A stretch of DNA of 34,072 nucleotides from an uncultured Jannaschia sp. (GTDB lineage: Bacteria; Pseudomonadota; Alphaproteobacteria; Rhodobacterales; Rhodobacteraceae): assembly GCF_947494025.1 (NCBI RefSeq), contig NZ_CANLTQ010000026.1, positions 1-34,072 of the forward strand, read 5' to 3'. The notes beneath the pieces are model-generated. The model searched no databases and was not told the DNA's origin. It saw nothing but the letters and a program-made list of their open reading frames with translations. Each line of letters begins with the position of its first letter. Position 1 is the stretch's first letter. The translations under genes and the position numbers were made by a program. Of the stretch, positions 1-34,072 are shown one piece after another.

Positions 1-81
1 CGCGAGGAAGTCGTGACCGACACCGTGCGCAAGACCGAGGTGGATATCGACAAGAACGACGTCGACGTCGACAAGACGTAA
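1..81 (+). CDS. DUF2382 (YsnF/AvaK-type) protein, C-terminal end only
   Basis: Only the last 26 codons are inside the window, ending in TAA. The visible tail (REEVVTDTVRKTEVDIDKND, then VDVDKT) matches the end of DUF2382 domains, in which charged REEV..D.VRKTEV repeats form the last strand. Such proteins are often stress-induced and linked to PRC-barrel domains, but their biochemical role is not established. A strong hairpin follows 24 bp after the stop, so this unit is separate from the copper genes downstream. Confidence 0.7.
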   Translation, partial: REEVVTDTVRKTEVDIDKNDVDVDKT

Positions 82-104
82 GCCCCTTCAAGGCTGCGAC
101 ACAA

Positions 105-130
105 ACCGGCGGGCCTTCCGGCCCGCCGGT
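105..130 (+). terminator. Hairpin terminator after the DUF2382 gene
   Basis: A perfect 11-bp GC-rich inverted repeat (ACCGGCGGGCC / GGCCCGCCGGT) surrounds a TTCC loop. It starts 23 bp after the stop codon. The following run (ATTCC) is poor in T, so termination efficiency is uncertain, but position and stem strength fit an intrinsic terminator. Confidence 0.7.
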
Positions 131-299
131 ATTCCGGTTGTGACCGCCCGTATCCGTTTGCCGGATACTCGTCGGGGTTCGCTCGGTTTCCGTGTGTCTC
201 CGCGAGCGGGGGGGCTTGTAAGACGTCGTGCAGGTTCGGCCCCTTCACAGACACCTTCGATGCACTGTCAGGCCGTAGAGGACGACGAAAAGGAGACGC

Positions 300-480
300 T
301 TGTCTCTGTCGTCTGCGCGTCCGACACCGTGGATGGCCCGTGATATCCGACCGGACCCGATCGGGTCGCGCTTGAACCGCCGCGTTTCGGTTTGTCGCCA
401 TCGATGTCGGGCAGGCGCGGGATGCCACGCCGCCGAGACGGTTCGCTCCGTGATCGATCACACGTTTTCCCCGAACGCCG
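300..480 (-). pseudogene. Strongly decayed IS481-family transposase remnant
   Basis: Read on the minus strand, this stretch contains GIPRLPDIDGDKPKR. That matches the GISRLPDIEGDKPKR segment of the IS481-family transposase at the other end of the window (about 32880-32930). DNA similarity continues for a short way (GGTTCAAGCGCGACCCGATC against GGTTCAAGCGCTACCCCATT) and then fades through indels. Everything before and after this core of the transposase is lost or unrecognisable, so it is an old fragment. Its orientation is opposite to the right-hand copy. Limits are approximate. A 12-bp palindrome, GTGATCGATCAC, lies at 450-461. Confidence 0.7.
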
Positions 481-856
481 CCCTCTTTGCTGCCGCGGAG
501 GCACCCTCGGGAATATATTTCCACGGAGACAAAAAATGCGTCGGCGCGGGCGAGGATTCCACGAGAAACCGGTGCGCCGAAGGCCGGGACGCGCCGGGGC
601 GCGGACGTTTTGCGCGTTCTCGTCGCCCCACGAAGAACGTATTTTCAAAACCGCCTGACCGCTCAGGGGCCAGCTCGAAGCTGACGGCGTCAGAATGTTC
701 ACGCGAATGCGCGCGCACCTCCATGGAAAGGCAGCGGATTGTAGAATAAGTTCCCTTCATGACGTTCCCCGCCCGCCTCGTTCTCCTTGCCGTTCTGGCC
801 GCGTCCGCGAAGGGTTCGATCGCATTGCAGCAGGCCCAGTGGAGATAGGCGCTGTC
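481..856. other. Non-coding stretch with a possible broken signal-peptide start
   Basis: No convincing gene is seen. At 760-849 on the plus strand a 29-codon frame (MTFPARLVLLAVLAASAKGS...) begins like a Sec signal peptide but stops at TAG. Its sense would pass into the frame of the next gene if one frameshift near 810 were removed. A 5'-truncated or frameshifted exported protein is therefore possible. No strong ribosome binding site precedes 760. Confidence 0.35.
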
Positions 857-1054
857 ATGATCGTCTCCGAGGACGCCGCGATGAACATGCTTGCCTGCGA
901 CGCTTGGGTCGACTCCGACGCAGGCGAAGTGGATACCCCGTGCGCCTTCGTCTGGAGTGCGGATGAATTGGCGGCCGTGGCGGCGCAGAAATCCGGGAGG
1001 CTCAAGACCTATACCTCCCGCGAGGACGGCGTCGCCATCTATTCCGATGAATGA
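857..1054 (+). CDS. Short protein of unknown function at the head of the copper cluster
   Basis: A 65-aa frame starting MIVSEDAAMNMLACDAW and ending IYSDE. I recognise no family. It is acidic, has two Cys (near residues 13 and 27) and several Met near the start, which would suit a metal-exposed protein, but this is weak. Its stop overlaps the start of the next gene by 8 bp, which supports real translation and coupling. The frame stays open upstream to about 695 without a good start. A GGAG lies 12 nt before ATG 857, a long spacing. It may be the back half of a frameshifted exported protein whose signal peptide lies at 760-849. Confidence 0.4.
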   Translation: MIVSEDAAMNMLACDAWVDSDAGEVDTPCAFVWSADELAAVAAQKSGRLKTYTSREDGVAIYSDE

Positions 1055-1157
1055 GTGCATGGGGATGATGGGCGGCGCTGGCCTTTTGATGCCGCTCGTT
1101 CCGGTGGCCCTGATCCTGAGCCTCGTCGCGCTGGTAAGATACTTGCGGGTCCCGTGA
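1047..1157 (+). CDS. 36-aa MG-rich single-span membrane protein
   Basis: The frame runs MNECMGMMGGAGLLMPLVPV, continues with about 15 hydrophobic residues and ends ALVRYLRVP. One transmembrane helix with a Cys/Met/Gly-rich N-terminal face and a short basic end is a pattern often seen in copper-resistance clusters; the Met and Cys could contact Cu(I), which is inference. Its ATG overlaps the previous stop by 8 bp. Its TGA overlaps the ATG of the cytochrome gene (GTGATG), so three genes are translationally chained. Confidence 0.6.
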   Translation: MNECMGMMGGAGLLMPLVPVALILSLVALVRYLRVP

Positions 1158-1648
1158 TGAAGCCGGCACCGATCCTTGCGGCCGGGGGCGCCTTGGTCGC
1201 CGTCGCTGCCCTGGCTGCTCTTGCTTCGCTGGCGCAGGATGCGGGGCCGGAACCGGCTGAGGAGCTCGCTTTTCTGGGCGAGCCTGTGACGGCCGAACAG
1301 CTCCGGCTCGGTCAGGATGTCTACGCAGCGAATTGCGCCGCCTGTCACGGTGCCGATCTTGAGGGTCAGCCGGACTGGCGGCGCCGTCTCGAAGATGGGC
1401 GGGCGCCCGCCCCGCCACACGACGAAAGCGGGCATACCTGGCACCATTCGGATCGAAACCTGTTCACGATCACGAAGCTGGGAATCGGGGCCATCGTTCC
1501 CGGTTACGCGAGCGACATGCCCGCGTTCGGCGACGTGCTGAGCGATGCCGAGATCGCCGCCGCGCTCGCTTACATCAAAAGCACCTGGCCCGCGCGGCAG
1601 CGGGGCTTTCAGGCCGAAGTCACCGCGAACGATGAAGGGGAACTCTGA
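1157..1648 (+). CDS. Membrane-anchored class I c-type cytochrome
   Basis: 163 aa. An N-terminal hydrophobic segment (about residues 4-26) acts as signal or anchor and is followed by a periplasmic cytochrome c domain. The heme motif is C60-A-A-C63-H64, and a likely axial Met lies in SDMPAF. The segment PAPPHDESGHTWHHSD is typical of cytochromes near copper-resistance genes in alphaproteobacteria. ATG 1157 overlaps the upstream stop; GTG 1154 is an alternative. A role passing electrons during periplasmic Cu(I) oxidation is inferred from context only. Confidence 0.85.
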   Translation: MKPAPILAAGGALVAVAALAALASLAQDAGPEPAEELAFLGEPVTAEQLRLGQDVYAANCAACHGADLEGQPDWRRRLEDGRAPAPPHDESGHTWHHSDRNLFTITKLGIGAIVPGYASDMPAFGDVLSDAEIAAALAYIKSTWPARQRGFQAEVTANDEGEL

Positions 1649-1901
1649 GCGTGAACGAAGTCCCGGAGCCCCGCCTCCCTAGACGGTAAACTTCTCATGC
1701 TCCCGCCAGTCGCAGCGTTCGACGTTCCGGGCGTGGTGTTCTACCGAAGTCCTTGACCGGCCGCCCCCAACGCTTGTCGGCGAGCCGGTACCGGGGTTCG
1801 AGCCGCCGATCGAGATCCGAAAAGAAAGCCTTTCCTCCGCGAACCCGCACGGCGATGTGTCGATCGGGGGCACCGATCGCGACAGCCGACCGGCGCCGGG
1901 A
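1649..1901. other. Convergent intergenic region, nothing recognised
   Basis: These 253 bp lie between the cytochrome gene (plus) and the DUF411 gene (minus). Short frames exist on both strands but none resembles a known protein or has a ribosome binding site. No clear terminator with a T-run was found. Confidence 0.4.
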
Positions 1902-2375
1902 TCAGCGCGTGCCCGCGCGGTGGTAGACGGTAGCCCCGCCCGCCGTTCCACCCCAGGCGATCACGTCGAAACGCGCCGAGGGATCGCTTCCCATGCCGGG
2001 CGAGCCTTCCGGCATGCCAGGCACGGAGATCCCCGCGATGTCGGGGCGCTCCGCCAGAAGCCGCGACATCACCTCGAACGGCACATGCCCCTCGATCACA
2101 TAGCCGTCGAGGCGCGCCGTATGGCACGCCCGGAGATTGTCGGGCACGCCCGCCGCCTCCTTCACCGCGGCCATGTCGTCGGCGTTCCGCATCCGCACGT
2201 CGTAGCCCGCTTCACGCGCTAGGTCGGCCCAGGCTGAGCAGCACCCGCAGGTCGGGTCACGGGCGATGTCGAGGAGCGGCCGGTCGGCCGCCAGCGCAGC
2301 GAGCGGTGCGCCGACCGCACCCAGAATCGAGGCGGCCGCGGCGCGGCGGAAAAACATTCGTCGGTCGAGGATCAT
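1902..2375 (-). CDS. DUF411 family exported metal-binding protein
   Basis: 157 aa. The N-terminus (LDRRMFFRRAAAASIL, then a hydrophobic stretch ending in ALA) is Tat-like or Sec-like, so the mature protein is probably periplasmic. DUF411 hallmarks are present: DPTCGCC with C43, C45 and C46, then GVPDNLRACHTARLDGYVIEGHVP and a SVPGMPEGSPGMG segment. Family members are common in copper and silver clusters and are presumed Cu(I) binders. AAGGAA precedes the start at good spacing. It lies 33 bp downstream of copZ and should share the CueR-controlled promoter. Confidence 0.9.
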   Translation of the reverse strand: MILDRRMFFRRAAAASILGAVGAPLAALAADRPLLDIARDPTCGCCSAWADLAREAGYDVRMRNADDMAAVKEAAGVPDNLRACHTARLDGYVIEGHVPFEVMSRLLAERPDIAGISVPGMPEGSPGMGSDPSARFDVIAWGGTAGGATVYHRAGTR

Positions 2376-2408
2376 CGGGGTCGTTCCTTATGAGTGCGGA
2401 ATCGGGGC

Positions 2409-2603
2409 TCAGGCCGGGGCGGATTCGTAGCCGACGCGGCGCAATGCGGCCTGCAGCTCCTCGGGCGGATGATCCGTGCTGACGTCGATCGTACGGGACT
2501 CCGCGTCGATGGCGACCTGCGCCGACGGGTCCATGCTCGCGATGGCCTTCGTGATGGACGATCTGCAATGGCCGCAGCTCATGTTCGGGACGTTGAGTTT
2601 CAT
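2409..2603 (-). CDS. copZ: Copper chaperone, HMA domain (CopZ-like)
   Basis: 64 aa, a single heavy-metal-associated domain with the Cu(I) site M-S-C10-G-H-C13. Such proteins carry Cu(I) in the cytosol to the HMA domains of the exporter or to CueR. The start is fixed by AAGGAGG eight bases upstream of this ATG; longer in-frame versions lack a ribosome site. It is divergent from copA, with its own CueR-type operator in the shared 161-bp intergenic region, and is followed by the DUF411 gene. Confidence 0.93.
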
Positions 2604-2633
2604 GTCGTGCCTCCTTCTCCCGGTTGGAAGTGA

Positions 2634-2658
2634 GGGTTTCCCCTGCTGGAAGGTCAAG
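2634..2658 (-). promoter_or_regulatory. CueR-type promoter/operator for copZ
   Basis: On the minus strand the sequence reads CTTGACCTTCCAGCAGGGGA then AACCC. TTGACC is a -35 element that overlaps the ACCTTCC half-site of the MerR/CueR dyad, with GGAAACC as the partner. A 19-bp spacer would place the -10 near CACTTC (2627-2632). The long spacer and this dyad are typical of CueR-activated promoters. Confidence 0.8.
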
Positions 2659-2705
2659 AGACGGGCAGATTTTTTACCTTCGGGTCCGGGAAAGGATAAG
2701 CGGCC

Positions 2706-2736
2706 TTGACCTTCCACCTGCTGGAACCCCTACATC
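2706..2736 (+). promoter_or_regulatory. CueR-type promoter/operator for copA
   Basis: TTGACC (2706-2711) is separated by 19 bp from TACATC (2731-2736). The spacer holds the CueR dyad ACCTTCC-acctgct-GGAACCC (2709-2729). The 19-bp spacer is the signature of MerR-family promoters, which the regulator untwists on binding Cu(I). It lies 29 bp before the copA start. Confidence 0.88.
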
Positions 2737-2764
2737 ATCGTCGACCCTGAATTCGAGGTGCGCG

Positions 2765-5269
<2,505 letters not shown>

Positions 5270-5279
5270 GGAGACTTCC

Positions 5280-5684
5280 ATGAACATAGGCGATGTCGCC
5301 GCACGCTCGGGCGTGCCTCCGAAGACCATCCGCTACTACGAGGATATCGGCCTCGTGCGGCCTGAGCGATCCGCGAACGGCTACCGCGCGTTCCGGGAAA
5401 CGGACGTTCACAAGCTCACCTTCCTCGGCCGGGCCCGCGCGCTCGGGTTCTCGATCGAGAATTGCCGCGCCTTGCTCGCGCTCTGGGAGGATGACAGGCG
5501 CGCCAGCGCGGAGGTCAAGCGGATCGCCTCGATCCATCTCGAGGAGATCGACCGCAAGATCGCGGAACTGGGGGAGATGCGTGAGACACTCGCCGATCTT
5601 GTCGACGCCTGTGCCGGCGACCTTCGACCGGACTGCCCCATCATCCATTCGCTCACGTCCGGATCGGCGCCCCGGGATGCGTAG
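5280..5684 (+). CDS. cueR: Cu(I)-responsive MerR-family activator CueR
   Basis: 134 aa. The N-terminal winged helix (MNIGDVAARSGVPPKTIRYY) is followed by a long dimerisation helix. The metal loop C111-x7-C119 is typical of CueR sensors for +1 ions. GAGGAG precedes the ATG, 10 bp after copA, so the two are cotranscribed. It should act at the three CTTGACCTTCC boxes at about 2650, 2706 and 12282. Confidence 0.93.
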   Translation: MNIGDVAARSGVPPKTIRYYEDIGLVRPERSANGYRAFRETDVHKLTFLGRARALGFSIENCRALLALWEDDRRASAEVKRIASIHLEEIDRKIAELGEMRETLADLVDACAGDLRPDCPIIHSLTSGSAPRDA

Positions 5685-5869
5685 ATCGGCAGGGAATGGT
5701 GCGATCCGGCCGTCCGCGCTCACCGCCGCCCGGGCGCTGCGCGGGGTTCAGCCGGGTGGCGGCGGCGGGCCTGTCGACGAATTTTAAATCGAACCGTCCC
5801 CGTGGATGGGCCATGCGGTGTTCAATCTCCATGGTCCGTACCCCGGGGAAAAACCGAGAGGAGCTCGAA

Positions 5870-6652
5870 ATGCCCAAGGACACGAATCCCGACCCCGCTC
5901 GCGTATCCGGCCCGAAAAAGGCGGTGATCTACCGCATGGTGATGCCCGAGCATACCTGCCCCTACGGGCTGAAATCCGTCGACCTGCTGAAGCGCGAGGG
6001 TTTCGAGCTCGATGACCGTCACCTCGAGACGCGCGAGGAGACCGACGCCTTCCAGCGTGAGCACGGCGTGGACACCACGCCGCAGACCTGGATCGACGGG
6101 GAGCGGATCGGCGGATACGACGACCTCCAGGTTCATTTCGGCAAGAAGGATCCGGGGGCCGAGGACGAGACGAGCTACAAGCCGATTATCGCGCTCTTCT
6201 CGGTCGGCGCCCTTCTGGCGGTGGCATTCACCTGGTTCGCCTTCGACACGCTGCTTGCCTGGCAGACGCTGGGCTGGTTCATCTCGATCTCGATGGTCCT
6301 GCTCGGCCTGCAGAAGCTCAACGACGTCGAGAGCTTCTCGACCATGTTCCTGAATTACGACCTGCTGGCCAAGCGATGGGTCCGCTACGGCTACGTCTAC
6401 CCGTTCGTCGAGACCGGTGCGGGCCTGCTGATGACGGCGATGGTTTGGCACTGGCTGTCGGTCCCCGGTGCGCTCTTCATCGGCACGGTCGGCGCGGCGA
6501 GCGTGTTCAAGGCGGTCTATGTCGACAAGCGCGAGCTCAAATGCGCCTGCGTCGGCGGCGGTTCGAACGTGCCTCTGGGCTTCGTGTCGCTGACCGAGAA
6601 CCTGATGATGGTGGGCATGGCGCTCTGGATGGGCGGGCGGTTCCTGCTGTGA
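5870..6652 (+). CDS. Glutaredoxin-MauE fusion membrane protein
   Basis: 260 aa. Residues about 16-85 form a glutaredoxin domain with C30-P-Y-G33, so it is of the one-cysteine (monothiol-like) type, followed by the GSH-site run TTPQTWIDGERIGGYDDL. Residues about 105-255 form four membrane helices of the MauE/DoxX-like type and contain a second cysteine pair (ELKCACVGGG). The start is set by GAGAGGAG before ATG 5870; the frame is open further upstream but with no gene-like sequence. A DsbA-like gene follows at once. I infer an inner-membrane thiol relay serving periplasmic metal or cytochrome proteins. Confidence 0.85.
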   Translation: MPKDTNPDPARVSGPKKAVIYRMVMPEHTCPYGLKSVDLLKREGFELDDRHLETREETDAFQREHGVDTTPQTWIDGERIGGYDDLQVHFGKKDPGAEDETSYKPIIALFSVGALLAVAFTWFAFDTLLAWQTLGWFISISMVLLGLQKLNDVESFSTMFLNYDLLAKRWVRYGYVYPFVETGAGLLMTAMVWHWLSVPGALFIGTVGAASVFKAVYVDKRELKCACVGGGSNVPLGFVSLTENLMMVGMALWMGGRFLL

Positions 6653-6685
6653 ACCGGCGCGTCCCGAAGCAGGGGGGAGGGTTCC

Positions 6686-7462
6686 GTGGCCGCCACCCGA
6701 CGTGACGCCCTCCTGTTCGGCCTTGTGCTCGCAGGGGGGTATGGCGCGATCCGCCTCGGCGCCGCCGCCTATGGCAGGCTCGCCGGCACGGCCTCCGCTT
6801 TCGAGCCGATGGATCGCCCGGAAGGGTTCCGCCGTTTCGCGGGCGGGTCGAGCAGCTCGGGCGGCTTCGATCCGTTTCTCGGAATCGGCGCGGTTGACGA
6901 CGCCGGGCCCCTCGTAGAGACCGCCGAGGTCGAGACCCGGCTATGCGACGTCCTCTACGACGGTCGGACCGGGGCGGACGGCATCGTGCCGATCGCCTCG
7001 TTCTCGGACTACAACTGCCCTTATTGCCGCGTGCTGACGCAACGCCTTGCGGCCTACGCGCGCGCCGAGCCGGGTGTTGGGATCACCTGGCATGAATTGC
7101 CTCTGCTGGGCGAAGGTTCGCGCGCGGCGGCCGAGGCCGCGCTCGCCGCCGGGCGTCAGGGTGCGTACCTGTCCTTCCACGAACGGCTCATGGGCAATCC
7201 CTTCCAGCCGACGGAAGGATATCTGCGGACCCTCGCCCGGGATCTCGACATCGACGGGAACCGGCTTCTGGCCGACATGCGAGGCGACGCGGTCGCGCGC
7301 GAGATCGCCGAGAGCGAAGCGCTCGGGCGGCTGTTCGCGATAATAGGCACACCCGCGATCGTCGTGGGTCGCACGGTGGTTCAGGGTGCGGTCGACATCG
7401 AGACCGTCGAGGCATTGGTCGAGATGGAACGCGAAGCCGGACGCGTGCCGGGTTGCGTTTGA
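6686..7462 (+). CDS. DsbA-family periplasmic thiol oxidoreductase
   Basis: 258 aa. A hydrophobic N-terminal segment (about residues 8-30) exports or anchors it. A thioredoxin fold carries SDYNC111-P-Y-C114, with the cis-Pro region IIGTPAIVVG near the C-terminus, as in DsbA/DsbG-like proteins. GTG start with GGGGGAGG seven bases upstream. It is 33 bp behind the glutaredoxin-MauE gene and probably its partner in keeping cysteines of exported copper proteins or cytochromes in the right redox state; the partner role is inference. Confidence 0.88.
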   Translation: MAATRRDALLFGLVLAGGYGAIRLGAAAYGRLAGTASAFEPMDRPEGFRRFAGGSSSSGGFDPFLGIGAVDDAGPLVETAEVETRLCDVLYDGRTGADGIVPIASFSDYNCPYCRVLTQRLAAYARAEPGVGITWHELPLLGEGSRAAAEAALAAGRQGAYLSFHERLMGNPFQPTEGYLRTLARDLDIDGNRLLADMRGDAVAREIAESEALGRLFAIIGTPAIVVGRTVVQGAVDIETVEALVEMEREAGRVPGCV

Positions 7463-7741
7463 ACGGTCGGGGAAAGGGGTCCAGCGGGTCCTGAAACCCC
7501 CGGACGCCGCCACCCGTTATATCGCGCCGCCAACGTTCTCCGGCTTGTTCGTCCCCCTGGAACGCTTGGTGCCGAGTCGTCCTCGTTCCGGTCCCGGCTC
7601 CGAGAGCCCTTCGTCCGGCGACGATCCTTTGCCGATGAGATGGCATCCCCCTTCGCCGGACACGGTCGACGGCCGTTTCCTTCCACGCGGATCTGCCGGC
7701 CTGAGGTTCCGGCAGGACGTGATCGCCCGCGTGATCGGGGT
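7463..7741. other. Intergenic stretch, nothing recognised
   Basis: These 279 bp lie between the stop of the DsbA-like gene and the recognisable multicopper-oxidase scrap. Frames on both strands have no family resemblance. It may be further decayed oxidase sequence. Confidence 0.4.
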
Positions 7742-7891
7742 GAACCCGCTCCGGTCCAGCGTCTCGGCATGGACCGTGTCGGCGCGGTCCTCGCGCGGCT
7801 GGACGACGAAGTCGTAGGTCTTGGCAACGCCGATCCGGAACTCGTCGGTCTCGACGGGTTCGATGTACTGGCCCTCGGATCCGGTGTCACG
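7742..7891 (-). pseudogene. Fragment of a CopA-type multicopper oxidase
   Basis: The minus strand encodes EGQYIEPVETDEFRIGVAKT, followed by YDFVVQPREDRADTVHAETL and DRSGF. This is the mid-domain segment of the periplasmic CopA/PcoA multicopper oxidase family, where (D/E)GQY.EPVE.DEFRIGVAETYD is well conserved. Only about 50 codons remain. There is no start, none of the copper-ligand HxH motifs, and similarity ends right after DRSGF. It begins 3 bp after the csoR stop, so a deletion probably removed the rest of a csoR-linked oxidase gene. Confidence 0.75.
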
Positions 7892-7893
7892 CC

Positions 7894-8175
7894 TCAGTCG
7901 CGCACCTTTTCGAGAAGGGCCACGACTTCCTGGAACATGATCCGCTGCCGATCCTGATCGCCGGCGACGATGGCGTCTTCCATGCAGGTGCGGGCGTGGT
8001 CCTCGATGATGAGGCGCTCGACCGCCCGCAGGGCGGAGCGGATGGCGGCGGTCTGGTTCAGGATGTCGACGCAGTAGCGGTCCTCGTCGACCATTCGGGC
8101 CACGCCCTGCACCTGACCCGAAAGCCGCGACAGGCGCTTCTGCACCGCATCCTTGTTGCGCTTGTCGTGAACCAC
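7894..8175 (-). CDS. csoR: CsoR-family copper-sensing repressor
   Basis: 93 aa, an all-helical DUF156 protein. The Cu(I) ligand set C35-H60-C64 (in RYCVDILNQ and DHARTC) marks the CsoR branch rather than RcnR or FrmR. A GTG start is chosen because GGAGG lies 6 nt upstream; an upstream ATG would have no ribosome site. It is divergent from the second Cu ATPase, with two GTATA/TACCCC palindromes between them. Apo-CsoR should repress both directions and leave DNA on binding Cu(I). Confidence 0.9.
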   Translation of the reverse strand: MVHDKRNKDAVQKRLSRLSGQVQGVARMVDEDRYCVDILNQTAAIRSALRAVERLIIEDHARTCMEDAIVAGDQDRQRIMFQEVVALLEKVRD

Positions 8176-8222
8176 GCTGCTCCTCCGGGTTGGAACCATG
8201 CCTGCATGTTTTCCATTGGAAT

Positions 8223-8241
8223 TATACCCGGCAGAGGTATA
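8223..8241. promoter_or_regulatory. CsoR-type operator 1 (imperfect palindrome)
   Basis: TATACCCGGCAGAGGTATA lies 47 bp from the csoR start and 52 bp from the ATPase start. Arms TATACC(C) and (G)GGTATA resemble the A/T-G/C-rich palindromes bound by CsoR proteins. It is best placed to control csoR itself. Confidence 0.65.
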
Positions 8242-8252
8242 CAACAACGTTG

Positions 8253-8269
8253 ATACCCCGTAGGGGTAT
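8253..8269. promoter_or_regulatory. CsoR-type operator 2 (perfect palindrome)
   Basis: ATACCCCGTAGGGGTAT is a 17-bp perfect palindrome ending 24 bp before the ATPase start. TACCCC-n3-GGGGTA matches the general form of CsoR boxes. A GGAGG ribosome site follows, so bound CsoR would block transcription of the exporter. Confidence 0.75.
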
Positions 8270-8293
8270 ATATGCGTGACGTCGGAGGATCGA

Positions 8294-10678
<2,385 letters not shown>

Positions 10679-10709
10679 CTTTCATGAAACGCATCAGGGA
10701 GAACGTCTC

Positions 10710-11351
10710 ATGGGACGCATGATCACGGGCATCGGCCTCGGCGTCGTCGGCACGCTGCTCGTCGGCGTCGTCGTCTGGCTGACGGTGACCTATTCCGGCG
10801 CCTACAACGTGGCCGCCACCGACCCGCATGCCGATGCGGTCAGGTGGACGCTCGACACGACCATGCATCGCTCGGTCGCGCGCCGCGCGGGCGAGGTCGA
10901 GCGTCCCGACAGCTTTTCCGAGGAGTTGATCGCCGAGGGCGCGGGACATTACGCCGGAAGCTGTGTCCATTGCCACGGAGCGCCCGGTCGTGACCCATCG
11001 GCATGGTCGCGCGGCATGCGTCCCGAGCCGCCGCACCTCGTCGAGGCGGCAGCGGAGTGGCGTCCCGGGGAGATCCACTGGATCGTCGAGAACGGTATCA
11101 AGATGTCCGGCATGCCGGCCTTCGGCGAACACCACACGCTGGAGGAAATCGCAGGGCTGACCGCTTTCGTGACCCGGCTACCGGGGATGTCTCCGGAGGA
11201 TTACGCCGCCCTGACCGGCGATGGCGCGCACGGGGCGGAGGGGCATGCACACGCGACCGAAGCCGAAGCGTCGGAGCCGGCCGAAACCGGTCCGGCAGCC
11301 TCCGGAGGCGGCCTCGACACCGAACCGGCCGAACCGGCCACTACCGAGTAA
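10710..11351 (+). CDS. Membrane-anchored c-type cytochrome
   Basis: 213 aa. An N-terminal membrane helix (residues about 5-27) is followed by a cytochrome c domain with C85-V-H-C88-H89 and a likely axial Met in IKMSGMPAFGEHH. The C-terminal 45 residues are a low-complexity acidic, His- and Ala-rich tail that could bind metal or act as a linker. It lies 31 bp behind the Cu ATPase and 22 bp before a DUF305 gene, so the three form one operon. Electron transfer linked to Cu(I) oxidation is inference. Confidence 0.87.
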   Translation: MGRMITGIGLGVVGTLLVGVVVWLTVTYSGAYNVAATDPHADAVRWTLDTTMHRSVARRAGEVERPDSFSEELIAEGAGHYAGSCVHCHGAPGRDPSAWSRGMRPEPPHLVEAAAEWRPGEIHWIVENGIKMSGMPAFGEHHTLEEIAGLTAFVTRLPGMSPEDYAALTGDGAHGAEGHAHATEAEASEPAETGPAASGGGLDTEPAEPATTE

Positions 11352-11373
11352 AGCAAGCGGAGACCGAAAGCCC

Positions 11374-12234
11374 ATGTCCTACATCCGGTTTGGCCTGATG
11401 ATCCTCACCTCCACGGTGGTGATGTTCATCCTGATGTATCTCAACACCTACGCGTGGGAGCACGTCTTCTTCTCGGAGACGCGCACCTACATGGCGATCA
11501 TGATGGGCGCGACCATGGCGGTCGTCATGCTGGCCTTCATGCTGGGAATGTATTCCAGCAAGGCGCTCAACATCGCCATCTTCGCGGGCGCGGCGATCGT
11601 CTTCGCGCTGTCGCTGTGGCTGGTCCGCGCGCAGGTCACCGTCTCGGGCCCGAGCTACATGCGCGCGATGATCCCGCACCACTCGATCGCGGTCATGACC
11701 TCGGAGCGGGCACAGATCCGCGATCCGCGCGTGCGCAAGCTCGCCGACGAGATCATCGCGGCGCAACGGCGCGAGATCGCGGAGATGCGCTACCTGATCG
11801 CGGAGGTATCGGGCGGGAACATCGTCGAGAGCCTCTATCAGGATCCGCCCGCAGAGCCGGGCAGCGTCGAGGATGCGTTGAACAACACGCTCGTCTCCAC
11901 GCTCGACCCGTCTCCGATGCCGGAGGTCGAGGCCGATCAGGTGCTCGAAGCCACCGAGCGCTGTCGCTTCTACCGCAGCCCCGAGACCGATCCGATCTTC
12001 TGGACATCGTCCGACGGCGCGGCGGCGGCGATGCATCTGAACGGCGTGCTCGTGGCCCTCGACGGCGCCGGCGCGACGGAGGCGGGCGGGATGGCCTTCG
12101 CGGCGGACGGCGCCACCATCACCGTGCGCGAGTTGCCCGAGGACGAAGCCGACTGGCGGCAGGACGCCGAGCTGGTCTTCTCCCTCGAGCAGGGCGTGAC
12201 GGTCGGATACCGCGGATTCTGGTCCTGCGCGTAG
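11374..12234 (+). CDS. DUF305 protein with N-terminal membrane helices
   Basis: 286 aa. Three hydrophobic segments (about residues 5-25, 40-60 and 65-85) precede a DUF305 four-helix core with MRAMIPHHSIAVMTS, whose H-H and Met residues are the family's presumed metal ligands, and KLADEIIAAQRREIAEM. The C-terminal ~120 residues form an extra domain (ATERCRFYRSPETDPIFW ... YRGFWSCA) that I do not recognise. DUF305 proteins are common in copper clusters. It follows the cytochrome gene in the csoR-controlled operon. Confidence 0.85.
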   Translation: MSYIRFGLMILTSTVVMFILMYLNTYAWEHVFFSETRTYMAIMMGATMAVVMLAFMLGMYSSKALNIAIFAGAAIVFALSLWLVRAQVTVSGPSYMRAMIPHHSIAVMTSERAQIRDPRVRKLADEIIAAQRREIAEMRYLIAEVSGGNIVESLYQDPPAEPGSVEDALNNTLVSTLDPSPMPEVEADQVLEATERCRFYRSPETDPIFWTSSDGAAAAMHLNGVLVALDGAGATEAGGMAFAADGATITVRELPEDEADWRQDAELVFSLEQGVTVGYRGFWSCA

Positions 12235-12281
12235 CGCCTTGCGGGCCGGAAACGAGCCTGTCGGACACTGCCCCGGCATGC

Positions 12282-12304
12282 TTGACCTTCCAGCGGGGCA
12301 ACCC
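12282..12304 (+). promoter_or_regulatory. CueR-type promoter/operator for the secreted DUF305 gene
   Basis: TTGACCTTCCAGCGGGGCAA then CCC is very similar to the copZ box (TTGACCTTCCAGCAGGGGAA then ACCC). The -35 TTGACC overlaps the first half-site. A 19-bp spacer leads to CAAACA, a poor -10, so strength is uncertain. It lies 73 bp before the DUF305 start and 48 bp after the preceding gene. Confidence 0.7.
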
Positions 12305-12376
12305 GGCAAACAGCCGCGGAAGCGACCCCGATCAGGGATGAAGCAAGTGCAGACGTATCAAACAGGAAGACGAGAC

Positions 12377-12898
12377 ATGAAGAGAAATGAACAGGTTGTA
12401 TTGGCCGGTGCTCTGGCGCTCCTCCTTGCCGGCGGGTCGGCAACGGGGGCGTTCGCCCAAAACGCGTCGGGGAGCAGCGAAGCTTCGCCCACGGAGCATG
12501 ACCGGATGATGGAGGACATGCACCACGGGGATATGTCGGCCGGGTCCGTGGAGCATGGCCAGATGATGAAAGGGATGGACCACGGCGAGGCGATGGGCGG
12601 GATGGACCACGGCAATATGGCGCCCGGAGCCGCCCGACCGGATTCGACCGCGGCCGAGGCATATCGCGCCGCGAACGCCGCGATGCACGCGGCCATGGAT
12701 ATCGAGCTGACCGGCGATGCGGACATCGATTTCGTCCGGGGCATGATCGGGCATCATCAGGGCGCCATCGAGATGGCGCAGATCCTTCTCGAGCACGGCA
12801 AGGATCCGGAACTTCGCCAACTGGCCGAGGCGATCATCGCAGCGCAGGAAGCGGAGGTCGCGTTCCTCGAGGCCTGGCGCGCCCAGCACGACAGGTAG
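12377..12898 (+). CDS. Secreted Met/His-rich DUF305 protein
   Basis: 173 aa. A signal peptide ends near ATGAFAQ. A Met/His/Asp-rich linker follows (EDMHHGDMSAG, MKGMDHGEAMGGMDHGNM), then a DUF305 core with FVRGMIGHHQGAIEMAQ and a final helix EAEVAFLEAW. The repeated MDHG units suggest Cu(I)/Cu(II) buffering in the periplasm. The family is annotated as unknown function, so this is inference from composition and location. AGGAAGACGAG precedes ATG 12377; ATG 12338 is possible but would put 13 polar residues before the signal peptide. Confidence 0.9.
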   Translation: MKRNEQVVLAGALALLLAGGSATGAFAQNASGSSEASPTEHDRMMEDMHHGDMSAGSVEHGQMMKGMDHGEAMGGMDHGNMAPGAARPDSTAAEAYRAANAAMHAAMDIELTGDADIDFVRGMIGHHQGAIEMAQILLEHGKDPELRQLAEAIIAAQEAEVAFLEAWRAQHDR

Positions 12899-12993
12899 GA
12901 GGGTCGAAGGAAGCAGGGGACGCAGCTGAAACCGGCGCCGGTGGATCGGATACTTCAGGCTTCACCATCGGTGCCGGAACGCGTCGAAACGCT

Positions 12994-13263
12994 CTATGAA
13001 CCCTGATCTTCGGTGATAGCATCCCTGCGCGTAATCAGGTTCTCGTCACCTGCGGGCAGATGGGAAAGTTCCTTGGCGAACGCGGGCTGAAAAAGGCCGG
13101 GATCGCCGGGGTTCTCCGGTTTCAGCCCCGCGTCCCGCTTCTTTTCCGCATCCCGATCCATTCGGTGGTATCGCGAGAGGACATGCTGGAATTGACGTTC
13201 ACCAGCGTCGCGCCTGACGATCACTCCCGTAGAGTCGGGCGCGGTCCTTCTGCACCACCGCAA
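12994..13263 (-). CDS. Possible small uncharacterised protein
   Basis: An 89-codon frame whose second half is hydrophilic and charged (MDRDAEKKRDAGLKPENPGD, FQPAFAKELSHLPAGDENL). GAGGTG sits just before its ATG. No family is recognised. Third-position GC appears lower than in the neighbours. The large hairpin at 13081-13132 lies inside it, encoding AGLKPENPGDPGLFQPA, so the frame may be fortuitous. Confidence 0.25.
   Translation of the reverse strand: MRWCRRTAPDSTGVIVRRDAGERQFQHVLSRYHRMDRDAEKKRDAGLKPENPGDPGLFQPAFAKELSHLPAGDENLITRRDAITEDQGS
13081..13132. terminator. Large hairpin between convergent genes
   Basis: CGCGGGCTGAAA (13081-13092) pairs with TTTCAGCCC-c-GCG (13120-13132), giving 12 bp with one bulge. 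A short inner CCGG/CCGG stem lies in the loop. Its place between two convergent transcription units suggests a bidirectional terminator, but no T-run follows either side, so it could also be a small repeat unit. Confidence 0.4.
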
Positions 13264-13505
13264 AGGGCATCACCTCATTCTACCCCGCCTTACCCGTTCG
13301 ATAAGGTAAAGGTGATGGACGATACGATCCTGCCCTTTCAGACCGCCGATCGAGCCGAGAGGGCCGCAACCGGCGACCTGCGTCCTGCTTGAACCTTCCG
13401 TCCGGGTTTTCAGGCGACACCGCCGGCTCAGCGCTCGTCTCCCCTGCCGGGTTGGCGCGAAGACTTCGTCTCGACATGCCGCTTGCAACGCTCGCCCGGC
13501 CGGCG

Positions 13506-14552
13506 TCAGTAACCCGCCTCCATGTCGAAGCGGTTGCGCATTCGCTCCGGCTCGTCGCGCAGGAGGCAATCCATGTTGTGCATGAACAGGTCGGCGATGA
13601 GCCCGTTCTCCTGAGCGACGGTCGAAGCCGAATGGGGGCTGATCAACACGTTTGGAAGATCCCAGAGCGGGCTGTCTTCCGGCAAAGGCTCGACCGCGGT
13701 CACGTCGAGCGCAGCGAACCCGATGCGGCGCGCTTGCAGGGCTTCGATCAGGGCGCCTTCGTCGACGACGCTCCCCCGCGCGATGTTGACGAACACCGCG
13801 TCGCTCCGGATCGCCGCAAGCACCGTGCGGTCGATCATTCCGTCCGTCTCCGGCGTATGCGGCACGGTCAGCACTATCGCGTCGCTTTCGCCGGCAACGC
13901 GGGCGAGATCGGCGCGGGTGAAGACCTCGCCGTAACCTCTTTCCTGTCCCATCCGCGCGGTAAGGGTGCGGCTCATCGCAGCGACGCGCATTCCGTGAAA
14001 GCGGCAGACATCGGCCACCCGGCCACCGACCTCGCCCGCGCCGATGATCGCCACACGCTTCCCGACGAGGCTTTCACCGCAACGGCGTTCCCAGCGGTGG
14101 TCGGCCTGATCGGCGCGCAGGCGGGGAAGGTCCTTCACATGCATCAGGATCGCCATCATCGCGAATTCCGCGAGCGGCACCGCATGGACCCCGCGGGCGG
14201 TTGTGACGAGCACGCCGCTGTTCTTCAGGCCAAGGGCCTCGATCACGGGACCGACGCCGGAACTCGTGGTCTGCACCCATCGCAGGTTCGGCGCGAAGGA
14301 CAGGTCGCGGACCGGCAGCATGTGAAGCGGCGGCATGTCGAAGAGGATATGCGCGTCCACCAGGTGACGGGCGAACCGTTCCTGTGCCTCCGGTGCGCGG
14401 ACATAGCCGTCCACGCCCTTGTGGTCGCCCCGGTACCGGACCGGCGGCAGTAGGTCGGGTTCGTAAATCACTTCGACCCGACCTGCCGCGGCGGCCCGAA
14501 TGCGATCGACCTGTGCCGTCTCGAGCGGAGTGGATATGAAGGCATTGAGCAT
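13506..14552 (-). CDS. D-isomer 2-hydroxyacid dehydrogenase
   Basis: 348 aa. Rossmann motif IIGAGEVGGRV, then SRT at the end of the second strand, which may favour NADP(H). Catalytic set: Arg in NIARGSVVDEGAL, Glu in VTAVEPLPEDSPLW, His in LISPHSAS. Such enzymes interconvert a 2-oxoacid and its D-2-hydroxyacid. The start is placed at ATG 14552 after AAAGGA; the open frame extends 45 codons further without gene-like sequence. It is last in the minus-strand cluster with ghrA, the RraA-like gene and the TRAP transporter. Confidence 0.88.
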   Translation of the reverse strand: MLNAFISTPLETAQVDRIRAAAAGRVEVIYEPDLLPPVRYRGDHKGVDGYVRAPEAQERFARHLVDAHILFDMPPLHMLPVRDLSFAPNLRWVQTTSSGVGPVIEALGLKNSGVLVTTARGVHAVPLAEFAMMAILMHVKDLPRLRADQADHRWERRCGESLVGKRVAIIGAGEVGGRVADVCRFHGMRVAAMSRTLTARMGQERGYGEVFTRADLARVAGESDAIVLTVPHTPETDGMIDRTVLAAIRSDAVFVNIARGSVVDEGALIEALQARRIGFAALDVTAVEPLPEDSPLWDLPNVLISPHSASTVAQENGLIADLFMHNMDCLLRDEPERMRNRFDMEAGY

Positions 14553-14722
14553 GCCGGTTGTCCTTTTCGGCCAAGTTCGGAGCAGGCAGGCGGCGTAATT
14601 GACCCCTTTCGCCCGTTCGGGACGTCGCTCGTGGACGCAGGGACCTTCTTCGCTCACCATGGCCAGCCGGGGGATCGGACATTCCACGGTCAGGGAATCT
14701 CACGCCGCCAGCACGCCTGGCG
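14553..14722. other. Gap between the two dehydrogenase genes
   Basis: 170 bp. No gene, promoter motif or hairpin with confidence. The distance is large for one operon, so a separate promoter for the downstream dehydrogenase gene is possible. Confidence 0.3.
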
Positions 14723-15655
14723 TCAGTAGCCGCGCTCGGCATCGGCAAGGTCGTCGCAGGCGCCGGTGACCTCGAAGGTCCGGATGTTCTTCGCGATAAG
14801 CCGCGCGCCGGTGCCCGGGTCGATCTGCGAAGCCACATGCGGCGTGACGGTGATGTCGGACCGCGTCCAGAACGGATGCTTGGCGGGAAGCGGCTCCTCG
14901 TTGAAGACGTCGAGGGTCGCCTGCTTGATCTGCCCGGCATCCAGCGCCGCGAGAAGGTCGTCGTCCACTAGATGCGGCCCGCGGGCGCAATTGATGACGC
15001 ACGCGCCGCGCGGCAGCTTGTCGAAGAGCGACCTGTCGAGGATGCCGCGCGTGTCGGCGGTCAGGGGCAACAGATTTACCAGGATTTCGCAGCCCGACAG
15101 GAACGCACCGAGCCCCTCCGCTCCCGCGAAGGTCTCGACCCCCGGAACGTCCCGCCCGCGCCGCGACCATCCGCGCGTGGCGAAGCCCAGTCCCGCGAGC
15201 GTTTCCGCCGCGGCCGCCCCGAGATTGCCGAGCCCCATCACACCGACGGTCCGGTTGGGCGCGACGGGGACGACGATGGCATGCCAGTCCCTCTCCGCTT
15301 GGGCGCGCAACTGGCGCGGCATGTCGCGGTGATGGCGTAGCACATGGAGCGCCACGTATTCGCGCATCCGTTGCGTCAGGTCGCGCCCCGTCGTGCGGAT
15401 GATCGGAACGCACGCGGGCAGGGCCCCGTCGGCGAGGACATGGTCGATGCCCGCCCCGATCGATACGATTGCCTTCAGGGCCGCGAACCGCGCGAGATCC
15501 CCTGTCCGGGGGCGCCATACCACGGCATAGCGCACCGTTCCGGGGTCGGACACGGCGTCGAGCGGCACGACCTCGTGGTCGGGCAGGAGGGCCGAGAGCT
15601 GCTCCACCCACCAATGGGTCTTTTCCTCGAGCGGCAGGTAGACGGCGACGGTCAT
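14723..15655 (-). CDS. ghrA: Glyoxylate/hydroxypyruvate reductase A-type
   Basis: 310 aa, GhrA-like length. N-terminal MTVAVYLPLEEKTHWWVEQL, Rossmann motif VMGLGNLGAAAAE with WSRR after the second strand (NADP(H) preference), and catalytic Arg (NCARGPHLVDDDLL), Glu (VFNEEPLPAKHPFW) and His (TPHVASQID). The family reduces glyoxylate and hydroxypyruvate to glycolate and glycerate. AAAGGAAG lies before the ATG. It is 24 bp downstream of the RraA-like gene, so it likely works on a product of the imported acid. Confidence 0.9.
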   Translation of the reverse strand: MTVAVYLPLEEKTHWWVEQLSALLPDHEVVPLDAVSDPGTVRYAVVWRPRTGDLARFAALKAIVSIGAGIDHVLADGALPACVPIIRTTGRDLTQRMREYVALHVLRHHRDMPRQLRAQAERDWHAIVVPVAPNRTVGVMGLGNLGAAAAETLAGLGFATRGWSRRGRDVPGVETFAGAEGLGAFLSGCEILVNLLPLTADTRGILDRSLFDKLPRGACVINCARGPHLVDDDLLAALDAGQIKQATLDVFNEEPLPAKHPFWTRSDITVTPHVASQIDPGTGARLIAKNIRTFEVTGACDDLADAERGY

Positions 15656-15679
15656 ATGGGGTTCTTCCTTTCCAGCCGT

Positions 15680-16357
15680 TCAGCCGGCGGTCTTCGCGGC
15701 GACCATCGCGGTCGCGCCGGACATTTCGCCCAGATGGGTGCCATCGGTGATACGCGCCTCATTCATGCGGCCCCGTTCCGTCTTGGTTTCGCCCTGCGAA
15801 AGGACCTCGTCCAGGTCCTCGGGCGCGATGAACAGGACGCCCGAGGGATCCGCGAGGACGGCGTAACCCGGCAGGACCGCGGCACCGCCGATGCTGACCG
15901 GGATGTTGAAGCCGCCGCCGCTGTCGTAGAGGCGCGTCGTCACCGGGGAGGGGCCGCGCGACCAGATCGGGAAACCCTGCTCCTCGACTTCGGCGGTGTC
16001 GGTGTGGGGGCCATCGACGCAGGCGCCCGCGAGACCCATCATCGCGGCCATCCGGGTCACGCCGCCGCCCCAGCAGGCGTATTTGGTGTCGCCCAGCCGG
16101 TCCACGGCCATGAAGTAGCCAGGGCCGGTCTGACTCAGGCAATGATGCAGGAGCGTCGAATCGAGGCCGGGGATCGCCAGTGTCGCCACCGTGGCTGCGA
16201 CGACCTTGCCGGGCAGGACCGGCTGGATCGCGGGATGCGCGAAACCGAAATGGTAGAAATGCCCGATTGTCGCCGTCTCGAGCTTTGCGAGACGGTCGAG
16301 CTTTTCCTGCGGGATGCGCTCGGGCATCGGGTTCAACTTGTAGACGAGGTTCGACAT
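15680..16357 (-). CDS. RraA-like (HMG/CHA aldolase fold) protein
   Basis: 225 aa. Recognised by the glycine-rich core (GGGVTRMAAMMGLAGACVDG), then EEQGFPIWSRGPSPV and PGYAVLADPSGVLFIAP. In class II pyruvate aldolases of this family the motif DGxxRD supplies the Arg that holds pyruvate and the Asp that binds metal. Here the line reads DGPHTD, so the Arg is Thr while the Asp is kept. The activity may therefore differ from a classical aldolase. It lies between dctM (14 bp) and ghrA, so it is part of the catabolic operon. Confidence 0.8.
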   Translation of the reverse strand: MSNLVYKLNPMPERIPQEKLDRLAKLETATIGHFYHFGFAHPAIQPVLPGKVVAATVATLAIPGLDSTLLHHCLSQTGPGYFMAVDRLGDTKYACWGGGVTRMAAMMGLAGACVDGPHTDTAEVEEQGFPIWSRGPSPVTTRLYDSGGGFNIPVSIGGAAVLPGYAVLADPSGVLFIAPEDLDEVLSQGETKTERGRMNEARITDGTHLGEMSGATAMVAAKTAG

Positions 16358-16371
16358 GGACTTAGGTCTCG

Positions 16372-17655
16372 CTATTGAGGGCCGAGGACGAGGTCGGGAA
16401 GGAACGTTGAGATCTGCGGTACATAGGTCAGCAGGATGAGCATCGCGAAGAGCGGCACGAGCATCGGCAGCACAGCCATCGTCACCCTCTCGAACTTCAC
16501 GCGCCCGACCTCGGAGACGATGTAGAGACCGATGCCCATCGGCGGCGTCGCGATGCCGATGAGCAGGCCGAGCTGGATGATGATGCCGAAATGAACGCGG
16601 TCGATTCCGTAGGCGTCGATGATCGGAAGAAGCGTCGGCACGAGGATCAGCTTCGCCGGCACGCCCTCCACGACGCAGCCCACGAGGATGATGAATACCA
16701 GCATCAGCGCCAGGAACACGTTCTTGTTGTCGGTCAGCGAAAAGGTCCAGTCCGCGAGTTTCTGCGGGGTCTGCTCGATGGCGAGAAGCCAGCCCATGGC
16801 GATCGAAAAGGCGATGATGATCATGATGACCGCCGTCATCATCGCCGTCTCGCTCAACGCCTTCATGAAGGCGGCCAAGGTCAGTTCCCGGTACCATAGG
16901 CCGAGGCCGATGCAGTAGATCGAGGCCAGCACCCCCGCCTCGGTGGCGGTGACGAAGCCGACCAGGATCGATCCGAGGATGATGGCGGGCGCCACGAGGG
17001 CAGCCAATCCGTGCCAGGCGGTTCCGGCCACTTCGCGCAGCGAGGCGCGGGGCTGGGTCGGAAAATCCTGGTAGGTGGCCCTGACCCGGATGTAGGCCAT
17101 GAGCGAAAGGCCGACCAGGACGCCGGGAGCGAGACCGGCGAGGAACATGCGCTCGATGGATTGCTGCGCGAGGAACGCGTAGATGACGAGACCGATCGAC
17201 GGAGGGATGAGCGGTCCGATGACCGACGAGACGACGGTGATCGCGGCGGCGAAATCCGCCTTGTAGCCCCGCTCTCGCATGGCCTTGATCTCGATGGCGC
17301 CGAGACCCGCGCAATCGGCGACCGCCGCGCCGGAAATGCCCGCGAAGATCATCGACGACAGCACGTTCACCTGCGCGAGGCCGGCCTTCATGTGTCCGAC
17401 AAGTGCGTTGGCGAAGGCGAAGATACGCTCCGTCACGCCGGTGGCGTTCATCAGGTTGCCAGCCATGATGAAGAACGGCACCGCGGTGAGCGAGGCCTTG
17501 TTCACGCCCTCGAGCATCTGCTGCGGGATGATCTGCAACGCCGTCGAAAAGTCGGAGGTCAGGAAGGTGAGCACGGTCGCCGCCCCGATGGCGATCGAGA
17601 TCGGCACGCGCAGCAGGATGAGGGCGATGAATGCGCCGAACAGGATCCAGGCCAA
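16372..17655 (-). CDS. dctM: TRAP transporter large permease (DctM-like)
   Basis: 427 aa with about 12 membrane helices, the usual size. Typical segments include ALTAVPFFIMAGNLMNATGV-like (here ASLTAVPFFIMAGNLMNATG), SGISGAAVAD-like (FAGISGAAVADCAGLGAIE), SSVIGPLIPPSIGLVIYA and a C-terminal LGLLIGIATPPMGIGLY. It carries the Na+-driven transport path. It starts 3 bp after the small-permease stop. Confidence 0.94.
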   Translation of the reverse strand: MAWILFGAFIALILLRVPISIAIGAATVLTFLTSDFSTALQIIPQQMLEGVNKASLTAVPFFIMAGNLMNATGVTERIFAFANALVGHMKAGLAQVNVLSSMIFAGISGAAVADCAGLGAIEIKAMRERGYKADFAAAITVVSSVIGPLIPPSIGLVIYAFLAQQSIERMFLAGLAPGVLVGLSLMAYIRVRATYQDFPTQPRASLREVAGTAWHGLAALVAPAIILGSILVGFVTATEAGVLASIYCIGLGLWYRELTLAAFMKALSETAMMTAVIMIIIAFSIAMGWLLAIEQTPQKLADWTFSLTDNKNVFLALMLVFIILVGCVVEGVPAKLILVPTLLPIIDAYGIDRVHFGIIIQLGLLIGIATPPMGIGLYIVSEVGRVKFERVTMAVLPMLVPLFAMLILLTYVPQISTFLPDLVLGPQ

Positions 17656-17658
17656 TGC

Positions 17659-18222
17659 TTACAGCTCCGGGTGTTGCGGGCCGACATTCTCCGGCAGCCC
17701 GGCGGCCATCTTCAGAAGGTCGATGATGGCGGCAATGGCGATGAGCGCGGTCGATACGATGAGGGGGATAGAGAGGGCCAGCCGCGGCAGCTCGAACCCG
17801 TCCGGCAGGATCGCGCCGTCGTAGACCCCGCGCGACGTGGCCACGATTGTCTGCACCTGGGACAGCAGCACGCCGGTCACGAGGAGGGTCGCGAGGTTGG
17901 AGATCACCCGCGTGACCGCCATGCCCCAGGTGCCCATCCGTTCGGCCAGAAAGTCGATCCGCACGTCTTTCAGCCGGGCATAGAGTGCGAAGAACCCGAA
18001 GAAGCTGAGCCAGATGAAGAACACCATCGTCCACGGCCACATCCAGTAGGGCGCCATGCCGAGCGGGCGGAGGACGATTGTCGCGGCCGTGAGGCTCAGC
18101 ATGACCAGAAGGCAGGCGTTGGACATCCAGAGGAACACGCCGCCGAGGGTCCAGCTCGTGCGGTCGAGCGCGAGGAGGGTCCGCTGGATCGGACCCTCCC
18201 CGTGCTGCTCGTAGGGCGTCAC
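17659..18222 (-). CDS. dctQ: TRAP transporter small permease (DctQ-like)
   Basis: 187 aa with four predicted helices. The core WPWTMVFFIWLSFFGFFALY and RIDFLAERM are characteristic of DctQ (PF04290). It starts at GTG and overlaps the dctP stop by 4 bp (GTGA), so translation is coupled. It pairs with DctM to form the membrane unit. Confidence 0.9.
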   Translation of the reverse strand: MTPYEQHGEGPIQRTLLALDRTSWTLGGVFLWMSNACLLVMLSLTAATIVLRPLGMAPYWMWPWTMVFFIWLSFFGFFALYARLKDVRIDFLAERMGTWGMAVTRVISNLATLLVTGVLLSQVQTIVATSRGVYDGAILPDGFELPRLALSIPLIVSTALIAIAAIIDLLKMAAGLPENVGPQHPEL

Positions 18223-19214
18223 GAGTCGGAGGCCCGCGCCGCTTCGATCGCTTCGAGGAATCCGTCCGGCAACGCCCCGGAGGCGGCCATCTCATCGTAG
18301 TAGGTTTGCATCTTCTCGACGAGGGGGGCGGTGTCGAGGACGGTGTAGGTCGCGCCGTCCGCTTCCATGTCGGCGATGCTCTTGTCGGCGACGCTCGACA
18401 TAAGTTCCTGCGATTCCGTACCCGCCTCGTCATATGCCCGCATCAGGCCCGCGCGCGTCTCCTTCGACAGGTCGTTCAGCGCGGCCTCGTTCACCATGAA
18501 GCCGACCGATTGCCAGTATTCGTCGTGACGCGTGATGTAAGGCGCAACCTCGTTGAACCGCATCGATTCCACGAGCGCGATCGGCGAGTTGACGGCCTCG
18601 ACGATGCCCTTCTGGATGCCTTGGTAGACCTCGGTCCAAGGCAACGTGATGACCTCCGCGCCGAGATGGTCCCACGTCTCGATCGCGACCTTGTTCTCGT
18701 GCATCCGTATCTTGACGCCTTCGATCGCCTCGGCGGATTCGACGGGCACATTCGAGACCATCACCCGGAACGGTCCGCGCAGGATGCGCGTGGGGTCGCC
18801 CAGGGGTCGCACGCCGGATTGCTCGGCGGCGCTGTCGAACCAGGCGTCGACCGTGTCGGAGGTCATGAACCGCTGCCAGTGGTCGTAATCGTCGAAGGCG
18901 AAGGGCGCCGAGAGCCAAGCGAGCGCCGGCTCCCACTTCTTCATGTAGCCGAAGCCTTCCGCATAGATCTGGATGATGTTGGCCTGAAGCTGCTCGAGGA
19001 CCGCGTCTTCCTTTCCGAGCTGCTCGTTCGGGAAGACCTGAACGACCAGTTCGCCATTCGTGTATTCCTCCGTCAGGTCGGCGAAGAGTTCGAATATCTG
19101 ACCTTCGGGGCTATCCACGGGTTGCTTCGTCGCCATGCGCCAGGTCGTCTCTGCGTGCGCATTCGAAGTTGCCGCGAACGCAAAGGCTGTCGCGAACCAG
19201 ATCGAACGAATCAT
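18219..19214 (-). CDS. dctP: TRAP transporter substrate-binding protein (DctP-like)
   Basis: 331 aa. A signal peptide (MIRSIWFATAFAFAATSNAHA) is followed by a DctP domain with FPNEQLGKEDAVLEQLQ. The ligand-binding Arg region is probably RVMVSNVPVESAEAIEGVKIRM and the conserved late Asn is in EAVNSPIALVES. It binds an organic acid in the periplasm; the exact ligand cannot be read. GAGAGGAT lies before ATG 19214. It is first in the operon and divergent from gntR. Confidence 0.92.
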   Translation of the reverse strand: MIRSIWFATAFAFAATSNAHAETTWRMATKQPVDSPEGQIFELFADLTEEYTNGELVVQVFPNEQLGKEDAVLEQLQANIIQIYAEGFGYMKKWEPALAWLSAPFAFDDYDHWQRFMTSDTVDAWFDSAAEQSGVRPLGDPTRILRGPFRVMVSNVPVESAEAIEGVKIRMHENKVAIETWDHLGAEVITLPWTEVYQGIQKGIVEAVNSPIALVESMRFNEVAPYITRHDEYWQSVGFMVNEAALNDLSKETRAGLMRAYDEAGTESQELMSSVADKSIADMEADGATYTVLDTAPLVEKMQTYYDEMAASGALPDGFLEAIEAARASDS

Positions 19215-19366
19215 GGGAGTATCCTCTCTGTCGTGTCGGGTCTCCGCCGGTTTTCCCGGCCGTTGGACGGCCGAAGGCATCTTTCGAACCATACACGTTG
19301 TCTGCGTCTTGTATACTTGAGATTTTCTGCGAGGTAGCCTGCGTCCGGAAAGCGAGAGGAAAATCG
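19215..19366. promoter_or_regulatory. Divergent promoter region dctP/gntR
   Basis: 152 bp between divergent starts. TTGTATACTTGAG (19309-19321) contains a GTATAC palindrome core, the kind of short dyad bound by FadR/FCD GntR proteins, and a related ATACACGTTGT lies at 19291. Autoregulation and control of the TRAP operon by the adjacent GntR protein are inferred. The -10/-35 elements are not certain. Confidence 0.45.
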
Positions 19367-20023
19367 ATGAAACGGATGGACGTTGCGAAAGGTGGCAACG
19401 ATGTCTCTGCTCGCGAGCGGGCTTATGAAGGTATCCGATCCCGGCTTTTGACAGGCGTGTTCGGGCCGGGGACGTTCGTCGAGGAAGTGGCGATGGCGGA
19501 AGCCGTGGGTGTTTCGCGCTCCCCGGTTCGGGAAGCGCTCCATCGTCTCGCCGCGGAAGGCTATCTGGACCTGCATCCCCGTAGAGGTGCGATGGTCCGT
19601 CCGATACTGGCTGCCGAACTGCGCGATTTCTGCGAGGTTCGGCTGATGATCGAAAGTCGTGCGATCGAGAAGATTTGCTCCGAGAAGCGTAAGGTACCGG
19701 CGGAACTCGAGGACCTCTGTGATCAGCAGGCTTCGATACCGATCGAGGATGTACTCGCGAATGTCGAGACGAACTGGCTTTTCCATCGGGCTATCGTGGC
19801 GACGGCAGGCAACGTCGTCCTTTTGCAGGTTTTCGATGGATTGCGGGCGAACAATGCGCGGGTTTCGGTGCTGGCGCGAAAATCCAGTGCCGATTCCGGC
19901 GGGACGATCGTTCGGGAGCATCGCGAACTGCTCGTCGCGCTCGAAGCGCATGATCGCGATGCGGCGCTCGACGCGCTTGTGCGCCATCTGCGAATGATGC
20001 CCCAGTTGCTGGACACGAAATGA
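19367..20023 (+). CDS. GntR-family (FCD) transcriptional regulator
   Basis: 218 aa. N-terminal winged helix (AYEGIRSRLLTGVFGPGTFV, EVAMAEAVGVSRSPVREALHRLAAEGYL, LHPRRGAMVRP) and C-terminal FCD helical domain, whose metal-site His are seen in NWLFHRAIVATAGN and IVREHRELLVALEAHD, with a late RHL. GAGAGGAAAATCG precedes ATG 19367. Divergent from dctP, it most likely senses the transported acid or a product and controls the flanking genes. Confidence 0.9.
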   Translation: MKRMDVAKGGNDVSARERAYEGIRSRLLTGVFGPGTFVEEVAMAEAVGVSRSPVREALHRLAAEGYLDLHPRRGAMVRPILAAELRDFCEVRLMIESRAIEKICSEKRKVPAELEDLCDQQASIPIEDVLANVETNWLFHRAIVATAGNVVLLQVFDGLRANNARVSVLARKSSADSGGTIVREHRELLVALEAHDRDAALDALVRHLRMMPQLLDTK

Positions 20024-20190
20024 ACGGGTCTGGCTGACGATCAGCGATCGGCCGAGGCTGTGTGACGGCGGGGCGCCGCCCGGCATTGCGCCGAATGCGA
20101 ACGGCAAGGGCGGGAATTGCGAGGTATCGGATACCGATCAGGACGAACTTCCAGGATGCGAGCGGAGTTGATTTTTGTGGAGGTCAGGAA
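20024..20190. other. Leader region of the FAD/Fe-S dehydrogenase gene
   Basis: 167 bp with no separate gene. The reading frame of the downstream protein is open through it from 20062, but the encoded residues are Arg-rich and unlike the family. GGAGG at 20179-20183 points to TTG 20191 as start. Confidence 0.5.
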
Positions 20191-23058
20191 TTGGCGCCTT
20201 TTGAAAGTGGAGAGGTGGTTCAGGTCGACCCGAACCTTATCGATGCGCTGTTACGTGATCTGGATGCGTCGGAATGGCAGGGCGACATTCTGGCGGAGCC
20301 GGGCGCGCGGGGTGCCTGGGCCGTCGACAACTCGATCTACCGGATCGAACCCGGTGCGGTCGTATTCCCGCGCGAGACGGCGGATCTCGGCATTCTGTGC
20401 CGCCTTGCAACGCGGCACCGCGTAGCGCTCGTCGCCCGGGGCGGCGGGACCGGGACGAACGGGCAGTCTCTCACCACAGGGGTCATGGTGGATCTGTCGC
20501 GACACATGCGCAGGATCCTCGATTTCGATCTGCAAACGATGACCGTGACGCTCCAGCCGGGCGTCGTACTCGACCAGCTCAACGCCTACCTGGCCGGCCA
20601 CGATGCTTTCTTCGCCCCCTCCGTGTCGACCGCCACGCGTGCGACGATCGGGGGAATGCTCGCGACCGATGCGTCGGGGAAGGGATCCCGGAAGTATGGG
20701 CGAAGCTCGGACCATGTCGCAGCCATCGAGATCGTTCTGGCCGACGGCTCCATCCACCATGTGAGAGCGGGCGAGATCGACCAGGGCGACCCGTTTCAGG
20801 CTCGCCTCGCCGAAATGCTTCGTGCCGAGTTGCTGCCTCGGCAGGCGCTCGTCGGGTCCACGTTTCCCGACATGGTTCGCGGCCTGACCGGTTACAATCT
20901 CCGCGACGCCGTGTCGGGCGATGGCCGTGTCGACCTCGTGAAGCTTCTTGCCGGATCGGAAGGGACACTTGCCCTGACCGGCACCATCACCTTGAAGGTC
21001 ACGCGGAAGCCCGCCTGCACCGCTCTCGGCCTTCTGGCGTACGACGACTTCATGGAAGCGCTCGGCGATGTGGGCCGCCTGCTCGAAACGGATCCGCTTG
21101 CTGTCGAGATACTCGACGATCGCGTGCTCGCGCTGGCGCGCCGCGACCCGGTCTGGACCGAATTGCAGGCCGGCTTCGGCGGTATCGGCTCCGCTGGGGC
21201 GTTCCTCGTCGTCGAATTCGCGGGAGAGACGAAGGCGGAGGTTGCCGAGCGGCTCGAGCGGCTGGCCGAGCTGGTGCGCAGGCCCGGAGGCCCTGCCTTC
21301 AAGGCCATCGAGGACGCAGGGGCGGTCGCCGGCATCTGGTCGATCCGCTCGCAATCGGTCGGTCTGCTCGGGGCGGTCGAAGGGCGTCGTCGCGGTGTCG
21401 CCTTCGTTGAGGATTGCGCCGTGCCGCCGGCCGCGCTGCCAAATTTCGTCGCCAGGTTTCGTGCGATCCTCGATGAACGCAGGATCGAATACGGAATGTA
21501 TGGACATGCGGACGTCGGCTGCCTTCATGTTCGCCCCCTCCTCGACATGACCGATCCGGACGATCGCAAGATGATCCGCGAGGTCAGCGATGCCGTCGCC
21601 AGCCTGACGAAGGAATGCGGAGGCCTTCTCTGGGGCGAGCACGGACGCGGGTTTCGAGCGGAATATTCGCCACTGTTCTTCGGTGAAGAACTCCACGACG
21701 TCCTTCGCCGCATCAAGAGGGCCTTCGACCCGGACAACCTGCTCAATCCTGGCAAGCTCGCCGTTCCGGAGGACACGGACGCGTCGCTCGTGCGTATCGA
21801 CGAAGCTCCGATACGTGGCACCGCCGATGCTTTGGTCGCGCCCGCCGCCGCGGAGCAATTCGAATCCGCTCTGTCGTGCAACGGCAACGCGGCCTGCCAT
21901 CACTGGGACGCGGCCGAGACGATGTGCCCGTCCTACAAGGTCATCCGGGACGGGTCGCAATCGCCGCGGGGCCGCGCGGCGCTGATGCGCGACTGGTTGC
22001 GGCTGCGCGCGGTCGCGGGACCGGACGCGCCAGCCACGGCTTCGGTGGAGCGCGCGCTTGCGTCTTCGCTGGAAACCTGTCTGTCGTGCCGCGCCTGCGC
22101 GTCGCGGTGTCCCGTCAAGGTGGACATCCCGACCATGAAGGCCCGGTTTCTCCACATGCGTCACGAAAACCGCGCCCGGTCCGCGCGCGATCGGTTCGTC
22201 CGCATCATGGAGCCCGCGACGCTTCTGGCGCGAAACTTTCCTCGTCTGTCGAACGCCGTTCTCGGAAGTCACGCGGCGCGCACGGTGCTCCGGCGCGGGT
22301 TCGGGCTTGTCGACCTGCCGCGCTTCGCGTCGCGGGCCGTCGAGAGCCACTTGGCCACTCCACGCGCCGAGGGCGTCGCCTCCGCCGAAATCGTCCTCGC
22401 GATCGATAGCTTTACGGGTCTCTACGATGTCGAGGTTCCATGCGCCGCCGCAACATTGCTGGAGGCTTGCGGGGCAAACGTGGCCTATTCGGGCCCGATC
22501 GCGAACGCCAAGGCGCTCGACGTTCGCGGCTATCTCCCGGCACGGGATCGGGCCCGTGTCGCGATCCGACGCCGGCTCGAGGCCTTGGCGGCCACCGGAC
22601 CACTCGTCGGGGTGGAGCCGGTCGCGGTCCAGGCCTGGTCGGAGATCGTGGACTTGCAGTCGGCACGCCCGGTCGGCCTCGACATCGTCCTGGACCGGCT
22701 TCGGGAGGACGGTCGCCTGCCGCGTGCCGTTCGGCCGGGCCAGTTCAGTCTTTTGGCACATTGCTCCGAAAAGACCGGTGATCCCGACGTACCCCTTCGT
22801 TGGAAGCGAGTGTTCGAAGCGATGGGTCACGATCTCCGCATCGCACGGACCGGCTGCTGCGGGATGGCGGGATTGTTCGGCCACGAGGCGGAACACCGCG
22901 AGATGTCCGTCGGGATTTTCGATCTGTCCTGGAGGGCGGAATTGGCTGACGGGAGCCGGGTGCCGCTGGCGACAGGCTTTTCATGCCGGTCGCAGGTTCG
23001 ACGGCTGACCGGAACGAACATCCGACACCCGGCGGAGGCACTCGAAAGCTCGATCTGA
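20191..23058 (+). CDS. FAD-binding and 4Fe-4S 2-hydroxyacid dehydrogenase (YdiJ/D-LDH type)
   Basis: 955 aa. Order: FAD-binding domain with ARGGGTGTNGQSLTTGVMVD (near residue 85) and NTDASG-like ATDASGKGSRKYGRSSDHV; a C-terminal FAD-oxidase domain ending GEHGRGFRAEYSPLFFG ... FDPDNLLNPGKL; a CNGNAACHHWD segment (C563); a 4Fe-4S motif C630-LSC-RAC-ASRC640-P; and a CCG-type tail with HCSEKT and TGCCGMAG. This is the one-chain architecture of YdiJ, which oxidises D-2-hydroxyacids and passes electrons to the quinone pool. The start codon TTG has GGAGG 7 nt upstream. Context with TRAP, GntR and GhrA supports hydroxyacid catabolism. Confidence 0.9.
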   Translation: MAPFESGEVVQVDPNLIDALLRDLDASEWQGDILAEPGARGAWAVDNSIYRIEPGAVVFPRETADLGILCRLATRHRVALVARGGGTGTNGQSLTTGVMVDLSRHMRRILDFDLQTMTVTLQPGVVLDQLNAYLAGHDAFFAPSVSTATRATIGGMLATDASGKGSRKYGRSSDHVAAIEIVLADGSIHHVRAGEIDQGDPFQARLAEMLRAELLPRQALVGSTFPDMVRGLTGYNLRDAVSGDGRVDLVKLLAGSEGTLALTGTITLKVTRKPACTALGLLAYDDFMEALGDVGRLLETDPLAVEILDDRVLALARRDPVWTELQAGFGGIGSAGAFLVVEFAGETKAEVAERLERLAELVRRPGGPAFKAIEDAGAVAGIWSIRSQSVGLLGAVEGRRRGVAFVEDCAVPPAALPNFVARFRAILDERRIEYGMYGHADVGCLHVRPLLDMTDPDDRKMIREVSDAVASLTKECGGLLWGEHGRGFRAEYSPLFFGEELHDVLRRIKRAFDPDNLLNPGKLAVPEDTDASLVRIDEAPIRGTADALVAPAAAEQFESALSCNGNAACHHWDAAETMCPSYKVIRDGSQSPRGRAALMRDWLRLRAVAGPDAPATASVERALASSLETCLSCRACASRCPVKVDIPTMKARFLHMRHENRARSARDRFVRIMEPATLLARNFPRLSNAVLGSHAARTVLRRGFGLVDLPRFASRAVESHLATPRAEGVASAEIVLAIDSFTGLYDVEVPCAAATLLEACGANVAYSGPIANAKALDVRGYLPARDRARVAIRRRLEALAATGPLVGVEPVAVQAWSEIVDLQSARPVGLDIVLDRLREDGRLPRAVRPGQFSLLAHCSEKTGDPDVPLRWKRVFEAMGHDLRIARTGCCGMAGLFGHEAEHREMSVGIFDLSWRAELADGSRVPLATGFSCRSQVRRLTGTNIRHPAEALESSI

Positions 23059-23352
23059 CACGAAGGCTTCAACGGCAGGAGCCAGAAGCGCATCACACGA
23101 TGCCGTATTCACAGCCATCCCGGTCGAAAAGGGCATGTATCGGCCATCGGGGCAAGAGGTCGAGGTCGGCGCGCATCTTCGTGCCCGCGCCCGATGGATC
23201 ACCAGACTTTTCGCCCCCGCATTGCGGCCGCGATTGCGGATCCCACGCGCTTGCCTTGCTTGCTCCTTGATCGAGATATCTTTTGCCTCCGCCACGGGAA
23301 GCACCAGCGCCCCGTTTGCGCCCGTCTTCGACCCGATGCGGTACGTTTTCAC
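23059..23352 (-). pseudogene. Possible remnant of the last gene of the ABC operon
   Basis: A minus-strand frame starts at GTG 23352, overlapping the ATPase stop as GTGA, which is the coupling used elsewhere in this operon. It begins MKTYRIGSKTGANGALVLPV and continues AEAKDISIKEQARQA, then loses protein-like character and runs antisense into the end of the dehydrogenase gene. I recognise no family. Either a small real protein or the stub of a gene cut by rearrangement. Confidence 0.3.
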
Positions 23353-24977
23353 GACGGGTCATTCCCTGTCCGATCGGAGTGAAAGCGCCTGTCGCGCCCC
23401 GGCACGGCGGCGAGAAGCTTACGGGTATAGGCCTCGCGCGGATTGGCGAAAAGTTCGTCCGACGGCCCCTCCTCGACGATGCGGCCGCCGCGCATGACGG
23501 TGATCCGGTCGCAGATGCGGCTCGCCACGCGTAGGTCATGGGTGATGAACAGAAGCCCGAAGCGCAGCCGTTCCTGCATGCGAGCCAGCAGATCGAGGAT
23601 CTGCGCCTGTACGGAAACGTCGAGGCCGGAGACGCTTTCATCAGCGATAAGCAGGTCCGGCTCCACGGCGAGCGCACGGGCGATGCAGATCCGCTGACGC
23701 TGCCCCCGAGAACTCGTGCGGAAAGCGTTCGGCGGCGGAGGCGTCGAGTCCCACGGCCTGCAGCAATTCGGTCGCGCGTCGTCGCGCGTCCGGACGAGCC
23801 AGCCCGTGGATGATCGGGCCTTCCGCGATGGCGCCCCCCGCCGTCTGCCGCGGGTCGAGCGCGGTATAGGGGTCCTGGAAGACGATCTGAACACACTTTC
23901 GCGCCGCGCGCAGAGTGGGGCCTTCGAGGTTCGTGAAGTCGCTTCCGGCGATCGCGAGCGTTCCCTCATCAGGCCGTTCCAGTCTGATCACGCATTGCGC
24001 GAGCGTCGATTTTCCGCTGCCGCTCTCGCCCACCAGTCCCAGCGTTTCGCCACGTCTGATGGCGATATCGACCCGGTCGAGTGCACGCACCTCACGCAAC
24101 TTGCCGAAGAGCGTGCGGGTGCGGAACGTCCTGGCGACACCTCGCGCGGACAGCGCAGGCTCTCCGAGGTTCGTTCGCGGCGCGCGCGGCTGGAGGCGCG
24201 GCACGGCTTCGAGCAGCTCGCGGGTATAATCGGCCTTCGGACGGGTCAGCACCTCCTCTGCCGTGCCGATTTCGACGAGTTGCCCGTGACGCATGACGCC
24301 CACGCGGTCGGCAATCTCGGCGACGACGCCGAAATCGTGCGTGATGAAAAGGATGCCGTATCGTGCTGCCGCCGCAGGTCGAGCATCAGCTGCAGGATGC
24401 GGGCTTGCGTGGTGACGTCGAGGGCCGTCGTCGGCTCGTCCGCGATGAGGATTGCGGGATCGAGGGCGAGCGCGGTCGCGATCATCACGCGCTGGCATTG
24501 TCCGCCCGAGAGCTGGTGGGGATAGGCCCGGACGACCTGTTCCGGATTGGGCAGGCGCACCTCTCCGAAGAGCTGGATCACCCTTTGGCGGATCTCGGTT
24601 TCCTTCATGTCGGTATGGAGCCGGAAGACCTCCGCCACCTGCTCGCCGACGCGGTAGACGGGATTGAGCACGGCGATCGGCTCCTGAAACACCATGGCGA
24701 GCCGCCGCCCGGTCAGCCGCCGTCGTTCGGTCGGGGTGAGACGAAGCAGGTCACGTCCCTCGAACCGGATTTCGCCCGAGGGCTGCGGCAGGTTCGGCGG
24801 CAGGAGGCCCATCGTCGCGAAGGCGCTGAGCGACTTGCCGGAGCCCGTCTCGCCCACGATGCAGAGGATCTCACCCTTCTCGAGCGTCAGGTCGAGCCCG
24901 TCGACGGCGAAGGGGCGGTCGGCGCCCGGGGGAAGCGGGACGCGGAGGCTGCGGATGTCGAGGAGCGGTTCCGTCAT
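23349..24977 (-). pseudogene. Fused two-domain peptide ABC ATPase with two frameshifts
   Basis: About 543 codons in the DppD-DppF fusion form. Domain 1: MTEPLLDIRSLRV, Walker A GETGSGKS, signature LSGGQCQRV, Walker B ILIADEPTTALDV. Domain 2: Walker A GESGSGKST, oligo-type FQDPYTALDPRQT, Walker B LLIADESVSGLDVS, FITHDLRVA. The frame shifts near 24355 (one base missing before ILFITHDFGVV) and again at 23703-23707, inside the signature motif of domain 2, where FSG runs into a C5 tract with two bases missing. Frame 1 is restored after the second. Start ATG overlaps the creatininase stop (ATGA). Loss of function is likely unless these are sequencing errors. Confidence 0.85.
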
Positions 24978-25780
24978 CGCCCGACGGGCCCCGCGGGGTT
25001 GCGCGGGTCGCTCGCGGCCATGTGGACGGCGAAACGGGCGCAGTGATCTGCCAGATGCTCGAAGATCGCGCGCCCGATCTCGGCAGAGGCGAGGGCGGGG
25101 TCGCCGCCGATCATGCCGTCCGGGTTCACCTCGTCGGCATCGAGCGGCAGGTTGACCGGCACGCCGTCGAAGGTCACCCCGCCCGTGCCGGACATCGGCA
25201 GGCCGAAGGCTTTGCCGCGCGCGGAGGGCCGGGCAAGTTCGGGGCGCATCCGTTCGGGATGCAGGTACATGCAGACGGAGGTGATGGGGTCGCCGCCATG
25301 ACCCCGCGCTTCGTCCGAGCGCTCGCCGTGAAGCCGTGTCCAGAGCTCGTTCGGAATGGAGCGCCACAGGTCGATCGAAGCCACGGCGATGCCGCTCGCC
25401 CGGCGGATGTCGCGCAGTGTCTCATCGATAAGGGCGGCGTTGGAGGAATGGCCGTTGAGGATCAGGATCCGGTCCAGCCCATGATCGAGAAACGCTTCGA
25501 CCATGTCCCGGATCACGGCGCGGAAGGTCGAGGCGCGCAGCTGCATCCCGCCCGGAAAGGGACGGAAGAACTCGGCGTAGCCGAAGGGCAGGCAGGGCGC
25601 GACCACAGCGCCCGAACGCCGCGCCGCCGCGTCCGCGATGCCGGCGGTCAGCGTGAAATCCCCCATCGGGCAATGCGGACCCTGCACCTCCTGACTGCCG
25701 AGCGGCAGGAGGATGACCGGGTTCTGGGGCAGACGGTCGCGGAACTCCGCAGCCGTCATGTCCTGGAGCGCGTGCTTCAT
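24974..25780 (-). CDS. Creatininase-family amidohydrolase
   Basis: 268 aa. The metal-binding pattern of the family is present: LPLGSQEVQGPHCPMGDFTL (Glu, His, Asp ligands), RILILNGHSSN (His) and a later Glu. Members hydrolyse creatinine or cyclic and linear amides; with a peptide-type ABC system the substrate may be an imported amide. ATG overlaps the binding-protein stop by 4 bp and its TGA overlaps the ATPase start, so it is inside the operon. The gene is intact while the ABC genes on both sides are broken. Confidence 0.87.
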   Translation of the reverse strand: MKHALQDMTAAEFRDRLPQNPVILLPLGSQEVQGPHCPMGDFTLTAGIADAAARRSGAVVAPCLPFGYAEFFRPFPGGMQLRASTFRAVIRDMVEAFLDHGLDRILILNGHSSNAALIDETLRDIRRASGIAVASIDLWRSIPNELWTRLHGERSDEARGHGGDPITSVCMYLHPERMRPELARPSARGKAFGLPMSGTGGVTFDGVPVNLPLDADEVNPDGMIGGDPALASAEIGRAIFEHLADHCARFAVHMAASDPRNPAGPVGR

Positions 25781-27360
25781 GCCGGCAGGGTGAGGTAGTC
25801 GCCGAACATCCGCATTTCCCCGTCGGGCCGCGCGATCCACTCGATATCGGAGCGGTGGGCCCAGTTGTAGACGCTCTTCCAGAGATAATATCCGGGATAC
25901 ACGTCGAGCCAGGCTTCGCGCAGCTTCTCGAAGGCCGCACGGCGTTCCTCGAAGGTGATGGCAGCTTCGAATTCGCGCCCCGCGGCGAGATATTCGGGCG
26001 TCGGATCCCAGGTCTTCCACTGTGCGGTCGCCCGGCTCGAGGTCGGGCCCCAGTCGAGCCAGAGCGGCTGGTAGGGGTCGCCCGGAATGAAGTCCGTCGA
26101 CATCGACATGTTCATCATGTGGTAGGGGCGGGTGTAGACCAGCTCGAAATTGTCGAGGATTTCGGCCCGCACGTTGACCCCGACCTGACGCCACATCTCG
26201 ACCATTATCTCGGCGGCGGCTTCGTAGTTGGGATAGAACTGCCGGGTGATGTACCAGTCGAGAACCTGTCCGTCATAGCCCGATGCCGCGATCTTCTCCC
26301 GGGCGGCGTCGGGGTCGTAAGGCAGGGGGTTTTCCATGTCCGGGCGGTAGAAGTCACCGTATTCCGGGAAGTTGAAGGGCACGTCCGGATGGAACGTGTT
26401 GTCCCCGAAGAGCGCTTGCACGATCGCGTCCATGTCGATGGCCTGCACCATTCCCTTGCGGAGGTTCACGTCGACGAGCGGATTGTCCTCCGGATCAGGG
26501 CGCGTGTTGAAGGCGAAAGCCGAATAATTGTTGGCCAGCGCGCGGGTAACGGTGACACCGTCGTAGCTTTCGAGCTGTGGTTCCTGGTCGGTGGGAATGT
26601 TGACCATGAAGTCGAACTCGCCCGATACGAGACCCGCCATCCGCCCGGCGAATTCCGGCACGATTCGCCAGATCACCCTGGCGGCGGGGGGCGGGCCGTC
26701 CCAGTACTCATCGAACGCCTCGAGCTCGAGCACCTCGCCCGACCGGAACGTGGCGACGCGATAGGGGCCGGTGCCGACCGGCGCCTGCCCGAAGGCGTCG
26801 ACACCCACCTCGAGGTAATGCGCTTTCGGCACGACGAAGCCGATATAGCCGGTCAGTTTGCCGGGAATGTAGGGATCCTCCGCTTCCGTCTCGATCTCGA
26901 CGGTCAGGTCGTCCACCGCCTCCACGCGGACGAAGCCGGCGGTGAACGTCTTGCCGCGCGGTTCGAACGGCTTCTCGCCCCAGAGGCGCTCCGGTCCCAG
27001 CGTGAAGGCCAAGTCCTCCGCCGTCATCGTCTCGCCGTTGTGGAACTTGACGTTTTCCCGGAGCTTCAGCGTCCAGACCTTGCCGTCGCGGCTCTATTTC
27101 GTCGCGATGCCGGGCTTCAGGTCGAGCCCCTGCTCCTGGGCCAGGTAATCCCGCTCGACGAGATGGGAGTAGATGTTGGGAAAGAACCGCCGCGTGGTGG
27201 TGGAGATACCGTTGATCGGCGCGATGTTGGCCCAGAGGTTGTCGACCGCGACGGTGAGCGTCGGTCGCTCGCCCTGCGCCCGGACCGGACGTGCGTAGCG
27301 CGGCAGCGTCAAAACCCCCGCACCGATGGAATACTTTCCGAACGTCCGTCTCGTTATCAT
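25777..27360 (-). pseudogene. Peptide ABC substrate-binding protein with in-frame TAG
   Basis: 527 codons, SBP_bac_5 family. The N-terminus TRRTFGKYSIGAGVLTL fits a twin-arginine signal. The family's VWTLKLRENVKFHNGETMTA segment is present. Codon 89 is TAG (27094-27096), between GIATK and SRDGKVWT, where the family usually has an aromatic or polar residue; TGG to TAG would explain it. The rest of the frame is fully open. GGAG precedes ATG 27360. A nonsense mutation is the simplest reading; suppression or a base-call error is possible. Confidence 0.88.
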
Positions 27361-27377
27361 GGGATGACTCCTCAGGT

Positions 27378-28217
27378 TCAGGTGGTTCGTTGCTTGAGCA
27401 TCGGGTCGAGCCTGTCGCGCAGGGCGTCTCCCAGGATCGACATGGACAGGGTGATCACGAAGATGAGCGTGCCGGGCCAGACCGAGATCCACCACGCCGT
27501 CGAGAGGTAGTCGCGCCCGTCGTCGAGGATCTGTCCGAGGCTCGTCAAAGGGGGCTGGATGCCCAGACCCAGAAAGGACAGCGAGGTTTCGAGAAGGATT
27601 ATCTGGGGAAAGGTCAGCGTCAGCTGGACGATGAGCGCCGAGGCGACATTCGGCAGGACATGGCGCAGGTAGAGTCGTACCGGATGCGCGCCGAGCGCGA
27701 CGATCGCCTTGGCGTAGGGCTGTGACGTCGCGGAGAGCACGACGCCGCGCGCGAGGCGGGCGTAGGTCTCCCACCCGAAGAGGCCGATGAGCAGGATGAA
27801 AAGCGTGAGCGAGTTGCCGAAGAACGCCAGGAGCGTGAGCGCGATCAGGATGAAGGGCAGCGAGGCCTGCAAATCGACGAGCATCATCAGCCCCTCTTCC
27901 ACGAGGCCGCGGAAATGCGCCGCGACGAAACCCACCAGCGTCCCGAAGACCGCCCCGATGAGCGTCCCGGCAAGTGCCACCGAAAGCGACATGCGCAACC
28001 CGTCCACGAGCCGTGCCACCATGTCCCGTCCGATCCGGTCGGTGCCGAGCGGATATTCCGCGGGACCGCCGAGGAAGGCCGGGCGGGCGAGCCGGTTCAG
28101 CAGGTCCTGATCCGTCGTCGCGAAGGGCGTGAAGACGTTGCCGATCAGAGCGACGAGGACGACGGCGACGAGGACGGATGCGGCAGCGAGCACCGTGAGC
28201 GAGGGGCGGCGGCTCAT
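27378..28217 (-). CDS. Peptide ABC transporter permease, DppC type
   Basis: 279 aa, six helices. Features of DppC/OppC: HPLGTDxxGRD-like YPLGTDRIGRDMVARLVDG, LGALIGAVFG-like repeats, the EAA loop (AIVALGAHPVRLYLRHVLPN) that docks on the ATPase, and TSLSFLGLGIQPPLTSLGQIL near the end. Its ATG overlaps the stop of the truncated dppB by 4 bp. The gene itself is intact, but its partner permease and ATPase are damaged. Confidence 0.92.
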   Translation of the reverse strand: MSRRPSLTVLAAASVLVAVVLVALIGNVFTPFATTDQDLLNRLARPAFLGGPAEYPLGTDRIGRDMVARLVDGLRMSLSVALAGTLIGAVFGTLVGFVAAHFRGLVEEGLMMLVDLQASLPFILIALTLLAFFGNSLTLFILLIGLFGWETYARLARGVVLSATSQPYAKAIVALGAHPVRLYLRHVLPNVASALIVQLTLTFPQIILLETSLSFLGLGIQPPLTSLGQILDDGRDYLSTAWWISVWPGTLIFVITLSMSILGDALRDRLDPMLKQRTT

Positions 28218-28470
28218 TGCGCACCCCCGCGTATGCGCGGATCGAGCAGGCCGTAGACCAGATCGACGAGGAGGTTCGCGAAGACCATCGTCGCGGCGAT
28301 CACGAGGACGAGCGCCTGCACCACGGCAAGGTCGCGCGCCGAGACGGCCTGCACGAGAAGGCGGCCGATGCCGGGCCAGCCGAAAACGGTCTCGACAACG
28401 ACCGCTCCGGCTATGAGCTGTCCGAGGTTCAGGCCGATCACGGTGACGATGGGGATCGCCGCGTTGGGCA
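28214..28470 (-). pseudogene. C-terminal stub of a DppB-type permease
   Basis: Only the final ~85 residues are left: PNAAIPIVTVIGLNLGQLIA, VVVETVFGWPGIGRLLVQAV and a last helix ending LDPRIRGG. DppB proteins are about 310-330 aa, so the first two thirds, including the start, are gone. At about 28463-28475 the sequence changes into a LysR gene on the other strand. Confidence 0.88.
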
Positions 28471-29312
28471 TCCGGCAAGCGCCCCTGAGCCAGCAGATCA
28501 AGCTGCTCGAGGATCGGCTGGGATCGGCGCTGTTCCATCGTACCACACGGCGCACCCGGCTGACCCCCGCGGGCGAGACGATGCTGCGCCACGCTCGGGA
28601 CCTCCTCGACGGAATGGATTACGCGATCGCCCACACGCACGCGATGGCCGGCGAATCGACAGGCCGCCTGACGGTGGCGGGGGTTCAGGTGGCGCTGACC
28701 CATGTGCTGCCGCCGATCATCGAGGCGTTCCGACAAAGCTGGCCCGCGATCATCATCGATGTGCGGCATCTCGGAACGGGCGATCAGCTGCGCACGCTCG
28801 AGGCGGGCGAAACCAACATCGCCTTGATCCGGCCCACGGAGCAGGCGCCGTTCATGCAAACGAGGCGGCTCGTCAGCGAGCCCTTTCTCGCGGCGCTGCC
28901 ACGCACGCACCGCCTCGCGGACCGCGACGTGCTCCGTCTGACGGATTTCGAGGGCGAGAACATGTTGGGCTACGCCAACGTCCTCGGCGCGCCCTATTCC
29001 GGCGTCGTCACGGAGGCGTTCCGGCAAGCGGGCGTGCATCCGCGCATCGTCCAGACATGCACCCACACGATGACGATCGCGACGCATGTCGCCTCGGGGC
29101 TCGGATCGGCGATCGTCCCGGCCTGGATTTCCGGCATGGGCTTGCCGCGCATCGCGTTCCGGCCCGTGCCCGAGCTCGATCAGGGGATCGACCTGCTGAT
29201 CGCCTGGCCGTCCGGCGAGACATCGCCGGTCGTGCTCGATTTCATCCGCACGGCCTGCGGGGTCAGCGCGGAGATCGCGACGGAGATCGGGATGATGCGC
29301 GTTCCGGACTGA
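28464..29312 (+). pseudogene. LysR-family regulator lacking the start of its DNA-binding domain
   Basis: The frame begins inside the recognition part of the helix-turn-helix (IRQAPLSQQIKLLEDRLGSA, LFHRTTRRTRLTPAGE) and continues through a full effector domain (GRLTVAGVQVALTHVLPPII ... GLGSAIVPAWISGM). About 25-30 N-terminal residues, the promoter and the start codon are missing. The frame upstream of 28464 is antisense dppB. It ends 5 bp from the convergent dehydrogenase gene. Confidence 0.87.
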
Positions 29313-29317
29313 CCGGA

Positions 29318-30277
29318 TCAGACGAGGACGTCGATCTCCCGCGGGGGCATGCCGTTCGCGATGGCGTCGAGATTGCGCATGATGCGGGTCATCGAGGTCG
29401 AGAAGCCCGAGGCGGAGACGGCCGCGATATGCGGGGTGAGGATCACCCGGTCGAGCCCGAGAAGAGGATTGCCCGGGCGGATCGGCTCCTCCGCGAAGAC
29501 ATCGACCGCCGCACCTGCAACATGCCCGCTGCGGATCGCCTCCGCCAGGTCGCCCTCCACGAGAACTCCCCCGCGTGCGGCGTTGACGAGGAGCGCGCCC
29601 GGTTTCATCGCGGCCAGCGCGTCCCGGTCGATCATGTTCCGCGTGCTGTCGTTGAGCTCGCAATTGAGCGTCACCACGTCCGCCTCGGCCAGCAACTGGG
29701 CGAGCGGCGCAAACCGCACGCTGAGTGCCGCCGCCTCGGCCCCGGGGAGCGGTCGCCGCTTGGTGTAGAGGACGTCGCAGCCGAACCCGACCAGAAGACG
29801 CGCGAGCGCGGCGCCGATATGGCCCAACCCGACGATCCCCACGCGACGTCCGGAAAGCGTGGTCGAACTCGGCGCCAGTTCGCCCTTGCGCCAGTTTCCG
29901 GCGGCGATGCCCGAATGGCCGCGAACGAGGTTGCGCCCGAGCGCCAGGATCAGGCCGAGCGTCGTCTCGGCCACGGCCACGGCGTTGGACCCGGTGGTGC
30001 GCAAAACCCGGACATCGTTCGCGCGGGCGGCGTCGAGGTCGATATTGTCATAGCCCACGCCCCATTTGTGTACCGCGCGCAGGCCCGGAACGGCCATCAT
30101 CGCGGCAGTCACCGGCGCGTCGCCGGTGATCACGAAGGCCGCGCCGGAAAGGGCCGCCGACTGATCCTCCGCCGCGCGCGAAGATGCCGTGGCGAGCGTC
30201 CATCCATCGGGCAAGTAGGGACGTATGCGATCGAGCCGGTCCGGCGCGGCGGGGTCGAGCAGGACGACGCGGGTCAT
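29318..30277 (-). CDS. D-isomer 2-hydroxyacid dehydrogenase (third paralogue)
   Basis: 319 aa. Phosphoglycerate dehydrogenase-like layout: KWGVGYDNIDLDAAR, Rossmann motif VGIVGLGHIGAALARLL with YTKRR after the second strand, Arg in VNAARGGVLVEGDL, Glu in DVFAEEPIRPGNPLL, His in LTPHIAAVSASG. It begins 3 bp after the gamma-glutamyltransferase stop, so both share an operon. Substrate unknown. Confidence 0.9.
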   Translation of the reverse strand: MTRVVLLDPAAPDRLDRIRPYLPDGWTLATASSRAAEDQSAALSGAAFVITGDAPVTAAMMAVPGLRAVHKWGVGYDNIDLDAARANDVRVLRTTGSNAVAVAETTLGLILALGRNLVRGHSGIAAGNWRKGELAPSSTTLSGRRVGIVGLGHIGAALARLLVGFGCDVLYTKRRPLPGAEAAALSVRFAPLAQLLAEADVVTLNCELNDSTRNMIDRDALAAMKPGALLVNAARGGVLVEGDLAEAIRSGHVAGAAVDVFAEEPIRPGNPLLGLDRVILTPHIAAVSASGFSTSMTRIMRNLDAIANGMPPREIDVLV

Positions 30278-30280
30278 CGC

Positions 30281-31936
30281 TCAGAGCTCGAAGCGGACGT
30301 CCGGCCGGGCGAGGCCGCCGCCCTGGGCGATGACGGTGCCGTCGGCGCGCCAGCAGGCGGCGCCGGTCATGGTGCCGTCCGGCTCGAAGGCGATGGCGTT
30401 CATACCGCCGCCGATCGTGCGGACCGTGCGCACGTCGTGGCCTCTGGCCGCGAGCGCGTCCCGCATCGGCGCATAGGCCGGCTCGAGTTCCAGATGCGCG
30501 CCGTCGGTCCAGAGCCGCGGCGCCTCCACCGCCTCCTGCAGGGACATGCCGTGATCGAGGAGGTTGACGATGGCCTGCAGCGCGGAGGGGAAGATGCGCA
30601 CGCCGCCGGGGAGGCCGAGCGCGACGCGCGGCCGCTCGTCCCGGAGCACGATCATCGGCGCCATGGAGGTCGGCACCCGTTTGCCCGGCGCGATGGAGAG
30701 CGCCCGGCCGGGCCGGGGATCGTAGTTCGACATGTAGTTGTTCGGGATCATGCCGGTTCCGGGCACCATGAAGCGCGCCCCGAAGAGGCCGTTCAGCGTA
30801 TGCGTGGCCGTCACGATCATGCCGTCGCGATCGGCCACGGTGACGTGGGTCGTGTCGGGGCTCTCGCGCCCGGTCGCCGCGCGCCCCGTTCCTCCGACGT
30901 CGCGCAGCCGGGCCCGGCCCTCGTCGGCGTAGGCCTTGGAGACGTAACGGTCCACCGGCACGTCCACGAAGTCCGGGTCGCCCGAGGCGGCGCGCCGGTC
31001 CTCGAAGGCGACGCGGATCGCTTCGGCCAGAAGGTGCATCGTTTCGGCCGTTCCGAACCCCATCGCGCGGAGGTCGTAGCCTTCGAGCAGGTTCAGCATC
31101 TGCGCGACATGCACGCCGGAGGAGGCGGGGGGCGGGGGGCCGACGACCACGTGGTCGCGATAGGGGCTCCGGATCGCGTCGCGCAGCCGCGCCTCGTAGC
31201 CTTCGAGGTCGGCCATCGTCACCCGGCCCGCATCCGGCCCGCCGGTGTCGAGCCGCTCGACGAGCGCCCGCCCGAGCGCCCCGCCATGCAGCGCCGCCGC
31301 GCCCTCCGCCTGCACCAGACGCAGCGTTTCGGCGTAGTCGTGCATGACCAGCCGCGTGCCGGGCTCGGCCGGCCGGCCGCCCGGCAGCAGGAGGCGGGCG
31401 ATCGCGGGGTCCCGGGCAAGGTCGGCCTCGTGCTCGCGGATTGCGCCGTTCAGATAGGGCGTCACGGTGAAGCCGCGCGCCGCGGCGCGCAGGGCCGGTT
31501 CCACCAGATCGGCGAAGGGCAGGCGGCCGTGACGCGCATGCAGCATCTCCCAGCCGCGCAGGTTGCCCGGCACGGCGACGGCGGAGGCGCCGACGAGGTT
31601 CCGCCGGTCCTTCGCATCGAGCGCATGGGGGGCCGCGTCCGGGTCCGGCTCGAACATCGCGGGATCCATGTCGCGCCCGGCGCAGGACAGCGCGTCGACG
31701 ATCTCGTGCCGACCGTCGGGCAGGCGCAGATGCGCGATCCCGCCGCCGGCAATGCCGACCATCATCGGCTCCACCACGGTCAGCGCGAGAAGCGCGGCCA
31801 CCGCCGCGTCGACGGCGTTGCCGCCCGCCGCCAACATTTCGCTGCCCGCCGCGGAGCCCAGCGGAGCGTTTGTGACGACCATGCCCGCGCTCCCCGCGGC
31901 GGGACGCTTCTCGCAGGTGAAGGGGAGGGGGGGCAT
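30281..31936 (-). CDS. Gamma-glutamyltransferase-family protein
   Basis: 551 aa, Ntn-hydrolase family. N-terminal VVTNAPLGSAAGSEMLAAGG followed by NAVDAAVAALLALTVVEP, mid PPPPASSGVHVAQMLN, and the autoprocessing site D-T362-T-H-V, where T362 would become the N-terminal nucleophile of the small subunit. Later GLPGGVRIFPSALQAIVNLL. No clear signal peptide, unlike classical periplasmic GGT. The family cleaves gamma-glutamyl or related amide bonds; the neighbouring peptide ABC genes fit amide scavenging. It is first of two minus-strand genes. Confidence 0.9.
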   Translation of the reverse strand: MPPLPFTCEKRPAAGSAGMVVTNAPLGSAAGSEMLAAGGNAVDAAVAALLALTVVEPMMVGIAGGGIAHLRLPDGRHEIVDALSCAGRDMDPAMFEPDPDAAPHALDAKDRRNLVGASAVAVPGNLRGWEMLHARHGRLPFADLVEPALRAAARGFTVTPYLNGAIREHEADLARDPAIARLLLPGGRPAEPGTRLVMHDYAETLRLVQAEGAAALHGGALGRALVERLDTGGPDAGRVTMADLEGYEARLRDAIRSPYRDHVVVGPPPPASSGVHVAQMLNLLEGYDLRAMGFGTAETMHLLAEAIRVAFEDRRAASGDPDFVDVPVDRYVSKAYADEGRARLRDVGGTGRAATGRESPDTTHVTVADRDGMIVTATHTLNGLFGARFMVPGTGMIPNNYMSNYDPRPGRALSIAPGKRVPTSMAPMIVLRDERPRVALGLPGGVRIFPSALQAIVNLLDHGMSLQEAVEAPRLWTDGAHLELEPAYAPMRDALAARGHDVRTVRTIGGGMNAIAFEPDGTMTGAACWRADGTVIAQGGGLARPDVRFEL

Positions 31937-32140
31937 GGCATCTCCGTCGGCGGTTAAGGGTTTCTCGGCCGAGTTCGGTCAGAGGTCCGATGACATAGGA
32001 AGCCGCTCGAACCGCCGATGACAAGAGCAACGGTGGGGAGCAGCCGCATCGGCCGGATCCGGCATCGCGGTGTTCAGCGGCCATGCAAGGCGTGATCGGC
32101 GCGGCAGCAGCCTGGAAATGCCATCCTCGAAGGAGCGATC
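31937..32140. other. Upstream region of the gamma-glutamyltransferase operon
   Basis: About 200 bp that should hold its promoter; no clear -35/-10 pair was recognised. GAAGGAGCGATC at the right end is a ribosome site for the antitoxin remnant on the plus strand. Confidence 0.35.
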
Positions 32141-32265
32141 GTGTGGACAACGTATATGGGCCGAGCGACGATCCCCCAGCCTGTCCGCGAGGCGGTCGGA
32201 TTCCCGTCCGGACCGGGCTCGAGTTCGCCCCGGACGATGCCGCCGATGCCCGCATCCGCCGTTGC
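32141..32265 (+). pseudogene. Frameshifted AbrB/SpoVT-type antitoxin
   Basis: From GTG 32141, preceded by AAGGAGCGATC, the frame reads MWTTYMGRATIPQPVREAVG, the N-terminal half of an AbrB-type swapped-hairpin fold (GRVTIP..VREALG). Near 32208 the homology moves to another frame, RTGLEFAPDDAADARIRR, the second half of the fold. An indel thus splits it. No toxin gene was recognised downstream. Confidence 0.65.
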
Positions 32266-32510
32266 GCAACAGGGCTACGACGAAGATGACGACCGGTGGG
32301 AACATGGCGCCGACCCGGGGGTTGGCGGCGATACGTTTGTCGACGCCGACGTCCCGATCGGCGATCCGCTCCGGGGCGAGCAGGGAAGGGCGGACGGCGT
32401 GTCACCGACCCAATCGTCCATGCCGGGGTCTCGACTGCATTCGAGCGATCTAGCTGTTCGATCCCACGGTTTGATGGTGTGATCGTTTCGAGGGAATGGA
32501 AGGAGGCACT
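32266..32510. other. Unassigned stretch before the transposase
   Basis: Open frames exist on both strands but none matches a family. It should contain the left end of the IS481-type element; I could not fix the terminal inverted repeat. GGAAGGAGGCACT just before 32511 is the transposase ribosome site. Confidence 0.35.
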
Positions 32511-32540
32511 ATGGGGCAGGTTCGTCACGGGAGCGCCACG

Positions 32541-32587
32541 TCCTGTTACCTGGCAGGCGATTTGCATGGCAAATCTGCCGGGAGGGC
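32541..32587 (+). repeat. Hairpin insertion 1 in the transposase
   Basis: 47 bp of extra sequence between codons for GSAT and THAV. The core is GATTTGC-ATG-GCAAATC (32559-32575), extended by GGCA/TGCC after a 3-nt bulge. Flanks read CCTGGCAGG on the left and CCGGGAGGG on the right. It changes the reading frame. Confidence 0.75.
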
Positions 32588-33139
32588 ACGCACGCCGTCC
32601 GAGCGGCGATACAGCGATCGCAAGCTTCGCTCTCGCAGCTGAGCCAGGAGCTGGGTATCAATCCGAAGACGGTCGCGAAGTGGCGGAAGCGGGCGACAGT
32701 CGAGGACATGAAGACTGGCCCGAAGGAGCCGCGCTCGACGGTCCTGACCGAGGCGGAAGAAGCAATGATCGTCGCATTCCGTCGTCACACGCTACTGCCG
32801 CTGGACGACTGCCTTTATGCTCTGCAGCCAACGATCCCGCACCTGACGCGTTCGGCGCTGCACCGTTGCCTGCTACGACACGGGATCTCTCGCCTGCCCG
32901 ACATCGAGGGGGACAAACCGAAGCGGCAGCGGTTCAAGCGCTACCCCATTGGGTTCTTCCACATTGATATCGCCGAGGTGCAGACTGCCGAGGGCAAGCT
33001 CTATCTTTTCGTGGGCATTGACCGCACAGCCAAGTTCGCCGTCACCCAGCTGGTTGAGAAGGCCGACAGGCGCACCGCCTGAGAGTTCCTGCAGCACATG
33101 CTCGAGGTCGTGCCCTACCAGGTCCACACGATCCTGACC

Positions 33140-33180
33140 CCCTCACGGGACATCACTGCGTGATGCCCTGTCGGGCAATG
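33140..33180 (-). repeat. Hairpin insertion 2 in the transposase
   Basis: 41 bp between HTILT and DNRIQF. Stem GGG-a-CATCAC (33147-33156), loop TGC, GTGATGCCC (33160-33168): nine pairs with one bulged A. Read on the minus strand its flanks are CCCGACAGG and CCGTGAGGG, close to those of insertion 1, while the stem arms differ. Confidence 0.75.
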
Positions 33181-33309
33181 GACAACCGCATCCAGTTCGC
33201 AGAGCAACCGAGAAACCGGAACACCGTCCTCTCCCGGCCGATGCGCTTCGACATGATCTGCGACGCCAACGGGATCGAGCGCCGGCTTGCGAAGCCCAAC
33301 CATCCGTGG

Positions 33310-33351
33310 AGTTTGGAGGATCAGAAAACAGTCCGGGGGAGTGTTTTCCCG
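33310..33351 (+). repeat. Hairpin insertion 3 in the transposase (in frame)
   Basis: 42 bp between HPW and TNRQVE, adding 14 codons (SLEDQKTVRGSVFP) with no stop. Stem GAAAACA-g-TCC, loop GGG, GGA-g-TGTTTTC (33324-33348): seven plus three pairs around one mismatch. An outer GTTTG/CAAAC pair is also possible. Confidence 0.75.
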
Positions 33352-33393
33352 ACAAACCGCCAAGTCGAGCGGATGAGCCGCACAATCAAGGAC

Positions 33394-33433
33394 GGTGAGG
33401 CCCAAAGCCGATCCGGGGGATCGGCGACGGCTG
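33394..33433 (+). repeat. Hairpin insertion 4 in the transposase
   Basis: About 37-40 bp between IKD and TVKHFHY. Perfect stem GCCGATCC (33407-33414), loop GGG, GGATCGGC (33418-33425). The centre TCCGGGGGA is identical to that of insertion 3. It changes the frame. Confidence 0.75.
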
Positions 33434-33647
33434 ACCGTCAAGCACTTCCACTACGACAGCCATGATCACCTGCGGACCCACCTCGACGACTTCATGGCCG
33501 CTTACAACTTCGCCCGGCGGCTCAAGACCCTCGGCGGCCTCACGTCCTACGAATACATCTGCAGGATCCGGACCTCAGAGCCGGATCGATTCATCCTCAA
33601 CCCGATCCACCAAATGCCGGGACTGAACACCTAGGGTCGCCAACGTG

Positions 33648-33998
33648 ATGGTCGAACCTACCTTTGCCCCACGCCATCTTTCACAACCGTACGAGGTCCA
33701 GAACCACGGCTTCACATCGCAGCATCAGGAACTCAAGATGGCCTGTCTGGACGTTCCGGCGAGCGGTGACGTGAATGGCCGTACAGTACTTCTGCTGCAT
33801 GGGAAGAACTTCTGCGCAGCGACGTGGGAAGAGACGATCGTCGCGCTTGCATCCGCAGGCTACCGCGTCGTTGCGCCTGACCAGATCGGTTTCTCCAAGT
33901 CTTCGAAGCCTGAGCAGTATCAGTATACCCTGCACCAACTGGCCCAGAATACACACGAATTGCTTGCAGTGCCGAATTTGGGGGAAACGGTCGTTATG
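33648..33998 (+). pseudogene. Alpha/beta-hydrolase, truncated by an IS66 fragment
   Basis: The frame contains TVLLLHGKNFCAATWEETIV (oxyanion-hole region), ALASAGYRVVAPDQIGFSKS and YTLHQLAQNTHELL, ending at NLGETVVM where the nucleophile elbow (GHSxGG) should follow. At 33999 the sequence becomes IS66 transposase on the opposite strand. The N-terminus begins 13 bp after the IS481 transposase stop and has no signal peptide, so the 5' end may also be lost. Confidence 0.8.
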
Positions 33999-34072
33999 CC
34001 GGGCGCCAGCATCCGGACAGGGGTGTCGTCGGCGAAGATCGCCTGTCCGGCCAGCACATGCCGCCCGATGGC
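33999..34072 (-). mobile_element. IS66-family transposase (TnpC) fragment, runs off the window
   Basis: Minus-strand reading AIGRHVLAGQAIFADDTPVR followed by MLAPG matches the DDE core of IS66 TnpC (the D in FADDTPV is catalytic). The reading stops matching at the junction with the hydrolase, in the middle of the protein, so at this side the IS is truncated. The remainder lies beyond the window. Confidence 0.8.

Follow-up and report, generated by a model that had tools for sequence, protein, structure and literature searches.

Four hairpin-forming segments interrupt an IS481 transposase gene of an uncultured Jannaschia sp., and it is probable (about 0.7) that they are short non-autonomous mobile hairpins of Rhodobacterales, which invade mostly transposase genes and inactivate IS copies. 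That such palindromes could be non-autonomous and mobile had been proposed by a sequence-only reading of the same DNA. This proposal is supported by empty sites and by copy number, from which we infer that the hairpins move. The phenomenon is real and little noticed.

Four inserts in one IS481 transposase gene

The window, that is the whole stretch of DNA analysed (34,072 nucleotides), is an entire contig (C26) of a 4.39 Mb genome assembled in 215 contigs. The interrupted IS481-family transposase pseudogene is located on the plus strand at 32496..33634, these limits being the span that matches the open reading frame of L004, an uninterrupted copy on contig C4 of the same genome (324-aa ORF) typed as IS481 by NCBIfam NF033577 (E 6.8e-82). 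A second uninterrupted copy, L005 (328-aa ORF), is found on contig C37 and has its own in-frame duplication of 12 bases at another place. When the window copy was aligned with L004 and L005, four insertion points were observed and no further indel of 12 bases or more, with net gains of 44, 41, 42 and 37 bases at sites 1 to 4; all but one of these disrupt the reading frame. This confirmed the earlier claim that four hairpin segments interrupt one IS481 gene, and the alignment to intact copies, which had been proposed as a check, showed that the segments are missing from the intact relatives. The sole further disabling change noticed, from reading frames and alignment, is an in-frame TGA at a tryptophan codon (33080..33082, plus strand). 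Substitutions between the window copy and L004 number 26, 16 and 106 at codon positions 1, 2 and 3, and since they are mainly in third position, the divergence of the window copy is probably mostly older than the inserts.

Site 1 (32543..32586, plus strand, net +44), missing from L004 and L005, is a decayed long-stem member of family A, which reached 20.1 bits with model R1 (E 2e-4) in an unfiltered local scan and stands outside the 58 genome-scale matches reported below; its layout matches that of the copies C37_20930 and C38_185. Site 2 (33140..33180, minus strand) is a family A copy of 41 bp, opposite in orientation to site 1, which lies between the codon of T and those of DNGIQF. Its score of 59.2 bits is to be read in the knowledge that it is one of the R1 training sequences, and comparison with L004 and L005 showed that its target bases were not duplicated. 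At site 3 (33309..33350, plus strand, net +42), a family B copy with edges ambiguous by a few bases gave 65.6 bits with model R2 at 33313-33353, being likewise one of the training sequences of that model; the same point is also occupied in G007, G012:C7 and L060. Site 4 (33395..33431, plus strand, net +37) holds a divergent B-like element, GTGAGG...TCCGGGGGA...CGAC, of which R2 fits the hairpin core alone (33408-33424, 14.7 bits), the ends being similar to those of family B. A similar copy is present at this point in G012:C7. The TCCGGGGGA loop by itself showed no enrichment within the window. Thus, of the proposal of four separate palindromes, the separate insertions stand, but the palindromes are not unrelated, sites 1 and 2 belonging to family A, site 3 to family B and site 4 to a B-like form.

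Each insert folds into a hairpin, with DNA-fold z-scores of -2.6, -1.6, -2.7 and -3.8 for sites 1 to 4. Site 2 is weak on its fold alone, because 14 of 200 shuffles fold equally well; by its sequence, however, it belongs fully to family A, for which 58 matches are known.

Two other features of the window were recorded. Near the opposite end of the contig, a short IS481-like fragment (355-433, minus strand) is 81% identical to part of the intact gene. At 18171-18202, a 12-pair hairpin with one mismatch lies within a long minus-strand ORF (15680-18433) and was assigned to neither family.

Sequence and structure of the hairpin families

Family A elements are about 41 bp long and read CACTGCCCGGCAG-stem-loop-stem-GAGAGGG, with the layout CACTG-CCC-GGCA-[stem]-loop-[stem']-GAGA-GGG. 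The length is 41 bp in 35 of the 58 copies of the own genome, and both orientations are found. Family B has the layout GAGGRTCAG-[stem]-TCCGGNGGA-[stem']-CCCGAC. Model R1 was built from six ungapped 41-base copies, a training set without window site 1, L110_421, L113_421, L151_475, L147_420, L019, L024, L097 and others, and R2 from five copies; the E-values of both are rough.

The arms of family A covary strongly. Among 103 aligned copies (87 distinct), 96.9% of the cells were paired and 148 cells were doubly changed, where shuffles gave 33 and slid controls no more than 22; the alignment was fitted to the model and is biased towards its structure. All eight inner pairs were changed on both sides, and the stems fall into discrete subtypes. 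When the window, L158, L188 and L191 were scanned with Rfam at the gathering score, only a tRNA in L188 was found, and identity with a known RNA family was rejected on this ground.

The IS481 comparison comprised 80 public loci, eight of them with palindromic inserts, plus loci of relatives. A further hairpin, family D (ATGAGGGCTGGCCCGCCATCGGTCCGAGGG...CCCGAAT), was found at IS481 site 120-126 in L085 (Paracoccus albicereus), L095 (P. onchidii) and L100 (Alkalilacustris brevis). L030, a near-identical sister copy of L085, has the empty site. Other palindromic inserts (CCTGTCCTGAGC...GAAGGG; GATTGATCCGGGGGATCAATC) are carried by IS481 copies L096 and L105 of Sphingomonas and L093 of an alphaproteobacterial MAG. 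Since these IS481 copies lie beyond Rhodobacterales, the palindrome habit may be wider.

Copy number and distribution

The own genome (4.4 Mb) contains 58 family A matches at E<=0.01 and 65 at E<=1. At E<=0.05, the family was found in 33 of 100 genomes with more than 300 matches overall: 17 of 20 genomes of the genus (own included) and 14 of 40 others of the family, that is 31 of 60, together with two of 40 genomes beyond the family, where the matches were weak. The genome search that had been suggested for the single units thus revealed many more copies, both in the genome and in its relatives.

Among plasmids, family A was detected in 97 PLSDB records, and the genera named in that result are ones that we take to be Rhodobacterales. 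Among the 60 matches listed (of 97 records), 54 fell in no annotated feature, two in a hypothetical protein, two in an IS3 transposase and two in unannotated records, the PLSDB gene table being one without pseudogenes. The phage collection gave no family A match, and a phage origin was dropped.

Family B is present in 18 of 60 genomes, the own genome contributing ten matches at E<=0.01. A composite query retrieved it from 30 plasmid records, 21 of which are Paracoccus. Family B copies adjoin family A copies in G012, in G018 and in the own genome.

Transposase genes as the main address

Transposase sequence borders each of the 58 family A copies of the own genome on one side or both, as judged by eye on conceptual translations with the libraries as backing. 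The hosts are mainly IS5, but also IS3, IS256, IS66 and one IS481, and three copies have chimeric flanks; the 50 copies uncut by an IS present 23 distinct flanks. When 105 flank pieces were compared with NCBIfam, where one piece may match several families, IS5_2 was matched by 28, IS3 by 14, IS481 by 10, IS256 by 8, and IS66, IS1182 and ISH6 by 4 each, with smaller ones in addition. Matches other than transposases (tyrosine recombinases, ZnuA, two regulators and a restriction protein) concerned one piece each, and Pfam concurred in finding mostly transposases. The frames of the pieces were picked by third-position G+C; as this choice is sometimes wrong, some pieces match nothing. For 58 random places (115 pieces; 113 Pfam and 877 NCBIfam families), drawn from 20 selected stretches and not from the whole genome, no transposase appeared among the 25 families listed per library.

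A transposase context, again assigned by eye, was found for 24 of 25 copies in G009, 12 of 14 in G032 (where two IS3 forms, each amplified, make up ten), 24 of 29 in relatives and 14 of 17 for family B. The copies outside recognised transposases are accordingly one of 25, two of 14, five of 29 and three of 17. The counts in the own genome and their replicates therefore indicate that transposase genes are the main, not the sole, address. The sequence-only reading had overlooked both this address and the grouping into two families.

The three family A copies with chimeric flanks (C19:13657, C39:9381 and C75:282, in L166, L164 and L165) join, for example, the left side of IS5 site 591 to the right side of site 367, which suggests that parts of IS copies are deleted or fused when the copies recombine. 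In addition, an IS that was collapsed in the assembly (end TATCCGTGATGATC / TATCCGTGATGATCAAGC) borders family A copies: ten of ten detected ends lie at GAG^AGGG within the hairpin, on contigs C1, C6, C23, C27, C34, C50, C60, C61, C70 and C75, which end in this IS. Two of the ten IS-cut copies score above E 0.01. It looks as if the collapsed IS targets family A hairpins; its end had no match in the plasmid collection.

Target site and joining

In order to describe the target, near-identical flanks were merged (from 79 to 44) and eight IS-truncated copies were left out of the target logo. The preferred entry of family A is YRTC^G, that is behind (C/T)(A/G)TC and before G. Upstream, 24 of the 44 distinct flanks end in YRTC, compared with 0.84 expected, the commonest words being CGTC (9), CATC (6) and TGTC (6). 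A G follows in 34 of 44, and both features are combined in 17 of 44 (0.34 expected). Compared with known empty sites, family A duplicates no target bases, and one or two bases may be lost. Joining is not always exact, since an IS5 site may grow by anything from 37 to 42 bases. In families B and D, the insert takes the place of 2-5 target bases (4-5 in L085 and L095), and these two families may move differently from A.

No special hairpin was found at the targets (mean percentile 0.50-0.57), nor an excess of inverted repeats (p 0.43), and the idea of a hairpin or inverted repeat as a lure was dropped. The YRTC preference leaves the choice of the particular entry points unaccounted for.

Recurrence of inserts at the same points

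In IS481, the occupied points are reference positions 93-96, 129, 421, 777 and 120-126, and their carriers stand apart among empty relatives in a tree from which L138, L139, L153 and L154 were excluded as too short. In IS5, family A copies of the own and other genomes occupy points 95, 191, 367, 591 and 803, with one orientation at each; points 444 and 885 hold one copy each. Another palindromic insert, 61-62 bp long (GGTGAAGGGCGTC...GGCGGAGCCC), occupies one and the same IS5 point, site 197-198, in L292 and L294/L196 (G010, G004).

For 37 IS5 copies, the IQ-TREE phylogeny required at least 3, 5, 9, 8 and 3 changes at points 95, 191, 367, 591 and 803, on a tree in which 17 of 34 inner branches are weak, with inserts counted only if 37-43 bases long and duplicate loci omitted. 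With FastTree, the least changes were 3, 7, 11, 8 and 5, which is near shuffled labels at 367, 591 and 803; the count at 191 includes one false entry, a 62-base foreign insert in G010_C12. The AU test rejected the carriers as one clade at 191 (p 7e-17), 367 (p 3e-4) and 591 (p 1e-60). These trees do not separate repeated gain from clean loss, but the filling of the same transposase points in copies that fail to group as one clade lends support to the separate entry of the palindromes that had been claimed.

Within 40 bases of the sites, carriers showed no clear excess of identity (mean difference relative to empty pairs -0.03 to +0.02, duplicates omitted). Short-tract gene conversion is weakened as an explanation, the carriers being not clearly more alike near the sites. 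In the own genome, IS5 sites 95, 191, 591 and 803 each tend to hold one stem subtype; this association speaks against simple random insertion, which does not predict it.

Fate of the interrupted genes

An IS5 copy on contig C9 contains three inserts. Its 313 compared codons are without in-frame stop, and one small frameshift is present. It is 98.3% identical to the copy on C34, with 8, 5 and 6 differences at codon positions 1, 2 and 3, and it differs from G012_C68, with which it has two inserts in common, by 15, 15 and 24. For the uninterrupted pair L004-L005, the corresponding values are 10, 3 and 71. Since the insert-sharing trio differs nearly evenly across codon positions, selection on the protein is weak or absent once the inserts are in place, and given so little codon constraint, bypassing or splicing of the inserts is unlikely. 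The window copy and G012:C7, which have two occupied sites in common, differ by 17, 20 and 46; as third-position differences still dominate here, these values may reflect divergence older than the inserts. Interrupted IS copies can still multiply, presumably with transposase supplied in trans.

Candidate enzymes

The own genome gave no match to PF01797 (Y1/RAYT, IS200-type), and a resident Y1/RAYT was dropped as its mover. This family also had no match in most rich carriers of family A, nor in G009, G017, G021 and G032, and was matched in 17 of 100 genomes. In a comparison of 36 genomes from the family, the five that match PF01797 have 8, 61, 23, 21 and 2 family A copies, a higher number than the others (p 0.009), and those with PF04986 (IS91) have 59, 61, 23, 15 and 21, again higher (p 0.0005); IS load is a likely confounder of both associations. 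G012 and G018 have only partial Y1 matches; that of G018 has family A copies close by on its contig, as if it were a victim. L318 and L319, which contain the two best-scoring PF04986 matches, had no family A element at E<=0.01. Family A copies adjoin broken IS91 copies in L321, L322 and L327. IS91 is weakened as the mover by the lack of family A ends at L318 and L319 and by the probable influence of IS load on its association.

Discussion

According to the mechanism that we favour, the element would move as a folded single strand and would be joined behind a short target word, as is done by HUH-type enzymes (IS200/IS605, REP/RAYT-like). The moving enzyme might be supplied in trans, be unrecognised or have been lost. 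Both a preference for transposase genes and the tolerance of inserts there would contribute to the excess, and the net outcome would be the inactivation of IS copies by the hairpins.

A serious alternative, to which we give somewhat less than even odds, is that transposase genes are a passive refuge: the hairpins would insert anywhere by a mechanism without preference, and survive mainly where the gene is dispensable. Transposase genes are indeed dispensable and multi-copy, amplified interrupted IS inflate the counts (six near-identical IS3 in G032; 98.3% identity between the C9 and C34 copies), and a few copies do lie outside recognised transposases. However, ordinary REPs are mostly intergenic in the available part of PMC3733652, so that intergenic DNA usually tolerates such repeats, and the presence of all 58 own copies at or in transposases (a raw count, unscaled to genome shares) is joined by the recurrence of the same points. 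This recurrence could also be obtained from few original insertions, if each site had been entered once and IS transposition, horizontal transfer and recombination between IS copies had then spread the insert, which we regard as rather unlikely. The tracking of site by stem subtype in the own genome would agree with such a history, as would the amplification of interrupted copies and the recombination documented by the chimeric flanks of C19_13657, C39_9381 and C75_282, but one-clade carriers are rejected at three IS5 sites, identity among the carriers does not clearly rise within 40 bases of the site, differing stem subtypes are found at one site, and the family D insert of L085 is missing from its near-identical sister L030.

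Mobilisation of REP elements by a resident RAYT or Y1 transposase would explain small hairpins with no target duplication and a preferred tetranucleotide at one end, and would fit the greater family A content of the five PF01797 genomes of 36 (p 0.009). It is doubtful in view of the own genome with its 58 copies and of G009, G017, G021 and G032, none of which matches PF01797; moreover, there is no GTAG tag, the address is not intergenic and the Y1 matches of G012 and G018 are partial. That the inserts are skipped by bypassing or splicing, or tolerated in frame, the transposase still working, appears very improbable. Genes are often open apart from their inserts, as for C9 with three inserts, no stop in 313 codons and one small frameshift, and the single +42 family B inserts of L060 and L051 could be compatible in sequence with in-frame tolerance. 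Against this stand the about even differences between insert-sharing copies (8/5/6 and 15/15/24), the length of 41 bp in 35 of 58 family A copies, the occurrence of both orientations and the frame shift caused by three of the four window inserts.

The invading hairpins of our preferred reading resemble minute parasites of other mobile DNA, or brakes on it, and active targeting of transposons is possible. In a speculative extension, which we consider improbable, they would form an anti-transposon system: an enzyme would put folded hairpins at fixed points in the transposases of many IS families, hairpin insertion would be the main form of IS silencing, stem subtypes may pick the site, and alphaproteobacterial CGTC REPs may be marks of the same YRTC-directed enzyme. 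Orphan palindromic repeats for which no mover is known are already on record, among them the CGTC REPs in the available part of PMC3733652. The question of the mover becomes testable here, because family A has more than 300 matches and known empty sites, prefers a target that can be read, and enters at points that recur. If true, our reading would point to an overlooked layer of conflict, in which tiny elements exploit transposons or the host uses such a device to break transposases, and it may account for many degenerate transposase annotations in Rhodobacterales.

Comparison with known systems

Several mobile hairpins resemble family A in part. The mobile bypassing elements of yeast mitochondria are hairpins of about 40 bp inside genes; unlike them, family A shows no sign of bypassing in its carriers. 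The PATEs of haloarchaea are non-autonomous IS200/IS605 remnants, whereas no parent IS200/IS605 element was found here. The insertion of family A resembles that of IS200/IS605 in part: 24 of 44 flanks end in YRTC, a G comes next in 34, target bases are not duplicated and the hairpin covaries. The target word varies, however, and one or two bases may be lost. Unlike the MITEs of DDE transposons, family A shows no target-site duplication at the sites compared with empty ones.

The palindromic elements of Rickettsia are palindromes inside alphaproteobacterial protein genes. The parallel with Rickettsia and Wolbachia drawn by the sequence-only reading holds insofar as short palindromes are found inside genes, but goes no further: the Rickettsia elements are in frame and compatible with function, whereas family A is mostly frame-shifting and lies in transposase genes, which then lose constraint, and the window inserts of +44, +41 and +37 shift the frame. 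The Rickettsia elements are also named in the available part of PMC3733652.

As described in that part (Di Nocera et al. 2013, PMC3733652), CGTC REPs are imperfect palindromes of 20-40 bp, mostly from alphaproteobacteria and without known transposase, with an unpaired CGTC (or TGTC) at one end that is counted within the repeat, stems that start with AT, and a CCA tail; they are mostly intergenic, and ties to other transposase genes are few and fortuitous. The available text makes no mention of Rhodobacter, Paracoccus, Roseobacter, Ruegeria or Silicibacter. Like these REPs, family A elements are small orphan palindromes, often placed behind CGTC, CATC or TGTC. Unlike them as so described, the YRTC of family A pre-exists in the empty target, the ends differ (no AT stem start, no CCA tail), and the elements are housed in transposase genes (58 of 58 own copies). 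In the literature covered, from which subscription papers were mostly absent, we found neither families A and B described nor any palindromes said to be concentrated in transposase genes.

With the GTAG REPs and REPINs that are served by RAYT, as presented in the available parts of PMC8266576 and PMC2817692, family A has in common the non-autonomous hairpin and an insertion of single-strand type, but its ends (CACTG...GAGAGGG) are without GTAG foot and its own genome is without PF01797. Insertion sequences also target REPs (Tobes and Pareja 2006, PMC1525189, in its available part), a situation to which the IS with end TATCCGTGATGATC, found at one fixed point in ten family A copies, can be compared; unlike in the system described there, the hairpins themselves sit here inside the transposases of other IS. 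The best reading of families A and B is that they are orphan REP-like elements housed in transposon genes, which is new relative to described REPs.
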